Shown: positions 1 to 64,000 of the stretch, in pieces | How the letters are laid out: every line of letters starts with the position of its first letter | Numbering within the stretch: the first letter of the stretch is position 1 | Assembly (NCBI GenBank): GCA_024742735.1 | Contig: JANSXV010000004.1 | Location: 1 to 64,000 of the forward strand | Direction of reading: 5' to 3' | Source of the DNA: Alphaproteobacteria bacterium | GTDB lineage: Bacteria; Pseudomonadota; Alphaproteobacteria; Caulobacterales; Maricaulaceae | Length of the DNA: 64,000 nt | Notes under the pieces: model-generated | The model's database searches: none | Told to the model about the DNA's origin: nothing | Seen by the model: only the letters and a program-made list of their open reading frames with translations | Made by a program: the position numbers and the translations under genes

Positions 1-822
1 CCGGAAGTAACCCAGGATCGAGGACGGCGCGGAGTTCGCGATCGACAGCGCCTGAATGCCAAGCTGCTGCTTGACCTGCAGGGACTGCAGACGTGCGGAC
101 TCTTTGGCCAGATCCGCGTCGACCAGGTTGCCGATGCCCTTTTCAAGAGCATCAGACAGCTTGCCGACGAAGGTCTTGTGGATTTCCAGCGCCTTCGATC
201 CGGTACCCAAACGCGCGAGAGCGGCGTTCAGGTTGTCCAGCGAAGTGCCGATCTGGCTGGCCGCGGCAGATGCGTTGGTGACCGTGTTGACCTGAGTTGT
301 AGCAGCGATCGTCAGAGTGGTGCCCGTCAGCGACAGGTCTTCATTCTGAATGGTGATCGTGTTGCTGCCGTCAGCACTGGCGAGCGCGGAAATGTCTGCG
401 GCCCCATTGGCGATGAGGTTAGTGCCGTTGAACTCGGCGTTCTCCACGATCGTGGCGATCTGGTCGCGAAGGGCTTTGAAGTCTTCGTTCAGAGCCGTAC
501 GCGACGCAGAGTCGAGCGAGGAGTCGGCGGCCGCAAGGGCCTTTTCCTTCATCTCGATCATCAGATCGGAGATGGCTTCACCAGCAGCCAGAGCGACATC
601 GACCGTGGACTGCGCCAGGTCGAGCGACTGGGTGACGGCCTTGTAACCACCGACATCAGCCCGCATGGACTGCGCGATGGCGTAGATCCCGCCATTGTCT
701 TTCGCTGAGGAAACCGCAAGACCGGTGTTGATGCGCTGCTGAACGGTCTGCAGCTCCATATTGGTCTTGTTGAGGTTCTGGAGGGCGACCATCGCCCCCG
801 GATTCGTATTGATCGTCGCCAT
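1..822 (-). CDS. flagellin, C-terminal stop just outside the window
   Basis: The minus strand is open from an ATG at 822-820 to the window edge: 274 codons ending ...SILGYFR, so only the stop codon is missing. The product is the structural subunit of the flagellar filament. Both conserved ends of flagellins are present: an N-terminal coiled-coil region beginning MATINTNPGAMVALQNLNKT and a C-terminal region with LVDADLAKESARLQSLQVKQ. The short variable centre is usual for the small flagellins of stalked alphaproteobacteria. A strong ribosome site (AAGGAG) lies 8 nt before the ATG. It is highly similar along its whole length to the next flagellin (1175-2002), so the two are paralogues. A sigma-54 promoter and FlbD-type repeats lie upstream. 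More flagellins could follow left of the window. Confidence 0.95.
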   Translation of the reverse strand, partial: MATINTNPGAMVALQNLNKTNMELQTVQQRINTGLAVSSAKDNGGIYAIAQSMRADVGGYKAVTQSLDLAQSTVDVALAAGEAISDLMIEMKEKALAAADSSLDSASRTALNEDFKALRDQIATIVENAEFNGTNLIANGAADISALASADGSNTITIQNEDLSLTGTTLTIAATTQVNTVTNASAAASQIGTSLDNLNAALARLGTGSKALEIHKTFVGKLSDALEKGIGNLVDADLAKESARLQSLQVKQQLGIQALSIANSAPSSILGYFR

Positions 823-851
823 TTCTTGGCTCCTTACGTTTCTACGTTATG

Positions 852-868
852 CGCGTGCCTTTTGCACG
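852..868 (-). promoter_or_regulatory. hairpin in the flagellin 5' leader
   Basis: Arms GCGTGC and GCACGC flank a 5-nt loop between the sigma-54 promoter and the ribosome site of the first flagellin. In Caulobacter FlbT acts on the structured leader of fljK mRNA, so this hairpin is a candidate FlbT target. The role is inferred. Confidence 0.45.
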
Positions 869-895
869 CAGGGTCTTCTGACCCGCAGGAGCAGG

Positions 896-911
896 AGCAA
901 GCCCGGGGCCA
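896..911 (-). promoter_or_regulatory. sigma-54 (-24/-12) promoter of the first flagellin
   Basis: Read on the minus strand the site is TGGCCCCGGGCTTGCT. It has the invariant GG and GC at -24/-12 with the exact 16-nt layout TGGC-N8-TTGC. It would start transcription about 60 nt before the flagellin ATG. Late flagellar genes of Caulobacter relatives use this promoter class. Confidence 0.85.
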
Positions 912-998
912 GTTAGGCCTTCGCGCGAGAAAGATTTCCTAACCGATTGTTTTAATGAAGTTGTTTGAATCCCAGGCCATGGAGGAAGGATCCTGAGT

Positions 999-1064
999 CG
1001 GCAAATATTGCCCGGTTTTTGATCAAATGGCCGGCAAATATTGCCGGATCGGCATATTCTGCCG
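999..1064. promoter_or_regulatory. three ftr-like inverted repeats (candidate FlbD enhancer)
   Basis: Three inverted repeats lie at 999-1015, 1031-1047 and 1050-1064. The best is CCGGCAA-ATA-TTGCCGG; the others are CGGCAAATATTGCCCGG and CGGCATATTCTGCCG. They sit about 90-170 bp upstream of the -24/-12 promoter, the usual place for a sigma-54 enhancer. The CGGCAA/TTGCCG arms resemble the ftr elements bound by the flagellar activator FlbD. The rest of the 823-1174 gap holds the promoter, leader and terminator listed separately. Confidence 0.7.
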
Positions 1065-1129
1065 CTTAAAAATGCATGAATTCAGAGCCGGGCTTCTGAT
1101 TTGGTTTACAAAAAGTTATTGCCAAGATT

Positions 1130-1164
1130 GAAAAGAAAACCGGGGCCGCATGAAGCGGCCCCGG
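1130..1164 (-). terminator. intrinsic terminator after the second flagellin
   Basis: A perfect 10-bp stem (CCGGGGCCGC / GCGGCCCCGG, 1140-1164) with a 5-nt loop lies 11 nt after the flagellin stop codon. On the minus strand it is followed by the T-rich run GTTTTCTTTTC. It separates the two flagellin transcription units. Confidence 0.85.
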
Positions 1165-1174
1165 CGTTTCAACC

Positions 1175-2002
1175 CTACTGGAAGTAGGACAGCACCGACC
1201 GCGGCATCGAATTGGCGATGGAGAGCGCCTGAACCCCCAGCTGCTGCTTGACCTGCAGCGACTGAAGCCTTGCACTTTCCTTGGCCATGTCCGCATCGAC
1301 AAGATTGCCGATCCCGGTCTCCAGAGCGTCGGACAGTTTGGTGACGAAGGTGGAATGGACCTCCAGCGCCTTGGACTTCGTCCCCAGGCGCGCAAGCGCC
1401 GAATTGAGATTGTCCAGAGACGTGGCGATCTGGGTTGCGACCGTGCTGGCCTGCGTCGCGGTCGTGAACGCGGCGTTCGTGGCGATCGTAATGATGCTGC
1501 GCGAAAGCGACATGTTTTCCGCAGTCACCGTGATCTTGTTCGAACCATCCGAATTCGCAAGAGCGACAAAGGCCGAGGTCGACCCGTTGATGAGGTTCAG
1601 GCCATTGAACTCGGCGTTGTCGACAATCGTCTTGATCTGATCGCGCAGCGCCTTGAAGTCTTCGTTCAATGCCGAGCGGCTCGTCGTATCGAGCGACGTG
1701 TCCGCGCCGGCCAGGGCCTTCTCCTTCATCTCCACCAGCAGATCCGAGATCGCTTCACCGGCGGCCAGCGCGACGTCGAGCGTCGCCGTGCCCCGGTCCA
1801 GAGATTGCTGAACGACACCATAGCCGGCCACTTGCGCACGCATACGCTGAGCGATGGCGTAGATCCCGCCATTGTCCCTCGCGCCTGCGACATCGAGGCC
1901 GGTGTTGATACGGTTCTGCACGGTCTGCAGCTCCATATTGGTCTTGTTCAGGTTCTGGAGCGCGATCATCGCGCCTGGGTTGGTGTTCACCGAAGTTGTC
2001 AT
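1175..2002 (-). CDS. flagellin
   Basis: This 275-residue filament subunit is a close paralogue of the flagellin at 1-822. It starts MTTSVNTNPGAMIALQNLNK and ends ...SVLSYFQ, with conserved helical ends and a short variable middle. I chose the ATG at 2002 because the flagellin N-terminus begins there and GGAGGAA lies 8 nt before it; an in-frame extension to 2080 would run across the sigma-54 promoter. Flagellins are exported by the flagellar type III system and polymerise outside the cell. Regulation is likely by sigma-54/FlbD, then post-transcriptionally by the adjacent flaF and flbT, and the product is a likely FlmG substrate (inference from Caulobacter). Confidence 0.97.
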   Translation of the reverse strand: MTTSVNTNPGAMIALQNLNKTNMELQTVQNRINTGLDVAGARDNGGIYAIAQRMRAQVAGYGVVQQSLDRGTATLDVALAAGEAISDLLVEMKEKALAGADTSLDTTSRSALNEDFKALRDQIKTIVDNAEFNGLNLINGSTSAFVALANSDGSNKITVTAENMSLSRSIITIATNAAFTTATQASTVATQIATSLDNLNSALARLGTKSKALEVHSTFVTKLSDALETGIGNLVDADMAKESARLQSLQVKQQLGVQALSIANSMPRSVLSYFQ

Positions 2003-2030
2003 TGTGGGGTTCCTCCATTCTGGAAGCGAA

Positions 2031-2063
2031 CAGCCGGCTTTGCGGCTGGCGGACATTTTGTCC
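2031..2063 (-). promoter_or_regulatory. two hairpins in the second flagellin leader
   Basis: The leader between the sigma-54 promoter and the ATG can form GGACA-AAA-TGTCC (2051-2063) and CAGCCG-loop-CGGCTG (2031-2048). They precede the ribosome site and are candidate FlbT targets by analogy with fljK. The stems are seen; their function is inferred. Confidence 0.45.
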
Positions 2064-2075
2064 TGGAGGCGCACC

Positions 2076-2091
2076 CGCAAGCCCCGTGCCG
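2076..2091 (-). promoter_or_regulatory. sigma-54 (-24/-12) promoter of the second flagellin
   Basis: The minus-strand sequence is CGGCACGGGGCTTGCG, a near-perfect match to TGGCACG-N4-TTGC. It lies 74 nt upstream of the flagellin ATG. It is stronger by consensus than the promoter of the first flagellin. Confidence 0.87.
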
Positions 2092-2182
2092 AAACGGCTC
2101 GGAGGGGAAGGCAAAAAAGCGCTTAATTTTCCGGTATTTATACGGCCACCTGGGCCACGTCGTTGACCGAGTTCAGCCTGAG

Positions 2183-2217
2183 CCCGGCAGAATCCGCCTG
2201 CCCGGCAAGATCGGCAG
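2183..2217. promoter_or_regulatory. degenerate ftr-like elements upstream of the second flagellin
   Basis: Two adjacent elements start with the half-site CCCGGCA (2183-2200 and 2201-2217). They lie about 90-125 bp upstream of the sigma-54 promoter and just after the flaF stop codon. Their second arms are imperfect, so FlbD binding is only plausible. Confidence 0.45.
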
Positions 2218-2221
2218 CCCC

Positions 2222-2587
2222 TCAGCCCGCCGCAGAGGCCTGAGGCGCGAGCCCCTGCATGATCGTGCGGTTCAGATCGATCAGGGTGTCGACATCGCCC
2301 TCGCCGCGCATGGCCAGACTTGTTTCCTTGGAGATGAAAATCGCCAGAGAGATGATGGACGCGCGCAGCGAGTCCGGCAGAGCGTTGTCGGGGCTGGCGC
2401 AATCAGCGGCGAAGGCCGACCAGACGCGCCTGTTCCAGTCGAGCGCCTCGGCGCGCTTGCGGATCTCACCGGGCCCTGCGTCCTTGATCTCCATGAGGGC
2501 GCGCGTCACCTGGCCCATCAAGCGGTACTCGGTCGAGCGCGGGTCTTCGGTTCTCGCGGACGCGGTCTGGTAGGCCTGATACGACAT
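2222..2587 (-). CDS. flaF: flagellar biosynthesis regulator FlaF
   Basis: The 121-residue protein is a full-length FlaF. It begins MSYQAYQTASARTEDPRSTE and has the typical helical body with LDWNRRVWSAFAADC and LDLNRTIMQGL-type segments. In Caulobacter FlaF is needed for flagellin synthesis and secretion and acts opposite to FlbT after transcription; it is cytoplasmic. The gene starts 7 nt after flbT stops, so the two are one transcription unit, and it reads into the flagellin gene. No strong ribosome site is visible, which suggests translational coupling to flbT. Confidence 0.95.
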   Translation of the reverse strand: MSYQAYQTASARTEDPRSTEYRLMGQVTRALMEIKDAGPGEIRKRAEALDWNRRVWSAFAADCASPDNALPDSLRASIISLAIFISKETSLAMRGEGDVDTLIDLNRTIMQGLAPQASAAG

Positions 2588-2594
2588 GAGAAAA

Positions 2595-3005
2595 TCAGCT
2601 CTTGCTGGAGGCTTCGCCGCCCGCCAGACGCTCCGCCTCGTAGGCGATCAGCTTCCGGCAGCGCAGCAGCGCCTTGTAGTACTCGCCAGCCATCACATCC
2701 CGGCTGATGGTCACGCATTCCTTGAGGACTTCGGGATTCTTGATCACGCCCATGAACTCGGTCATGCGCATGACGAAAGCGTCGTACACCCCCTCATCAG
2801 AGGACGAGGACAAGTACATCATCATGACAGGGAAGTAGATGCGCTTGGCGGGCGTATCGGCCTCATGCTCCTGCATGATGTCTTTCTCACGCAGGACGCT
2901 GGCTTTGTTCTGAAGCACGAGCGTGGCGCGGCGATCGCCGTTCTCAACGACAGCGCCGTTCAGCACGAAGCGCTCTCCAGGCTTCAATGAGAGTTTAAGC
3001 GGCAT
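2595..3005 (-). CDS. flbT: flagellin post-transcriptional repressor FlbT
   Basis: The 136-residue protein is a complete FlbT. It starts MPLKLSLKPGERFVLNGAVV, then has LVLQNKASVLREKDIM and the MMMYLS segment of the family. FlbT is a cytoplasmic regulator that binds or destabilises flagellin mRNA until the hook is complete (known in Caulobacter). It lies upstream of flaF and divergent from flmG. Its ribosome site AAGGGAGGG sits just below a 25-bp palindrome at 3023-3047, so its own translation or transcription may be controlled there. Confidence 0.96.
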   Translation of the reverse strand: MPLKLSLKPGERFVLNGAVVENGDRRATLVLQNKASVLREKDIMQEHEADTPAKRIYFPVMMMYLSSSSDEGVYDAFVMRMTEFMGVIKNPEVLKECVTISRDVMAGEYYKALLRCRKLIAYEAERLAGGEASSKS

Positions 3006-3022
3006 CCAGAAAGCCCTCCCTT

Positions 3023-3047
3023 GCGATCCCAGGCGGCCTGGGATCGC
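3023..3047. promoter_or_regulatory. perfect 25-bp palindrome upstream of flbT
   Basis: The arms are GCGATCCCAGGC and GCCTGGGATCGC, 12 bp each and perfect, around a single G. The palindrome ends 18 nt before the flbT ATG, right above its ribosome site. It could be a protein operator between flbT and flmG or a very stable hairpin in flbT mRNA. No T-tract follows on either strand, so it is not a typical terminator. Confidence 0.6.
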
Positions 3048-3136
3048 CGTCTGGCGTCAGCGGCGTTGATCCTGACCGGCCTCGGTGAACAAAGCGTTTC
3101 GCGGCTGAGCCGGACTCTGCGTCCACAGGCCGACTG

Positions 3137-3151
3137 TTAGCAAAGACTTAA
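3137..3151 (+). promoter_or_regulatory. near-consensus CtrA box in the flbT-flmG divergent region
   Basis: The sequence TTAG-CAAAGAC-TTAA has one mismatch to TTAA-N7-TTAA. It lies 55 nt before the flmG ATG and 131 nt before the flbT ATG. CtrA binding is inferred from the motif and the flagellar context. Confidence 0.45.
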
Positions 3152-3206
3152 TCGAAGCAGGCCGGGATGGCCTGATAAATCCTGCATAGCCATCCGGGAC
3201 AGGCAG

Positions 3207-5018
3207 ATGCATCACAGCTTCAATCTCGACGCGGAACTCGCCGCCGGCGTGGAAGGCGCCAAGCGCAAAGTCGAACGCGAGCGCGAGAACGCGACAGAAG
3301 CGCTGCGCAAGGTGCTGTCCGAGGCGCAAGCGGGAGCGGTCTCACCCAAGGCGATCGGCCTTGTGAAGCGCGCCGTCGGCATGATGGACAATGGCCGCGC
3401 AGCCGCCGCCAAGGCGGCCAAGCTCTGCCTGAAGGCGCTGGATATCGATTCTGACTTCGCGCTCGCCAATCACGCCATGGCGCTGTGCCTGGAGCGCCTC
3501 GGCCGGCTGTCTTCAGCGCTGAACTTCTATGAGCGCGCCTGGAAGCTGAACCCGAAGGATCCAGAGATCTATCTCAATCTGGGCATGCTCGCCTGGAAGC
3601 TGGAGATGATGGAGGCGGCCGAGAAGTTCCTGCGCCTGCATAACACGATGGATCCCCGGTCCATCGGCGGTATTTCGAATCTGGCGGGGCTGTTGCGGGA
3701 TCTGCAGAAGTTCGAGGACTCCATCGAATTGCTGCGCACGGCCATATACGCCAATCCGGACAGCCCGGACCTGTGGAACTCTCTGGGCACGACGCTTCTG
3801 GAGAGCGGCGACCCGCTTCAGGCGCTGACCTTTTATGAAGAGGCGCTGCGGCTGCAGGAGAACTTCGCGCGCGCCCACCATAACATGGCGTTCTGTTACG
3901 ACCTCACCGGCGACACCGACCGTGCGATCATGCACTTCCGCAAGGCGCTGACCCTGAACCCGAGCGAAGAAGACCGCGTGACCATGGAGCACGGCCTGTC
4001 CATGGCGCTTCTGAGCAAGGGCCAGCTTGCAGAAGGCTGGGAACTCTATGAGCGCCGGCTGGATCCGCACTACAAGAAGTCCGTCCACGTCATCATCGAG
4101 GCCCCTTACTGGTCCGGCGCCGATCGCGAGGAGGTGCGCGGCAAGCGCCTGCTCCTGGTCGGCGAGCAGGGCCTTGGCGACGAGGTGATGCACGCCGGCG
4201 ATCTGGAACAGGCGTTCGACCTCGTGGGCCCTGACGGCGCCGTCGCGCTCGTCTGCGAACGGCGCCTGACCGGCATCATGGAGCGCAGCTTTCCGAAGCT
4301 GGAGTATGTGGGCTTCCACTCGACCATCACGAAGGAAGGCCTGCACCTGCGCCACCTTCACGAGGCCGAACCGACCTTCAAACCCGATCTCTGGGCGCCG
4401 CTGGGCTCGCTCCAGCGCGCGCTCCACCCCACCCCGGAAAGCTTCGGGCCCGCAGGCGCCAGGGCCTATCTCACGCCGGACCCCGATCGCGTCGAGGCCT
4501 TGCGCGCCCAGATCGGTGCGCTGCCCGCCGGGCTGCGCGTGGGTATCGTCTGGAAGTCCAACCTGATGACGGGCAACCGGACGAAATACTTCTCGCCCTT
4601 CCACCTGTGGCGACCGGCCCTCCAGACGCCGGGCTGCACCTTCGTGTGCCTGCAATACGGTGACGTGGAGGACGAGATCGCCCAGTGCGAGCGCGATTTC
4701 GGCGTCACGATCCACCGCATCGAAGGCCTTGATCTGAAAGACGATCTGGAAGGCGTCGGCATCACCGGCTCGCTCATGGATGTGAGCGTGGGCCAGCACA
4801 ACACCTCGCTGGCTCTGGCCGCCGCCTATGGCGGCGAAACCTGGGTGATGGCGCCGGCGAAGAACCAGTGGACCGCCTTCGGCACCGACCGGCTGCCCTG
4901 GTCGCCGGGATCAACGCTGTTCGCTCCGGAAAAGTTCCGCGACTTCGCCGATCCGGTCGGGCGCATCGCCAGGGCGCTGCAGCAAAGGGCCGAAGAGCGC
5001 GACCGCGGCGCAGCCTGA
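3207..5018 (+). CDS. flmG: TPR/GT41-like flagellin glycosyltransferase FlmG
   Basis: This 603-residue soluble protein has tetratricopeptide repeats from about residue 40 to 280 (for example YERAWKLNPKDPEIYLNLGM and ALTFYEEALRLQ). A glycosyltransferase-like C-terminal half follows, with LLLVGEQGLGDEVMHAGDL near residue 312 and a sugar-nucleotide-type strand GLRVGIVWKS near 440. Size, domain order and position next to flbT-flaF-flagellin match Caulobacter FlmG, which O-glycosylates flagellin with a pseudaminic-type sugar. The transfer reaction is known for the family; the substrate here is inferred from context. The ATG at 3207 starts just before the first conserved helix. A CtrA-like box lies upstream. 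Confidence 0.88.
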   Translation: MHHSFNLDAELAAGVEGAKRKVERERENATEALRKVLSEAQAGAVSPKAIGLVKRAVGMMDNGRAAAAKAAKLCLKALDIDSDFALANHAMALCLERLGRLSSALNFYERAWKLNPKDPEIYLNLGMLAWKLEMMEAAEKFLRLHNTMDPRSIGGISNLAGLLRDLQKFEDSIELLRTAIYANPDSPDLWNSLGTTLLESGDPLQALTFYEEALRLQENFARAHHNMAFCYDLTGDTDRAIMHFRKALTLNPSEEDRVTMEHGLSMALLSKGQLAEGWELYERRLDPHYKKSVHVIIEAPYWSGADREEVRGKRLLLVGEQGLGDEVMHAGDLEQAFDLVGPDGAVALVCERRLTGIMERSFPKLEYVGFHSTITKEGLHLRHLHEAEPTFKPDLWAPLGSLQRALHPTPESFGPAGARAYLTPDPDRVEALRAQIGALPAGLRVGIVWKSNLMTGNRTKYFSPFHLWRPALQTPGCTFVCLQYGDVEDEIAQCERDFGVTIHRIEGLDLKDDLEGVGITGSLMDVSVGQHNTSLALAAAYGGETWVMAPAKNQWTAFGTDRLPWSPGSTLFAPEKFRDFADPVGRIARALQQRAEERDRGAA

Positions 5019-5097
5019 GAACAGCCCCGCCCCTAGGCGAACTCTCCTGTCCGCTTTAGTTTCCCGTCTGACGGGTACTGCAAGCACGGGTGAGCGC

Positions 5098-5943
5098 ATG
5101 CGCTTTGAAGGCACGAAAGACTATGTGGCGACCGATGAGCTGGCCGCCGCAGTGAACGCGGCGGTCACGCTGGAGCGGCCGCTCCTGGTCAAGGGCGAAC
5201 CGGGCACCGGCAAGACCGAGCTGGCCCGCCAGGTGGCCGGCGCCCTGGGCGCGCCGCTGCTGGAATGGCACATCAAGTCCACCACCAAGGCCCACCAGGG
5301 GCTGTACGAGTACGACGCCGTGGCCCGCCTGCGCGACAGCCAGCTCGGTGATGACCGGGTTCACGACGTCACCAACTACATCAAGAAGGGCAAGCTGTGG
5401 GAGGCCTTCACCCACGAGACCCGGCCGGTCCTTCTGATCGATGAAATCGACAAGGCCGATATCGAGTTCCCCAACGACCTCCTGCAGGAACTCGATAAGA
5501 TGGAATTCTACGTCTACGAGACAGGGGAGACGATCCGCGCCGAGGTGCGCCCCATCGTCATCATCACCTCCAACAACGAAAAGGAGCTGCCCGACGCCTT
5601 CCTGCGCCGGTGCTTCTTCCACTTCATCGCGTTTCCTGACGAAGACACGATGGAGAAAATTGTTCAGGTCCACTTCCCCGACCTGAAAGGCCGGCTCCTG
5701 TCCGAAGCGCTCAACGTCTTCTTCGAACTGCGCACCGTGCCCGGCCTGAAGAAAAAGCCCTCCACGAGCGAGCTGCTGGACTGGCTGAAACTCCTGCTGG
5801 CCGAAGACATCGACCCCTCCGTCCTGCGCGAACGCGACCCGCGCAAACTCATCCCGCCCATGCACGGCGCCCTCCTGAAGAACGAACAGGACGTGCAGCT
5901 GTTCGAACGCCTGGCGTTCATGTCACGGAGGGATGGGGGGTAG
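5098..5943 (+). CDS. MoxR-family AAA ATPase
   Basis: A 281-residue AAA+ ATPase with Walker A GEPGTGKTE (about residues 38-46), Walker B LLIDEIDKAD (about 116-125) and an arginine-finger region DAFLRRCFFH. MoxR ATPases work as chaperone-like remodelers, usually with a VWA-domain partner that recognises the target. The partner gene starts 3 nt after the stop, so the two form an operon. The target is unknown. The ATG at 5098 follows a weak GGGTGAG site. The protein is cytoplasmic, with no signal peptide or membrane segment. Confidence 0.93.
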   Translation: MRFEGTKDYVATDELAAAVNAAVTLERPLLVKGEPGTGKTELARQVAGALGAPLLEWHIKSTTKAHQGLYEYDAVARLRDSQLGDDRVHDVTNYIKKGKLWEAFTHETRPVLLIDEIDKADIEFPNDLLQELDKMEFYVYETGETIRAEVRPIVIITSNNEKELPDAFLRRCFFHFIAFPDEDTMEKIVQVHFPDLKGRLLSEALNVFFELRTVPGLKKKPSTSELLDWLKLLLAEDIDPSVLRERDPRKLIPPMHGALLKNEQDVQLFERLAFMSRRDGG

Positions 5944-5946
5944 GCG

Positions 5947-7131
5947 ATGACCCTCTTCCACCGCTTCTTCACCGGGCTTCGCGCCGCGAAAATTCCCGTC
6001 TCCACGCGGGAGTATCTGACGCTGCTGGAAGCGTTGGAGAAGGGGGCGATCGATCAGGAGATCGATAGTTTCTACGCGGTCAGCCGGGCGGCGCTGGTCA
6101 AGGACGAGAAGAATTTCGACAGGTTCGACAAGGTCTTCGCCCATTTCTTCGAAGGGGTCGAAGCGCTGGGCGAAATGTTCCAGGGCGAGGAGATCCCCGA
6201 GGACTGGCTTCGGGCGGAGCTGAGGCGCTACCTCTCCCAGGAGGAGATGGACGCCATGGAGGCGATGGACTTCGACGAGCTCATGGACACGCTCAAACAG
6301 CGCCTGGCCGAGCAGGAGAAGCGCCACGAGGGCGGGTCGAAATGGATCGGCACTGGCGGGACCAGCCCCTACGGCCATTCGGGCTGGAGCCCCAATGGCG
6401 TGCGCATCGGCGGCAAGTCCCAGAACAAGAAGGCCTCCAAGGTCTGGGAGGCGCGCAGGTTCAAGGACTATGACAATGAGCGCGAGCTGGGCACGCGCAA
6501 TCTGAAGGTCGCGCTTCGGCGCCTGCGCCGGTTCGCGCGCGACGGGGCGCAGGAGGAACTGGACCTCGACGACACGATCCGCGCCACCGCCCGCCAGGGC
6601 TATCTGGACGTGAAGATGCGCCCGGAGCGGCGCAACGCCATCAAGGTGCTGGTGTTCTTCGACGTGGGCGGGTCCATGGACCCTTATATCGAGCTGACGG
6701 AGCGCCTGTTCTCGGCCGCCTCCGGCGTCTTCAAGAATCTGGAGTATTTCTACTTCCACAACTGCCCCTATGAGGGCGTGTGGAAGTCCAATCTGCGCCG
6801 TCAGGCCGAGACCACGCCGCTGATGGACGTGCTGCACAAATATCCCAGCGACTACAAGGTGGTGATCGTCGGCGACGCGGCCATGGCGCCCACCGAAATC
6901 ACCCATCCCGGCGGCTCGGTGGAGCACTGGAACGAGGAGGCGGGCGGGGTCTGGCTGCGCCGGATCACCGCAACCTACCCCCACTTCGTCTGGCTCAATC
7001 CCACGCCGGAGAACTGGTGGCCGCACACCTATTCGGTCCAGTTGATCCGCGAAATCATCGGCCCGGACCGCATGTTCCCGCTGACGCTCGAGGGCGTCGA
7101 CAAGGCGATGAAAGAGCTTAGCAAAAGGTAG
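5947..7131 (+). CDS. VWA-domain protein, CoxE-like partner of the MoxR ATPase
   Basis: A 394-residue cytoplasmic protein with a helical N-terminal half and a C-terminal von Willebrand A domain. The metal-site motif DVGGSMD near residue 240 is a variant of DxSxS, and a later strand VVIVGDAAMAP is visible. This layout is the CoxE-like partner family of MoxR ATPases. It is translated 3 nt after the ATPase gene. Together they probably insert a cofactor into, or remodel, another complex (inference). The next gene is convergent. Confidence 0.9.
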   Translation: MTLFHRFFTGLRAAKIPVSTREYLTLLEALEKGAIDQEIDSFYAVSRAALVKDEKNFDRFDKVFAHFFEGVEALGEMFQGEEIPEDWLRAELRRYLSQEEMDAMEAMDFDELMDTLKQRLAEQEKRHEGGSKWIGTGGTSPYGHSGWSPNGVRIGGKSQNKKASKVWEARRFKDYDNERELGTRNLKVALRRLRRFARDGAQEELDLDDTIRATARQGYLDVKMRPERRNAIKVLVFFDVGGSMDPYIELTERLFSAASGVFKNLEYFYFHNCPYEGVWKSNLRRQAETTPLMDVLHKYPSDYKVVIVGDAAMAPTEITHPGGSVEHWNEEAGGVWLRRITATYPHFVWLNPTPENWWPHTYSVQLIREIIGPDRMFPLTLEGVDKAMKELSKR

Positions 7132-7153
7132 GACGGCCAGAGGCCGCGTGCCT

Positions 7154-7606
7154 CTACCCCGTCACCACCAGGCTGAGCCATTGGGCGGAGAGCGCAGGCG
7201 CGGCGCCGCCCTCGATCTCCACGGTGACGTCCTGGATCAGCTGGATCTGGCCAGGCTTGCGCTCTTCGGCGGAGGCCAGCGTGAACACGCCTCGAATCCT
7301 CGCGCCGACCGGCACAGGGCTCAGGAACCGCACCTTGTCGAAGCCGTAATTGATCCCGATCGCCCCGGCGGGAAAGGCCGGCAGGCTCTCGCCGGCGAAA
7401 TGGCTCAGCATGGACAGGGTGAGAAAGCCGTGCGCGATGGGACCGCCGAAAGGTGTTTCGGCCTTCGCACGCTCCGGGTCCACATGGATGAACTGGTGGT
7501 CCAGCGTTACATCTGCGAACGCGTTCACCCGATCCTGATCAATCTCGAACCAGGACGAGGTCTTTGTTTCGCCCACGCGGGCTCTGTATTCATCAAGAAT
7601 GGACAT
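7154..7606 (-). CDS. MaoC-family (R)-specific enoyl-CoA hydratase
   Basis: A 150-residue hot-dog-fold protein with the MaoC hydratase motif: an Asp/His pair in LDHQFIHVDPERAK and the glycine turn PIAHGFLTLSML. Such enzymes hydrate trans-2-enoyl-CoA to (R)-3-hydroxyacyl-CoA in the cytoplasm, in fatty-acid turnover or for polyhydroxyalkanoate precursors. The length is typical for a single-domain member. It is followed upstream by a small membrane protein gene on the same strand, 33 nt away. The exact substrate cannot be told from the sequence. Confidence 0.92.
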   Translation of the reverse strand: MSILDEYRARVGETKTSSWFEIDQDRVNAFADVTLDHQFIHVDPERAKAETPFGGPIAHGFLTLSMLSHFAGESLPAFPAGAIGINYGFDKVRFLSPVPVGARIRGVFTLASAEERKPGQIQLIQDVTVEIEGGAAPALSAQWLSLVVTG

Positions 7607-7639
7607 GAGCCTGAGATTGGGCCGCGCCGCGCGTACCGG

Positions 7640-7906
7640 TCAAGACGCCTGCCCGCCCCGTTTCACCCAGCGCCGCCAGGCGAGCTTGCCAAGGCCGAAC
7701 AGGGAGATGGCCAGCCAGCACAGCTCGATGATGAAGCTCGCCAGATTGAAGGTGACCAGAAGCGAGATGATCAGCAGGACCGCGCCGACAAGATTCAGCA
7801 TGAGATAGCCGAAACTGTCGCCCCTGACCTTTTCCAGCTGAAGCAGGAAATAGGCCCCGATGACGCACGCCACGCCGGCGATTCCGATGAAGTCGGTCAG
7901 AAGCAT
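7640..7906 (-). CDS. small integral membrane protein (CBU_0592-like)
   Basis: An 88-residue protein with three likely membrane helices: residues 4-24 (FIGIAGVACVIGAYFLLQLE), 33-53 and 58-75. A basic C-terminal tail ends RRWVKRGGQAS. The pattern resembles small CBU_0592-like membrane proteins of unknown function. It lies upstream of the MaoC gene and divergent from the tricorn-type protease. The ATG at 7906 is in a good context for a membrane protein start. I cannot assign a role. Confidence 0.8.
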   Translation of the reverse strand: MLLTDFIGIAGVACVIGAYFLLQLEKVRGDSFGYLMLNLVGAVLLIISLLVTFNLASFIIELCWLAISLFGLGKLAWRRWVKRGGQAS

Positions 7907-8046
7907 GGGCCGAGTCCTGATTGCTGCGCCATCGCCCTACCCCTGACCGGCCTTCTGCTCAACTTCATTTGCCCGTCCGGCCCCTGCATGGCAGTTTTCA
8001 GCCGAAAACGCGCCATGGACCGACCGTGGCGATGGGGAGGACTGAC

Positions 8047-11000
8047 ATGAAAAGCTTGTTTGCGGGCGCGACCGCCGCCCTGGTTCTGAGCGCCGGCGCC
8101 GCCGCACAGGAAGCCAGCGAGCACTGGCTGCGCCAGCCGGCCGTCTCGCCGGACGGGCAAACCATCCTGTTCACCGCCTGGGGCGATGTCTGGCGCGTGG
8201 ACGCCGACGGCGGTCAGGCGATCCCCCTGACCGTGGACGACGCCTGGGACGGTCACCCGGTCTGGTCGCGTGACGGCTCGCGCATCGCCTTCGCCTCTGA
8301 CCGGTTCGGCGACATGGACGTCTTCGTCATGGACGCGGACGGCTCCAATCTGACCCGTCTGACCTTCCATTCGGCCGACGACATGCCCAGCGACTTCTCC
8401 CCGGATGGATCCGCCGTACTGTTCTCCTCGGCCCGCGGCGACAGCGCGGCGTCGAGCTATTTCCCCACCGGCGCCCTGCCGGAGCTGTATGAGGTTCCCG
8501 TGGCCGGCGGCGCTCCGCGCCAGGTGATGACCAACCCGGCCGTTCAGGCGCGCTACAGCCCGGACGGAACCCGCATCGCCTATCGCGAGGAGAAAGCCTA
8601 CGAAAGCGATCTGCGCCAGCGCGACGTCTCTTCGTTCGCCCGGGATATCTGGGTCTACGACATCGCCAGCGGTGAGCATGAGCAGATCACGACGAACGCC
8701 GGCGGCGACCACGCCCCGGCCTGGGACGGCGATGACGCCCTGTTCATGCTATCGGAGGTCGATGGCGACACCTTCAACGCCTGGCGCGTGGATCTCGCCT
8801 CCGGCGAGCGGACCCGTCTTTCCGCGCATGGCCCCCACGCCGCACGCGAGTTGAGCGCCAGTTCCGACGGGCTGGTGGTCTACAGCTATCACGGCGGCCT
8901 TTACACTGTGCGCGAGGGCGAAGAGCCGGTCCAGGTCGAGATCACCTTCCCCGCCACCCGCCTGGTCAACGCGCCGGAACCGGTCTCCATCGCCGGGCGC
9001 ATCGATGAGTTCGCCGTATCGCCGGACGGCAAGGAGATCGCCTTCGTCAGCCGCGGCGAGGTGTTCGTCACGTCTGTGGACTTCGCCGACACCGTGCGCG
9101 TCACGAACACGCCGGAACAGGAGCGCAGCGTCAGCTTCTCTCCCGATGGCCGTTCGCTGATCTATGCGGGCAATCGCGGCGGCGCCTGGACGCTGTTTGA
9201 AACGACGCTCACCGACGCCACCGAACCGCGCTTCTCCGCCGCCACCCAGTGGGAGGAGCGCGAAGTGTTCCGCCCGGAAGAGGGCGGCGAGGCCTTCCAG
9301 CCTGCTTACGCCCCCAATGGCGAGCTGATCGCGTTCGTGGAGAACCGCGACGCGATCTCGGTCATCAACCGGCAGGGCGGGAACAAGCGCACGATCTTCG
9401 CAGCCGACCTGAACTACTCCTACGCCGACGGGGATATCAGCTTCGACTGGAGCCCGGATTCGCGCTGGATCACGGCGAGCTATATCGACGGCAGCTATTT
9501 CTACAACGAGATCGGCGTGGCCCCGGCCGACGGCTCGGCCGAGCCGGTGAACATCTCCCAGTCCGGCTATGCCGATGCGAACCCGATCTGGCACCCCTCC
9601 GGCGAGGCGATCTACTGGTTCACCGACCGCTTCGGCCAGCGCACCCACGGCAGCTGGGGCGCCCAGTTCGACGTGATCGCCGGCTTCGTCACCCAGGCCG
9701 GCTGGGACCGGTTCAACCTGACCGAGTCCGAGCGCGCCCTGATCGAGGAAGGCCGCGAAGAGGAAGACGACGAGGACGCCGAGCCCCAGGGCGGCGTGCT
9801 GGAGGCGTTCTTCGCCTGGTATGAAGAGCTGACCACCCCGCCAGTGGAGCTGGATCTCGATGCTGTCGAGCGCCGCACCGAGCGCCTGACCATCCACGCC
9901 TCGGATCTGGCTGACGCAGCCTGGAGCGAGGACGGCTCCAAGCTGTACTATCTGGCGGCCTTCGAAGGCGGTTATGATCTCTGGGTCCATGACCTGCACG
10001 AAGGCGAAACCAAGCGTCTGGCCCAGCTGGGCGCGCGCGGCGGCGCGGACGTCGAGCTGATCGATGATTCCACCGCCATCCTTCTGGCCAACGGGTCGCT
10101 GCGCAAGATCACCCTGTCCAGCGGCGCGGCCGAGCCCATCGCAACCGATGGCGAGATGAGCCTGCGCGCCGACGCGGAGCGGGCCTATTTCTTCGACCAT
10201 GTGTGGCGCCAGGTGAACGACAAGTTCTACGATCCCGACTTCCACGGCGTGGACTGGGACGCCATGCGCGCCGCCTATGAGCCGCTGGTGGCCGGAGTGT
10301 CGAACAATCGCGATTTCGCCCGTCTCATGGAGGAGATGCTTGGGCAGCTCAACGCGAGCCATACCGGCATGTACTACCGCCCCGGCGGCGAGTTCGAGGA
10401 TGACGAGACCGCCGCGCTCGGCGCGATTTTCGATCTGGAGACCGGCGGGCCGGGCCTGACCATCGCGGAAGTCCTGCCCGGCGGTCCGCTGGACCGGGAT
10501 GGTCTGGACATAGCACCCGGCGCGCGCATCACGGCGATCTCCGGCGTGGCGCTCACCGAGGGCGTGAACCCGTTCGAGCACCTCAACCGGGTGGCCGGCG
10601 ACCGCATCCGCCTGACGATCCAGGGCCCGCGCGGCGCGGCCCGCGACGTCATCGTGCGCACCTGGTCACGCGGGGCGGAGGCCCAGGCGCTCTATGAGCG
10701 CTGGACAGAACGACGGGCCGCGATCGTGGAGGAGGCCTCAGGAGGGCGGATCGGCTACGCCCATATCCGCTCCATGAACGACACGGGCTTCCGCAATTTC
10801 TACTCCGAGCTCATGGGCCCGAACTTCCACAAGGAAGCAGTCGTCGTGGACACCCGCTTCAACGGCGGGGGCTGGCTGCACGACGACCTGCTCGTGCTTC
10901 TGACCGGGGAGAGCTATTTCAATCTGCGCGCCCGCGGCCGGATCATCCCCGGCGCGCCGGAGGAACGCTGGACCAAGCCGTCCATCCTGGTGATGAACGA

Positions 11001-11301
11001 GGGCAATTACTCCAACGCCCACATGTTCCCCTGGGTCTACCAGCATTTCGGCGTCGGCGAGCTTGTCGGCATGCCGGTTCCGGGTACAGGCACGGCGGTG
11101 TGGTGGGAGACGCTGATGAGCGGCGACCTGTTCTTCGGCATCCCGCAGCTGCCTGCGCTGGATGAAAACAACCAGCCGGTGGAGAACCAGACCCTGCAGC
11201 CGGACATCCTGGTGGATAATCCGCCGGAAGCCGCAGCAGCGGGCGAAGACCTGCCCCTGATCCGGGCGGTCGAAGCGATGCTGGCGGAGCTGGACGAGTA
11301 G
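8047..11301 (+). CDS. periplasmic tricorn-type S41 protease
   Basis: A 1084-residue secreted protease. The ATG at 8047 follows GGGGAGGA and opens a signal peptide (MKSLFAGATAALVLSAGAAA). TolB/PD40-type beta-propeller repeats fill residues about 25-610 (SPDGQTILFTAWGD, SPDGKEIAF, SPDGRSLIYAG). A PDZ domain lies near 800-880 and a C-terminal S41 peptidase domain carries the nucleophile candidate Ser989 in NEGNYSNAHMFPW. Tricorn-type enzymes degrade peptides. An acidic stretch (EEGREEEDDEDAEP) near 565-580 separates propeller parts. The region upstream, 7907-8046, is divergent from the membrane protein gene. Confidence 0.93.
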   Translation: MKSLFAGATAALVLSAGAAAQEASEHWLRQPAVSPDGQTILFTAWGDVWRVDADGGQAIPLTVDDAWDGHPVWSRDGSRIAFASDRFGDMDVFVMDADGSNLTRLTFHSADDMPSDFSPDGSAVLFSSARGDSAASSYFPTGALPELYEVPVAGGAPRQVMTNPAVQARYSPDGTRIAYREEKAYESDLRQRDVSSFARDIWVYDIASGEHEQITTNAGGDHAPAWDGDDALFMLSEVDGDTFNAWRVDLASGERTRLSAHGPHAARELSASSDGLVVYSYHGGLYTVREGEEPVQVEITFPATRLVNAPEPVSIAGRIDEFAVSPDGKEIAFVSRGEVFVTSVDFADTVRVTNTPEQERSVSFSPDGRSLIYAGNRGGAWTLFETTLTDATEPRFSAATQWEEREVFRPEEGGEAFQPAYAPNGELIAFVENRDAISVINRQGGNKRTIFAADLNYSYADGDISFDWSPDSRWITASYIDGSYFYNEIGVAPADGSAEPVNISQSGYADANPIWHPSGEAIYWFTDRFGQRTHGSWGAQFDVIAGFVTQAGWDRFNLTESERALIEEGREEEDDEDAEPQGGVLEAFFAWYEELTTPPVELDLDAVERRTERLTIHASDLADAAWSEDGSKLYYLAAFEGGYDLWVHDLHEGETKRLAQLGARGGADVELIDDSTAILLANGSLRKITLSSGAAEPIATDGEMSLRADAERAYFFDHVWRQVNDKFYDPDFHGVDWDAMRAAYEPLVAGVSNNRDFARLMEEMLGQLNASHTGMYYRPGGEFEDDETAALGAIFDLETGGPGLTIAEVLPGGPLDRDGLDIAPGARITAISGVALTEGVNPFEHLNRVAGDRIRLTIQGPRGAARDVIVRTWSRGAEAQALYERWTERRAAIVEEASGGRIGYAHIRSMNDTGFRNFYSELMGPNFHKEAVVVDTRFNGGGWLHDDLLVLLTGESYFNLRARGRIIPGAPEERWTKPSILVMNEGNYSNAHMFPWVYQHFGVGELVGMPVPGTGTAVWWETLMSGDLFFGIPQLPALDENNQPVENQTLQPDILVDNPPEAAAAGEDLPLIRAVEAMLAELDE

Positions 11302-11320
11302 CGAGGCGGACCCGGCGCGC

Positions 11321-12112
11321 ATGCGATTTCCATCCAAGGCCGATTGCCTGAAATCGCTCAAGCGCGCCGGGCTCCATCCCGCCAGCGTCATTGATGTCGG
11401 CGTGCACACCGGCACGCCGGATCTGATGGCCGCCTTCCCCAAGGCCCATCACCTGCTTGTGGAGCCGGAAGCGGCCCACGCCGAAGCGATCGAAGCGGCC
11501 TATCGCGACATTCCCCACACGCTCGTCGCTGCGGCGGCTTCCGACCGGGACGGAACCGCGGAGCTGACCGCCGAACACCGCGGCGGGCGCAGCGAGGTCA
11601 CCCATTCGCGCCTTGAGGCTGTCAAAGGCCGCTCCGACACCGGCGCGGCCAGGGAGGTGCGGCTTGCACGGCTGGACCGGCTTGTCGAGGACGCGGGGCT
11701 GAGCGGGCCCTATCTTCTCAAGATCGATACGGACGGCCATGAGCTGGAAGTGCTGGCCGGCGCGCAACAGACCCTGCGCGACAGCGCCATCGTCATCATC
11801 GAGGCGCCGCTGCATGCCCTGACCGAGCGCGCGGCGGCGCTGGAAGCGGCCGGGCTGCGCCTGTTCGACATCATCGACCTGGCCTACTATCACGACACGC
11901 TGTCCCAGGTGGATCTGGTGTTTCTCAACCCCGCCCTTGCTGATCCGGACGCCGTCAATCCGTGGCGAAACCCGGACTTCGACTGGCGCGCCTGGCGCCA
12001 GCTGGAACCCTGGACGAGCGTATTCGATCCGGTCCGCCGTCTCGAGGCGGGCCTGCGCCGGCGCGCGGCGCTCGCTTTGCGCAGGGCTCGAACAGGCACG
12101 CCGCGCTCGTGA
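11321..12112 (+). CDS. FkbM-family methyltransferase (first copy)
   Basis: A 263-residue SAM-dependent methyltransferase of the FkbM type. Motif I is VIDVGVHTGTPDL (about residues 23-35) and the characteristic LLKIDTDGHELEVLAGA follows near 130. FkbM enzymes O-methylate sugars or other small molecules. It lies 19 nt after the tricorn gene and just before a paralogue that shares the same start (RFPSKADCL) and almost every motif. The target may be a surface or flagellar glycan, but nothing here proves it. Confidence 0.9.
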   Translation: MRFPSKADCLKSLKRAGLHPASVIDVGVHTGTPDLMAAFPKAHHLLVEPEAAHAEAIEAAYRDIPHTLVAAAASDRDGTAELTAEHRGGRSEVTHSRLEAVKGRSDTGAAREVRLARLDRLVEDAGLSGPYLLKIDTDGHELEVLAGAQQTLRDSAIVIIEAPLHALTERAAALEAAGLRLFDIIDLAYYHDTLSQVDLVFLNPALADPDAVNPWRNPDFDWRAWRQLEPWTSVFDPVRRLEAGLRRRAALALRRARTGTPRS

Positions 12113-12244
12113 CGGGTTTCGAACGACAGCCGGAACTCCAATGGAGAGCGAGCCTGAGGGCGCCGGGAGCAATTGCGCCGGTCACCGGCCCTTGCGAAGA
12201 AGCACAGGTCGATCCCATCACGGCGGCAGGACAGGACTGATCTC

Positions 12245-13030
12245 ATGGCCTCGGATTATCAACGGTTTCCGTCCAAGCCGGATTGCCTGCGCGTCCTCCT
12301 CGCCGCCGGTCTCGAACCGAAGACAGTGATCGATGTGGGCGTGCATTCGGGAACCCCGGAATTGATTGAAGCGTTTCCAGACGCCCATCACCTTCTGATC
12401 GAGCCGGAGCCGGCGCATTTCTCCGTCATCGCAGAGACCTACCGCGATGTGGCCCACACGCTCATCCCTCTTGGCGCTTCCGACAGACATGGCGCCGCCG
12501 CATTGACCACGGAGCACGGGGAGACCGGCGGCGAAGTCACACACTCGCGCTTCCTCGACAACGATCCAGCCACAGAGCCCGACACGGCCATGGTCAAGGT
12601 GGCTCCGCTGGACGCGATCGTCTCCCAGGCCGGCCTTGAAGGGCCCTACTTCCTGAAGATCGATACAGACGGTCATGAGCTGGCGGTGCTGGCCGGCGCC
12701 GCCGAAACGCTGAAGCAGAGCGCGGCGGTCGCCATCGAAGCGGTCACGGACTCCGTCAGCGCCCGCATGGCGCCGATCGAGGCGGCGGGCCTGAGGCTCT
12801 TCGACATCGTCGATCTGGCTTACTACGAGCGCACGCTGTGGCAGATGGACCTGGTCTTCGTGAACCCGGCGGTTTTTGATCCGCCGGCGCTGCGCCCGCA
12901 GACCAATCCTGCTTCCAATTATGCCGCCTGGCATGCCCACAGACCTCCAACGCCGCCGCCGGCGCCACCGCCTCCACCCACCGGGTTGCGGCGGATTGCG
13001 ATGGCGCTTGCGCGGCGCCTGCCGGGATAG
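12245..13030 (+). CDS. FkbM-family methyltransferase (second copy)
   Basis: A 261-residue paralogue of the preceding gene with VIDVGVHSGTPEL and FLKIDTDGHELAVLAGA in the same positions. The C-terminus differs: a proline-rich stretch (about residues 238-252) and a short basic tail. The ATG at 12245 gives an N-terminus that aligns with the first copy; the longer frame from 12173 does not. The 132-nt gap between the copies shows no hairpin I trust. Tandem duplication followed by divergence is the simplest history. Confidence 0.9.
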   Translation: MASDYQRFPSKPDCLRVLLAAGLEPKTVIDVGVHSGTPELIEAFPDAHHLLIEPEPAHFSVIAETYRDVAHTLIPLGASDRHGAAALTTEHGETGGEVTHSRFLDNDPATEPDTAMVKVAPLDAIVSQAGLEGPYFLKIDTDGHELAVLAGAAETLKQSAAVAIEAVTDSVSARMAPIEAAGLRLFDIVDLAYYERTLWQMDLVFVNPAVFDPPALRPQTNPASNYAAWHAHRPPTPPPAPPPPPTGLRRIAMALARRLPG

Positions 13031-13121
13031 CTCCGGGAGCACGATTAACCGTGTTTAGCGACGCGCAATTAACTCGGGCGAGGCTATGGTGATGCGATGG
13101 CATTGAGCCCGGAGGCCCTTC

Positions 13122-13439
13122 ATGACCCGCGCCGTTCTCGATCGCGAGCACCTCGCCCGCTACACCGCCGGCGATGCTGCGCTGGAGGCCGAGCTGTTCT
13201 CGCTGCTGGAAGGCCAGATCGAAGCCTGTGTCTCGGTCATGGAGCAGACCGGCGATGAAGGCGCCTGGCGCACCGCCGCTCACACGCTGAAAGGCGCCGC
13301 GCGCGGCGTGGGCGCCATGGCGCTGGGCGAAGCCTGCGCGGCGGCGGAAACGCAGCCGCTCGACCCGGCTGCGGCTCTGGCTGTGCGTGATGAGGCAGAA
13401 AAGGCCCGCTCCGCCATGAAGGCGGCCAGAGCGGCCTGA
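13122..13439 (+). CDS. Hpt-domain phosphotransfer protein
   Basis: A 105-residue helical protein made almost only of an Hpt domain. The phospho-accepting histidine is His54 in AAHTLKGAARGVGA. It would relay phosphate between a hybrid histidine kinase and a response regulator in the cytoplasm. CCCGGAGG lies before the ATG. No kinase lies next to it; the hybrid kinase at 33895-35619 lacks its own Hpt domain, so a partnership is possible but not shown. The stop codon faces that of the chorismate mutase gene. Confidence 0.88.
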   Translation: MTRAVLDREHLARYTAGDAALEAELFSLLEGQIEACVSVMEQTGDEGAWRTAAHTLKGAARGVGAMALGEACAAAETQPLDPAAALAVRDEAEKARSAMKAARAA

Positions 13440-13446
13440 CGGTCCT

Positions 13447-13797
13447 TCAGACCTGATCGCGCGTCTGGTCCCAGACGTCGAATTCGTAGGAAATCGAACG
13501 CTCCACGAGCTCGCGCCAGACCGGCTCGGCGATCTCGACCGGCAGGCCGACATCTTGGGCGGCCGCCTTCACCTTGGTGATGACGTCCTCGATCCGGTCT
13601 TCGTCGCGCACCACATCGCGGCTCGGCTTGATGCGCGCGGCCGCTTCCATATAGCGCGAGCGTTCCGCAATCAGGGCGGCGAGCGCCCGGTCCAGACGGT
13701 CGACGCCGTCGCGCACCTCCGTCATGGAGCCGCAAGCGTCAGGCGCGGTGCGCGCATTGAGATCGTCGGGATCGAATCCGGGCGGAAAATCACTCAT
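13447..13797 (-). CDS. chorismate mutase (AroQ type)
   Basis: A 116-residue helical protein of the AroQ fold, with RDGVDRLDRALAALIAERSRYMEAAARIK and later RDEDRIEDVITKVKAAAQ. It would convert chorismate to prephenate for phenylalanine and tyrosine synthesis. The conserved Arg and Lys positions of the first helices are visible. I chose the ATG at 13797 (MSDFPPGFDP); a longer frame begins with a TTG at 13833 without a ribosome site. It is a stand-alone enzyme with no dehydratase or DAHP-synthase fusion. Confidence 0.88.
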   Translation of the reverse strand: MSDFPPGFDPDDLNARTAPDACGSMTEVRDGVDRLDRALAALIAERSRYMEAAARIKPSRDVVRDEDRIEDVITKVKAAAQDVGLPVEIAEPVWRELVERSISYEFDVWDQTRDQV

Positions 13798-13853
13798 GGG
13801 CGCGCTTATAGACAGGCCGGGCGCAAGGCTCAAACGCTCAATGCGCTCAGGCC

Positions 13854-15083
13854 CTAGCGTCCGTCGCCGCCGCCGTCATCCTCACCGCGTGCGATGGAGC
13901 GGTCCTGCGCCTCGGCGGCGCCTGACTGCCCGTTCCCGGCATGCTTCTTCACCTGGGGCGGCACGAAGACCTCCGAGCCGTCGTCCATGTAGACCGTCGT
14001 CGACGGGAAAGCGAAGGCGGTCCCGGCGCCCTCCTCCACGATGCGCTTGACCTCGAACGCCAGCTCTTCCTTCAGGCGCAGCCACTCGCCCCAGTTCGTC
14101 GTGCTGGTGAAGCAATAGAGCAGGAAGTCGATGGAGCTCGGCCCGAAGCTGTCCACCCGCATGAAGGTGGCGACCTCCGGCGGCTTGGCGAATTCCTCGT
14201 GGTTCATGATGAAGTCGAGCACGTGGTCGCGGATATATTGAAGCTGCGCGGTCGTGGTCTTGTATTCCACCCCGATCAGCCACTTGATCCGGCGATGGGT
14301 CATACGGCTGAAATTGGTGACCGCGTTGTCGGCGAGGTCGGCGTTGGGCACGTAGACCGGCCCCTTGTCGAAACGCCTGACAAGCGTGGAGCGGAAATTG
14401 ATCTGCTCCACTGTACCCTCGACCACGCCGTCCACCCTGATCCACTCGCCCGGCACGAAGCGCTTCTCAGTCAGGATCAGAATGCCTGCGATCAGGTTCT
14501 TGAACAGGTCCTGGGCGCCCAGGCCGACGGCCACGCCAAGAAGCCCCAGACCGCCGATGACCGGCGCGACAGGAATGCCCCAGACCTGCAGGATCGCCGC
14601 CGCGCCGATGATCAGGAACAGGATGCGCAGGGCCTTGCAAAGCCAGTCGATCATGACCGGGTTCAGGGTACGCTGGATCGGCCCTGACAAATGGGCGATC
14701 GGCGTTACAATGTTATGCAGCGCCCAAAACAGCGAGATGATGACGAGCGACTCCGTCACCCGGCCGCCGTCGATCGGCGCCGCTTCAGAATGCAGATTCA
14801 GGATGTGGAGCGCGATGTAGATTCCGATGATCACCGGGATCATCTTCACGGGTCCGGCGAGCGCCTTGACCAGCTTGTCATCCAGCGTGGTTTCGGTCTT
14901 CTCCGCCTGTGCGATCAGGCGGCGCAGCACGATCCAGGAGAACAGGCCGCGCACCGTGAACGCGATCAGGACCACGCCGATCGCGGCCAGGCCGTCACCG
15001 ACATTGTAGCCGAGGAAGCTGGTGTTCCAGACATTCATCACGATCGCCCAGAATTCGTCGAACTGGGCCTGAAAGTCCGCCAT
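13854..15083 (-). CDS. MscS-family mechanosensitive channel
   Basis: A 409-residue inner-membrane protein with about five N-terminal membrane segments and the MscS pore helix and beta domain (GLGLLGVAVGLGAQDLFKNL near residues 178-198, then FVPGEWIRVDGVVEGTVEQI). Channels of this family open under membrane tension and release solutes in hypo-osmotic shock. The C-terminal tail is charged and low complexity. The ATG at 15083 lies 2 nt after the prfC stop codon, so it is probably translationally coupled to prfC. Confidence 0.93.
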   Translation of the reverse strand: MADFQAQFDEFWAIVMNVWNTSFLGYNVGDGLAAIGVVLIAFTVRGLFSWIVLRRLIAQAEKTETTLDDKLVKALAGPVKMIPVIIGIYIALHILNLHSEAAPIDGGRVTESLVIISLFWALHNIVTPIAHLSGPIQRTLNPVMIDWLCKALRILFLIIGAAAILQVWGIPVAPVIGGLGLLGVAVGLGAQDLFKNLIAGILILTEKRFVPGEWIRVDGVVEGTVEQINFRSTLVRRFDKGPVYVPNADLADNAVTNFSRMTHRRIKWLIGVEYKTTTAQLQYIRDHVLDFIMNHEEFAKPPEVATFMRVDSFGPSSIDFLLYCFTSTTNWGEWLRLKEELAFEVKRIVEEGAGTAFAFPSTTVYMDDGSEVFVPPQVKKHAGNGQSGAAEAQDRSIARGEDDGGGDGR

Positions 15084-15085
15084 GT

Positions 15086-16675
<1,590 letters not shown>

Positions 16676-16762
16676 GGAAGGTCCGCTTGCGGCTGTGTTT
16701 GTGCCCGCGCGGGATTAGACGACCCACAAGGGCTTAGCAAGCTGAGCAGGCTCAGAGCGCCC

Positions 16763-17176
16763 TCACGCCCGCATGCGCTGGGGCGCGTGCTGCCAGACCG
16801 AAATGTTGACCGAATGGCTGGACAGCTTGCCGGCGTCCTGCAGCTCGCGCAGCTGGCTCATGGTCACCAGCGAGACCGAGGCCACACGCAGCTGGACTTG
16901 CATCGGTTCGTCGATATGGCGCGGAGCGACCGCCAGCAGCGCGTTGGCCTCTCCGGTCTTCCAGGCGAGCAGCGCCGCCAGGAAGGCCGCGACCCCCGGA
17001 TTGGTGCGCGCCAGGTGCGGCTCTTCGAATACGGCTTCGCGGATCATCTTGACGACCTTGCCGACGCGCATCCGGTAAAGCGCCGCCTGCTCGAAGCCGT
17101 GCGAGAGCCCGGCCTCAAGGGCCGTCTCCTGCTCGTCGCCGAGATCGAAAATCACGTCGTTGAAGAGAAACAGCAT
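16763..17176 (-). CDS. conserved hypothetical protein
   Basis: A 137-residue protein I do not recognise. It begins MLFLFNDVIFDLGDEQETAL and has an amphipathic helical middle (AALYRMRVGKVVKMIREAVF) and an alanine-rich hydrophobic segment (VAAFLAALLAWKTGEANALL). No signal peptide is clear. It lies between prfC and the DUF1491 gene, all on the minus strand, with gaps of 87 and 60 nt. Codon use matches its neighbours, which supports a real gene. Confidence 0.7.
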   Translation of the reverse strand: MLFLFNDVIFDLGDEQETALEAGLSHGFEQAALYRMRVGKVVKMIREAVFEEPHLARTNPGVAAFLAALLAWKTGEANALLAVAPRHIDEPMQVQLRVASVSLVTMSQLRELQDAGKLSSHSVNISVWQHAPQRMRA

Positions 17177-17236
17177 CGCCGAAAGTCCGCTCGCCCGCAG
17201 CTGATTTGACCTGTGCGGAGCTTACGCGATGAGCTG

Positions 17237-17575
17237 TTAAGACTTCTCAATCGGCTCGTTAAGGAAGTCTCGACCATGCGGGTCGTCGACCTCGACGACC
17301 CACAGGTCGCTGTCGCGGTCGATGCGCCGGCCGGAATAGGCGTCCGCGTCGGATTCCGGCACAGGGTCATCGCCCAGAGGCTGGGTCCAGACCCGCTCCC
17401 CATTGAAGTCGCGCATGGAGGTGAACAACCGGGCCTCCAAGCCGGGCAGCAGCACCTTCACCAGCACCGCGCCGGCGTCCGGGTCGCCCTTGCGCGCCAC
17501 ATAGACCGAGGCCCCCGCCGCTTCAGCGCGCCAGCGAAGGGCGTCCACCCAGAATCTCGTCTTGAGGTCCGACAT
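17237..17575 (-). CDS. DUF1491-family protein
   Basis: A 112-residue protein typical of DUF1491: MSDLKTRFWVDALRWRAEAA, then VYVARKGDPDAGAVLVKV and a C-terminal RDSDLWVVEVDDPHGR. The family is found across alphaproteobacteria and its function is unknown. It is cytoplasmic by sequence. Its start lies 24 nt from a perfect CtrA box (17600-17614) that also faces the BcsB-like gene on the other strand. Confidence 0.85.
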   Translation of the reverse strand: MSDLKTRFWVDALRWRAEAAGASVYVARKGDPDAGAVLVKVLLPGLEARLFTSMRDFNGERVWTQPLGDDPVPESDADAYSGRRIDRDSDLWVVEVDDPHGRDFLNEPIEKS

Positions 17576-17599
17576 GCGTCTTGCTGGCCCGGTAATTGT

Positions 17600-17614
17600 T
17601 TAATAAAGTCTTAA
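17600..17614. promoter_or_regulatory. perfect CtrA box
   Basis: TTAA-TAAAGTC-TTAA matches the CtrA consensus TTAA-N7-TTAA exactly. It lies 16 nt before the ATG of the BcsB-like gene, next to its GAGGGGAG ribosome site. The same spacing occurs at 29173-29188. Confidence 0.7.
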
Positions 17615-17630
17615 GCGAGGGGAGTGTTTC

Positions 17631-19199
17631 ATGTCGATACAACGAGGCTTTTTCGGCCTGTGCGTTGCGTTGCTGTGCGCGGCTTTGTCCGGTACGGCGC
17701 TGGCCCATGACCACCGACCGGAGCGCTCGGAAGAAGCGCTGATTTCCCGATTCATTCAATCCGATCAGATGCTCACGCTGAACGAGGGTGTGCGAGAGCT
17801 GCGCATTCCATTCACGATCGCGCCCCATTCGGAGCCCGGCGCGATCGAGCTGCTCATGAACGCCCGCCCCCTGGGGACTGACGCCTCCGGGCGGATCGAG
17901 GCCTTCGTGAACCGTTCGCGCGCCGTCGTGCTGCAGCCCCGGGCCGAGCCCTTTGAGGCGCGCTTTGCGCTCTATTCGGACGATCTGCGCCCTGGCGAGA
18001 ACGTACTGATCCTGCGTCTGACGGGCGAGGCCGGCGCGGGCTGGGTCATCGACCCGGACGCCTCGCGCCTCCGGGTCTCGGCGGCGCCGGCCGAGGGTTA
18101 CGCAGCGCTCGACGAGATCGAAGCGGCGCTGGCCGCTGACTTCGCCGCACCGCGCCGGGTTCATATCGACGCAGCAAGCGCCGGCCGCGATGAGCTGGCT
18201 GTGGCGTCCCTGATCGCGCAAGGGTTGGCCCTGCGCATGGGGGAGGCGCCGATCCTGGTCTCAGACCGCAGCGTCGCCGAACTGTCCATCACGACCCAGA
18301 CGCGCCCGGGCGCGACGGCGCCGGCGATCGATCTGATTGGTCCCTCCGAGCTGCGCCTGTCGGCTGGACTTGAGGGTTCTCTGATCGCAGCGGCCCGGCT
18401 GTTCGCCGCGCGCACCATGGACGCCCACGATGTTCGCTTCGACATGGCCAGCGCCCTGTCCGCCCCGCGCCTTGTCCGCCCCCAGGCCGGCGAGGCCGCC
18501 GGAGGCCGGCTGGAGGCGCTCGCCGCCTTCGGCGCGCCGTTCGGATCTGAACAGGGCGGGCGCGCCGCCGTCGTGCTGGCCGGCGATACGCCGGACGAGC
18601 TCAGCGCCTCACTGGCTGTCGTCTCCCGCGCCGCCCTCGCCTCCGGTTCGGCCTGGCTTTACGCCTGGTACGGCGATGACGTCTCGGCGGCCCCGGCCAA
18701 TCACGATCTTCTGGTGCTCGGTCCCCAGGCCGCGCTGGATCCCCGCCTGCTCGCCGCGGCCCCGGCCGAGGTGCGCGCCGCCGCCAACGCAGCCGCCAAC
18801 CGCACGCCGCGCCAGCGCCGCTATTACGGCTCCACCGCTTTCGCGGCCGACGGAGCCGAGCGCGACGCCATGATCACCGGCGTGGCCGCCCTGTTCGAAG
18901 ACAATACCGGCCGGCGCGTGGCGCTGATCACCTCGCCGGAGGGCGCCGACTATGCCCGCGCAGCCAAGCGGCTGGCGCGCTCAGGTCTGTGGACCGGCCT
19001 GCAGGGTCAGGCGGCCGTCTGGGATGCGGCGGAAGTCACGCCCTTCGGCCCGTCGAGCGCGGCGCGCTTCTCCACGGAGTGGGCGTCCCAGTTTGTGCGC
19101 GCCCACGACGAGTGGTTCGCGCTGGGAGCCTTCGGCCTGGCTGTGCTGCTTCTATTGCTGGGCAATCGTGTAAACCGCGCGTCAAGACGAGAGGTGTAA
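17631..19199 (+). CDS. BcsB-like periplasmic protein with C-terminal membrane anchor
   Basis: A 522-residue envelope protein with a signal peptide (about residues 1-25, ending GTALAHD), a long periplasmic region and one C-terminal membrane helix (FALGAFGLAVLLLLLGNRV) with a basic tail. The beta-rich N-terminal part and alternating AVVLAGDTPDEL / HDLLVLGPQA / RVALITSPEG strands resemble BcsB, the periplasmic partner of cellulose synthase. It is smaller than typical BcsB, and no bcsA or other exopolysaccharide synthase gene lies nearby. The assignment rests on overall pattern and is moderate. A CtrA box lies 16 nt upstream. Confidence 0.6.
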   Translation: MSIQRGFFGLCVALLCAALSGTALAHDHRPERSEEALISRFIQSDQMLTLNEGVRELRIPFTIAPHSEPGAIELLMNARPLGTDASGRIEAFVNRSRAVVLQPRAEPFEARFALYSDDLRPGENVLILRLTGEAGAGWVIDPDASRLRVSAAPAEGYAALDEIEAALAADFAAPRRVHIDAASAGRDELAVASLIAQGLALRMGEAPILVSDRSVAELSITTQTRPGATAPAIDLIGPSELRLSAGLEGSLIAAARLFAARTMDAHDVRFDMASALSAPRLVRPQAGEAAGGRLEALAAFGAPFGSEQGGRAAVVLAGDTPDELSASLAVVSRAALASGSAWLYAWYGDDVSAAPANHDLLVLGPQAALDPRLLAAAPAEVRAAANAAANRTPRQRRYYGSTAFAADGAERDAMITGVAALFEDNTGRRVALITSPEGADYARAAKRLARSGLWTGLQGQAAVWDAAEVTPFGPSSAARFSTEWASQFVRAHDEWFALGAFGLAVLLLLLGNRVNRASRREV

Positions 19200-19210
19200 G
19201 CCTTGCGGGC

Positions 19211-20146
19211 ATGACGCCCGCTCTGACCGCCCTCGCCCTGCTTGCAACACAGCCTGCGCCCGTCGAAGCCGGTCCGGGACTGGATCAGCTCTGGCTCTTG
19301 CGCGCCGGTGACGAGGCTTGCGCCCTGTTCGAGCCGCCGGCCCGTGCGTTGCTGGACGCTGCGATCGCCCAGGCCAGGGATGATCAGGTGCGCGCCGGCG
19401 CGGACCCGAGGCGCCTTGATGACGCCCGTCGCCGCGTGACCGCAGCTGGACCGTCCGGCTGCGACGATGAACGGCTCGCCCCCCTGATCGCAGGTCACGA
19501 GCGCCGGATTGCGGATCTGGCCGTTTACTCCGACCTCACCTTCCCGGGCGTCGTGCGTCAGTGGCGCGTGGATCGCGGCGCTGTCCGGACCGGCCGCGCC
19601 GGCGAGCCGCGATGGCGCGTGTCTCAGCGGACTGCCGGCGGCGAAGCCTGGTTCGGCGTGTTCGAACAGGACGGCGAAATGCATCTGGCTGTCGCTTTCA
19701 ACGACGCTGAACGCCATACGCGCAGCGCGCTGGCTTTCCGCGACTCCGGACGCCAGCCTTTTCCTATGGATTTCACGGCCGGAGGCCTGTTGCCCGCTCC
19801 GGACGGCGATCCGGCTGCAGCGTGGGGCGCAGGCGCGCGCGCTCAGACGCGCGCGACAGCGTCGGGACGTCTGGACGAGGCTGCGGCGGCGTATCTGGCC
19901 CCGGCGGACGGCGCACCGGCGCGCGGCTTCCTCTATCCAGACAGCGTGCTGCAGCGCCTGGCGGCTCTGACCCCGCGCGAAGCAGTGGCTGTGGAGCTAT
20001 ACGACCGCACCGGTCAGATCAGCCGGCGTTTCTGGATTGAAGTGGGCGGGCTTAAAGCCGCACTGGCGATGCAGGCCATCCCTATGCCCGCCCCCGAGCC
20101 GGCGCCGGCTCAGGCCACATCGCTGGCGGCGGCGCCGACACGTTAG
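19211..20146 (+). CDS. secreted hypothetical protein
   Basis: A 311-residue protein I do not recognise. It has a short hydrophobic N-terminus (MTPALTALALLATQPAPVEA) that may be a signal peptide, an acidic and arginine-rich body, and a proline/alanine-rich tail. It starts 11 nt after the BcsB-like gene on the same strand, so the two are likely co-transcribed and act together in the envelope (inference). The ATG at 19211 is the only good start; the same frame upstream lies inside the BcsB-like gene. Confidence 0.75.
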   Translation: MTPALTALALLATQPAPVEAGPGLDQLWLLRAGDEACALFEPPARALLDAAIAQARDDQVRAGADPRRLDDARRRVTAAGPSGCDDERLAPLIAGHERRIADLAVYSDLTFPGVVRQWRVDRGAVRTGRAGEPRWRVSQRTAGGEAWFGVFEQDGEMHLAVAFNDAERHTRSALAFRDSGRQPFPMDFTAGGLLPAPDGDPAAAWGAGARAQTRATASGRLDEAAAAYLAPADGAPARGFLYPDSVLQRLAALTPREAVAVELYDRTGQISRRFWIEVGGLKAALAMQAIPMPAPEPAPAQATSLAAAPTR

Positions 20147-20159
20147 GCCACGGGCGGCT

Positions 20160-20345
20160 TCAGGCCTGGCGTCCGGCCCGCATCATGCGGCCCAGGGCAA
20201 ATCCTCCCGCGCAGGCGCCGACGAAGGCGGCCAGGGTCTCCTGACCGAACATGTGAAGGAAGCCGGCATAGGCAAGGCAGGCCGCTGCGACGGCCAGGCC
20301 TGTCGCGGCGATTCTGTTCAATATGGGCACATGAGATCGGGTCAT
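20160..20345 (-). CDS. small membrane protein
   Basis: A 61-residue protein with two likely membrane helices (IAATGLAVAAACLAYAGFLHMF and LAAFVGACAGGFALGRMM). I took the ATG at 20345; a longer frame to 20426 adds a basic N-terminus without a ribosome site. It is convergent with the secreted protein gene, 13 nt away. The family is unknown to me. Confidence 0.6.
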   Translation of the reverse strand: MTRSHVPILNRIAATGLAVAAACLAYAGFLHMFGQETLAAFVGACAGGFALGRMMRAGRQA

Positions 20346-20534
20346 GTTTTCCACAGAGCAAACAGCGCGCCGGTTTGAAGGCTTTTGTTTACCATACGGA
20401 GCAACTGAGCGCGGTGAAAACAGCAAAAATCAGCCAGATCGCCTGCATGGCCTTGCATTCAGCCCCTAGAATCGCGCTTGATGCAGGTCGTCTAACGACG
20501 GTCGCGGCTCAGCAAACCCCTTGCTGCGGCGGCT

Positions 20535-20540
20535 TATAAT
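20535..20540 (+). promoter_or_regulatory. -10 element of the HU gene promoter
   Basis: A perfect TATAAT lies 24 nt upstream of the HU start codon. The region 17 nt further up has no good -35 hexamer. The strong -10 and the GGGGGGAA ribosome site fit a highly expressed gene. Confidence 0.6.
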
Positions 20541-20563
20541 CAACACCAGTGGGGGGAATCCCA

Positions 20564-20830
20564 ATGAACAAGTCCGAACTCGCCAAGGCTATCTCCGACA
20601 AGGCTGGCATCACCCGCGCCCAGGCCGGCGACGCCATCGACGCCTTCGCTGAAGCCATCGTGGCCTCGGCCAAGAAGGACGACTCCGTGCAGCTCGCCGG
20701 CTTCGGCACCTTCCACGCCAAGCACCGCGAAGCCCGCGAAGTGCGCAACCCGCGCACCGGCGAGAAGATGATGTCCAAGGCGAAGACCTCCCTGGCCTTC
20801 CGCCCGGCCTCGGCCCTGAAGGACATCTAA
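20564..20830 (+). CDS. HU-family DNA-binding protein
   Basis: An 88-residue histone-like protein: MNKSELAKAISDKAGITRAQ, then the DNA-binding arm GFGTFHAKHREAREVRNPRTGEK and the C-terminal FRPASALKDI. HU binds and bends DNA without sequence preference, as a dimer, and shapes the nucleoid. The length is normal for HU (about 90). The ATG at 20564 follows a strong ribosome site and a perfect -10 box; a terminator follows the gene, so it is monocistronic. Confidence 0.96.
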   Translation: MNKSELAKAISDKAGITRAQAGDAIDAFAEAIVASAKKDDSVQLAGFGTFHAKHREAREVRNPRTGEKMMSKAKTSLAFRPASALKDI

Positions 20831-20860
20831 ACCCTTCACCGCTTCTCCAAGCGGACCTGA

Positions 20861-20895
20861 CCGCCGCCCGGGAAACCGGGCGGCGGTTTTGTTTT
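20861..20895 (+). terminator. intrinsic terminator after HU
   Basis: A perfect 11-bp stem, CCGCCGCCCGG / CCGGGCGGCGG, with a GAAA tetraloop is followed by TTTTGTTTT. It is the clearest terminator in the window. Confidence 0.93.
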
Positions 20896-21020
20896 GGGTC
20901 ATCCCCTGATGCAGCGGCGTATAACGAGGTCGGATCAAGCAACCTTGCCGCCCGCGCAAGGAACGCGGCACACTGATCAGGCAGCGGGCTGGCCTACGGT
21001 TACGGGCTTGGGGCGGCCCC

Positions 21021-21830
21021 ATGATCCTTCAGAACATCTCAAAGGCCATCCGTGAACAAAACTACTACGCCGTGGCGCTGGAGTTCATCATTGTCATCGC
21101 AGGCGTGGTGATCGGTTTTCAGATCAGCCAGTGGAACGAGGCGCGCCTGGACCGCGCACGCTCCGGCCAATATCTGGAGCGGCTTGAAGCTGAACTGTAT
21201 CGAGACCTGGACCGCGCCATAGACCGCGTATTGGCCTGGGAGCGCCAAGCCGAAGCCGGCGGAAGGGCGCTCGCCTTTGTTGAGAGCGGGTCGGTTGATC
21301 CAGAGGATGCATGGCCGCTGGTTGTTTCGTTTAACTATGCGGCGGACATAAATCAGTTCAGGACAGAACTGGCGACCTTTGAGGAGCTGCGCAGCTCCGG
21401 CCGCCTCCATCTCATCTCCAATCCGGCAATCCGGACTTTCCTTATCCGCTACTCCGGAGCGGCCGATACCAGTGGGCTCAGGCTCGGAACTGAGTTTCGC
21501 GATGTACTGAAACTGGAATTGCGCCAGGGCACTCCGGTCCACGTCTACACGCACATCCGACGAAACTGCATATTCCTTTTCCGCGGCAGCGACGCCACCA
21601 CGAGCCGGCCGTGTGATCCGCCTGCCGGGCTGGCGGCCGGTGACATTGTGGCGCTTCTTGACGCCTACCGTTCAGACGCCGCGCTGATCGAAGAGCTGCG
21701 CGCGAGCACGAACACGCTGGTTGAAGCGACGATCGCATACAGAGAACTCGCCGATTTCCTGGAGCCCGTAGTCAACGAAATGCGCGCCGAGCTTGGCATG
21801 GAACCGGCAATGACGTCGCCGAACGTCTAA
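21021..21830 (+). CDS. DUF6090-type membrane-anchored protein
   Basis: A 269-residue protein with one N-terminal membrane segment in the pattern typical of DUF6090-like proteins: MILQNISKAIREQNYYAVAL followed by EFIIVIAGVVIGFQISQWNE. A helical, mostly acidic soluble part follows, with two cysteines near residues 177 and 194. The function of the family is unknown. The ATG at 21021 is the family start. A remnant of a second copy begins 10 nt after its stop codon (21841), so this was once a tandem pair. Confidence 0.8.
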   Translation: MILQNISKAIREQNYYAVALEFIIVIAGVVIGFQISQWNEARLDRARSGQYLERLEAELYRDLDRAIDRVLAWERQAEAGGRALAFVESGSVDPEDAWPLVVSFNYAADINQFRTELATFEELRSSGRLHLISNPAIRTFLIRYSGAADTSGLRLGTEFRDVLKLELRQGTPVHVYTHIRRNCIFLFRGSDATTSRPCDPPAGLAAGDIVALLDAYRSDAALIEELRASTNTLVEATIAYRELADFLEPVVNEMRAELGMEPAMTSPNV

Positions 21831-21840
21831 CCGTTCAGCC

Positions 21841-21969
21841 ATGATCCTCGACAATCTCTCCCGAGCCCTGAAGACCCAGAACTGGCTCGCCGCCGGGATC
21901 GAAGTGTCGGAGGCGGAAGGAAGGGGAGCATCGGTCCGGAATGATCGCTCGCGCGCATCCCAGGCCTGA
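21841..21969 (+). pseudogene. remnant of a second DUF6090-type gene
   Basis: A 42-codon frame starts MILDNLSRALKTQNWLAAGIE, matching the first 21 residues of the DUF6090-type protein just upstream (MILQNISKAIREQNYYAVALE). It then diverges into unrelated codons and stops at 21969, exactly where the membrane segment should begin. The homologous start, position and sudden break indicate a deletion of the rest of a tandem copy. It is unlikely to make a working protein. Confidence 0.65.
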
Positions 21970-22060
21970 ATTCGGCGCAAGGACTGAGCCGGGTGGGGGG
22001 GGCGATCCCCCGCGACGCCGCTGAGAGCGCTCAGACACGGCGCCGGCGCGAAACCGGCGC

Positions 22061-23461
22061 CTAGCCTGTCTCGCCGCGCAGCGTCTGGAGTACGTACTGG
22101 CCCTGGCGGTTCAGGCTGAACAGGACCGGCGCGCCGTCCGCGCCAGCCGCTTCAGCCAGCGACCGGGCCTGATCAAGCCCCTCCACCGCCGTCCAGGCGA
22201 TTTCCTCGACCACGTCGCCGACACGCACCTTGCCGGCGGCGTCGCTGGCGGCGTCCACCTCGGTGACCACAAGACCCTCCGCATCGGGATGGATCCGGTA
22301 CTGCCGGCGAAGGGCGTCGGTCAGCGGCGCCAGCGTCAGGCCGAACAGGGTGTGGGCGTTCGCGTCCGCGTCGTCCGGCCCGGCGCCGTCCGCGCCGGCC
22401 GGCGCGCGCGGGGCGCCCTCTTCTTCAAGCCGGGCGACCGTGACCTCAACCGTCACCGGCTCGCCCCGTCGGAAGACCTCCACCGTGACCGTGGCGCCCG
22501 GCTCGGTCTGCGCAACGATGCGCGGCAGGGCTCGGTCATCGGCCACGGGCCGGTCGCCGAAGGCCAGGATCACATCGCCGGTGCGCAGCCCGGAGTCCGA
22601 CGCTGGTCCTTCGGGATCGATGCGGGTGACGACCGCGCCGCGTGCGGCGGCCAGACCCATGGCCTGGGCCATGTCGAGAGTGACGGGCTGGACGTTGACG
22701 CCCAGCCAGCCGCGCCTTGTCTCGCCGAACTCGATGAGCTGATTGATGACCGGCTCGGCCACGGCGCTGGGCACGGAGAAGGAGATGCCCACACTGGCGC
22801 CGGTGGGCGAGAAGATCGCAGTGTTCACGCCGATCACCTCGCCGTCCATGTTGAACAGCGGGCCGCCGGAATTGCCGCGATTGATGGCCACGTCGGTCTG
22901 GATGTAGTCGTCATACCGGCCGCCTATCTCGCGGCCCTGGGCGCTGATCACGCCGGTGGTCAGCGATCCGCCCAGGCCGAACGGGTTGCCGATCGCCACA
23001 ACCCACTCGCCCACGCGCGCCGCGTCGGAATCGCCGAATCGCACGAAAGGCAAGGGCGCGCTGGCGTCCACGCGCAGCACGGCCAGGTCCGTCGCCGGAT
23101 CCCGGCCGACGATCTCAGCGGGAAGCACACGGCCGTCCTGGAGCACGACCTCCACTTCGTCGGCCTCGTCGATGACGTGGTTGTTCGTGACCACCAGCCC
23201 GTCGGGATCAATGATGAAGCCCGAGCCCAGCGAGCGCTCCACGCGCGGGCCGTCGCCCAGCATGTCGTTGAAACGCTCCAGCGGAGAGCCGGGCGGGAAG
23301 ACCGGCATGCCGTCCTCATCCCCGATCCGGTTGGCGGTCGCGATATTGACCACGGCCGGGCTCAGCGCCTCGTTCAGATCGACGAAGTCCTCGCGCGGCT
23401 GGGCGAGCGCGGTGCTTACGCTGGCGGCGGCGAGGAACAGGGCGGCGAACAGGACGCGCAT
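22061..23461 (-). CDS. DegP/HtrA-type periplasmic serine protease (Do family)
   Basis: A 466-residue periplasmic protease with a signal peptide (MRVLFAALFLAAASVSTALA). The trypsin-like domain carries the triad His95 (VTNNHVIDEA), Asp125 (DPATDLAVLR) and Ser198 (NRGNSGGPLFNMDG). Two PDZ domains follow, near 270-350 and 390-460. Such enzymes degrade or refold damaged envelope proteins. The ATG at 23461 gives the signal peptide; an upstream extension to 23524 is not supported. A GC-rich stem lies at its stop codon but has no T-tract. Confidence 0.95.
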   Translation of the reverse strand: MRVLFAALFLAAASVSTALAQPREDFVDLNEALSPAVVNIATANRIGDEDGMPVFPPGSPLERFNDMLGDGPRVERSLGSGFIIDPDGLVVTNNHVIDEADEVEVVLQDGRVLPAEIVGRDPATDLAVLRVDASAPLPFVRFGDSDAARVGEWVVAIGNPFGLGGSLTTGVISAQGREIGGRYDDYIQTDVAINRGNSGGPLFNMDGEVIGVNTAIFSPTGASVGISFSVPSAVAEPVINQLIEFGETRRGWLGVNVQPVTLDMAQAMGLAAARGAVVTRIDPEGPASDSGLRTGDVILAFGDRPVADDRALPRIVAQTEPGATVTVEVFRRGEPVTVEVTVARLEEEGAPRAPAGADGAGPDDADANAHTLFGLTLAPLTDALRRQYRIHPDAEGLVVTEVDAASDAAGKVRVGDVVEEIAWTAVEGLDQARSLAEAAGADGAPVLFSLNRQGQYVLQTLRGETG

Positions 23462-23562
23462 GAGCGGCTCCGCATTGTAAATCAGGCGTGCTCCGGACTT
23501 AAACCGGCGCCGGGACCCCTGCAAGCCGGGCCCGCTTACAACTCGGTGAGGTTCTGCGCCGC

Positions 23563-25002
23563 TCAGCCCAGATTGAGCTGGTAGCGCGCCTCGCGGACAA
23601 GGCCGCTCTCATCCTCCACGACGAGGCGGAGAGTCCAGCTGGACGAACCGGCGAAAGCCGCCGCCGGAATATCACCCAGCACGCCGCCTTCGGCCACGGC
23701 GCCGATATCCTCAACGGCGACGCTCCACTGGGCCGGCGTCTGGCCTGCGCCCAGCTCAAGCCGGGCCGAGGCGAGGTTGCTGGCCTGCGACAGACCGAAG
23801 ACGCGCACCGCCGGTGCGCCGTCCGCGCCGGCCACGACCGCCACGCTGTCGATGCGCGCTGTCGCGAACACCGCCTCGGCCTGGAGCGCGGCCGCGGCGT
23901 CCACGATGCCGTAGCCGGTGTACTGGTCCACGCCGGGAGAGCCCACGTCGCGCGCGCTGTTCAACAGGATCGTACGAAGCTCCGCCGCGCTGAGCTCGGG
24001 CCGGTGGGAGAGCACGAGGCTGGCGACCCCGGCCACGATCGGCGCGGAGAAGGATGTTCCGCTGGCCCGGTAATAGCGCCGGTCTTCGCCCACAAAGGCC
24101 GCGCCGGGCTCATACTCGACCCCGGCGATGTCGCGCATGGTGTCGGTGTACCGCGCGCGAAGGCTCAGAACATCCAGGCCCGGCGCGGCGATATCGATGG
24201 CCGGGCCCCAGTTGGAGAACACCGTGCGCGTGTCGTCGAAATCGGTGGAGGCCACCGTGATCACGGCCTCGGAGCCTGGAATGCCCCATTCCTCCACCGG
24301 CACGCCTTCATTGCCGGCCGCTGCGATCACCAGCACGCCGCGCGCGGCGGCGTACTCCAGCGCCTCGGTCTCGATCCGGGTCGTCTCCGGGCCGCCCACG
24401 GACATGTTGATGATCTGCGCGCCGTTATCGACGGCGTAATAGATCGCTTCGGCCAGATCGCTGGCGCGGGTATGGCCGAAATCATTGAGCGCCTTGACCA
24501 CCATGATCTGCGCATTGGGGTTGATGCCCCTTATGCCGTGACCATTGCCGGTCCAGCCCGCGATCAGCCCCGCTACGAAGGTGCCGTGACCGTCGCGATC
24601 CTGGGGGTTGTTGGTGTCGGCCATGAAATCCCAGCCGATGATGTCGTCCACGAAGCCGTTGCCGTCATCATCCACCCCGTTGTCGGCGATCTCTCCGGGA
24701 TTGGTCCACAGATTGTCCCAGTTGATGTCGGCATGGTGCCAGTCGAGTCCGGTGTCGATCACCGCGACGACGACAGGTTCGCCCGGGTCCGGCGCGATGG
24801 CGTAGGCGCCGCCCGGTTCATCGGTCAGCCCCACGCGCCGCGTCGCCCACTGGTCGGGATAGCTCTGCCCCCAGCTGCCCTCCCCGGCGAAGTAGGGGTC
24901 GATCGTGGGGTGGGACGCCGACGGGTGCGGCGCCGCTGACGGCGTCGCGGCAAGCGCCAGCGCACTCGCCAGGCTAACCGCTGTGATCGGTCTTGCGGTC
25001 AT
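23563..25002 (-). CDS. secreted subtilisin-like (S8) serine protease
   Basis: A 479-residue secreted protease with a signal peptide (about residues 1-24). The catalytic triad is Asp83 (VIDTGLD), His139 (DGHGTFVAG) and Ser317 (SGTSFSAPIVAG), with oxyanion Asn231 (AAAGNEG). The stretch DNGVDDDGNGFVDD is a likely calcium loop. A beta-rich C-terminal domain (about 385-479) follows. Its ATG overlaps the metalloprotease stop codon (ATGA), so it is the last gene of a four-gene operon. It may be anchored or secreted with its operon partners. Confidence 0.93.
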   Translation of the reverse strand: MTARPITAVSLASALALAATPSAAPHPSASHPTIDPYFAGEGSWGQSYPDQWATRRVGLTDEPGGAYAIAPDPGEPVVVAVIDTGLDWHHADINWDNLWTNPGEIADNGVDDDGNGFVDDIIGWDFMADTNNPQDRDGHGTFVAGLIAGWTGNGHGIRGINPNAQIMVVKALNDFGHTRASDLAEAIYYAVDNGAQIINMSVGGPETTRIETEALEYAAARGVLVIAAAGNEGVPVEEWGIPGSEAVITVASTDFDDTRTVFSNWGPAIDIAAPGLDVLSLRARYTDTMRDIAGVEYEPGAAFVGEDRRYYRASGTSFSAPIVAGVASLVLSHRPELSAAELRTILLNSARDVGSPGVDQYTGYGIVDAAAALQAEAVFATARIDSVAVVAGADGAPAVRVFGLSQASNLASARLELGAGQTPAQWSVAVEDIGAVAEGGVLGDIPAAAFAGSSSWTLRLVVEDESGLVREARYQLNLG

Positions 25003-27296
25003 GGCTGGACCTCCCCGCGGCGCGCCTGGACGGCGGGCGCTGCAACCAGGCTCAGCGAGATCGTCTGACCGGGCAAGTCGCCGCCTTCGGGCATCTCCGG
25101 CAGGCGCAGCCAGCCCAGCGGCGGCCCGGGCTGCTTGTCCCGGCAGGTATTGTCCTCCACGTACGCATCAAGACTGCCGACCATGCCCGTCAGGGCGCCG
25201 TCCCAGTCATAGCCGGCCTTCACGGTCCAATCGAGGCGGTAGCCATACCCGGTCAGATCCGCGCCCAGAGACAGGCCGGTCACGTCGATTTCATCTCCCT
25301 CGACCGCCAGAGCGGACAGCGCGGCCTGCTGTTCGTCGGTCAACGGCTCGTTGGTGATCAGCGTCGCGCTCTCACGCTGCACGGCCTCGACGTCGAGATA
25401 ATAGGCGTCCAGCGCATTCGCGCCGAGCCCGAGGCTCGCCACCGGCATCTCGATGACGCAGTCGCCATTGTCATCGGTGACGCATTGGCTCGGCTCGCGG
25501 TCATAGCCGCTGTCGTCGCGTTCGACGCCGGCCCCGGGCAACGCCGGCGCCGCGGTCTCCGGCGGATTCAGGCGGATCACCTGACCGGGCGTCTCCTGGC
25601 TCTCCACCGCACCGGTCGTGCTGTTCAGCACGTCGGCGCGCGCCTTCACGAAGACCGGAACGGTCACGTCGCGCGGATCATCGCCATCGTCCTCTTCAGG
25701 CGGGGCGTCGCCGGGATCATCGCCGTCAGTGGGCGTATCGCGCGGATCGTCATCATCCCCGCCGCTTTCCGGCAAGCCCGGCAGCCATGTGGGGTCATCA
25801 TCCAGACCGGGGATCCAGCCGGGGTTGAGCGGATCATCACCGCCTGGCGCATCGCGCGGATCGTCGCCGTCATCGCCGGGCGTCTGGCCGCCTCCGGGCG
25901 CATCGCGCGGATCGTCGCCGTCATCGCCGGGCGTCTGGCCGCCTCCGGGCGCATCGCGCGGGTCGTCGCCGTCATCACCGTCGCCGCCGCCGGGAGGAAC
26001 CGGCGTATCGCGCGGATCGTCGCCGTCGCCGCCACCCTCACCACCGCCGGGCGCAGGGGTGAGCGGAAGGTCTTCTCCACCCGTCGTGTCATATTCGCAG
26101 AAGGTCTGGCTGTCAGTGGTCACGCCCACGCTGATCAGCGCCTCGTCCACGGGATCGCCGACTGTCCCGGTGACCACCCGGTCGCGCGGGCAGTCGATGA
26201 GGGCGCGCTCCAGGCGGCGGATATCGTAGTCGATCTGGGCGGCGGCCAGCGCCTTCTCGCGCGGCTGGGCATTCGAAAGCCCGATCAGGCGGCGCTGTTC
26301 GCGTAGACGATTGAGCTGGCGCAGGATGCCTTCCTGATCGCAGACCGCAATCATATCGCCGGTGTCGCCGATGATCAGTGCGTAGTCCTGCATAAGCGGC
26401 GTCAACTCATCGCGATCCGGACAGCAATCGCACTCAAAGCCGGAGCGCGTCCGCAGCTGCTCCAAGACATTCGTGAACGGGAAGCCGTTATTGTCCGACA
26501 TCAGGTCGTGGTTATGGCCGTGCGCGGTCACCGAGACCGTTCTGTTCGGATTGTCGGGTGTGGGCGCGGCGACGTCCTCATAGGCGTCGTCAATGCCCAT
26601 GAGGTGACCGATCTCGTGGGCGGCCGGCGCCCGGCTGGTGTCGCCGCGATTGGCCCAGAAGCCGCGGCGGGGCGCTTCAGTCCCGTCGATCACATGGTCT
26701 GGATTGTCCCAGTCCGTCGGTACGTCGCGAGGGAGGTCCGGATTGCGGGTCTCAATGACATAGGACCGGAAGCGCGGCCCCATGATGCCGATCTGATGGT
26801 AGCCCGGCGTGCGTGGATCGTCGGCGCCTCGCACCCGGACATCGACATCGATCTGGATCGAGCAGCACGGGAAGTAGGCGCAGTTCTGGTCCACGCCGAA
26901 TTCGTTGGCGTATCGCGCCCAGTGGCTGCGGATATCATCGGAGGAAGCTTCAATATCTTCATCGCCGGTATTGCCGGGACGGCTGCGCACGCCTGCGGTC
27001 GTGGCCAGGATTTCGGCTTCAGACGCGTTGACGCCGTTCCAGATCCGCTCGGCGCGCGCTTCAAGCTCCCGCGCATAGTCAGACGTCGCCCTCTCGCTAT
27101 CCTCCGCGAAATCATGGGGCGGATCGCCGTCGTCAGGCGGGCGGATGTCGCTGGCGCGCGTGGTGAAGAACTCGATGGGCACGACCACCTTGATCTTGCA
27201 GTCATTCACCTGCTCGAAGCGGGTCTGGGCCTGAGCACCGCCCGCAAAAACGGTGGCTGCAGCAAGGCCGGACAGGAGCATGAGACGCGCGATCAC
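24999..27296 (-). CDS. secreted zincin-type metalloprotease with acidic repeats
   Basis: A 765-residue exported protein I cannot place in a named family. A signal peptide (about 1-23) is followed by a domain with the zinc motif HEIGHLMGIDD: His227, Glu228, His231, Gly234 and a third-ligand candidate Asp237. A possible Met-turn lies at HDLMSDN (Met266), and there are many cysteines. Residues about 417-543 are low-complexity DDPRD repeats. The C-terminal part (545-765) is beta-rich and proline-poor. Start is GTG at 27296, overlapping the upstream stop (GTGA). The metzincin reading is inference from motif order; peptidase activity is untested. Confidence 0.8.
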   Translation of the reverse strand: MIARLMLLSGLAAATVFAGGAQAQTRFEQVNDCKIKVVVPIEFFTTRASDIRPPDDGDPPHDFAEDSERATSDYARELEARAERIWNGVNASEAEILATTAGVRSRPGNTGDEDIEASSDDIRSHWARYANEFGVDQNCAYFPCCSIQIDVDVRVRGADDPRTPGYHQIGIMGPRFRSYVIETRNPDLPRDVPTDWDNPDHVIDGTEAPRRGFWANRGDTSRAPAAHEIGHLMGIDDAYEDVAAPTPDNPNRTVSVTAHGHNHDLMSDNNGFPFTNVLEQLRTRSGFECDCCPDRDELTPLMQDYALIIGDTGDMIAVCDQEGILRQLNRLREQRRLIGLSNAQPREKALAAAQIDYDIRRLERALIDCPRDRVVTGTVGDPVDEALISVGVTTDSQTFCEYDTTGGEDLPLTPAPGGGEGGGDGDDPRDTPVPPGGGDGDDGDDPRDAPGGGQTPGDDGDDPRDAPGGGQTPGDDGDDPRDAPGGDDPLNPGWIPGLDDDPTWLPGLPESGGDDDDPRDTPTDGDDPGDAPPEEDDGDDPRDVTVPVFVKARADVLNSTTGAVESQETPGQVIRLNPPETAAPALPGAGVERDDSGYDREPSQCVTDDNGDCVIEMPVASLGLGANALDAYYLDVEAVQRESATLITNEPLTDEQQAALSALAVEGDEIDVTGLSLGADLTGYGYRLDWTVKAGYDWDGALTGMVGSLDAYVEDNTCRDKQPGPPLGWLRLPEMPEGGDLPGQTISLSLVAAPAVQARRGEVQP
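25836..25976 (-). repeat. 51-bp tandem repeats in the metalloprotease gene
   Basis: About 2.8 nearly identical copies of a 51-bp unit encode DDGDDPRDAPGGGQTPG in frame (residues 441-487). The flanks (25668-26021) carry more degenerate DDPRD units. The near identity of the copies at DNA level points to recent slippage or recombination, so the repeat number may vary between strains. Confidence 0.85.
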
Positions 27297-27808
27297 GGCT
27301 GCTCCTCCTGCGGCAGGTCATAGACCCAGGGGTAGACCAGCGCGTTATAGTAAATGCGCCGCTCTTCCGGCAGTTGCCGGTTCACCGCGCGGACGATGTC
27401 ATCGAACGGCTCCAGCGGGCTGTTGATCGCAGTAACATAATGCGTACGCCCGTTCAGCCGCACCGCTATGGTCGCCTGATCGCCGCCGCCGATGCGGTAG
27501 TCGGCGTATTCCTCGTCCAGATCGAAGAATCCGTTCGCCTCGACCGCCTCGACGATCGCCGCCATCTGATCAGCACCCAGACTGCCGCGATAGGGACCGA
27601 ATTCAGGCCCGCCTTCATAGGTCCGGAAAGGTTTTGCGTAGACCGAGCCGTCCGCGTCGATCACCACGCCCTGCTCGTCCATGGGCTCGCCCAGATGGAC
27701 CGGGCGCGAGGACACCACGATGCGGAAGTCGTCCGGAACTTGCGCCCAGGCCGGCGCGGCCGCCGCGAAGGCGGCCAGCCAGACCAGGCCAGCGGCCAGC
27801 CGGAGCAT
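27293..27808 (-). CDS. small secreted protein, DUF6438-like
   Basis: A protein of 171 residues with a clear signal peptide (MLRLAAGLVWLAAFAAAAPA, cleavage after AWAQ). The body has a beta-rich pattern with DADGSVYAKPFRTYEGG, an acidic FDLDEEYADYRIGGGDQ and TIAVRLNGRTHYVT, which loosely resembles DUF6438 proteins. I chose the ATG at 27808; a GTG at 27826 is equally close to the upstream gene. It lies between the barrel protein and the metalloprotease and overlaps the latter by 4 nt, so it belongs to the same operon. Confidence 0.8.
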   Translation of the reverse strand: MLRLAAGLVWLAAFAAAAPAWAQVPDDFRIVVSSRPVHLGEPMDEQGVVIDADGSVYAKPFRTYEGGPEFGPYRGSLGADQMAAIVEAVEANGFFDLDEEYADYRIGGGDQATIAVRLNGRTHYVTAINSPLEPFDDIVRAVNRQLPEERRIYYNALVYPWVYDLPQEEQP

Positions 27809-27830
27809 CAAGCGGGGGCCGACCACCAGC

Positions 27831-29156
27831 CTAGAACCGCGCGTTCAGACCAAGACGCAGCCCGCCCACGACGCCGTCATCATTGGCGATCTGGGCCGGA
27901 CGGTCATCCACGAACAGATCGTCGCCGCTGGTCGGGTTGAAGAAGCCGCCCAGATCAGAGGCCTGCGTGGCGTGACCGGACACGTCCAGCGCGAGGCGGT
28001 CGGTCAGGCGGAACCTTGCGCCGACTTTGCCCTTGAAGCCCCAGGTCCCGCCGTCATCGCTCTGGCTGATCGTCGAGGTGAAGTTATTGTCCGGCCCGCA
28101 GGCGCCGCAGACATTCTCCTGGACCGAGGTGAAGTCGGTATTCTGGAGCCCGGCGATGCCGAACAGACCGCCATAGATCGCCACCCAGGGATTGATGTCG
28201 TGCTCCAGCACGCCGCCGAACCCGACAGAGTAGAAGTCCTGCTCAAGGCTGGCGGTCGTGTTCTGGAAAATGTCCGCGAAGGTCGGCGACTGCAGTTCGG
28301 TGCGCACCGACTGCTCCACACGGGTGTAGCCGAAGAAGACCGTCGGGCGCAGGCGCGTACGCTCGCCGAGCGGATAATCGCACGCGAAGCCGAATTTCGC
28401 ATTGAACAGGTCGACCTCACGCTCGAGCGCCGCCTCAAGCCCGGTATCGCCCAGAAACACACCTGTCGGCCCGCCGTCGAAGGGGCGGTCCTGGTAGGTG
28501 ATGGCCGTGTAAGTCATGGCGGTCGGGGAAACCGCGCCCACATCGCCTGCATCGCCATTGGCGACGGCGATGTCGAAGAAGGCGTAGTCGGCGAAGCCGA
28601 ACGGGCTGTTGAAAGCCCCGCTGAAGGACACGCCGCTCAATTCCACGCGGTCGCCGCCCTCGACCAGCGGGACCTCATCGGTTCCCGGGTCACCGGGAGG
28701 TCCGGTCAGCACCGTACCGGCGCCGAAATCGGGCAGATCCAGTGTCAGGTAATCCAGATTGATCCCGAAGATCGGGCCAGGAAGCGCGATGTCCGGCGTG
28801 CGGCCAGGGGGGTTGCGGCTGGGATAGGCCGTCCCACGGTCCAGGTCGATGACGAGGGTTTCACCCGGCCCGGCGGCGGCCGCCGGGATCACGATATCGG
28901 CCCCGCCCGGACTCCGGATCACGATCTCGCCGCGGCTGCCGCGATCGCCTGGCAACATGAAGATCAGGGCGCCGTCGTCATCCTCGTCTTCCTCTGCGGG
29001 CACTTCGCTCCCGTCTGGAAGCCTGAAGGAAATGCTCTGAACGGGAACCTCTTCGGCCCCCTCGCCCACCAGCACCGCGCGCTGGCCGTATACCGCCCAG
29101 GCGGCGGCGGTGATCATGAAAAACGCGGCGAATACGAAAATGATTGAACGCAGCAT
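27831..29156 (-). CDS. outer-membrane beta-barrel protein
   Basis: A 441-residue exported protein, first gene of a four-gene operon. It has an N-terminal signal segment (MLRSIIFVFAAFFMITAAAW), an extracellular or periplasmic acidic region (residues 50-140, with PAEEDEDDDGALIF), then alternating beta strands from about 200 to the end. It ends in an aromatic residue (GLRLGLNARF), the usual barrel C-terminus. A cysteine pair CGACG lies near 350. The ATG follows GGGGAGGGG, and a perfect CtrA box lies 16 nt upstream. It could be an anchor, exporter or substrate of its protease partners. Confidence 0.75.
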   Translation of the reverse strand: MLRSIIFVFAAFFMITAAAWAVYGQRAVLVGEGAEEVPVQSISFRLPDGSEVPAEEDEDDDGALIFMLPGDRGSRGEIVIRSPGGADIVIPAAAAGPGETLVIDLDRGTAYPSRNPPGRTPDIALPGPIFGINLDYLTLDLPDFGAGTVLTGPPGDPGTDEVPLVEGGDRVELSGVSFSGAFNSPFGFADYAFFDIAVANGDAGDVGAVSPTAMTYTAITYQDRPFDGGPTGVFLGDTGLEAALEREVDLFNAKFGFACDYPLGERTRLRPTVFFGYTRVEQSVRTELQSPTFADIFQNTTASLEQDFYSVGFGGVLEHDINPWVAIYGGLFGIAGLQNTDFTSVQENVCGACGPDNNFTSTISQSDDGGTWGFKGKVGARFRLTDRLALDVSGHATQASDLGGFFNPTSGDDLFVDDRPAQIANDDGVVGGLRLGLNARF

Positions 29157-29172
29157 AGGCCCCTCCCCGGAC

Positions 29173-29188
29173 TTAATGCTTCGTTAAC
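29173..29188. promoter_or_regulatory. perfect CtrA box before the barrel-protease operon
   Basis: TTAA-TGCTTCG-TTAAC matches the full CtrA consensus including the terminal C. It is 16 nt upstream of the barrel-protein ATG. A box this close to the start would more easily block than activate transcription unless the start point lies inside it. The rest of 29189-29344 shows no gene. Confidence 0.7.
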
Positions 29189-29344
29189 CATAGCACGAAT
29201 GATGAAATATGCCACGGCTCACGGGAATGTTCAGGCTATAACACCCTATAGGTGCGCCCTCTGTCGAAAGTTGGGAGAATCATGAAGTTTCCGCCTTTTG
29301 CAGCAGACGGCGCGTAAGCAGGAGGCTGCGGGCTCCCGCGCACG

Positions 29345-29376
29345 AAAACGGCCGGACCCCGCCAGGACCCGGCCGT
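29345..29376 (-). terminator. probable terminator after hflC
   Basis: Arms ACGGCCGG and CCGGCCGT form an 8-bp stem over a 13-nt loop, followed on the minus strand by TTTTCG. It lies 28 nt after the hflC stop codon. Confidence 0.7.
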
Positions 29377-29404
29377 CATCGGTGCGTCGTTCAGGCGTGG
29401 CCGC

Positions 29405-30298
29405 CTAGTTGTTCGCCGACGATCCGTCTCTGAAACGGAAATACTCGAAGAACTCCGAGTCCGGCGGCACCACGATGGGCGTACCGTCGCGCAACGCGGT
29501 CTCATAGGCGATCATGGAGCGGTAGAAGGCGAAGAACTCCGGATCCTGGCCATAGGCGGCCGCGTAGATCCGGTTGCGCTGAGCGTCACCGTCACCGCGG
29601 ATGCGATCGGCTTCGGCGCGAGCGTTGGCCAGGATCACGGTGGCTTCACGGTCGGCGCCGGCGCGGATTTCCCGAGCCTGCTCCTCCCCTTCCGCACGGA
29701 TCAGCGAGGCCTGCTGTTCACGTTCGGACCGCATGCGCTGGAAGACGCGCTCCTCCACATCGTCCGGCAGGTCCGCGCGCAGGATGCGCACGTCGATGAC
29801 TTCAATGCCGAGATCGGCGCGCAGAACCGCCGAGGCGACCGCCGCCTCGACCCGGTCCATGAGCGCGGCGCGCTGGCCGGAGATCACTTCCTGGGACGGG
29901 ATCGAGCCGACCACAGCGCGCAGCGCGTCTTCGGTGATGGTCGCCAGGCGCAACTGGGCGCCGGACTCGGTGCGCACGGTCTGGAAAAAGCGCAGCGGAT
30001 CGATGACCCGGTAGCGCAGGAAAGCGTCGACCTCCAGACGCTCCTGGTCTCCGGCCTGGATCTGGCGCGGCGTCATGTCGAACTCGACATTGCGCTTGTC
30101 GAAATGCAGCACCTCTTCCCAAGGCAGTTTGAACTGCAGGCCGGGATCTTCATCGCCGACCTCGTTGATCACGCGGACCGGATCGCCGAAGCGCAGCACG
30201 AGGGCGGACTGGGTTTCGCTGACCGTGTAGGTGGCCGTAGCGACGCCGACGGCGGCGGCGCCGATCAGCAGCACAGCCAGGATCGTAAGAATTCTCAT
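29405..30298 (-). CDS. hflC: HflC, SPFH-domain membrane protein
   Basis: A 297-residue inner-membrane protein with one N-terminal helix (residues 3-23) and a band-7/SPFH domain (LVLRFGDPVRVI ... PGLQFKLPW), then a long coiled coil rich in Glu, Arg and Ala. With HflK it forms a large ring that encloses and regulates the FtsH protease. It is the second gene of the hflKC pair and starts 3 nt after hflK stops. The length is normal. Confidence 0.95.
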   Translation of the reverse strand: MRILTILAVLLIGAAAVGVATATYTVSETQSALVLRFGDPVRVINEVGDEDPGLQFKLPWEEVLHFDKRNVEFDMTPRQIQAGDQERLEVDAFLRYRVIDPLRFFQTVRTESGAQLRLATITEDALRAVVGSIPSQEVISGQRAALMDRVEAAVASAVLRADLGIEVIDVRILRADLPDDVEERVFQRMRSEREQQASLIRAEGEEQAREIRAGADREATVILANARAEADRIRGDGDAQRNRIYAAAYGQDPEFFAFYRSMIAYETALRDGTPIVVPPDSEFFEYFRFRDGSSANN

Positions 30299-30301
30299 GA
30301 T

Positions 30302-31468
30302 TTAGCCTCCCTGACCGGAGCCGGCGGCGTCGCTGCGCGTCCCGCGCGTCTGACCGAGACGGTCAAGCGGCAGATACGGCACGGCGCCATTGCCTTGCTG
30401 GTCGAGAATGATGAGTTCGGACCGGCCGAGCACCCGTTCCATGGTCTCCAGGAACATGCGCTGGCGGGTCACGTCCGGCGCCTGGGCGTATTCGGCATAG
30501 ATCGCGTTGAAGCGGTCGGCCTGACCTTCGGCTTCTGCGATCACCTGGTCGCGATAACCGCGCGCCTCTTCAAGCAGCCGCACCGCGTCACCACGCGCTT
30601 CGGGAACGACCCGGTTGGCGTAGGCGGTGGCCTGAAGCTGCAGGCGCTCGGCGTCCTGGCCTGCGGCGATGACGTCCTGGAAGGCCGCGATCACGTCCGG
30701 CGGCGGCGAAGCCTCTTGCAGCTGCACCCCGACGATGCGGATGCCCGCTTCATAGCTGTCCAGGGTGGACTGGATGATGTCCTCGGCGCGCTGGGCGACC
30801 TCGCCCCGGCCCTGACCGATGATCGGCTGCAGGTCGGAGGTGCCGACCACCTCGCGCATGGCGCTTTCGGCGACGGCGCGGACCATGGACTGCTGGTCGC
30901 GCACGTTGAACAGATAGGCGCGCACATTGGCCGGATCGACCTGCCACTGCACCGTGAAGGAGATGTCGGCGATATTCTCGTCGCGCGTCACCATCAGGGC
31001 TTCCTGGGCCGTATTGCCGATGGTCACCGAGCGGATATTGGTCACATCCTCGATGCGTACGGTCTCGATCGGGGTGGGCAGCTTGAACTGCAGACCCGCG
31101 CCGGTGGTGCGGGCGTATTCTCCGAAGCGCAGGACGACGCCGGCTTCACCGGGGCCGACCTGATAGACCGAGGCGATGCCCAGAAGCACCAGCGCGCCGA
31201 GGCCGACCACCGCGCCGATGGCGCCGCCGCCCTTGCCGCCCTTGCCCTTGCCGCCGCCGGAACCGTTGTTTCCGCCGCCTCTGCCGCCGAGCCAGGCCTG
31301 GAAGCGGCGCACCAGCTCTTCAAGGTCGGGCTCGTTTCCGCCGCCACCCGGGCCGCGGCCGCCGCCGGGCCGATTGGGGCCGTTGCCCCAGGGATTGTTG
31401 TTATTGTTGTTCGAGCCGCCGCCCGAGCCCCAGGGCCCGCCGCCGCCTGAATTGTCATTCCAGGGCAT
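30302..31468 (-). CDS. hflK: HflK, SPFH-domain membrane protein
   Basis: A 388-residue protein beginning MPWNDNSGGGGPWGSGGG: a Gly/Asn-rich cytoplasmic segment, one membrane helix near residues 82-102, and an SPFH domain (VLRFGEYARTTGAGLQFKLP) followed by a coiled coil. HflK pairs with HflC to modulate FtsH. The ATG at 31468 matches the usual HflK start; an extension to 31513 is unsupported. The low-complexity N-terminus is common in this family. Confidence 0.95.
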   Translation of the reverse strand: MPWNDNSGGGGPWGSGGGSNNNNNNPWGNGPNRPGGGRGPGGGGNEPDLEELVRRFQAWLGGRGGGNNGSGGGKGKGGKGGGAIGAVVGLGALVLLGIASVYQVGPGEAGVVLRFGEYARTTGAGLQFKLPTPIETVRIEDVTNIRSVTIGNTAQEALMVTRDENIADISFTVQWQVDPANVRAYLFNVRDQQSMVRAVAESAMREVVGTSDLQPIIGQGRGEVAQRAEDIIQSTLDSYEAGIRIVGVQLQEASPPPDVIAAFQDVIAAGQDAERLQLQATAYANRVVPEARGDAVRLLEEARGYRDQVIAEAEGQADRFNAIYAEYAQAPDVTRQRMFLETMERVLGRSELIILDQQGNGAVPYLPLDRLGQTRGTRSDAAGSGQGG

Positions 31469-31562
31469 GTATCTCCCCGCTCCTGTCGTGGATTTGATCC
31501 GCGTATATATCAACCGTGTATGTGGACGGTGAGGCCGTCCGGTTCAAGCAAAACCGGGCGTG

Positions 31563-32084
31563 TCAGGCAGTCGCGACCCGATCGAGCACCTTTACAGTGA
31601 ACCCGGCGTCATCGCGCTCGCCCCGTTCAACGCGCTCGGAACGGACCAGCCGCCATTGCTGCGGATCCAGCGCGGGGAAGCGGGCGTCGCCCTCCGGCTC
31701 CAGATCGACCTCGGTCAGATAGAGGCGCTGCGTGCGCTCCAGCAGGTCGGCGTATAGCTGCGCCCCGCCGATCAGACAGACCTCGTCCACGCCGGCGCGC
31801 TGGGCTTCGCGGGTTGCAGCCTCCAGCGCTTCTTCGGCGTCGGCGAAGACCTGAGCGCCCTCCACCCCGGGCAGCGTCGAGCTGATCACATAGTTGGCCC
31901 GGCCCGGCAGAGGCTTCCTCGGCAGGCTCTCCCAGGTCTTGCGCCCCATGATCACCGGCTTGCCCAGCGTGGCTTCCTTGAACCGCTTCAGGTCCGACGG
32001 AATACGCCAGGGCAGATCGCCGTTCCGCCCGATCACGCCGTTCTTCGCGACCGCCACGACGGCGGCGAGGATGGGGTCCGTCAT
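31563..32084 (-). CDS. folA: dihydrofolate reductase
   Basis: A 173-residue enzyme with NGVIGRNGDLPWRIPSDLKRFK (catalytic Asp in SDLKRF) and GRKTWESLP. It reduces dihydrofolate to tetrahydrofolate with NADPH in the cytoplasm. Its ATG abuts the thyA stop codon at 32085, so the two folate-cycle genes are coupled: thymidylate synthase produces dihydrofolate and this enzyme recycles it. I see no sign of a trimethoprim-resistant type. Confidence 0.97.
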   Translation of the reverse strand: MTDPILAAVVAVAKNGVIGRNGDLPWRIPSDLKRFKEATLGKPVIMGRKTWESLPRKPLPGRANYVISSTLPGVEGAQVFADAEEALEAATREAQRAGVDEVCLIGGAQLYADLLERTQRLYLTEVDLEPEGDARFPALDPQQWRLVRSERVERGERDDAGFTVKVLDRVATA

Positions 32085-32933
32085 CTAAACCGCCACCGGC
32101 GCCTTGATGGCCGGATGGGGGTCATAGCCGTCGATGCACAGATCCTCGTATTCAAAGGCGAACAGGTCTTTCACATCCGGCTTCAGGTGCAGCGTCGGCA
32201 GGTCGCGCGGCGCCCGCGAAAGTTGTTCGCGGACCTGGTCCACATGATTGGCGTAGATGTGCGCATCGCCGAACGTGTGCACATACTCGCCGGGCTCATA
32301 GCCTGTGGCCTGGGCCACCATGGACAGCAGCAGGGCGTAGCTTGCGATGTTGAACGGCACGCCCAGGAACATGTCGGCGCTGCGCTGGTAGAGCTGCAGG
32401 TGCAGCCGGCCGCCCAGAACCTTGAACTGGCACAGCGTATGGCAGGGCGGCAGGGCCATGGACGGCACGTCGGCCGGGTTCCAGGCCGACAGCACCAGGC
32501 GCCGGCTGTCCGGGCTCGCCTTGATCTGCTCGATCAGGCTGGCGAGCTGGTCGATCTCCTGCCCGTCCGGGCCGGTCCAGGCCCGCCACTGCTTGCCGTA
32601 GACGGGACCGAGCTCGCCATTTTCGTCGGCCCACTCATCCCAGATCGTGACGCCGCGCTCCTGCAGCCAGCGCACATTGGTCATGCCCTTGATGAACCAC
32701 AAAAGCTCGACGGCCACGCCCTTGAAGAAGACTTTCTTGGTGGTCAGCAGCGGGAAGCCGGCCCGCAGATCACACCGGATCTGCCGGCCGAACACGCCCC
32801 GCGTGCCGGTGCCTGTGCGGTCGGTCTGATCCTCGCCGGTCTCCAGAATGTCGCGCAACAGGTCGAGATAGGCGGTCTCGATAGCCGAGCCGGTTTGCAG
32901 CGTTTCCTGCGGCGATGTCTCAGCCAGGACCAT
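32085..32933 (-). CDS. thyA: thymidylate synthase
   Basis: A 282-residue thymidylate synthase with [19 protein letters not shown], catalytic Cys164 in [10 protein letters not shown] and the late motif [14 protein letters not shown]. It methylates dUMP to dTMP using methylene-tetrahydrofolate. The ATG at 32933 follows GGAG. It is the first gene of the thyA-folA operon. The length is slightly above E. coli ThyA (264) because of an N-terminal extension of about 15 residues. Confidence 0.97.
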
Positions 32934-33075
32934 GGGCGGCTCCTTTGCGTTTGCGGCCCAAATCTAACGCGGCCGGTGATTCGTTAAACCGGCTGCAGTG
33001 AGCGGCTTGGGGAAAAGCGGGTGCTGTCGTCGATAATTCACTTGTCAGCGGTGTGGGATTGCGTTTCCAATATCG

Positions 33076-33090
33076 GAACAATTAGGGAAC
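33076..33090 (-). promoter_or_regulatory. LexA (SOS) box upstream of the VOC gene
   Basis: Read on the minus strand it is GTTC-CCTAATT-GTTC, an exact match to the alphaproteobacterial SOS box GTTC-N7-GTTC. It lies 17 nt before the ATG at 33108. thyA is divergent but 142 nt away. Confidence 0.65.
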
Positions 33091-33107
33091 AAATGGGAGA
33101 TTCCAAA

Positions 33108-33491
33108 ATGATTGGGTATGTGACGCTCGGCACCAACGACCTGGCGCGTGGCGTGAAGTTCTATGACGCCATCGCGAAGCTGCTGGATACGCCGCGCATG
33201 ATGGAGGGCGAAACCTACGTCGCCTGGGGCACGATGGACGGCGGGGCCGGGATCGGCCTGATGCACCCGTTCGACGGCAAGCCGGCCACGGTGGGCAACG
33301 GCGTCATGGTCGCCCTGATGGCGCGGGACGAAGCCCATGTGCGTGAGATCTACGACACCGCGCTGGCCAACGGCGGTACCGATGAAGGCGCGCCTGGCTT
33401 GCGAGACGGCGGGTTCTACGCCGCCTATTTCCGCGACCCCGACGGCAACAAGCTGAACGCCTTCGTGATGAGCGCGCCCATGGCCGGATAA
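33108..33491 (+). CDS. VOC-family (glyoxalase-like) protein
   Basis: A 127-residue protein of the vicinal oxygen chelate fold: MIGYVTLGTNDLARGVKFYD, then VGNGVMVALMARDEAHVREI and FRDPDGNKLNAFVM. Such proteins bind a metal and act as lyases, dioxygenases or resistance proteins; the reaction here is unknown. The ATG at 33108 follows GGGAGATT; an upstream ATG at 33093 adds five residues. The SOS box at 33076-33090 suggests induction after DNA damage. A strong terminator follows. Confidence 0.88.
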   Translation: MIGYVTLGTNDLARGVKFYDAIAKLLDTPRMMEGETYVAWGTMDGGAGIGLMHPFDGKPATVGNGVMVALMARDEAHVREIYDTALANGGTDEGAPGLRDGGFYAAYFRDPDGNKLNAFVMSAPMAG

Positions 33492-33501
33492 GCGGATCGG
33501 C

Positions 33502-33535
33502 AGCGCGCCGCCTTTAAGTGCGGCGCGCTTTCGCT
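33502..33535 (+). terminator. intrinsic terminator after the VOC gene
   Basis: A perfect 10-bp stem, AGCGCGCCGC / GCGGCGCGCT, with an 8-nt loop is followed by TTCGCTTAT. It separates the VOC gene from the tmRNA gene that begins just downstream. Confidence 0.75.
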
Positions 33536-33543
33536 TATATTAA

Positions 33544-33893
33544 ACGTGCCCGCTTCGGCGGACTATGGCGATAAACGCGCGTGTAATAACCAGACCGGAC
33601 CCGGGTGCGACTCCCGGCGGCTCCACCAACACCTTCCCCGCTCGTTGGGCGGACGTTCAAGGGGCCGAGTAGGATCGACGGATGGCTAAAGACGTTGCTT
33701 TCGCCCGAATGGGCTTCGTTACCAGCCCACTCAAAGTAGTTGCCAACGACAACTATGCTGAAGAGGTCGCCCTCGCTGCGTAAGCAGCGCGAGCATCTCG
33801 CACTTAAGTCCTGATCTCTAGCAAGGTCAGGCGGGGTTCGGGGGCGCCTGGCAACAGAAGCCCCCACTTATCCCCATGGACCGACGAGACAGG
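33544..33893 (+). ncRNA. ssrA: circularly permuted (two-piece) tmRNA
   Basis: The acceptor piece comes first and ends in a T-arm (CCGGG-TGCGACT-CCCGG, 33601-33617), the 3' acceptor strand CGGCTCC, discriminator A and CCA at 33626-33628. A 32-nt spacer follows. The coding piece begins GGGGCCG (33661-33667), pairing with CGGCTCC including the G3-U70 pair read by alanyl-tRNA synthetase, then GGATCGAC of the D-like region. The tag frame 33742-33783 encodes ANDNYAEEVALAA-stop, giving AANDNYAEEVALAA with the charged alanine. tmRNA rescues stalled ribosomes. Outer ends are approximate. The T-loop has G where T is usual (TGCG not TTCG). A TATATT at 33536-33541 may be its -10 box. Confidence 0.93.
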
Positions 33894-33894
33894 C

Positions 33895-35619
33895 TCAGGC
33901 CGCGCTGCGCAATGGCGTGAGCGTGCGCCGCACAGCGTCAAGAAGCGCGTCCGGGCGCAGGGGCTTGGCCAGAACCGCGTCGAACCCCGCCGCCCTGTAG
34001 GCGCGGACCTGATGATCCATGACATTGGCCGTCATGGCGATCACCGGAACCTCGGCGCCGGCGGGCGCGGCGCGGATCGCCATCAGGGCTTCCAGGCCAT
34101 CCATCTCCGGCATGCGAATGTCCATGAGGATGAGGTCGAATCCGGACTCAGCAGCCAAGGCGACGGCTTCGCTCCCATTGGACGCCAAGCGCACCGAAGC
34201 CTGCAACGGGCGCAGCAAACCGGCGGCGACAAGCCGGTTCGCCTCGCTGTCATCGGCGACCAGCACGCGCACGCCCTGAAGGCCGGCCTCGTCCACCCCG
34301 GCAGCCGGGACGTCGGGAGATGCGGTCCTGACGACCTGCACCAACGGCAGCGGCAGGTGCAATGTGAAGCAGCTGCCCTCGTTTGGCGTGCTCTCAGCAT
34401 TGAGCGACCCATCCATGAGATCGACGATCCGCATGACAATGGACAGGCCCAGCCCGGTGCCGCCATAGTGCCGCGTCGTCGACACGTCGGCCTGGGCGAA
34501 CGGTTCGAACACGCGCTGCAGTTCGTCCTGCGTCATACCGCAACCGGTGTCGCGCACGGAGATGATGACTTCGCCGGGTGCGCCGCCCGGCGCAGCGCTC
34601 ACCGTCACCTGGCCTTCGCGGGTGAACTTCGCCGCGTTGGAGACCAGATTGCCCAGCACCTGGACCAGGCGGAGCCGGTCGCCCATGCGATCGCTGTCTC
34701 CGAGCGCCGGGTCGATCACCAGCTCGAACCCGACGCCTTTGGCGCGCAGCTGGGATTCATGAAGCGCGGAAACGTGCTCCAGCGCCTCGCGCAGGCAGAA
34801 CGCCTCGCGCTCCAGCCTCATCTGGCCAGCTTCCACCTTGGAAAGATCCAGGATGTCGTTGAGCATGGCCAGAAGCTGATCGCCGGACGTGCGGATCAGA
34901 GCGACAGAACGCTGCTGCGCCTCATCCAGGCGGCTCTGGGACAGGATGTCGGCCATGCCCAGAACGCCATTGAGAGGTGTGCGTATTTCATGGCTCATAT
35001 TGGCGAGGAACGCTGATTTCGCGCGGTCGGCCGCTTCGGCCCGGCGCTTCTCTTCAGCCAGCGCCGCCATGGCCGCGCTCATTTCACGGCGGAACACGGC
35101 CGCGCCGACCCACGCGAACCCGGTCGAGGCGATCATCCCGGCGGCGAGCTGGCTGGTCCAGTGCGGGGCCTCTCCGGTCTGGACATACAGGATCCAGGTG
35201 GCGCCCTGAGTCGCCGCTGCGGCGATCGCCGCCACGGCCCCGTCCCGCGCGCCGAGGATCAGCGTGAACGTCATGACGATGGGCACCAGGATCACATTGC
35301 TGACCTGGGGCACCTTCCCGTTGATCAGGGCGAGCGCGATGATCGCCAGCGTAACCCCGCCGCCCAGAATGCGGGCCCGCCAGGCGAATCCGGACCGGCC
35401 CGTGTTGATCAGCAACGGCGCGACCCCGCAGGCCAGCGCCACAAGGCCGCCCAGCACGACGACAAACCATTCCCCCGGCAGATAGCGCAGATTGATCACC
35501 GTCAGCCCCGCCCCGAGCACGCACGCCAGAACCGCGAACACTGACAAGGCGCGCGCGGCCGCAACGCCCAGACGGTCATCGGGATCGGCAGGCGGCCAGT
35601 AGCGGCGCTCCAAGGTCAT
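33895..35619 (-). CDS. hybrid sensor histidine kinase/response regulator
   Basis: A 574-residue inner-membrane hybrid kinase. About six membrane helices fill residues 20-175, then a short coiled coil and HisKA with phospho-His210 in FLANMSHEIRTPLNG. The ATPase domain has NLVSNAAKFT, RDTGCGM and GGTGLGLSI. A C-terminal receiver domain carries phospho-Asp500 in LILMDIRMPEMDG. No known input domain such as PAS is visible. Without an Hpt domain it needs a separate phosphotransfer protein. The stop lies right next to the tmRNA gene, in convergent orientation. Confidence 0.94.
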   Translation of the reverse strand: MTLERRYWPPADPDDRLGVAAARALSVFAVLACVLGAGLTVINLRYLPGEWFVVVLGGLVALACGVAPLLINTGRSGFAWRARILGGGVTLAIIALALINGKVPQVSNVILVPIVMTFTLILGARDGAVAAIAAAATQGATWILYVQTGEAPHWTSQLAAGMIASTGFAWVGAAVFRREMSAAMAALAEEKRRAEAADRAKSAFLANMSHEIRTPLNGVLGMADILSQSRLDEAQQRSVALIRTSGDQLLAMLNDILDLSKVEAGQMRLEREAFCLREALEHVSALHESQLRAKGVGFELVIDPALGDSDRMGDRLRLVQVLGNLVSNAAKFTREGQVTVSAAPGGAPGEVIISVRDTGCGMTQDELQRVFEPFAQADVSTTRHYGGTGLGLSIVMRIVDLMDGSLNAESTPNEGSCFTLHLPLPLVQVVRTASPDVPAAGVDEAGLQGVRVLVADDSEANRLVAAGLLRPLQASVRLASNGSEAVALAAESGFDLILMDIRMPEMDGLEALMAIRAAPAGAEVPVIAMTANVMDHQVRAYRAAGFDAVLAKPLRPDALLDAVRRTLTPLRSAA

Positions 35620-35681
35620 CAGGTCTCTCCAGGCGATCTCGCCAAGACCCTACACTACAAGAGGTTTAAGCTTCGTGAGCT

Positions 35682-37058
35682 TCAGCGCGCCGTGAAGATC
35701 AGGGGCATGCCGCCCTGGGGACGCAGCGTGACCTGCATGACCGGCGTGACCTCGCCGTGGGCCGGTTTCACGCTCAGGCGCGACAGAATGGTCGACAGCA
35801 CGATCGCGGCCTCCATCATTGCGAATTGCGCCCCAATGCACGCTCTTGGCCCGCCGCCAAACGCCATGAATCTGTAGCGGTCGGTGGGGCGGCGCCCCTG
35901 GCTCCAGCGCCCCGGATCGAATTTTTCAGGATGATCCCACAACGTCTCATGGCGGTGCAGAGCATAAAAGGCGAGCAGCGCCACATCGCCCTTTTTCACC
36001 GGCCGGCCGCAGATTTCGCAATCGGCCAGCGCCCGGCGCCCCAGGATCGGCGCCGGCGGAAACAGGCGCAGGGCCTCCTCGATCACCTGGCGATGCAGAA
36101 CCAGCCTGGCCGCCTCTTCCGCGCCCGGCGCCCCCGTCCCGAAGACCGCGTCGGCCTCGGCCCGCAGCGCGGTCTGGCAGTCGGGATCGTTAGCCACGAG
36201 ATAAAGCGCCCAGGTCAGGGCGATGGCGGTGGTTTCATGTCCGGCGGCCACGAACGTCATCAGCGTGTCGCGGATGTCGATGTCGGACAGGCCGCGTCCA
36301 GTCTCCTCATCGCGCACCTTCAACAAAAGGCCTAGAAGATCATCACCGGGATCATCCATGGCCCTGCGGCGCCGGATCTGACCGTCGGCCGCGCGCCGGA
36401 AGACCGACCGGGCCTTCAGGGCGCCAGGGCTCATCAGGCGCGGCGCCCATTCTGGAAATGGAACCAGGTCGGAATAGCGAACGCGTCCGATCTCCTCGAG
36501 CAGGACCTCGATGGCGCCGCGCACCTCCCCCCGGTCAAAGCCTTCCACATCGGAAAACAGCGCCCGCTCGATCACAGCGAAGGTCGTGTCGTTCATCACC
36601 GAATGCACCTCGACGGGTCCATCGGCGTCGCCCAGGGTTTCGACCACAGCCTCGGCGGCGTCGGCCATGAGCGGGGCGAAGCGGTCCATCCGACGTTTCA
36701 GGAAGGCCGGCTGCAGGGTCATGCGCTGGCGCCGCCAGCTTTCGCCGTGGGCAGTCAGGATCGCATCACCCAGAATGGGTTTCAGCATGCGCATGATCAG
36801 CGGGGACTTCCGCCAGGCTTCGAAATTGTCCTGCATGACCGACTTCATTTCCGCCGGGCCGGCGAGCTCATGGACCGAACGGCCCAGATACGGCCCGGTC
36901 AGCAGGGTCTCGCGAAACAGCGGCGCGGGCAGGATCGCCATGGGATTGTCGCGCATGAGCTTCGCCGTGGTCATCAGACCCACCGGCTCGGTCAGCGGCG
37001 GCGAGGCGGCCGGGGTGAACAGGGCCTCGGGCGGACGTTGCAGGTCGGCGGCGCTCAT
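35682..37058 (-). CDS. cytochrome P450
   Basis: A 458-residue P450 with the I-helix AGHETTAIALTW, the ExxR motif EEALR and the heme loop FGGGPRACIG with thiolate ligand Cys407. It would insert oxygen into an organic substrate using electrons from a ferredoxin system, none of which is encoded nearby. There is no membrane anchor. The layout resembles bacterial CYP families that act on fatty acids or terpenoids, but the substrate is unknown. The ATG at 37058 follows GGGAGACC. Confidence 0.95.
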   Translation of the reverse strand: MSAADLQRPPEALFTPAASPPLTEPVGLMTTAKLMRDNPMAILPAPLFRETLLTGPYLGRSVHELAGPAEMKSVMQDNFEAWRKSPLIMRMLKPILGDAILTAHGESWRRQRMTLQPAFLKRRMDRFAPLMADAAEAVVETLGDADGPVEVHSVMNDTTFAVIERALFSDVEGFDRGEVRGAIEVLLEEIGRVRYSDLVPFPEWAPRLMSPGALKARSVFRRAADGQIRRRRAMDDPGDDLLGLLLKVRDEETGRGLSDIDIRDTLMTFVAAGHETTAIALTWALYLVANDPDCQTALRAEADAVFGTGAPGAEEAARLVLHRQVIEEALRLFPPAPILGRRALADCEICGRPVKKGDVALLAFYALHRHETLWDHPEKFDPGRWSQGRRPTDRYRFMAFGGGPRACIGAQFAMMEAAIVLSTILSRLSVKPAHGEVTPVMQVTLRPQGGMPLIFTAR

Positions 37059-37208
37059 GAGGTCTCCCGGATCGGTGCAAGCTCGCGTTTAACTAGACCG
37101 GCAGGCCAGGGCTGTCAGCCGCCCGCGTGACCTGATTGACGCGCGCCGCCGCTTCGATACCCTCGCCAGCGTTACTGCAGCTTGAGGCGCAAGGGGCCCT
37201 GGGGACGC

Positions 37209-37667
37209 GTGGCCAACGATCTGATGGAATACAAGCAGCTCGCACAGGACGCCCTGCGGACCGTCGTGCGCAGAGCGATCGAGCGCGCAGCCGGTCCCGG
37301 CGGCCTGCCGGGCGCGCACCATTTCTACATCAGCTTCAAGACCACTGATCCGGGCTGTGACATCGATGAGGGCCTGGTGGAGGCCTATCCTGAAGAAATG
37401 ACCATCGTGCTCGAGCATCAGTTCTGGGAGCTGAGCTGCGACGATGACGGGTTCGAGGTGACGCTGAAATTCGGCGGCGTGCCCAAATACCTGTCGGTTC
37501 CCTGGCGCGCGGTGACGCGCTTCCACGACCCCAGCGTCGATTTCCGCCTGGTCTTCGACTATGTCGCGCCCGACCCTTCGGAGGCCCCGGGCCCGGCCGG
37601 CGATGCGGGCGCCGAAGGCGGAGACGCGACCGTCGTCAGCCTGGAAGCCTTCCGCAAGAAGGACTGA
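37209..37667 (+). CDS. sspB: SspB-family ClpXP adaptor
   Basis: A 152-residue protein of the alpha-type SspB family: ANDLMEYKQLAQDALRTVVRR, HHFYISFKTTDPG, a beta-rich core (MTIVLEHQFWEL, YLSVPWRAVTRFHDP) and a flexible acidic tail ending TVVSLEAFRKKD that should bind ClpX. It delivers ssrA-tagged proteins to ClpXP in the cytoplasm. I chose the GTG at 37209, 4 nt after GGGGA; an ATG at 37224 is possible and a TTG at 37182 unlikely. The tmRNA gene that makes its substrates lies 3.3 kb away. Confidence 0.93.
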   Translation: MANDLMEYKQLAQDALRTVVRRAIERAAGPGGLPGAHHFYISFKTTDPGCDIDEGLVEAYPEEMTIVLEHQFWELSCDDDGFEVTLKFGGVPKYLSVPWRAVTRFHDPSVDFRLVFDYVAPDPSEAPGPAGDAGAEGGDATVVSLEAFRKKD

Positions 37668-37676
37668 CGCCGCGCC

Positions 37677-38135
37677 ATGACCGAGACGGCGCGCGAAAAG
37701 CTCATGCGCATCCTGAGCGACCCGGCCAACCTGCCGGCCGCGACCCGGCATCTGGGCTATGAGCTGTCCGACATCGATCCCGAGACCAGCCGCGTCGAAG
37801 CCTGGTTCACCGCCAAGCCGGACTTCCTGAACCCCAACGGCTCGGTTCAGGGCGGAATCGTCACGGCTTTCCTGGACGAGGCCATGAGCCTGTCGATCTT
37901 CGTCGCCACCCATATGAAAGCCGCCGTGCCGACGCTGGAGATGAAGACCAGCTTTCTGCGTCCGCTCATGACGGGACGGGCGCGGTGCGTGGGCGAGACC
38001 TTGCGCCTGGGCCGCACGGTCGGGTTCACCGAGGGTCGGCTCTATAACGAGGACGGCGTTCTGTGCGCCACGGCGAGCGCGACAGCCGCGATCCGCCCGT
38101 TTGAGGAGAACACGCCCGGATCCGATGCCGGGTAA
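37677..38135 (+). CDS. PaaI-family thioesterase
   Basis: A 152-residue hot-dog-fold thioesterase: KPDFLNPNGSVQGGIVTAFLDEAM carries the typical catalytic Asn and Gly-Gly turn with the acidic residue of LDEAM. It would hydrolyse an acyl-CoA, often an aromatic one, in the cytoplasm. It starts 9 nt after sspB and overlaps the MFS gene by 11 nt, so the three may be co-transcribed. The substrate is unknown. Confidence 0.92.
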   Translation: MTETAREKLMRILSDPANLPAATRHLGYELSDIDPETSRVEAWFTAKPDFLNPNGSVQGGIVTAFLDEAMSLSIFVATHMKAAVPTLEMKTSFLRPLMTGRARCVGETLRLGRTVGFTEGRLYNEDGVLCATASATAAIRPFEENTPGSDAG

Positions 38136-39309
38136 GGGCTTCAGCCTCGCCATAATCGCCCTGGCCCAGGTTCTGGCCCTGTCGGTCTGGTTCGCCGGCG
38201 CGGCCGCTCTTCCCGCCCTCCAGGCCGAGGCCGGCCTCTCAGGCGCCGCATCCGCCGCGCTGTCCAGCGCGGTGCAAATCGGCTTTGTCATCGGCGCCCT
38301 GACCAGCGCGGCGTTCGCCCTGCCCGACCGGTTCGATGCGCGCCGCGTCTTCGCCGCCGGAGCGTTGATCGCTGCGCTTGCAAGTCTGGCCGCAATCACC
38401 GCCGAGCCCGGCTCAGTCGCCATGATCGCCGCCCGCTCCATCGCAGGCGCCGGGCTGGCCCTGGTTTATCCGGTGGGCATGAAGCTGGCGGCCAGCTGGG
38501 CGGACGGGGACGCCGGGCTTCTTGTGGGCCTGCTGGTCGGGGCCCTGACCCTGGGCTCGGCCGCGCCTCACCTGGCCGCGCCGCTGCTGGAGACCCTGAG
38601 CTGGCGCGCGCCCTTCCTGCTCTCCGCCGGGGCCGCACTCGCCGCCTCTATCCTGATCTTTGCAAGCCGGGCCGGACCGGCCTTCACCCGCGCCCCAGCG
38701 TTCAGACCCGGCGCGGCGTTCGCCGCTCTGAAGCGCAAGGATCTCGCCCTGATCAATCTGGGCTATCTGGGCCATATGTGGGAGCTCTACGCCATGTGGG
38801 CGTGGACGGGCACCTTCATCGCCGCCTGGCGCGCCTCAAGGGGGCTGGAGACCGGAGCCGAGACGGGGCTGTTCACCTTCGCCATCGTCGCCGTCGGCGC
38901 AGCTGGAGCGCTGGGCGCAGGCTGGATCGCCGACAGGGCCGGACGCGCCGTGACGGCTGGAACTGCGCTGGCGATCGGCGGGATGTGCGCGCTCGCCACG
39001 CCGGTCGCCTGGGCGGGGCCGGGCTGGCTGCTCGGCGCAGTTCTGCTGGTCTACGGGATCACCGTCATCGCCGACAGCGCGCAGTTCTCAGCCGCACTCG
39101 CCGAGCGGGCGCCGAAGGATCTCGCCGGCAGCCTGCTGACCCTTCAGACCGCCACCGGATTCGCCCTGACCGCGGTCAGCGTCCACCTCGCCCCGCTCTG
39201 GGCCGAGACGATCGGCTGGCGATTCGTGTTTGTCCCGCTGGTGATCGGACCGGTGATCGGGGTCACGGCCATGGCGGCCTACCGGCGCATGGAGATGCGG
39301 GGGGCCTGA
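38125..39309 (+). CDS. MFS transporter
   Basis: A 394-residue inner-membrane protein with about 12 hydrophobic helices in two halves joined by a loop near residues 185-205. The ATG at 38125 overlaps the end of the thioesterase gene; the N-terminus MPGKGFSLAIIALAQVLALS is a typical first helix. Conserved loop motifs of the superfamily are visible in part (FALPDRFDARRVFAAGAL). The substrate cannot be told. The next gene is convergent, 6 nt away. Confidence 0.9.
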   Translation: MPGKGFSLAIIALAQVLALSVWFAGAAALPALQAEAGLSGAASAALSSAVQIGFVIGALTSAAFALPDRFDARRVFAAGALIAALASLAAITAEPGSVAMIAARSIAGAGLALVYPVGMKLAASWADGDAGLLVGLLVGALTLGSAAPHLAAPLLETLSWRAPFLLSAGAALAASILIFASRAGPAFTRAPAFRPGAAFAALKRKDLALINLGYLGHMWELYAMWAWTGTFIAAWRASRGLETGAETGLFTFAIVAVGAAGALGAGWIADRAGRAVTAGTALAIGGMCALATPVAWAGPGWLLGAVLLVYGITVIADSAQFSAALAERAPKDLAGSLLTLQTATGFALTAVSVHLAPLWAETIGWRFVFVPLVIGPVIGVTAMAAYRRMEMRGA

Positions 39310-39315
39310 GCCCGG

Positions 39316-39750
39316 CTAGTTGTCGCGGTGGACGCGCTCGGAGCGCTCATGGCGCTCCTGAGCTTCAAGGCTCAGCGTGGCGACCGGGCGGGCGTCGAGG
39401 CGCGCAAGCGAGATCGGTTCGCCGGTCTCTTCGCAGTAGCCGTACTCGCCTTCCTCGATCCGGCGCAGGGCGGAATCGATCTTCGAGATCAGCTTGCGCT
39501 GGCGGTCGCGGGCGCGAAGTTCCAGGGCGCGGTCGGTCTCGGTGGAGGCGCGGTCCGCCAGGTCCGGCAGCGTGCCGACATCTTCCTGGAGGTTGGACAG
39601 GGTCGAGCGGCTTTCGCGAAGGATCTCGTCCTTCCAGGCTTTCAGCTTGCGCCGGAAATACTCTTTCTGACGCTCATTCATGAACTCTTCGGATTCGCTG
39701 GGCGTATAGCCCTCCGGCAGTTCGATCTCTGATTTGGTCGCCTGGTCCAT
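39316..39750 (-). CDS. dksA: RNA polymerase-binding transcription factor DksA
   Basis: A 144-residue DksA with the coiled-coil body (FRRKLKAWKDEILRESRSTL, acidic tip TLPDLADRASTETD) and the C-terminal finger fold YGYCEETGEPISLARLDARP. DksA binds the secondary channel of RNA polymerase and works with ppGpp in the stringent response. Only one of the four zinc cysteines remains; the others are Thr, Ser and Ala, so it is a zinc-independent type. A good sigma-70 promoter lies upstream (39790-39817). Confidence 0.94.
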   Translation of the reverse strand: MDQATKSEIELPEGYTPSESEEFMNERQKEYFRRKLKAWKDEILRESRSTLSNLQEDVGTLPDLADRASTETDRALELRARDRQRKLISKIDSALRRIEEGEYGYCEETGEPISLARLDARPVATLSLEAQERHERSERVHRDN

Positions 39751-39789
39751 GAGATCCTCTTTACCGTCGCCCCCCTCGAAGCGGGGCGG

Positions 39790-39817
39790 AGAATATCCAC
39801 GGCGCGCCTTAAGTCAA
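39790..39817 (-). promoter_or_regulatory. sigma-70 promoter of dksA
   Basis: On the minus strand TTGACT and TATTCT are 16 bp apart, close to consensus. The -10 box lies 39 nt before the dksA ATG. It is the best housekeeping promoter in the window. Confidence 0.75.
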
Positions 39818-39902
39818 TTGCGCAACGCCGCAGCCCGCAAGAGCGAGGCCAACCGACTTAATCCCCTGAAAAGATGATGACTATGAGGCCGGAAACGGGC
39901 GA

Positions 39903-40319
39903 TTACACCTTGTGTTTGGCCAGTTCCACCGCCGCGCGAAGCTCGACTTCGTCCAAAGCCGCCTCAAGGCCAGGGTCGCCGGTCTGGTCGCGCTGCGACT
40001 TCAGCGTCTCCATGAGTCGCACGAGCGTCTGCCGCTCAAGCCGGCCTTCCAGCAGAGCGATCTTGAGATCATCGAGCACGTCCAGCAGGGAAAAGGCCCG
40101 GTCGGTCGCCTTCTTGCGGGCCTCGTTGAAGTCGCCCGAGCCCTGCAGCGCCAGGAGCGCATCCACGGAACTGATCGCTGAAGCTCCGGACAGCGCCGAC
40201 GCCGATGAGGCGCGCACCGACATCCCGGCGTCCGGCGCGAAGCCGGCGGGCTTGCCCGCTCCGGCACCCTTCTTGGCGCTGGATGGTCCGGAGACGTTGC
40301 GAGGTCCATTGATCTTCAT
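39903..40319 (-). CDS. fliX: flagellar assembly regulator FliX
   Basis: A 138-residue protein matching Caulobacter FliX in length and pattern: MKINGPRNVSGPSSAKKGAG, a flexible Ala/Ser-rich stretch, then helical LDVLDDLKIALLEGRL and VELRAAVELAKHKV. FliX couples completion of the flagellar basal body to the activity of FlbD at sigma-54 promoters. It is divergent from flgI, as in Caulobacter, with a CtrA box 49 nt upstream of its ATG. Confidence 0.93.
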   Translation of the reverse strand: MKINGPRNVSGPSSAKKGAGAGKPAGFAPDAGMSVRASSASALSGASAISSVDALLALQGSGDFNEARKKATDRAFSLLDVLDDLKIALLEGRLERQTLVRLMETLKSQRDQTGDPGLEAALDEVELRAAVELAKHKV

Positions 40320-40368
40320 GACGCGCTCATCGCTTCAATGACTGACCTCATGGATGGCTTAAGCTCTG

Positions 40369-40383
40369 TTAACAGGGACTTAA
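40369..40383. promoter_or_regulatory. perfect CtrA box between fliX and flgI
   Basis: TTAA-CAGGGAC-TTAA matches the CtrA consensus exactly. Another TTAA lies 10 bp to the left (40359-40362), at N6 spacing. Its position suits activation of fliX, a CtrA-controlled class II flagellar gene in Caulobacter. Confidence 0.75.
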
Positions 40384-40396
40384 GCATGCTCGCCAG

Positions 40397-40416
40397 CCCG
40401 GCGTTTTTTGCCCGGC
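40397..40416. promoter_or_regulatory. ftr-like repeat upstream of flgI
   Basis: CCCGGC-GTTTTTTG-CCCGGC is flanked by GC pairs and resembles the FlbD-type sites near the flagellins, although its arms are partly direct rather than inverted. It lies about 80 bp upstream of the sigma-54 promoter. Confidence 0.4.
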
Positions 40417-40496
40417 GAAGACCTCATGGGGAAATCCTGCCCGGCCGTACGGCGCTCTAATATACTGTTATTTCTATGCTTTCTGGACATTAACCG

Positions 40497-40512
40497 TGGC
40501 ACGGTTTTCGCA
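40497..40512 (+). promoter_or_regulatory. sigma-54 promoter of the flgI operon
   Basis: TGGCACGGTTTTCGCA matches TGGCACG-N4-TTGCA with one mismatch (TCGCA for TTGCA) and keeps the GG and GC pairs. It would start transcription about 37 nt before the flgI ATG. Confidence 0.8.
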
Positions 40513-40560
40513 TGGACGCTGTCCACAGCAAAACGCCGTACGCACGGGATGTTAACACCC

Positions 40561-41661
40561 ATGATTCGCGCTCTTCTCGCTTTCGCCCTGACGCTCCTGC
40601 TCACCGGAGCGGCGCTCGCCAATCCGCGCATCAAGGATATCGCCGATGTGGAAGGGGTGCGGGACAACCAGCTCGTCGGCTATGGCCTGGTCGTCGGTCT
40701 GGACGGCACCGGGGATACGCTGCGCAACGCGGCGTTCACCCGGCAGGCGCTGAACTCCATGCTGGAGCGGTTCAACATCAATGTGCGTGAAGCCGATCTG
40801 CGCACGGGCAATGTCGCCGCCGTCATTGTCACCGCCGAGCTGCCGCCCTTCTCCATGCAGGGCACGCGCCTGGACGTCACGGTCTCCGCTCTGGGCGATG
40901 CGGGCAGCCTGCAGGGCGGGGTTCTGATCGCCACGCCGCTGATGGCCGCCAACGGCGAGGTCTACGCCGTTGCGCAAGGCTCTCTGGCCGTCGGCGGGTT
41001 CTCGGCTGAAGGCGATGCAGCGAGCGTGACGCGCGGCGTGCCGACCAATGGCCGGATCGCCAACGGCGCCGTGATCGAGCGCGAGCTTGAATGGGATCTC
41101 GCCGCCCAGGACACCGTGCGCCTGGCGCTGCGCAATCCCGACTTCACCACCGCCCGGCGCATGGCCGAGACGATCAACGCCTTCCTCGGTGCGGACGCCG
41201 CCAGTGCGCAGAACCCTTCCACCGTCGCCCTGTCGCGCCCGGCGGCGTTTCGCGGCGACATGGTCTCCCTCATCGCCGAGGTGGAGCAGCTGCGTGTGGC
41301 CACCGACATGCGCGCCCGCGTCGTGATCGATGAAAGCACCGGCACCATCGTCATGGGCGAGAATGTGCGCGTGTCCACGGTCGCCATCGCGCAGGGCGGG
41401 CTGACCATCACCGTTTCCGAAACCCCGCAGGTCAGCCAGGCCCAGCCCTTCGCTGAGGGCGGGGAAACGGTCGTGGTCCCGCGCACGGATGTTCAAGTCA
41501 CTGAGGACGCCGGCGATCTGGGCGTGCTGGAACGCTCTGTGACCCTTCGTGAACTGGTCGACGGCCTGAATGCCCTCGGCGTCAGCCCGCGCGACATGAT
41601 CACCATCCTGCAGACCATCAAGGCGGCCGGCGCCCTGCAGGCGGAAATCGAGGTGCTGTGA
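40561..41661 (+). CDS. flgI: flagellar P-ring protein FlgI
   Basis: A 366-residue periplasmic protein, nearly the same length as E. coli FlgI (365). A signal peptide (MIRALLAFALTLLLTGAALA) precedes NPRIKDIADVEGVRDNQLVG and the conserved GLDGTGDTL. FlgI forms the P ring around the flagellar rod in the peptidoglycan layer. I took the ATG at 40561 rather than 40549; frames further upstream would cross the sigma-54 promoter. Its stop overlaps the cheL start codon (TGATG). Confidence 0.97.
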   Translation: MIRALLAFALTLLLTGAALANPRIKDIADVEGVRDNQLVGYGLVVGLDGTGDTLRNAAFTRQALNSMLERFNINVREADLRTGNVAAVIVTAELPPFSMQGTRLDVTVSALGDAGSLQGGVLIATPLMAANGEVYAVAQGSLAVGGFSAEGDAASVTRGVPTNGRIANGAVIERELEWDLAAQDTVRLALRNPDFTTARRMAETINAFLGADAASAQNPSTVALSRPAAFRGDMVSLIAEVEQLRVATDMRARVVIDESTGTIVMGENVRVSTVAIAQGGLTITVSETPQVSQAQPFAEGGETVVVPRTDVQVTEDAGDLGVLERSVTLRELVDGLNALGVSPRDMITILQTIKAAGALQAEIEVL

Positions 41662-41987
41662 TGGACGGCCTGCTCGACTCCCAGCTTCAGAACGCCCTGG
41701 CTGCAGCACGCTCGAACGGGCCCGACCGGCCGCGCGGCGGCGCCCAGACGCCGGAGCAGATCCGCGCCACCGCCGAAGAGTTCGAGGCGGTGTTCCTGGC
41801 CCAGATGGTCGAGCAGATGATGGGCGAGACGACGGAAACCAGCTTTGGCGGCGGCCCCGGCGAGGCGGCGTTCAAGTCCATGCTCAACGAGGAGTACGCC
41901 AAGGTCATGGCCAAAGCCGGCGGCATCGGTCTTGCCGATGCGCTCGCCCGGGAAATGCTGGCCCTTCAGGAAGGACGCGACGCATGA
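41661..41987 (+). CDS. cheL: rod-binding protein CheL (FlgJ N-domain)
   Basis: A 108-residue protein of the FlgJ N-terminal type: AEEFEAVFLAQMVEQMMGE and SMLNEEYAKVMAKAGGIGLADALAREM. It lacks the muramidase domain found in enteric FlgJ. It probably acts in rod assembly, as CheL does in Caulobacter. The ATG overlaps the flgI stop and the stop overlaps the next start by 4 nt, so flgI-cheL-flbY is a tight operon. Confidence 0.9.
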   Translation: MDGLLDSQLQNALAAARSNGPDRPRGGAQTPEQIRATAEEFEAVFLAQMVEQMMGETTETSFGGGPGEAAFKSMLNEEYAKVMAKAGGIGLADALAREMLALQEGRDA

Positions 41988-42421
41988 GCGAACTGGCTGC
42001 GAACTCTCCGGCTGAGCGCGCCGAGGCGCTGATCCGGCTCACCGACCGCCTGACCGCGCTGCTCGATCAGGAGACCGCCTGCTTTGAAGCGCGCAAACCC
42101 CACGAGGCGGTCTCGCTTCAATCCGAGAAGGCCCGTCTGGCCACGATCTACCGCACCGAGACGCGCCTCGCCGCACAGGACAAAAACCGTCTCGCCGGTC
42201 TGAGCGAGGCGCTGAAAACCCGCCTGCGCGACAACACCGCCCGCTTCGAAGCGGCGCTGGCCCGCAATGGCGCGGCGGTCGAGGCATTGAAAAACCTCAC
42301 CGAAGGGCTCGTGAAGGCGCTGGCCGACGAGGCCGCCCGTCAGGCCCAGGCCAAGGCAGGCTACGGCCCGCGTGCGGCGAAGAGCTCCATCGGCGCGATC
42401 GCCTGCAATCAGACGGCTTGA
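41984..42421 (+). CDS. flbY: FlbY/FlgN-like flagellar protein
   Basis: A 145-residue helical protein: LIRLTDRLTALLDQETACFEARKPHEA, then charged helices and a flexible tail. Its pattern is that of FlgN-type export chaperones, and its position after flgI-cheL matches Caulobacter flbY. The role is probably chaperone-like in the cytoplasm; this is inference from position and fold. The ATG overlaps the cheL stop (ATGA). It is the last gene of the operon. Confidence 0.8.
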   Translation: MSELAANSPAERAEALIRLTDRLTALLDQETACFEARKPHEAVSLQSEKARLATIYRTETRLAAQDKNRLAGLSEALKTRLRDNTARFEAALARNGAAVEALKNLTEGLVKALADEAARQAQAKAGYGPRAAKSSIGAIACNQTA

Positions 42422-42476
42422 GGATTCAGCAGCGCGCGGCGGCCAGCGCCACAATTCTGTACTCGCGGGCCGCTAA

Positions 42477-43409
42477 ATGTCCCTGATGCGCGCGCTGATC
42501 GTATTTCTCACCATAGCGGCCGCCTTTGGTGCGGCGGGGCTCGCCCTTGCGGGCGCGGTGTCGATCCGCGCGGACATCTTCAACATTGCATGGCCGCTCA
42601 AGGTCCTGGCCGGGCTCGCCATCCTTGCGGTTCTGCTTCTCGTGCGCGCTCCGGCGCAACGCGTCGGGCGCCTCGCCGCGATCGCTTGCGCGGCAGGGCT
42701 CGTGCTGACCGGCGTTCCCTGGCCGATGCTGACCTCCCACGGCGGCCTAACCGGCGCCGAACAGGCCGCACCGGGCTTCACGGTCGTCACGTTCAACGCC
42801 TGGGCTTCAAATTCCGATCTGGACAGCGCCGAACGCTGGCTGCGGGCCGCCGGAGCCGACGTGATCGCGCTGCAGGAAATCGGGTTGAACACTTCGGAAC
42901 TGCCGCAGCGCCTGATTGACGCCTACCCGTTCCAGCATCGATGCCGCTGGGGTGTCAGGCTGGTCTCGACCCATCCCTTTTCGCTCACTGGCTGCTCTGA
43001 CCAGCTTCCGGCAGCCTGGGCGCGACTGGTGATCGACGGCCGCGAGGTGACCGTCACAAGCGTTCACCTCGCTAGACCCCTGTCGCCCTCCTGGTACCGG
43101 GTACACTCAGACGCTCTCGCAGACCTCATGGCGTCGCGCAGCGGCCTTCAGGTCGTCATGGGAGATTTCAATACTGGCGAAGGCGGCTTCCTGATGGCCC
43201 GGCAGGACAACCGGCTAAGCCCGCTGATCCGGGTCACGCGCGGCCTGCGCACCTGGCCGTCGGGGCGGCTGTCGCCCGCGCCGCTCCTGGGCATCGACCA
43301 TGTCTGGGCGAGCGAAGACTTCGCGGTGCGATCGGTCATGACCGGCCCGCATATCGGCTCTGATCACAGGCCGGTCCGGGTCGATTTTGCGTTGCGCGAC
43401 GACGGCTGA
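42477..43409 (+). CDS. membrane-anchored EEP-family phosphatase/nuclease (first copy)
   Basis: A 310-residue protein with about three N-terminal membrane helices (to residue 82), then an endonuclease/exonuclease/phosphatase domain: VVTFNAWASNSD, VIALQEIG (metal-binding Glu), VVMGDFNT and SDHRPVRVDF (His/Asp). Such proteins are metal-dependent phosphodiesterases; with this membrane start they face the periplasm. The substrate could be a lipid, nucleic acid or phosphoinositide. A similar protein is encoded at 62671-63621. Confidence 0.88.
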   Translation: MSLMRALIVFLTIAAAFGAAGLALAGAVSIRADIFNIAWPLKVLAGLAILAVLLLVRAPAQRVGRLAAIACAAGLVLTGVPWPMLTSHGGLTGAEQAAPGFTVVTFNAWASNSDLDSAERWLRAAGADVIALQEIGLNTSELPQRLIDAYPFQHRCRWGVRLVSTHPFSLTGCSDQLPAAWARLVIDGREVTVTSVHLARPLSPSWYRVHSDALADLMASRSGLQVVMGDFNTGEGGFLMARQDNRLSPLIRVTRGLRTWPSGRLSPAPLLGIDHVWASEDFAVRSVMTGPHIGSDHRPVRVDFALRDDG

Positions 43410-43415
43410 AAGCGT

Positions 43416-43859
43416 CTAGTTCGCCACCGCCTTGATGATCTTGCCCGGATTGCGCGGCGGCTCGCCCTTGGGCAGGGCGTCGACGTGCTCCATGCCTTCA
43501 GTCACCTCGCCCCAGACCGTGTACTGGTTGTCCAGGTAGGGCACCGCATCCAGGCAGATGAAGAACTGGCAGTCCGCCGAGTTGGGATCCATGGTCCGGG
43601 CCATGGACATGGTTCCGCGCACATGGGGCTCGGCGCTGAATTCAGCGGGGATTTTCTGGCCCGTACCGCCGGTGCCGTTGCCCTTGGGGCAGCCGCCCTG
43701 GGCCACGAAACCATCGATCACCCGGTGGAACAGCTTGCCGTCATAGAAGCCCTCCTCCACCAGCTCGGTGATGCGCGCGACGTGCTGCGGCGCCAGGTCC
43801 GGGCGCAGCTTGATGACGACGTCGCCGCCATCCAGGGTGAAGGTCAGTGTCTCAGCCAT
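43416..43859 (-). CDS. cytoplasmic cyclophilin-type peptidyl-prolyl isomerase
   Basis: A 147-residue cyclophilin with no signal peptide: KLFHRVIDGFVAQGGCPKGNG, SMARTMDPNSADCQFFICLD and LDNQYTVWGEVTEGMEHV. It catalyses cis-trans isomerisation of prolyl bonds in the cytoplasm. It lies 25 nt after an exported paralogue on the same strand. The compact length is typical of PpiB-type enzymes. Confidence 0.94.
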   Translation of the reverse strand: MAETLTFTLDGGDVVIKLRPDLAPQHVARITELVEEGFYDGKLFHRVIDGFVAQGGCPKGNGTGGTGQKIPAEFSAEPHVRGTMSMARTMDPNSADCQFFICLDAVPYLDNQYTVWGEVTEGMEHVDALPKGEPPRNPGKIIKAVAN

Positions 43860-43884
43860 AATGCTACTCTTTCGCTTGTAAACT

Positions 43885-44889
43885 TTATTCGCTGACGCGC
43901 ACCGGCACGTCGACTTCGCACACGTCCGGCGCCTCGCCGGACGCCGCTTCCAGCGCTGCGAGATAGTCCGCGAACGCCTGCGAGCCGGTGTCTATGACTT
44001 GGATCGTGGGCCGCTCGTCTTCGGGCAGGTCGGAGACGACCTCGACATCCTCGATGAAGGAGGGCTGGAAGCCGCGATCCTGACCCAGCGTGCCTTCATT
44101 GAGGGCGTAGGTGACGTCGTGACCGGCGCGAACCTTGCCCCAAACGGTGTACTGGGCGTTCAGATGCTCGGCGTCGCCGCGCACGATGTAGAACTGGGCG
44201 TTGCCCGAATTGGGGTCGCTGGTGCGGGCCATGGCGGCTGCGCCATCGCAATGGATCAGCCAGCTGTCCACCCGCCCGTCACCCATGATGGCGGCCGCGG
44301 CGGCGGGCTGCGTAGCGGCGGGAAAGCCGTTCCAGAATCCCGCCTGCGTGCGGCTGCGATTGGAGCGCGGATTGATCATGCGCTCCTGAATCTCCGTGAC
44401 CTCCACCTCGGCCGGATCGCGGCGAATGGTGAATTCGGCCTGGAGCGGCTGGGTCGGCGCGGTGATGGACGGATTGTCCAGCGCGCCGCCGCCCTGGGCC
44501 ATGAAGCCGTCCAGCACGCGGTGCCAGACCTTGTAGTCGAACCAGTCCTGGCGGGCGAGCTCGCGCATCCGGGCGGTATGCGCCGGCGCGAACGCGTCAG
44601 CCAGTTCGACCCAGATCACGCCCTCGCTCGTGCTGATCTTCAAGAGGCTCTCCGCCTCGACCGTGCGCCAGGCGTTGTCCGGGGCGGTATCGAGAACGGC
44701 TTGATAGGCCGCCTCCTCCGGGCTCGGGCCGGCTTCAACGGGCTCGTCCTGAACGGCCTCCGCTTCGGCAGCTTGTGTCTCTGCGATCTCGGCGGCGCCT
44801 CCAGCGGCGTCGGTTTCCGTCTCTGCTTCCGCACAAGCCGCCGTGCTGAACACAAGCGTGGAGGCGAAAGCGAACAGGATCGGGCGCAT
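43885..44889 (-). CDS. exported lipoprotein-type peptidyl-prolyl isomerase
   Basis: A protein of 334 residues with a lipobox signal ([19 protein letters not shown]), an acidic linker (residues 20-60) and a cyclophilin domain with KVWHRVLDGFMAQGGG and SDPNSGNAQFYIV. It should help fold envelope proteins. The domain carries extra insertions compared with the cytosolic paralogue downstream. The ATG at 44889 overlaps the coaD stop codon; one codon earlier is also an ATG (44892). The gene sits in a coaD-ppi-ppi run after gyrA. Confidence 0.9.
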   Translation of the reverse strand: MRPILFAFASTLVFSTAACAEAETETDAAGGAAEIAETQAAEAEAVQDEPVEAGPSPEEAAYQAVLDTAPDNAWRTVEAESLLKISTSEGVIWVELADAFAPAHTARMRELARQDWFDYKVWHRVLDGFMAQGGGALDNPSITAPTQPLQAEFTIRRDPAEVEVTEIQERMINPRSNRSRTQAGFWNGFPAATQPAAAAAIMGDGRVDSWLIHCDGAAAMARTSDPNSGNAQFYIVRGDAEHLNAQYTVWGKVRAGHDVTYALNEGTLGQDRGFQPSFIEDVEVVSDLPEDERPTIQVIDTGSQAFADYLAALEAASGEAPDVCEVDVPVRVSE

Positions 44890-45376
44890 CATGCGAACTT
44901 CTCCAGCAGGCGCTCCTTCACAAGCGAAGGAACAAACGGCGTCACATCCCCGCCCAGCCGGGCGATCTCCTTAACCAGGCGCGAGGCGATCGCCTGATGG
45001 CGCGGGTCGGCCATAAGAAAAACGGTCTCGATGTCGGGATTAAGGCGCTGGTTCATGCCGACCATCTGGAATTCGTATTCGAAGTCCGACACCGCCCGCA
45101 GACCCCGGATGATCGAGTTGGCGCCGACCTCTTCGGCGAAGTGCATGAGCAGGCCTTCAAACGGCAGCACCTCGATCTCGGTATCACCGGCGACGCTGTT
45201 CGCAAGCTCACGGGCCATCTCGACGCGCTCTTCAAAGGTGAAGAGCGGACCCTTGGAGCTGTTCAGCGCCACGCCGAGCACGAGCTTGTCATACAGCTTC
45301 ACCGCCCGCCCGATGATGTCGAGATGGCCGTTGGTCAGCGGATCAAACGTCCCCGGATAGAGCGCGACGCGCTTTT

Positions 45377-45380
<4 letters not shown>
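44889..45380 (-). CDS. coaD: phosphopantetheine adenylyltransferase
   Basis: A 163-residue nucleotidyltransferase with [14 protein letters not shown] (T/HxGH motif) and [16 protein letters not shown]. It transfers AMP to 4'-phosphopantetheine, the fourth step of coenzyme A synthesis. The length is typical (about 160). The ATG at 45380 overlaps the gyrA stop codon by 4 nt, so the two genes are coupled. Confidence 0.97.
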
Positions 45381-48160
<2,780 letters not shown>

Positions 48161-48270
48161 CGGATCTTCAGGGGGCGTATCGCTCAAATCCGTCTCATCC
48201 AGGCTGGCGCTTCAGGCGGGCGAATTCGGCTCGCCCGAGCGCGGGTGTTCGGCGGGATGCAGCCTGACCT

Positions 48271-48286
48271 GATTCCGCAATGAATC
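48271..48286. promoter_or_regulatory. pair of GANTC (CcrM) sites upstream of gyrA
   Basis: GATTC (48271-48275) and GAATC (48282-48286) are 11 bp apart in the gyrA upstream region. GANTC sites in promoters mark genes controlled by CcrM methylation and GcrA in Caulobacter, where gyrA is one such gene. The rest of 48188-48451 holds a 7-bp stem (48217-48237) but no gene that I can see. Confidence 0.5.
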
Positions 48287-48451
48287 ACGCCCAGCCGCCT
48301 GTCACACGGGTGTAGCAAGACGGGGCCGGAGCGGCAAACGGGCCGGGCTGTAGGCTGAGCCCTCCCGGACACCTGCGCCCCCTGTGCGGCGCGGCTCGGC
48401 GTGTTAGGTTCGTGCGTAATGGAATTCGCGCCACTGACCAGGAGGTCCGCC

Positions 48452-49111
48452 ATGACCCGCTTCACCACGGCCCTGTCCATAATCGCCCTGTCGGCCGCAG
48501 CCGCCTGCGCCCAGGAGGCCGACCCGGCTCAGGAGCCCGGGTCCATGATCGAGGAGGGCCAGCAGGCCGCATCGCAAATGGCCGACCACGCCGAGGCGGC
48601 CGTCGCCGGCGCCGTGGACGCCGTGCAGGGCGACGGCCCCACCGAAGCCCGCGCGGCGCTGATCGACCGCAACCGCGACACGGTGGGCGAAGCCCGCTTC
48701 CAGCAGGGCCCGGAAGGCGTTCTGATCACCATCGAGATGGACGGCCTGCCCGACAGCGCCACCGGCTGGCACGGCGCTCACCTGCACATGATCGGGGACT
48801 GCTCCAACGAGGACTTCACCAGCTCGGGCGGCCACATCAATCCGTCGGGCCGCGCCCATGGCCTGCTCAACCCTGATGGCCCGGACAACGCGGACCTTCC
48901 CAATCTCTACGTCCATTCCGACGGAACGATGCGCGCCCAGGTCTTCACCACCCGCGTGAGCCTAGACGGGCGCATGGGCGTGCCGGCTATCTTTGATGCG
49001 GACGGCTCGGCTATCGTCTTCCACGATAATGAAGACGACCATGTCAGCCAGCCCATCGGCGGGGCCGGCGCGCGCCATGTGTGCGGCGTGATCGAGGAGG
49101 CCGGCGAGTGA
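48452..49111 (+). CDS. sodC: periplasmic Cu-Zn superoxide dismutase
   Basis: A 219-residue exported SOD with a lipobox-like signal (MTRFTTALSIIALSAAAAC). The copper and zinc ligands lie in GAHLHMIGDC, SSGGHINPSGRAHG and the late FHDNEDDHVSQPIGGAGARHVCGVI. It converts superoxide to peroxide and oxygen in the envelope. A long spacer of about 60 residues precedes the domain. AGGAGG lies before the ATG. The next gene overlaps its stop codon (GTGA). Confidence 0.95.
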   Translation: MTRFTTALSIIALSAAAACAQEADPAQEPGSMIEEGQQAASQMADHAEAAVAGAVDAVQGDGPTEARAALIDRNRDTVGEARFQQGPEGVLITIEMDGLPDSATGWHGAHLHMIGDCSNEDFTSSGGHINPSGRAHGLLNPDGPDNADLPNLYVHSDGTMRAQVFTTRVSLDGRMGVPAIFDADGSAIVFHDNEDDHVSQPIGGAGARHVCGVIEEAGE

Positions 49112-50166
49112 TCGTCTCGCGCCGTCAGGCGGTGGGCGGAATTGCAGCGAGCCTGGCCGTGACAGCCTGCGCACGCGGTCAGGACAGCGGCCTGCCCGCG
49201 CCCGGCGCGGCGCTGGCGCCGAACTGGACCGCCGGGCCAGCCCTGCCGATCCGGGTCCAGGAAATCTATCCGGCCGCGCTGAACGGCGTGCTGTACGTGG
49301 CCGGCGGGCTATCTCCAGATGAAGGCGAAGGCAGGATCGGCATATCCGACCGGGTGTTCGCCCTGGACACCGGCGCGCAAAGCTGGCGCGAGCGGGCGCG
49401 GCTGCCGCTGCCGATCTATCACCCCAACCTGGTCGGACTGGAGCGCGAGGTCTACGCCATCGGCGGCTTTACCGCGGCCAATGGCGGCGCCTGGTCCATG
49501 AGTTCGGCTGTGCGCGTCTATGAGCCGGACCGGGACCGCTGGAGCCGGGGCCCGGACATGCCCGCGCCCTACGCCGAGACGGTCTGCGCCGCCATCAATG
49601 ACCGGATCCATGTCGTGACAGGACGCCGTCCAGCGGGCTCGGCCAACTCTGAATGGTCTCACCACGCCGACACGAACGCCCACATCGTGCTCGACGCCGG
49701 CGCCGGAAACTGGACCACCGCCGCGCCCGCCCCCACGGCGCGAAATTCCGCCGCCGGCGCGGTTCTGGACGGCCGTCTGCACGTGATCGGCGGACGTACG
49801 GTGAATGGCGGCAACACGCCCGCGCACGAGGTGTACGACCCGGCGGAAGACCGGTGGGAGACCGCCGCGCCCCTGCCTGAACCGCAGGCCGGCCCGCGCG
49901 GCGCCGGCGGCCTCGCTGCAGCGGCGCTCAATGGCCGGGTCTACGCATTCGGGGGTGAATGGTTCGATTCCACCGGCGGCGGGGTCTACACCCAGGTCTG
50001 GGCGTACGACCCGCAAGCCGACGCGTGGAACCAGGCCAGCGCCATGCCGGCGCCCCGCCACGGTCTGGGCGCGGTCACGCTGGATGGCGGCATCTGGACC
50101 ATCGGGGGCGCTGCGCGCGCGGGCGGCAATGAGACCAGCGCGGCGGTGGAAATATTCCGTCCCTGA
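49108..50166 (+). CDS. exported kelch-repeat protein
   Basis: A 352-residue protein with a twin-arginine-like signal (MIVSRRQAVGGIAASLAVTA) and a Cys that could be lipidated. The body has kelch repeats, for example VLYVAGGLSPDEGEGR, EVYAIGGFTAANGG and RLHVIGGRTVNGG, which form a beta-propeller. Start is GTG at 49108, coupled to sodC. Its partner or substrate is unknown; proteins of this build can be sialic-acid-type mutarotases or binding scaffolds. Confidence 0.85.
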   Translation: MIVSRRQAVGGIAASLAVTACARGQDSGLPAPGAALAPNWTAGPALPIRVQEIYPAALNGVLYVAGGLSPDEGEGRIGISDRVFALDTGAQSWRERARLPLPIYHPNLVGLEREVYAIGGFTAANGGAWSMSSAVRVYEPDRDRWSRGPDMPAPYAETVCAAINDRIHVVTGRRPAGSANSEWSHHADTNAHIVLDAGAGNWTTAAPAPTARNSAAGAVLDGRLHVIGGRTVNGGNTPAHEVYDPAEDRWETAAPLPEPQAGPRGAGGLAAAALNGRVYAFGGEWFDSTGGGVYTQVWAYDPQADAWNQASAMPAPRHGLGAVTLDGGIWTIGGAARAGGNETSAAVEIFRP

Positions 50167-50172
50167 CCGGGC

Positions 50173-50760
50173 TCACCGCTTGCGAAACTGGTTGGCGCGC
50201 TCGCCTCGCTGGGCCAGGCGCGCCGTTTCTGCGATGCGGCGGGCGCGCGTCTGCGGTGTCCTGGCCTGTTTGATCCACTCAAGGAGGCCGCGGCGGACCG
50301 AGCGTGGAAACTTCTCGAATTCGGCGCGGGCCGGCGCATGGGCGTCGAGCATGGCAGCGAAGTCGTCAGGGATGATCCCGGCTTCGACATCATCCAGGAA
50401 GCTCCAGCTCCCATCAGCTTTCGCCGCCTCCACCACAGCCAGTCCGGCCGGCGCCATCAGGCCGGCGGCCTGAAGGCGTTCGACGCGCTGCTTGTTGAGG
50501 GCGGACCAGGCCGAGCCCGGCTTGCGCGGCGACAGGCGCAGCATGCTCCGGGCGTCATCGAGCTTGCGCGGCAGGCTGTCGATCCATCCAAAACACAGCG
50601 CCTCTTCGACCACGACTTCATAGGGCACGTGGCGCACCGGATCGGCGGCCTTGTAAGTGACGAGCCAGATCGACCCGGACCGGTCGTGGTTCGCCTCAAG
50701 CCAGGCGCGCAGCTCTTCGCGGCGCGTCACCTCGACGGGCGGATGATCGGCTCCGGTCAC
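50173..50760 (-). CDS. YdeI/OmpD-associated family protein
   Basis: A 195-residue cytoplasmic protein: REELRAWLEANHDRSGSIWLVTYK, then VVVEEALCFGWIDSLPRKLDD and a C-terminal RKPGSAWSALNKQRVERLQAAG. YdeI-type proteins are linked to stress and bacteriocin tolerance; their chemistry is unknown. Start is GTG at 50760, overlapping the beta-lactamase stop codon (GTGA), so they are co-transcribed. Confidence 0.9.
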   Translation of the reverse strand: MTGADHPPVEVTRREELRAWLEANHDRSGSIWLVTYKAADPVRHVPYEVVVEEALCFGWIDSLPRKLDDARSMLRLSPRKPGSAWSALNKQRVERLQAAGLMAPAGLAVVEAAKADGSWSFLDDVEAGIIPDDFAAMLDAHAPARAEFEKFPRSVRRGLLEWIKQARTPQTRARRIAETARLAQRGERANQFRKR

Positions 50761-51575
50761 GGGGCCGCCAGCGACGATGGTCCGCCCGCCTCCACCAGCG
50801 CTGCGCGCGCCAGGCGTTCCCGCAGGGCGCCGTCGCCGGTCTCCCAGTCCAGGTCGACATTGACCGCGAACAGCCAGGTCTCGGCTTCAGTCTCCAGCCA
50901 GCCGACATACCAGCCATGGTTCGGCTCATCGCGGATCGCCCAGCCGGTCTTCGCGTACAGCGTCCAGTCCTCGCCCGAGCGATGGCGCAGGATGTCGACC
51001 ACGGTGTCCTGGACCGAGCGGTCAACGGGCAGCGCCCGCGCATGGAGGCGCGCGAGGAAATCGACCTGCTCGCGCGCGCTGATCCCCAGCGGCCCCTCCA
51101 GCCAGAAGCGGCCTACATTATCCGGCCCGCCGATATCGGCGTCGCCATACCCCATCCGGGCGACGGCCTCGTCCATGCGGGCGTGGCCCACCTCGCGCGC
51201 CCAGTGCTGGTAGGCCCAGACCGCCGAGAGGCGGAAGGCGGTGCGCAAGGTCATGTCACGGTCCCAATAGCTCGCCCGTTCCACCCCGTCCCAGGCCAGG
51301 ACATCGGTGTCTGGATCCGAGACCACGCCAGCCTCAAGGATGATCAGGCTGTTGACGATCTTGAAGGTCGAGGCCGGCAGGAGCCGCTGATCGACCCGCG
51401 CGCCGCCTCCGGTCCACTCCGCACCGTCTGAGAGCCGGCGCACCAGGATCGCCCCTGTCGCGTTTTCCGCCTCAAGAACGGCGTCGAGGGCGCCCTGCCC
51501 TGCATCAGCGCTTCGGCTCAGGATAAGGAAAGTCAGCGCAACCGAAGCCGCGATCAGGATGAAGAGAAACCTCAC
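50757..51575 (-). CDS. class D (OXA-type) beta-lactamase
   Basis: A 272-residue exported protein with an N-terminal hydrophobic segment (MRFLFILIAASVALTFLILS). The active-site motifs of class D enzymes are in order: Ser69-TFK (PASTFKI), Ser117-A-Val (RLSAVW), Tyr143-Gly-Asp where YGN is usual, Trp158, and Lys209-Thr-Gly. It should hydrolyse beta-lactams in the periplasm; the spectrum cannot be read from sequence. Start is GTG at 51575 with GGAG 11 nt upstream. No integron or IS flanks it, so it looks chromosomal and resident. Confidence 0.9.
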   Translation of the reverse strand: MRFLFILIAASVALTFLILSRSADAGQGALDAVLEAENATGAILVRRLSDGAEWTGGGARVDQRLLPASTFKIVNSLIILEAGVVSDPDTDVLAWDGVERASYWDRDMTLRTAFRLSAVWAYQHWAREVGHARMDEAVARMGYGDADIGGPDNVGRFWLEGPLGISAREQVDFLARLHARALPVDRSVQDTVVDILRHRSGEDWTLYAKTGWAIRDEPNHGWYVGWLETEAETWLFAVNVDLDWETGDGALRERLARAALVEAGGPSSLAAP

Positions 51576-51641
51576 CGGCGGCTAGCTCCGCTTACTGTGG
51601 CCACGGCCCGCGCCGGAGACGGCGGCCGGTGCGCCTGCCCC

Positions 51642-52127
51642 TCAGAACGGAATATCATCATCCAGCGTATCCGAGGAAAAGTCCTCGCGCGGGCTGTCCA
51701 TCTGGCGCTGACCGCCGCCCCCGCCGCCGGACCGGTCATCCATGCGCCCGCCGCCATAGCTGCCGCCGCCCTCGCCCTTGGAGTCCAGCATCTGGAGTTC
51801 GCCGCGGAACTTTGGCAGGACGACTTCGGTCGTATAGCGGTCCTGACCGTTCTGATCCTGCCATTTTCGGGTCTGGAGCGAGCCTTCCAGATACACCTTC
51901 ATGCCCTTGCGCAGATAGTTCTCCGCGACCTTGGACAGGTTGTCGTTGAAGACCACGACATTGTGCCACTCGGTCTTCTCGCGGCGCTCGCCGGTCTGGC
52001 GGTCGCGCCAGGTTTCCGAGGTGGCCACGGGAAACTTCGCCATCTTGTCGCCGGAGGGCATGGCCTTGATCTCCGGATCAGCGCCCAGATTGCCGACGAT
52101 GATGACCTTGTTGATGCTTCCCGCCAT
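51642..52127 (-). CDS. ssb: single-stranded DNA-binding protein
   Basis: A 161-residue [48 protein letters not shown], a glycine-rich linker and the acidic tip DDDIPF that binds partner proteins. It coats single-stranded DNA in replication and repair. GGGAG precedes the ATG at 52127; the longer frame to 52166 would run into the SOS box region. It is divergent from uvrA with a shared LexA box. Confidence 0.97.
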
Positions 52128-52160
52128 CTCACAACTCCCTTGCCGTCTTTGCGGCCATAT

Positions 52161-52175
52161 GTTCACATTCTGTTC
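52161..52175. promoter_or_regulatory. LexA (SOS) box shared by ssb and uvrA
   Basis: GTTC-ACATTCT-GTTC is an exact alphaproteobacterial SOS box. It lies 33 nt upstream of the ssb ATG and 142 nt upstream of the uvrA ATG. Both genes are known SOS targets in Caulobacter relatives. Confidence 0.85.
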
Positions 52176-52317
52176 CGCTCGTCAACGAGTCGGGATCTAA
52201 TCGTTAACGAACACCAGCCCGGCGGCGGTGTCCATGGCGGCGCCTGCAGGCGGCGCGGTGGAAGTCAGCGCCCCGGCGCGCTATCTCCTGCGGGTCTCAA
52301 GTTTCAGGAATTACGCG

Positions 52318-55300
52318 ATGGCCGAGCCGCTGAAATTTCTCTCCGTGCGCGGGGCGCGCGAACATAATCTCAAGGGCGTAGACGTCGATCTGCCGCGCGA
52401 TGAGCTGATCGTGTTCACCGGCCTGTCCGGCTCGGGCAAGTCCTCGCTCGCCTTCGACACGATCTACGCCGAGGGCCAGCGGCGCTATGTGGAAAGCCTG
52501 TCGGCCTATGCCCGCCAGTTCCTGGAGCTGATGAGCAAGCCGGACGTGGATTCCATCGAGGGCCTGTCCCCGGCGATCTCCATCGAGCAGAAGACCACCT
52601 CGAAGAACCCGCGCTCCACTGTGGGCACGGTGACGGAGATCTACGACTATATGCGCCTGCTCTGGGCGCGGGTCGGCGTGCCCTATTCGCCGGCGACCGG
52701 CGAGCCCATCGCGGCCCAGACCGTCACCCAGATGGTCGACCGGCTCATGGCGCTGGAGGATGGCGCGCGGCTCTACCTGCTCGCGCCCATCGTGCGCGGG
52801 CGCAAGGGCGAGTACCGCAAGGAATTCGCCGAGCTGCAGAAGCAGGGCTTCCAGCGGGTCAAGGTCAACGGCGCCTTCTACGAGATCGAGGACGCGCCCA
52901 CCTTGGACAAGAAATACAAGCACGATATCGACGTCGTGGTGGACCGGGTCGTCATCAAGGAAGGCCTGGAGCAGCGCCTGGCCGACAGCCTGGAGACCGC
53001 CCTGCGCCTGGCGGACGGGCTGGCGGTGGCGGAGTTCGCCTCAGATTCAAAAGACAAGGGCTACACCCCACCCCGACCCTCCCCTGAAGGGGAGGGAGCG
53101 AAGCATGGCGCACCGGCCAGCTCCAGCGCCTCTCCCTCCCCCGCCGGGGGAGGGTCGGGGTGGGGGGCGCCTCGAAGCTACGAAAAGCACGACCGCATCG
53201 TATTCTCGGAGAAGTTCGCCTGCCCGGTCAGCGGCTTCACCATCGAGGAGATCGAGCCGCGCCTGTTCTCCTTCAACAGCCCCCACGGCGCCTGCCCGGC
53301 CTGCGACGGGCTGGGTGCGGAGCTGAAATTCGACGAGGCGCTGGTGGTCCCCGACCGGGACAAGTCCCTCTATGACGGCGCCGTCGCGCCGTGGAGCCGG
53401 GCGACCTCGAAACTCTACCAGCAGACCCTGCAAGCTCTGGCCGACCACTATGAGGCGTCGATGTTCGCGCCCTGGCGCGACCTGCCGGAGAAGTTCCGCA
53501 AGACGGTGCTGTACGGCACGTCCCAGAAGATCAAGTTCACCTATGAAGACGGGCTGCGCCAGTTCACCACCACGAAAGCGTTCGAGGGCGTGATCCCCAA
53601 CCTGCAGCGGCGCTGGCGGGAGACCGATTCAAGCTGGGTGCGCGAGGACCTCCAGCGCTTCCAGTCCTCCCAACCTTGCGAGACCTGCGGCGGCAAGCGC
53701 CTGAAGCCCGAAGCCCTGGCGGTGCGCCTGGCCGGCGCCGACATTTCCGACGCCACCGAGCAGTCCATCAAGGACGCCTACGCCTGGTTCGACACTGTCG
53801 AAGCGACCCTGTCGGCCAAGGATCAGGAGATCGCGCGGCGAATCCTGAAGGAGATCCGGGACCGGCTGAAATTCCTGGTCGATGTGGGGCTCGATTATCT
53901 CACCCTCAGCCGCGCCTCCGGCACGCTGTCGGGCGGGGAGAGCCAGCGTATCCGCCTGGCCAGCCAGATCGGCTCAGGGCTCACCGGCGTGCTCTACGTC
54001 CTGGACGAACCCTCCATCGGTCTGCACCAGCGCGACAATACGCGGCTGCTGGACTCTCTGAAGGGGCTGCGAGATCTCGGAAACACGGTCATCGTCGTAG
54101 AGCATGACGAGGAGGCCATTGAGACGGCGGACTATGTCGTCGATCTGGGCCCCGCCGCCGGCGTCCATGGCGGCGAAGTGGTCGCGGCCGGCAAGCCGGC
54201 GGAGATTGCCGCGAACCCCAAATCCCTGACCGGCCAGTACATGTCCGGCGCGCGCATGGTGCCGCTTCCCGAAAAGCGCCGGAAGATCGACAGGAAGCGC
54301 CAGATCACCGTGAAGGGCGCCAGCGGCAATAATCTCAAAGGCGTCGACGCCAGCTTTCCCCTGGGCGTGTTCACTTGCGTGACCGGCGTGTCCGGCGGGG
54401 GCAAGTCCACCCTGACCATCGAGACCCTGTACAAGGCCGCTGCGCGCAAGCTGTCCGGCGCCAGCTCCGCCCCGGCCGCCCACGACACGGTGGAAGGCCT
54501 CGACCAGCTCGACAAGATCATCGATATCGACCAGAGCCCCATCGGGCGCACGCCCCGCTCCAACCCGGCGACCTATACCGGCGCCTTCACCCCGATCCGC
54601 GAATGGTTCGCCCAGCTGCCTGAAGCCCAGACCCGCGGCTACAAGCCGGGGCGCTTCTCCTTCAACGTGAAGGGCGGACGCTGCGAGGCTTGCCAGGGCG
54701 ACGGGGTGGTGAAGATCGAGATGCACTTCCTGCCCGACGTGTTCGTCGAATGCGATGTCTGCCACGGCGCGCGCTTCAACCGGGAAACCCTGGAGGTGAA
54801 GTTCAAGGGCAAGTCCATCGCCGAAGTGCTGGACATGACGGTCGAGGAGGCCGCCCAGTTCTTCAAGGCGGTCCCGGCGGTGCGCGACAAGATGGAGACG
54901 CTGGAGCGGGTCGGCCTTGGCTATGTGAAGGTCGGCCAGCCCGCCACGCAGCTCTCCGGCGGGGAGGCCCAGCGGGTCAAGCTCTCCAAGGAACTCGCCC
55001 GGCGCTCCACCGGCAAGACGCTCTATATCCTCGATGAACCCACCACCGGGCTGCACTTCGAGGACGTTCGCAAACTGCTGGAAGTGCTCCACGAGCTGGT
55101 CGACGCGGGCAACACGGTGGTGGTGATCGAGCATAATCTCGACGTCATCAAGACCGCCGACTGGCTCATTGATCTCGGCCCCGAGGGCGGGTCAGGCGGC
55201 GGCGAGATCGTCGCGGCGGGTACGCCGGAAGCCGTCGCCGAGGTCGAAGCCAGCTGGACCGGGCGCTACCTGAAACCCTTGCTGGAGCGGGACCGGGCGC

Positions 55301-55323
55301 GGGCGAAGAAGCTGGCGGGTTAG
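52318..55323 (+). CDS. uvrA: excinuclease ABC subunit A
   Basis: A 1001-residue UvrA with two ABC ATPase modules: Walker [10 protein letters not shown] (about 35-43) and GVSGGGKST (second half), signature LSGGESQRI and LSGGEAQRV, and zinc cysteines [13 protein letters not shown] and CEACQGDG. It finds bulky DNA lesions and loads UvrB. It is about 60 residues longer than usual; some of this is a palindromic element inserted in frame (residues about 250-283). The ATG at 52318 follows AGGAA; the frame from 52228 is an extension without support. Confidence 0.97.
53066..53165. repeat. REP-like palindromic element inserted in frame in uvrA
   Basis: A 100-bp composite palindrome. The outer arms are perfect over 19 bp: CCCCACCCCGACCCTCCCC (53066-53084) and its complement (53147-53165). 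Each side also folds on itself: CCCTCCCC-TGAA-GGGGAGGG (53077-53096) and CCCTCCCCC-GCC-GGGGGAGGG (53134-53154). It encodes a Pro/Ser/Gly-rich peptide with no stop codon, placed in the variable linker before the zinc module. The double-hairpin build is that of REP/BIME-like mobile repeats. Confidence 0.85.
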
Positions 55324-56315
55324 GCCCGCCGGCCGCGCCGCACCACCAGCACCGTCAGAACCGCCGCCGCCACCCCGGCGCCCAGGGCCTGGGCGAAGGT
55401 CTCCGGTCCCAGGCTCACCGCTTCGGGACCGGCCATGCCGGTGGCGCTGCTGAAGACCTGGGCGAAGGCGGCGTTGATGTCGAGCTGCGGGTCGGCCGCG
55501 ATCACGCCGAGGGTCGGCGCGGTGACGGCTGCGGCGTTGAAGGCGCCGTGGGCGGCCACCGCCTCCCAGACCGAACGGGTCAGCACGGCGAGCAGGGCGA
55601 AGACGAGCCCCATCATGCCGATGCCGGCGAGCGCCGCGATCCCGAACCAGAGCCCGGACACGAACACATGGACATGGAACAGCATGAAGGCCGTGCTCGA
55701 CACGATCACGGCGGCGCGAAGGCCCCAGCGCGCGGTCAGCGTGCTCATGAGCCAGCCGCGGAACACGACCTCCTCAGCCCCGCCCTGCACCAGGAAGACG
55801 CAGGCCGCGAACGCCAGCGCCAGCACCACGCCCGGCCGGGACAGCGCCTCGGCCATGCCCGCGGGCGTCGCGCCAGCGCCCATATCCAGCGCGCCGGGTG
55901 CATCCTCCAGCCCGCCCAGCAAGCCGGCGGTGCTGGCGATGGCGATCAGAAGGGCGAGGCCTAGGACCAGCCCCAGGAGATAACGCGGCAAGGCGGCCAG
56001 ATTGACGCTCAGCCCCATGGAGGCGAGGCCTCGCCGCTCGAACAGGCCCATCCACAGAACCGTCAGGCCCATCCAGACGACGAACTGGGCCAGCAAGAGC
56101 GGCATGAGCAATGGCAGCGTGGCGTTCTGGAGCGCAGCCTCCACCGCCAGCGGGTCGGCCCCGTCGCGCATTTGCAGCACGGCGGCATAGATCCCAAGGC
56201 CGATGACCAGCGGGAAAGAGGAGAGCGCATAGCCCAGAACGGTCAGGCCGATCGCCGCCGCGCCCCAGGTGCGCCGCGCCCCGGCCGGCCAGGGACCGAA
56301 GAGCTCAGCCTTCAT
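55320..56315 (-). CDS. CPBP-family intramembrane glutamic protease
   Basis: A 331-residue inner-membrane protein with about eight helices. The CPBP/Rce1 motifs are present: EEVVFRGW (catalytic Glu pair), FHVHVF and AHGAFNA. Members cleave substrates inside the membrane or act in bacteriocin immunity. The gene overlaps the upstream membrane protein gene by 11 nt and is convergent with uvrA, sharing the bases TTAG of the two stop codons. It is probably the last gene of an operon of three membrane paralogues. Confidence 0.9.
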
Positions 56316-57270
56316 CGGCGGCCACCTCGCGCACCATAGTATCCAGAGCCAGCGAAACCCCGATCCCGCGCGCCGCCATCAAGAGTGCGGCGAAGAGGAT
56401 GTTCGCCGCGACCGTCACGCCCCAGTATCCGGCCACCTCGCCCGGAGAGCGGGAGAAGGCGGCGTAGGCGCGATACTGGGCCATCGGATCTTGCGGGTTC
56501 TCGATCACCTCGCGAAACACGTCGGCGAACGGGCCAGGCCCGAGCGCGAGTATCGCGACCATGATGATCATCGCGACGAGGTACAGCATGCCCCACACAG
56601 ACCACGCCGCGATCAACCGTCCCACGCGCCCCTTGGCGCCGCGCCAGGCGAGGCCCAGCGGCATGCCCCCGCGCAGGAAAGCCAGGGCGGGTAGCGCCGA
56701 CAGGCGGCTCATGACCAGAAGCATGAATACGATCAGAGGCGCGAAGATCGCCGCCAGGGTCACGCTGATCACCGTCGCCATGCCGGGCTCGCCGCCCATA
56801 CTCAGCGCAATCATGAACGGGACCGCGATGATGGCGCCGGCGAAAACGAGCACGAAGGTTGCAACCATGATGATCAGATAAAGGATCACGAACGCGGCCA
56901 GGACGCGGAAGAACGCGCCCAAATCCAGCTCAGCCGGTCGGCGGTCCCGCACGTAAAGCTCCAGCCAGAGCGCCTCGATCCAGGCCCACACGGCGACCAT
57001 GCTCAGGGATGCGCCGAGGCTGAACAGGCTGATTAAGGCATTGGCCTGCATGAGGGCGATCGGGTCACGGGCGGCGTCTTCGAAACCGCGGCCCATATAG
57101 CCCATGAGCCAGAGCTGCGCCGTGCCGAGGGTGGCGAAGATCAGGGCCTGAAACAGGACCAGCCGGACGACGCTGACCGGGCGCGTGCGGAACACCTCCC
57201 GCGCCATCCCCAAAGCGCCCGTGACCGAAAACCCCGGCGCGGCCGCCGGCGCCGTTCCAGGCCCGTTCAT
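56305..57270 (-). CDS. integral membrane protein, paralogue A
   Basis: A 321-residue protein with six or more membrane helices, beginning MNGPGTAPAAAPGFSVTGAL. It shares length, helix layout and the opening pattern (regular helix, then RTRPVSVVRLVLFQALIF) with the two genes upstream. The family is unknown to me; the build recalls YciC- or glycerophosphodiester-phosphodiesterase membrane domains. It starts 3 nt after paralogue B. Confidence 0.75.
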   Translation of the reverse strand: MNGPGTAPAAAPGFSVTGALGMAREVFRTRPVSVVRLVLFQALIFATLGTAQLWLMGYMGRGFEDAARDPIALMQANALISLFSLGASLSMVAVWAWIEALWLELYVRDRRPAELDLGAFFRVLAAFVILYLIIMVATFVLVFAGAIIAVPFMIALSMGGEPGMATVISVTLAAIFAPLIVFMLLVMSRLSALPALAFLRGGMPLGLAWRGAKGRVGRLIAAWSVWGMLYLVAMIIMVAILALGPGPFADVFREVIENPQDPMAQYRAYAAFSRSPGEVAGYWGVTVAANILFAALLMAARGIGVSLALDTMVREVAADEG

Positions 57271-57273
57271 GGC

Positions 57274-58293
57274 TCAGCCTTCATCGGGCGCGTCGCCCAC
57301 AGAGGCGCTGGGCGTCACGATCGCATCGTCGGGAAAATCGCCTGCCTCGCGCCGGGCGACATAGGCGCCCACGCCATGCCAGCTGCCCTCGAAGATGATC
57401 TGGACGATCAGCTGGAGCAGCAGGATGAGCGCGACGCATATGAGCACGCCGGGCTGTAACAGGGCGTCGCCCAGCACCTGCAGCACGACCGCCGGGTCCT
57501 CGGTGTTCTCCAGCGCCGACAGGGTCGGGATCAGGTCCGCCAGGGCGAAGAGCACAACCACTTGCTGGACGACCGACACGAGGGTGGCGCCGACCAGATA
57601 AACCCCGATCAAGGTGAGGTAGGACACGAACATCCAGCTCGCCACGCCCCGGGTGGCGGCGAAGCTGTCAAACAGCTTGATGCCCCTCAACCGCACGCTC
57701 AAGGCCGGGGCCGCGGCGAAGCGGATCATGACGATGATGGCGACGATCGCGGCCGCCAGGCCCAGGAGAAAATTGATCAGGACCGCGACGCCCGCGCCGG
57801 CCGGTGAGACCGAATCCCCGGAGCTGGACGCCACGATGATCCCGCCGGCGAGCAGGCCTGTAACAAGGAAGAACACGATCGAAGCGACCAGCCAGAAGGC
57901 GAAGAAGGCCAGGTTCACGACCAGCAGGCGCAGCTCATCGGCGCCGAAGCGCAGCGGAATGACCGGCGCCAATTCATCACGGGTCAACAGGCGCAGCCAG
58001 GCCCCCTGCACGACGAGCGCGACCAGAAGGAAGCCGAGAATGGCCAGGAAATACCCGCCGATCACGCCGGAGAGCGCCCGCAGCACATCCGCCGGGTCAG
58101 GCTCGACACCAGCCGCCGCTGCGGTCATTACGAAGGAGAATACCGGCGCCATCAGCGCCAGGATCACCACAGTCAACCCCGCGTAGAGCGCCAGCTGCCA
58201 GAGCGCGATCCAGAGAACAGCGCCCGGGCGCCGGCCCATGAGCTGGAAAAAGCTGAATGTCGCGTCGACGAAGCTGTAAGCCGGTTTAGCCAT
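57274..58293 (-). CDS. integral membrane protein, paralogue B
   Basis: A 339-residue membrane protein: MAKPAYSFVDATFSFFQLMG, then RRPGAVLWIALWQLALYAGL and several further helices, with an acidic C-terminus ending VGDAPDEG. It is the middle of three tandem paralogues. I chose the ATG at 58293; the longer frame to 58443 begins in poorly coding sequence. No enzymatic motif is visible. Confidence 0.75.
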   Translation of the reverse strand: MAKPAYSFVDATFSFFQLMGRRPGAVLWIALWQLALYAGLTVVILALMAPVFSFVMTAAAAGVEPDPADVLRALSGVIGGYFLAILGFLLVALVVQGAWLRLLTRDELAPVIPLRFGADELRLLVVNLAFFAFWLVASIVFFLVTGLLAGGIIVASSSGDSVSPAGAGVAVLINFLLGLAAAIVAIIVMIRFAAAPALSVRLRGIKLFDSFAATRGVASWMFVSYLTLIGVYLVGATLVSVVQQVVVLFALADLIPTLSALENTEDPAVVLQVLGDALLQPGVLICVALILLLQLIVQIIFEGSWHGVGAYVARREAGDFPDDAIVTPSASVGDAPDEG

Positions 58294-58360
58294 AGCCGAT
58301 CCCCCAATCGATCGGTTCCAGACTAATGCAGGCCGTGGACGCTGTCGCGTTAAACCGCCG

Positions 58361-59248
58361 TCATGCGGCGTGCGGCGCGGCCTCGCTGTCCTCGGCGGCG
58401 GCGCGCTCATAGATGTGGCACAGGACAACCGCCGCCGGCGCACCGATCAGGGCGATCTTCACAACGCCCTGAAGCGCGGAAATCACCGCAAAGGCCGCCA
58501 GGCTCACGCTTACGGCGTTCCCGTCGGTCGCACTCGCCGCCGACATGGGCCAGGCGCCGGTCAGGGCGTTGCTGGCGAAATTCAGCAGGACCAGCAGCAC
58601 GGCGCCCGGCGCACAGGCCAGCAGAACGCCGGTCAGCATCTGCGCCGCGCGGTTTCCCCGTGACAGCGGCCAGGCGGTCAGGACCTGGACCCGGCCCAGC
58701 GCCATAGTTGCGGGATAGGCCAGAGCCAGGCGCAGGAAGAACCACAGGCTGAACAGCGCGAAAGCGCCGATCACGATGACCGCGACCGTCATCTCGCCCG
58801 GCCCGAACATGGCGAACACGTCGATGCGGCCTTCCGGCGCCGGGGCCTCGGCGTCGACATTGATCAGGGCCAGCGCTGCGATCATGAAGGCCAGCGCCAG
58901 AAACGCCGTGCCGACGACCGTGAAGGTGAGGACCAACAGAAGCAGGGTCACCACCCCCAGACGCTGTTCGTCAGCGCCCAGGCGGTGGGCGAACAGGCCC
59001 GCGCCTTCACCTTTCAAAGCCAGGCGGCCCCAGGCCGCCAGCGAAACCACGAAGATTGCAAGTCCCGCAATCGCGGCCAGGATCGCCAGCGGCGCCGCGC
59101 CGGGCGAGGCGACGGCGGCCTCAGCCGACCAGACGCTCTGGGCGGCGAACACCGGCGCATAAAGCAAGGCGGCGAAGCCGACGGGTCCGGGATGGTCGGC
59201 GAGAAAGCGCCAGGCGGCGCGCACGGCGGTGAGATCGATCAGCATCAT
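58361..59248 (-). CDS. integral membrane protein, paralogue C
   Basis: A 295-residue membrane protein beginning MMLIDLTAVRAAWRFLADHP, with the same pattern of a short amphipathic start and a first helix after HPGPVGFAALLYAP. About six helices follow and an acidic Ala-rich tail. It is probably the first gene of the operon that ends with the CPBP protease. The function is unknown. It is separated from paralogue B by 67 nt. Confidence 0.72.
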   Translation of the reverse strand: MMLIDLTAVRAAWRFLADHPGPVGFAALLYAPVFAAQSVWSAEAAVASPGAAPLAILAAIAGLAIFVVSLAAWGRLALKGEGAGLFAHRLGADEQRLGVVTLLLLVLTFTVVGTAFLALAFMIAALALINVDAEAPAPEGRIDVFAMFGPGEMTVAVIVIGAFALFSLWFFLRLALAYPATMALGRVQVLTAWPLSRGNRAAQMLTGVLLACAPGAVLLVLLNFASNALTGAWPMSAASATDGNAVSVSLAAFAVISALQGVVKIALIGAPAAVVLCHIYERAAAEDSEAAPHAA

Positions 59249-59287
59249 GGCGTGGGACTTAAGGCGAATGCCCCGCCCCGCCAAGTC

Positions 59288-60004
59288 CTACGGCGCCGGA
59301 TCCTCGCGGCACAGCCGGACGACGCCCAGGTCGGCGTTGGAGAAGGTCTCGCAGGGCTCGAAGACGAGCACGCGATGGGTGGCGTAGGGCCGGACCTGCC
59401 CCTCCATGGCTCCAAGCCGCTCCATAAGGCGCAGTCCTTCGATACGAGGATACGCGAACAGCAGCTCTGCGCGGGTCCAGGCCATCGAATCTCCATCACG
59501 GGGCCACTCGACGGCGGCGATCACGGCTTCAGGGGTATCCGGTTCGGCGGTGAACAACTCCGGATCCAGCCGCGCAGGCGCGCAGCCAGGCTCAAGCTCA
59601 TCCAGCCGGCGGTAGGCTGAATTCAAAAAGTTGCGATCCTGGCGCACATCAGCGCCCGGCGTATCCCTAAGGGCCTCGACAGTCTCCGCGATCTCCGTCG
59701 GCAAGACGCCGAGCCTGGCATCAACCGTGTGAGCAACCCAGAACAGATAGCCTGGAGAGCCGGGGGTCTCACGGGCCGAGTTGGCCAGGCCCCCGATCGC
59801 AGCTGCAATCGCCGCGTCAGCGCGCAAAGGACACGTGCTGTCTTCGATCATCGCAAGGGCGGAGACCGCGTAGCGGGCGGCTTCGGAGACCGCACCAGAC
59901 CTCCAGGCCTCAGCGAGCGCGTCCAGCTCGGCATCGAGGGAGGCGTCTGCGGCCGGCTCGCCCGCAAGCAGCAGGGCGGCCGCTGCAGAAAGCGTCAACA
60001 TCAT
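59288..60004 (-). CDS. secreted hypothetical protein
   Basis: A 238-residue protein with a signal peptide (MMLTLSAAAALLLAGEPAAD) and an acidic helical body with four cysteines. I do not recognise the family. The ATG at 60004 overlaps the stop codon of the TPR/TonB gene, so the two are co-expressed and probably act together in the periplasm. No zinc or nucleotide motif is visible. Confidence 0.72.
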   Translation of the reverse strand: MMLTLSAAAALLLAGEPAADASLDAELDALAEAWRSGAVSEAARYAVSALAMIEDSTCPLRADAAIAAAIGGLANSARETPGSPGYLFWVAHTVDARLGVLPTEIAETVEALRDTPGADVRQDRNFLNSAYRRLDELEPGCAPARLDPELFTAEPDTPEAVIAAVEWPRDGDSMAWTRAELLFAYPRIEGLRLMERLGAMEGQVRPYATHRVLVFEPCETFSNADLGVVRLCREDPAP

Positions 60005-61146
60005 CAGTCTTCCAGCACAAATTCGAACTGCGTGACGACGCCGTCGCGCCGCCTCGGCACGCCGTCTTCGGTCGCCGGCGTGTATCGCCAGTTTTCGACG
60101 GCTTCGCGGGCCTCTTCACCGAATTCGCGGAAAGGCAGGGAAAACACGACCTCGATATCCATCGGGCGCCCTTGCTCGTCCACTGCGAACTGGAGCAGGG
60201 CCACGCCTTCGTAGCCGGCTCGGGCGGCGTCACGCGGATAGGAGGGCGGCGTTCGACGCACTGGCGCGGCGTCCACCCGCACGACGCCGTCGTCAGCGCC
60301 TTCGCCGCCGTCGGCGAACTCGTCGGCTTCCTCGTCCACAAGCGCCTCGCGCTCCTCCACCAGCCCTTCGCGCTCCAGGCGCGCCAGCAGGGCTTCGCGC
60401 TCGGACTCATCAAGATAGCCCCGCGCGTGGCGCGCCCAGATCGCCAGGGGTCTGCGCTGGTCCGGCATGAAATAGTACGCCTGCGTCAGCCTGTAGGCGG
60501 CCTCGGGATACTCCTTCTCCATGGCGTGCGTGGCGCCAAGAATGAAAGCAGTCAGACCGAATCTGCCATTCTCGGTCAGGTCAAAGCTTTCTGCGGCCGC
60601 CATGGCCTCGCCAGCGCGCGCGCCAGCCCCAGCGATACGCCCTTCAAACCAAAGAGCGTTCGCCTGAATGGCTCGCGCGGTGAAGGCGAGGACGGCGCGG
60701 GTGCGCGGATCGAGCTCATCTGCGTTCTCGGCGATATCGCCTGCGGTGTCGGCGCACCGGAGCGCATCGCGGTAATCCCGGGCGTTCAAAGCCGAGCTCG
60801 CCGCCAGCGCCCAGGTCTCCGCCACGAGGTCCGGACCGGCCCCGGTTTCAGCAAGCATCTCGGCAGCAGCGCGATAGGCGTCGCGCGCACTCTCATGGTC
60901 TCCCAGCGCGCCGGCGAGTTGAGCGTAGTTGTCCGCAAGGATCGCCGTGGTCTCAAGGTCGACACCCAGCTCAGAGGCGGTGCGCCAGGCCTCCTCGGCG
61001 GCGGCCATCGCAGCGCTGTAGTCGCGCGCCTCCATGGCCTCGGTGTAGGCGACGTAAGGACCGGTCACCTCCGCCGGCAGGTCCTGGGCGTGAGCAGCGC
61101 CCGCCAACAGAACAGAAAGAATGATCCACCAGAACCGCTTCGCCAA
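60004..61146 (-). CDS. periplasmic TPR protein with TonB C-terminal domain
   Basis: A 380-residue exported protein. A signal peptide (MAKRFWWIILSVLLAGAAHA) precedes TPR-like helices (residues about 30-260), an acidic linker (EEADEFADGGEGADD) and a TonB C-terminal domain (PPSYPRDAARAGYEGVALLQ ... VENWRYTPAT). Classic TonB has an N-terminal membrane anchor and proline-rich spacer; here these are replaced by the TPR region. It may dock on an outer-membrane receptor or act as a scaffold. Start is TTG at 61144-61146; no ATG lies near. Confidence 0.8.
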   Translation of the reverse strand: MAKRFWWIILSVLLAGAAHAQDLPAEVTGPYVAYTEAMEARDYSAAMAAAEEAWRTASELGVDLETTAILADNYAQLAGALGDHESARDAYRAAAEMLAETGAGPDLVAETWALAASSALNARDYRDALRCADTAGDIAENADELDPRTRAVLAFTARAIQANALWFEGRIAGAGARAGEAMAAAESFDLTENGRFGLTAFILGATHAMEKEYPEAAYRLTQAYYFMPDQRRPLAIWARHARGYLDESEREALLARLEREGLVEEREALVDEEADEFADGGEGADDGVVRVDAAPVRRTPPSYPRDAARAGYEGVALLQFAVDEQGRPMDIEVVFSLPFREFGEEAREAVENWRYTPATEDGVPRRRDGVVTQFEFVLED

Positions 61147-61267
61147 AACGTTGGTCTCCCCGACTGCGCTACACGCATTAAGCGATCAGCCCACACCCGC
61201 GTCAAGGCGCGCGCGGCCTGTCCGGCGGGGTTTCTGAAAGCGGGTGGAACGCGTATATCTGCCGGCC

Positions 61268-62674
61268 ATGACAGAGACTTCACCGATCCACATCATCGGC
61301 GGCGGCATGGCCGGCTCGGAAGCCGCCTGGCAGGCGGCTGAGGCCGGCGTGCGCGTCGTGCTGCACGAGATGCGAGGCGTGCGCGGCACCGAGGCCCACC
61401 AGACCGATGGCCTGGCCGAGCTGGTGTGTTCCAACTCCTTCCGCTCCGACGATCACGAGACCAACGCCGTCGGGCTCCTGCATGAGGAGATGCGGCGGGC
61501 ATGCTCCATCATCATGGACAAGGCGAAGCTCGCCCAGGTGCCCGCCGGCGGCGCGCTCGCGGTGGACCGCCATGTTTTCTCCGGCGCCGTGACGGCTGCG
61601 CTGGAAGCCCACCCCAATATCGAAATCGTGCGTGAGGAGATCCCCGGGCTTCCGCCGGAAGAGTGGGACAGCGTGATCATCGCCACCGGCCCCCTCACCT
61701 CGCCGGCGCTGGCTGAAGCCGTTCACGGCCTGACCGGCGAGGGCGAGCTGGCCTTCTTCGACGCCATCGCGCCGATCCTCTATGCCGACTCCATCAACAT
61801 GGACGTGGCGTGGAAGCAGTCGCGCTATGACAAGGGCGAAACCGAGGAAGACAAGGCCGCCTACATCAACTGTCCCATGGACCGGGAGCAGTACGAGGCC
61901 TTCATCGACGCGCTGATCGGCGCGGAGAAGACCGAGTTCAAGGCCTGGGAGATGGACACGCCGTACTTTGACGGCTGCCTGCCCATCGAGGTCATGGCCG
62001 AGCGCGGCCGGGAGACCCTGCGCCACGGACCCATGAAGCCGCGCGGTCTGACCAACGCCCATAATCCCGAAGTGAAGCCCTACGCCGTGGTTCAGCTGCG
62101 CCAGGACAACGCGCTGGGCACGCTGTTCAACATGGTCGGCTTCCAGACCAAGATGAAATACGGGGCCCAGGCCGACGTCTTCAAGATGATCCCGGGTCTG
62201 GAAGACGCCCGTTTCGCGCGCCTGGGCGGCATTCACCGCAACACCTTCCTGCACTCGCCAAAGCTGCTGGACGCGGTGATGCGCCTGAAGGCGCGTCCCG
62301 CCCTGCGCTTCGCCGGTCAGATCACCGGCGTTGAAGGCTATGTGGAGAGCGCGGCCATGGGGCTGCTCGCCGGACGCTTCGCCGCGGCGGAGAAGCTGGG
62401 CCGGGCGATGACGCCGCCCCCGCCGACCACGGCGCTGGGCGCGCTCCTGACCCACATCACCACCGGCCACGTGCCCGGCAAGAAGGGCGCCTTCCAGCCC
62501 ATGAACGTCAATTTCGGCCTGTTTCCCGAGATCGACGCCCCGAAGACAGACGCTGACGGCAAGCGCCTGCGCGGCAAGGACAAGGCGGTGGCGAAGAAGA
62601 AGGCGCTCACCGCCCGCGCCCTGGCCGATTGCAGCGCCTGGCTGTCCGGCGCGGTGGCCGAGGCGGCGGAATGA
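61268..62674 (+). CDS. trmFO: tRNA U54 methyltransferase TrmFO (folate/FAD-dependent)
   Basis: A 468-residue flavoprotein: [20 protein letters not shown] (FAD site), [14 protein letters not shown] and a later [13 protein letters not shown] with the second catalytic cysteine. It makes ribothymidine at position 54 of tRNA using methylene-tetrahydrofolate. The thyA-folA pair at 31563-32933 uses the same one-carbon donor. The ATG at 61268 follows no strong ribosome site. The next gene overlaps its stop codon (ATGA). Confidence 0.96.
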
Positions 62675-63621
62675 AACGCCGCGTACGGGGCGGTCTTCTG
62701 ACCGCCGCCGTCATCGCACTTTTGGGCGCCAGCTTCGCCTGGCTCTCCGCCCCGCTGGGGTTCCCATTTGAGCTCTCCCGTCATTTCACGCCGCAGCTCG
62801 CGATCGGCGCGGGCGTGCTCGCCGTCTGGTCGGCGTTCGCCCGCGCGCCGGCCCGAGGTGCGGCGGCCTGCCTTGCCGCGCTGGTCTTCGGCTGGGCATG
62901 GACGGCCGCGCCTTACCGGGCTGCGGATGCCGCCTCAGGCCCCGCCACGCTCACCGTAGCGGTCTTCAATGCGCGCTATGATCCCGATGCTCTGGCGCGG
63001 TTCGCGCAATGGGCGCAGGCCGAGGGGGTAGATGTCTTGATGCTCGCCGAAGCCCACGGCCTAGATGCGCCCGCCCTCGAACAGCTGTTCGCCGCGTGGC
63101 CCCATGGCCGGCTGTCTGACGCCGAGATCGGGGCGGCCGGCTTCCGGTGGACCACGCGGTCGGCGGTGTTCTCGCGCTGGCCCGTTGAAACGACGGAGTT
63201 TGCACACAGGGCGACCGGACAATTCTCTCGCCCCGTCATTCAGCTGGTTGTCAGCCACCCGGACGGGCCAATCCAGGTCACCGGCCTTCATCCCTTCCCG
63301 CCTATGCTGCCGCGGGCCGTCGTGGAGCAGGCGGCGATATTCGACGCCGTCGCTGAGCAGGTTCCGGCGGCAGGCCGGTTCATCGTCATGGGTGATCTGA
63401 ACACCACCGTCTGGTCGCCGAACTATGCCCGTCTGCCCGGTCTGCGCGCTGGAGACCCCCGCTTCGCCTCGACCTTCCCAGCGCCGTTCGCCGTCGGCGG
63501 CATCGCCATCGACCACATCCTTGTGGGCGACGGCCTGAGCGTTGTGCATGCCCGCGTGGGACCAGATCTCGGCTCGGACCATAGGCCCGTGATCGCGGGT
63601 CTGACCCTTTCCGCGGACTAG
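62671..63621 (+). CDS. membrane-anchored EEP-family phosphatase/nuclease (second copy)
   Basis: A 316-residue protein with the same build as the one at 42477-43409: two or three N-terminal membrane helices, then [28 protein letters not shown] and [10 protein letters not shown]. It overlaps trmFO by 4 nt and is convergent with the last gene, sharing the CTAG of the stop codons. Metal-dependent phosphodiester hydrolysis on the periplasmic side is likely; the substrate is unknown. Confidence 0.88.
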
Positions 63622-64000
63622 ATTCGCCCCGTCAAACTGCCCCAGGTCAGCCGCCACTGGCGCGCGCTCAAGGGGCGGTCGGCTGGCTCCCTGTAGGGGT
63701 CGCTCAGGGCTTTGGCGGCTTTCAGATAGCCGCGCGCGAGCCCGGCATAGCCCACGGCCGGAAAGACCTCGGCGGGCAGGCTGGAGCGGGTTCGGGTCAG
63801 CATCGCGCGGGCGTCTTCAGCCTCCCTGATCAGACCGGAAAGCGCCTGGCGGGCGGTGTCGGTCTTGCGGCCCTTGACCAGCTCCAGCTCGCTGATCCCG
63901 GCGGCCGCCAGCTCATCGGCGCTGAACGGCGGACGGCCCGCCTGGCACAGGGCCGGGAAGGCGCGGATGAGCCCGGTGAAGCCCCAGACCCGGCCCGCCG
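63618..64000 (-). CDS. squalene/phytoene synthase-family protein, N-terminus cut off
   Basis: The minus-strand frame is open from the window edge to a TAG at 63618 (about 127 codons). It shows the C-terminal half of the family: AGRVWGFTGLIRAFPALCQA, GRPPFSADELAAAGIS and ARQWRLTWGSLTG. Members condense prenyl diphosphates into squalene or phytoene, or serve as assembly factors (NDUFAF6-like). The aspartate-rich catalytic motifs would lie in the missing part, so activity cannot be judged. Confidence 0.75.
   Translation of the reverse strand, partial: AGRVWGFTGLIRAFPALCQAGRPPFSADELAAAGISELELVKGRKTDTARQALSGLIREAEDARAMLTRTRSSLPAEVFPAVGYAGLARGYLKAAKALSDPYREPADRPLSARQWRLTWGSLTGRI

Follow-up and report, generated by a model that had tools for sequence, protein, structure and literature searches.

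Subtilase prodomains serve as a model of enzyme folding directed by a segment that does not remain in the finished protein. The locus described here raises the question of what serves a subtilase encoded with no prodomain of its own. Within the window, the whole stretch of 64,000 nucleotides that was analyzed, four genes at 23563-29156 are confirmed as an operon, all on the minus strand. P0001 (partner A; 27831-29156, 441 aa) has a signal-peptide-like start, an N-terminal domain, and a C-terminal OMP_b-brl match. P0002 (27293-27826, 177 aa from a GTG start) is a small, putatively secreted protein. P0003 (partner B; 24999-27296, 765 aa) comprises a zincin-motif front, an FCEY motif, an acidic DDPRD linker, a pre-S8 region, and a short tail. 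P0004 (23563-25002, 479 aa) is the S8 subtilase, with a signal-peptide-like start and a C-terminal beta domain. The first-pass annotation had described the same make-up (a barrel protein, a small protein, a metalloprotease with DDPRD repeats, and an S8 protease), and our data agree, with a thin profile margin for the barrel. P0002 and P0003 overlap at GTGA, and P0003 and P0004 overlap at ATGA. The gap of about 22 nt previously given after P0001 holds if P0002 starts at a possible later ATG at 27808, whereas with the GTG start it shrinks to 4 nt. On one side of the operon lie two minus-strand genes, 30302-31513 and 29405-30298, which from their translations, matches, and order we take to be hflK and hflC. 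On the other is a degP-type Do serine endopeptidase gene (22061-23461, minus strand; TIGR02037, 426.4 bits, cut-off 416.2). Between hflC and degP, a placement absent from the first-pass annotation, the four genes form an accessory insertion. Their GC3 (0.79-0.85) is close to that of the flanks (0.83-0.88), so composition gives no clear signal of foreign origin.

P0004 passes Pfam Peptidase_S8 (178.5 bits, cut-off 21.8) and has the catalytic triad Asp83-His139-Ser317, which together identify it as an S8 subtilase. A T7SS mycosin identity was rejected, the TIGR03921 score of 205.9 bits being below the cut-off of 278.75. PADLOC places P0004 under its general "subtilase" model and weakly under IetS, an anti-phage reading, and returns no match for P0001-P0003. 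Approximately 34 residues, the signal-peptide-like stretch included, precede the module, which starts at DPYF, and Pfam reveals no I9 prodomain in cis. By sequence, P0004 is a member of a distinct S8 family, undescribed and scattered across bacteria, with 37 related loci in Alpha- and Gammaproteobacteria, Myxococcota, and Planctomycetota. Named isolates in which a related locus occurs include Hyphomonas atlantica and Mangrovimicrobium sediminis. Thirty-nine loci, picked from 63 by reading of the match table, were scored, and the family counts leave out L134 and L154, which have weak S8 scores. The Asp and His of the triad are conserved in 45 of 45 rows and the Ser in 44, the exception being a contig-edge fragment. 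The S8 module closes a long fused protein in 27 of the 45 family proteins and stands separate in 18, P0004 included. Most split S8s that were compared have little but a signal-peptide-like start ahead of the module. The exceptions are the S8s of L103 and L105 and the L112 and L113 reverse copies, in which 58-83 residues precede the module, partly through start-codon choice; the two reverse copies, labelled split, are very divergent, and one is a contig-edge fragment.

The S8 protein was the way in to these related loci; queries with the P0001-P0003 sequences themselves were almost without result. The 14 other genomes of the genus searched yielded no close relative of these four genes. P0003 was found in its own genome only among 137 family genomes, had two other matches, weak and unconvincing, in 398 phylum genomes, and had none in genome contigs, viral contigs, plasmids, or phages, some of these searches being sensitive to close relatives only. 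Within the family, P0002 was likewise found in its own genome only. Of its seven weak matches in the class, the four inspected (L052, L053, L055, and L056) lie in loci that look unrelated. P0001 gave two weak matches in 61 genomes, both in unrelated surroundings; one of the two is in the genus (G011, 28% over 124 residues). Plasmids contained no S8 match at E ≤ 1e-30.

The relationship that bears most directly on the missing prodomain lies near the end of P0003. Residues 546-725 (25122-25661, minus strand) share homology with the stretch that immediately precedes the S8 module in the fused relatives. With residues 545-765 as the query, the fused protein of L120 is matched at E = 5.6e-13, the alignment stopping 2 aa short of the S8 module, and that of L106 at E = 1.2e-11, stopping at the module itself. 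None of 200 shuffles of the query gave any match at E ≤ 10. A pairwise round recovers 14 of the 41 other B sequences at E ≤ 1e-3, and after five rounds the pre-S8 profile reaches 35 of 42, P0003 included; this set of 42 (14 separate, 28 fused) takes in L134 and one antisense frame (L113, 7205-9814). The region was found in 0 of 24 control loci, and it is not detectable in the B protein of the two Hyphomonas split loci or in either L101 fusion. At the sequence level, P0003 546-725 and P0004 match adjacent parts of single fused proteins, which argues that P0003 and P0004 very probably interact. The first-pass annotation missed this point: the S8 protein is the end of a fused precursor that has become a gene product of its own, and the corresponding piece stayed with P0003.

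What that piece might do was approached through an AlphaFold model of the fused relative of L110 (657 aa; mean pLDDT 73.2, pTM 0.76), for which 20 of the 26 listed fused stretches served as the alignment. Block means reach 88-94 over residues 141-210, where strands and helices follow the order b-b-a-b-b-a-b. In a Foldseek search with this model, zymogens are among the top matches. The product of TMt and length drops from 297 for PvSUB1 with its prodomain (4tr2_A) to 245 when the catalytic domain stands alone (8coz_A); for pro-subtilisin E (3whi_A) it is 273, and for a mature subtilisin (1sbh) it is 223. These larger values with zymogens suggest that the extra L110 domain superposes in place; read from scores rather than coordinates, it appears to lie on the zymogen prodomain. 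For the last 70-80 residues before S8 in the fused relative, the model thus predicts a prodomain-like domain that sits where pro-subtilisins carry theirs, and the second half of the P0003 region corresponds to this domain. Given the homology of P0003 to the pre-S8 stretch and this placement in the fused model, P0003, a putative metalloprotease, probably carries a prodomain-type partner of P0004 in trans.

Alternatively, the pre-S8 region may be a mere docking or display spacer, partner B and the S8 protein forming a stable surface complex in which the latter folds unaided and works as a protease. Sequence searches are consistent with such a spacer. Pfam at E ≤ 5 detects no I9 in the stretches of five relatives or the window's, a PDB profile search found nothing relevant, and hhalign against four known prodomains aligned the end motif only, with a probability of 3.7%. 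The zincin-type tails gave nothing against these prodomains, and the P0003 tail carries no recognizable I9 sequence. Moreover, the first portion of the region (about residues 546-640) is distinct from the prodomain-like part. The zincin-type tails do match a prodomain-like profile built from 14 of 23 fused stretches (hhalign E = 1.3e-5, probability 80%). A profile of 14 fused prodomain-like stretches picks up only 3 of 14 split-locus B sequences (L118, L115, and L099). P0003 escaped it in a search of 563 reading frames from the window, so the window copy has diverged and may have lost the fold. Against a spacer stand the high-confidence domain of the fused model, with its zymogen-like placement, and the fact that most split S8s are nearly devoid of any other N-terminal extension. 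We consider the spacer unlikely, though a serious competitor.

The front of P0003 is consistent with a second protease. It contains the zinc motif HExxHxxGxxD as HEIGHLMGIDD (residues 227-237; 26586-26618, minus strand), with Met266 further on, the combination of HExxHxxGxxD/H and a later Met that marks zincins of the metzincin type. The His, Glu, His, and Asp of the motif and the Met are invariant in all four zincin-type sequences, and the motif Gly is Gln in L099. Around the motif, snapalysin (1c7k, E = 0.48) and karilysin (E = 2.3) match weakly. Unlike metzincins such as snapalysin, P0003 has no Pfam family match, many Cys residues, the S8-related tail, and an acidic Gly/Pro/Asp linker with seven DDPRD-type repeats (about residues 405-545; 25662-26084, minus strand). 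The zincin-type model is poor (pLDDT 53.6), and a fold search with it gave no match. The top PDB matches of the zincin profile, staphylococcal enterotoxin B (E = 0.0024) and CLEC4M (E = 0.0032), fall outside the zinc motif and were taken as chance. Across the family the fronts vary: 32 front regions, one an antisense frame, fall into 20 clusters when the linker is removed where a WCxY-type motif is found; an earlier clustering probably linked sequences via shared linkers. The L106 front looked caspase-like by eye and found no support in Pfam at E ≤ 5.

The P0001 N-terminal domain (about residues 15-118; 28803-29114) recurs in 21 of the 37 family loci and in 0 of the 24 control loci; a P0001-type partner was undetected in the other 16. 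Because the partner profile was trained on neighbors from the same loci, the independent evidence is the pairwise round, which already recovered 10 neighbors, and the control loci. The barrel is another matter. P0001 passes OMP_b-brl narrowly (29.4 bits, cut-off 28.7), and among partner relatives the family is sub-threshold in L102 (23.3 bits) and absent in the others scanned. The L109 partner passes an outer-membrane family in Pfam, those of L097 and L098 match no Pfam family, that of L120 has an Ig-like domain in place of the barrel, and the match of G970 to P0001 is confined to residues 2-110. What follows the recurrent N-terminal domain differs between partners; in two of them (P0001 and the L109 partner), the C-terminal part passes an outer-membrane family. 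The barrel had been proposed as anchor or exporter; with a recurrent N-terminal domain, a P0001-type anchor is possible on sequence grounds, whereas an exporter role is not supported, the barrel not being constant. P0002 scores 16 bits against DUF6438 and its relatives 20.4-23.2, all below the cut-off of 30. Its kin occur in exactly three related loci, those with a zincin-type B. The same four-gene order is present in two other loci (L097 and L098, the latter being G970), in keeping with the earlier claim of a single unit. Absence of synteny in relatives, named beforehand as grounds for rejecting that unit, is not what we observe, since the S8 protein, the preceding protein, and a P0001-type partner recur jointly.

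We favor, at slightly better than an even chance, a reading in which the cassette is an accessory, putatively exported, split form of a modular precursor (variable front, linker, pre-S8 region, S8) with an envelope partner, the P0003 tail serving the S8 protein in trans. P0003 and P0004 would be made at matched dose because their genes overlap, and each would reach the envelope by its own Sec signals. There, the P0003 tail would bind S8 in trans, both helping it to fold and inhibiting it, and a cut of the tail near CRDKQ would free both the subtilase and the metalloprotease front. P0001 may use its recurrent N-terminal domain to retain both proteins at the outer membrane, and P0002 may be a dedicated partner of the metalloprotease, either an inhibitor or a chaperone. 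A bolder form, which we put forward tentatively and at somewhat less than even chance, holds that a subtilase folding-and-inhibition prodomain has moved to the C-terminus of a metalloprotease-type enzyme, such that, at the cell surface, each of two exported protease zymogens licenses the other in trans. The arrangement would then be one variant of an undescribed but widespread module whose fronts are interchangeable.

This split arrangement shares with I9-prodomain subtilases (pro-subtilisin E, pro-Tk-subtilisin) the catalytic module and the triad; in the fused relative, a prodomain-like domain is also predicted at the corresponding position. It differs in that the window's S8 lacks a cis prodomain and the matching region is the C-terminus of a putative protease from an overlapping upstream gene. 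Plasmodium SUB1 has a stand-alone, propeptide-like inhibitor, SUB1-ProM, whose separate gene lies next to subtilase genes (PMC6993865). SUB1-ProM, however, is eukaryotic and SUB1 has its own propeptide, whereas the unit in P0003 is attached to a metalloprotease-like front and would take the place of a cis prodomain. In Clostridium CspB, the prodomain chaperones and inhibits, and works in trans when co-expressed (PMC3567191). That trans action was observed and its separation was experimental; here, it is proposed from sequence and model, and the separation is natural. If true, a natural split with the piece on another protease would allow the trans reaction to be examined without artificial constructs and would hint at how two proteases stay silent until meeting outside the cytoplasm. 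The locus also leads to an uncharacterized family in several phyla, the B proteins of scanned members being nearly devoid of Pfam matches.

A plainer reading is an ordinary nutritional set, in which two secreted proteases and an outer-membrane protein are co-transcribed by chance and share no mechanism. Secreted S8 proteases are common, and occurrence is sporadic, with a full-length S8 relative of at least 50% identity in 4 of 398 order genomes, its own included. Joint occurrence and fusion nevertheless recur across phyla, and the control loci contain neither the partner domain nor the pre-S8 region, making this reading improbable.

The first-pass annotation had favored CtrA-timed surface proteolysis in the cell cycle, with the barrel as exporter or anchor; we regard this as very improbable, given the inconstant barrel, five related operons with no full box upstream, occurrence of the cassette outside dimorphic alphaproteobacteria, and a box that overlaps the probable -10/+1. 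The box itself stands as described: TTAA-N7-TTAAC (TTAATGCTTCGTTAAC; in full, TTAA-N7-TTAACCAT) lies at 29173-29188 on the plus strand, 16 nt from the P0001 ATG. Two boxes occur in the window as compared to 0.01 expected per dinucleotide-shuffled window, and when the mononucleotides of the 248-nt intergenic stretch were shuffled 20,000 times, a box arose in 4 cases. The genome has 8 distinct sites (12 strand matches) versus 5 strand matches for the reversed pattern, so some genomic sites may be chance. Three of the seven other distinct boxes precede flagellar genes (flgI, flgK, and flgBC), and CtrA is encoded in the genome, with 84% identity to the C. crescentus protein. The pattern matches the ChIP-seq consensus of Hyphomonas neptunium (PMC7200025). 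By eye, a weak sigma70-like promoter may be present at 29187-29215 on the minus strand (GTGGCA at 29215-29210, 17 nt, TATGGT at 29192-29187; 8 of 12 matches), a candidate below the threshold of the promoter scan, which listed none here. Its predicted +1, near 29180, falls within the box, and this overlap with the likely -10/+1 fits a repressor better than an activator. Cell-cycle timing is a guess; with the box and CtrA both present, as in a CtrA regulon, CtrA control of the operon is plausible, and the box position suggests repression.

The minus-strand gene order is hflK, hflC, P0001 (barrel protein), P0002 (small secreted protein), P0003 (zinc-motif protein), P0004 (S8 subtilase) and degP. 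P0002 overlaps P0003 at GTGA and P0003 overlaps P0004 at ATGA, as the first-pass annotation had it; the gap of about 22 nt that it placed after P0001 holds for one choice of P0002 start and is otherwise 4 nt. degP comes straight after hflC in 10 of the genus's 14 other genomes, with 156-358 nt between match ends; in three, hflC was not found just upstream of degP and other genes occupy that place, and in one the contig ends at the site. The cassette is an accessory insertion between hflC and degP. Six of those 10 genomes (L009, L011-L014, L016) have a short frame between the two genes, presumably DUF2065-like, which was not seen in window 23461-29405, where the cassette sits. Inspection by eye shows a CTTGNCG-like stretch, followed some 16 nt later by a GTTAAG-like one, recurring ahead of degP; this arrangement is seemingly kept in the window. 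Neither P0002 nor P0003 has a match among the other 136 family genomes searched. Within the genus, P0001 has one weak match (G011, 28% over 124 residues), and the best P0004 match shows 37% identity over part of its length only.

Among 398 genomes of the order, a full-length S8 protein with 51-55% identity occurs in three besides our own. One of them, G970 (locus L098), a Parvularculaceae MAG, has all four genes in unchanged order, giving the synteny in relatives that the first annotation asked for; the two Hyphomonas genomes, G959 and G1082, encode the S8 protein along with a P0001 relative and a protein of 1375-1399 aa. In a sample of 372 genomes of the class, the family was found in 3, our own among them. 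A genome-contig scan with an alignment of the S8 N-terminus gave 63 loci. Thirty-nine were scored, and the family is present in 37 of them, with 44 S8 proteins; the remaining 24, whose S8 proteins score lower against the family profile (best E 1.9e-70), served as controls. In one Scalindua contig (L101), the S8-family modules at 517-2877 and 4807-6693 are nearly identical and differ in N-terminal length. Searches of titles and abstract beginnings, mostly of open-access papers, found no description of this system under DUF6438, under trans or separate prodomains, or under gene sets combining S8 with a barrel or with CtrA.

About 445 residues long, the S8 module is C-terminal, with at most 4 residues after it in 43 of 44 proteins. 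It is fused to a long N-terminal part in 27 of 45 S8 rows and separate in 18, the window included. Separate S8 proteins begin, by eye, with their own signal-peptide-like stretch, so the split would hardly be a frameshift artefact. Explaining the fused/split label on the S8 tree takes 6 changes, versus about 14 when it is shuffled, and splitting may have had a single origin.

Residues 545-765 of P0003 match the part preceding S8 in fused relatives (L120, E 5.6e-13; L106, E 1.2e-11), and the alignments end 2 and 0 residues, respectively, before the S8 module; shuffled versions gave any hit in 0 of 200 trials. On these alignments, P0003 is the front half of a precursor of the fused-relative type. 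A profile grown from its tail reaches 35 of 42 B sequences (the proteins or N-terminal parts preceding S8) in five rounds, own included; the pairwise round alone passes 14 of the 41 others. The DDPRD-type linker also occurs in a fusion, L104, and 16 of 42 B sequences, including one antisense frame, carry a WCxY-type motif, versus 24 of 840 shuffled ones. Upstream of this motif, clustering of 32 front sequences gave 20 clusters. The zincin-type front groups the window with L097, L098 and L099, and another cluster holds five gammaproteobacterial proteins, with a TonB plug by Pfam in both that were scanned (L108, L119). Across 20 N-terminal parts at E <= 0.01, Pfam gave the L119 plug, one sub-threshold coiled-coil match and nothing else. 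The front of one fused S8 (L106:49-870) looked caspase-like by eye (GHG, DTCFGG), and Pfam gave no support. Divergent pairs of S8-family fusions occur in gammaproteobacterial MAGs (L108, L119, L129, L131 and partly L130), the larger member having a plug-like front of TonB receptors (Pfam in L108, L119); in L108, the pair is followed by an M48-TPR protein and a Wzi-like capsule protein.

An AlphaFold model of the L110 fusion, built with an alignment of 20 of 26 fused stretches, has a confident domain at residues 141-210, right before S8 (block means 88-94), whose strand and helix order we take to fit subtilisin prodomains. Zymogens rank high in Foldseek searches with this model, and pro-forms score higher than the same or similar mature enzymes, by about 50 units of length-weighted TM-score, a surplus hard to obtain unless the extra domain occupies the zymogen position. 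Sequence methods did not see an I9 prodomain. In hhalign, the zincin-type tails, the group to which P0003 belongs, match a profile of the prodomain-like part from 14 of 23 fused stretches (E 1.3e-5, 80% probability); in split loci, a plain HMM search with such a profile recovered only 3 of the 14 B sequences and did not find P0003. By these comparisons, the window copy of the prodomain-like part is diverged. The model of the fused relative is supportive, but given the missing I9 signal and this divergence, we infer with moderate confidence that the P0003 tail acts as a prodomain in trans on P0004.

The N-terminal domain of P0001 was turned into a profile whose training set came from neighbours in these same loci, 10 of them already gained in the pairwise round. 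It finds 21 proteins in the 2184 frames of the 39 loci, and no protein in the 1269 frames of the 24 control loci. All 21 lie near an S8 gene, either adjacent to it or, where B intervenes, at the head of the gene run that they share; such a partner is missing from 16 of 37 family loci. The remainder of these proteins is variable. Among 19 partner-type proteins scanned with Pfam, two pass an outer-membrane family: P0001 reaches OMP_b-brl, and the L109 partner Legionella_OMP (42.7 bits, cut-off 25.4). The L102 partner is sub-threshold for OMP_b-brl, the L120 partner passes for an Ig-like domain, weak peptidoglycan-binding matches in three others stay under cut-off, and the G970 partner has no match. 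The barrel had been proposed as anchor or exporter; with a recurrent N-terminal domain and a C-terminal part that differs, P0001-type partners fit the role of adaptor or anchor better than that of exporter. A G970-type partner gene with RHS repeats and without the N-terminal domain lies at L099:11366-12973. Relatives of P0002 are confined to L097, L098 and L099, which are also the three related loci whose B is of the zincin type, and so P0002 may be a partner of the P0003 metalloprotease front. A genus relative without the cassette has a clear DUF6438 match (L059, G014:C1:62699-63004, 63.6 bits).

The perfect TTAA-N7-TTAAC box reported before P0001 was confirmed, 16 nt ahead of its ATG. A study of Hyphomonas neptunium gives this sequence as the CtrA ChIP consensus (PMC7200025). 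The genome encodes CtrA, with 84% identity to the C. crescentus protein. In five related operons, the 300 nt ahead of the first gene contain no full box. By eye, the P0001 box overlaps a weak promoter-like pair, GTGGCA-17-TATGGT; a promoter scan listed none there at its threshold. CtrA activators typically sit near -35, a position that would put +1 at or inside P0001, making repression likelier than activation at this box. The genome has 8 distinct box sites; besides the P0001 box, three of them stand some 50-300 nt ahead of flgI, flgK and flgBC; a second perfect box in the window, at 40368-40383, lies upstream of the gene for the P-ring protein FlgI.
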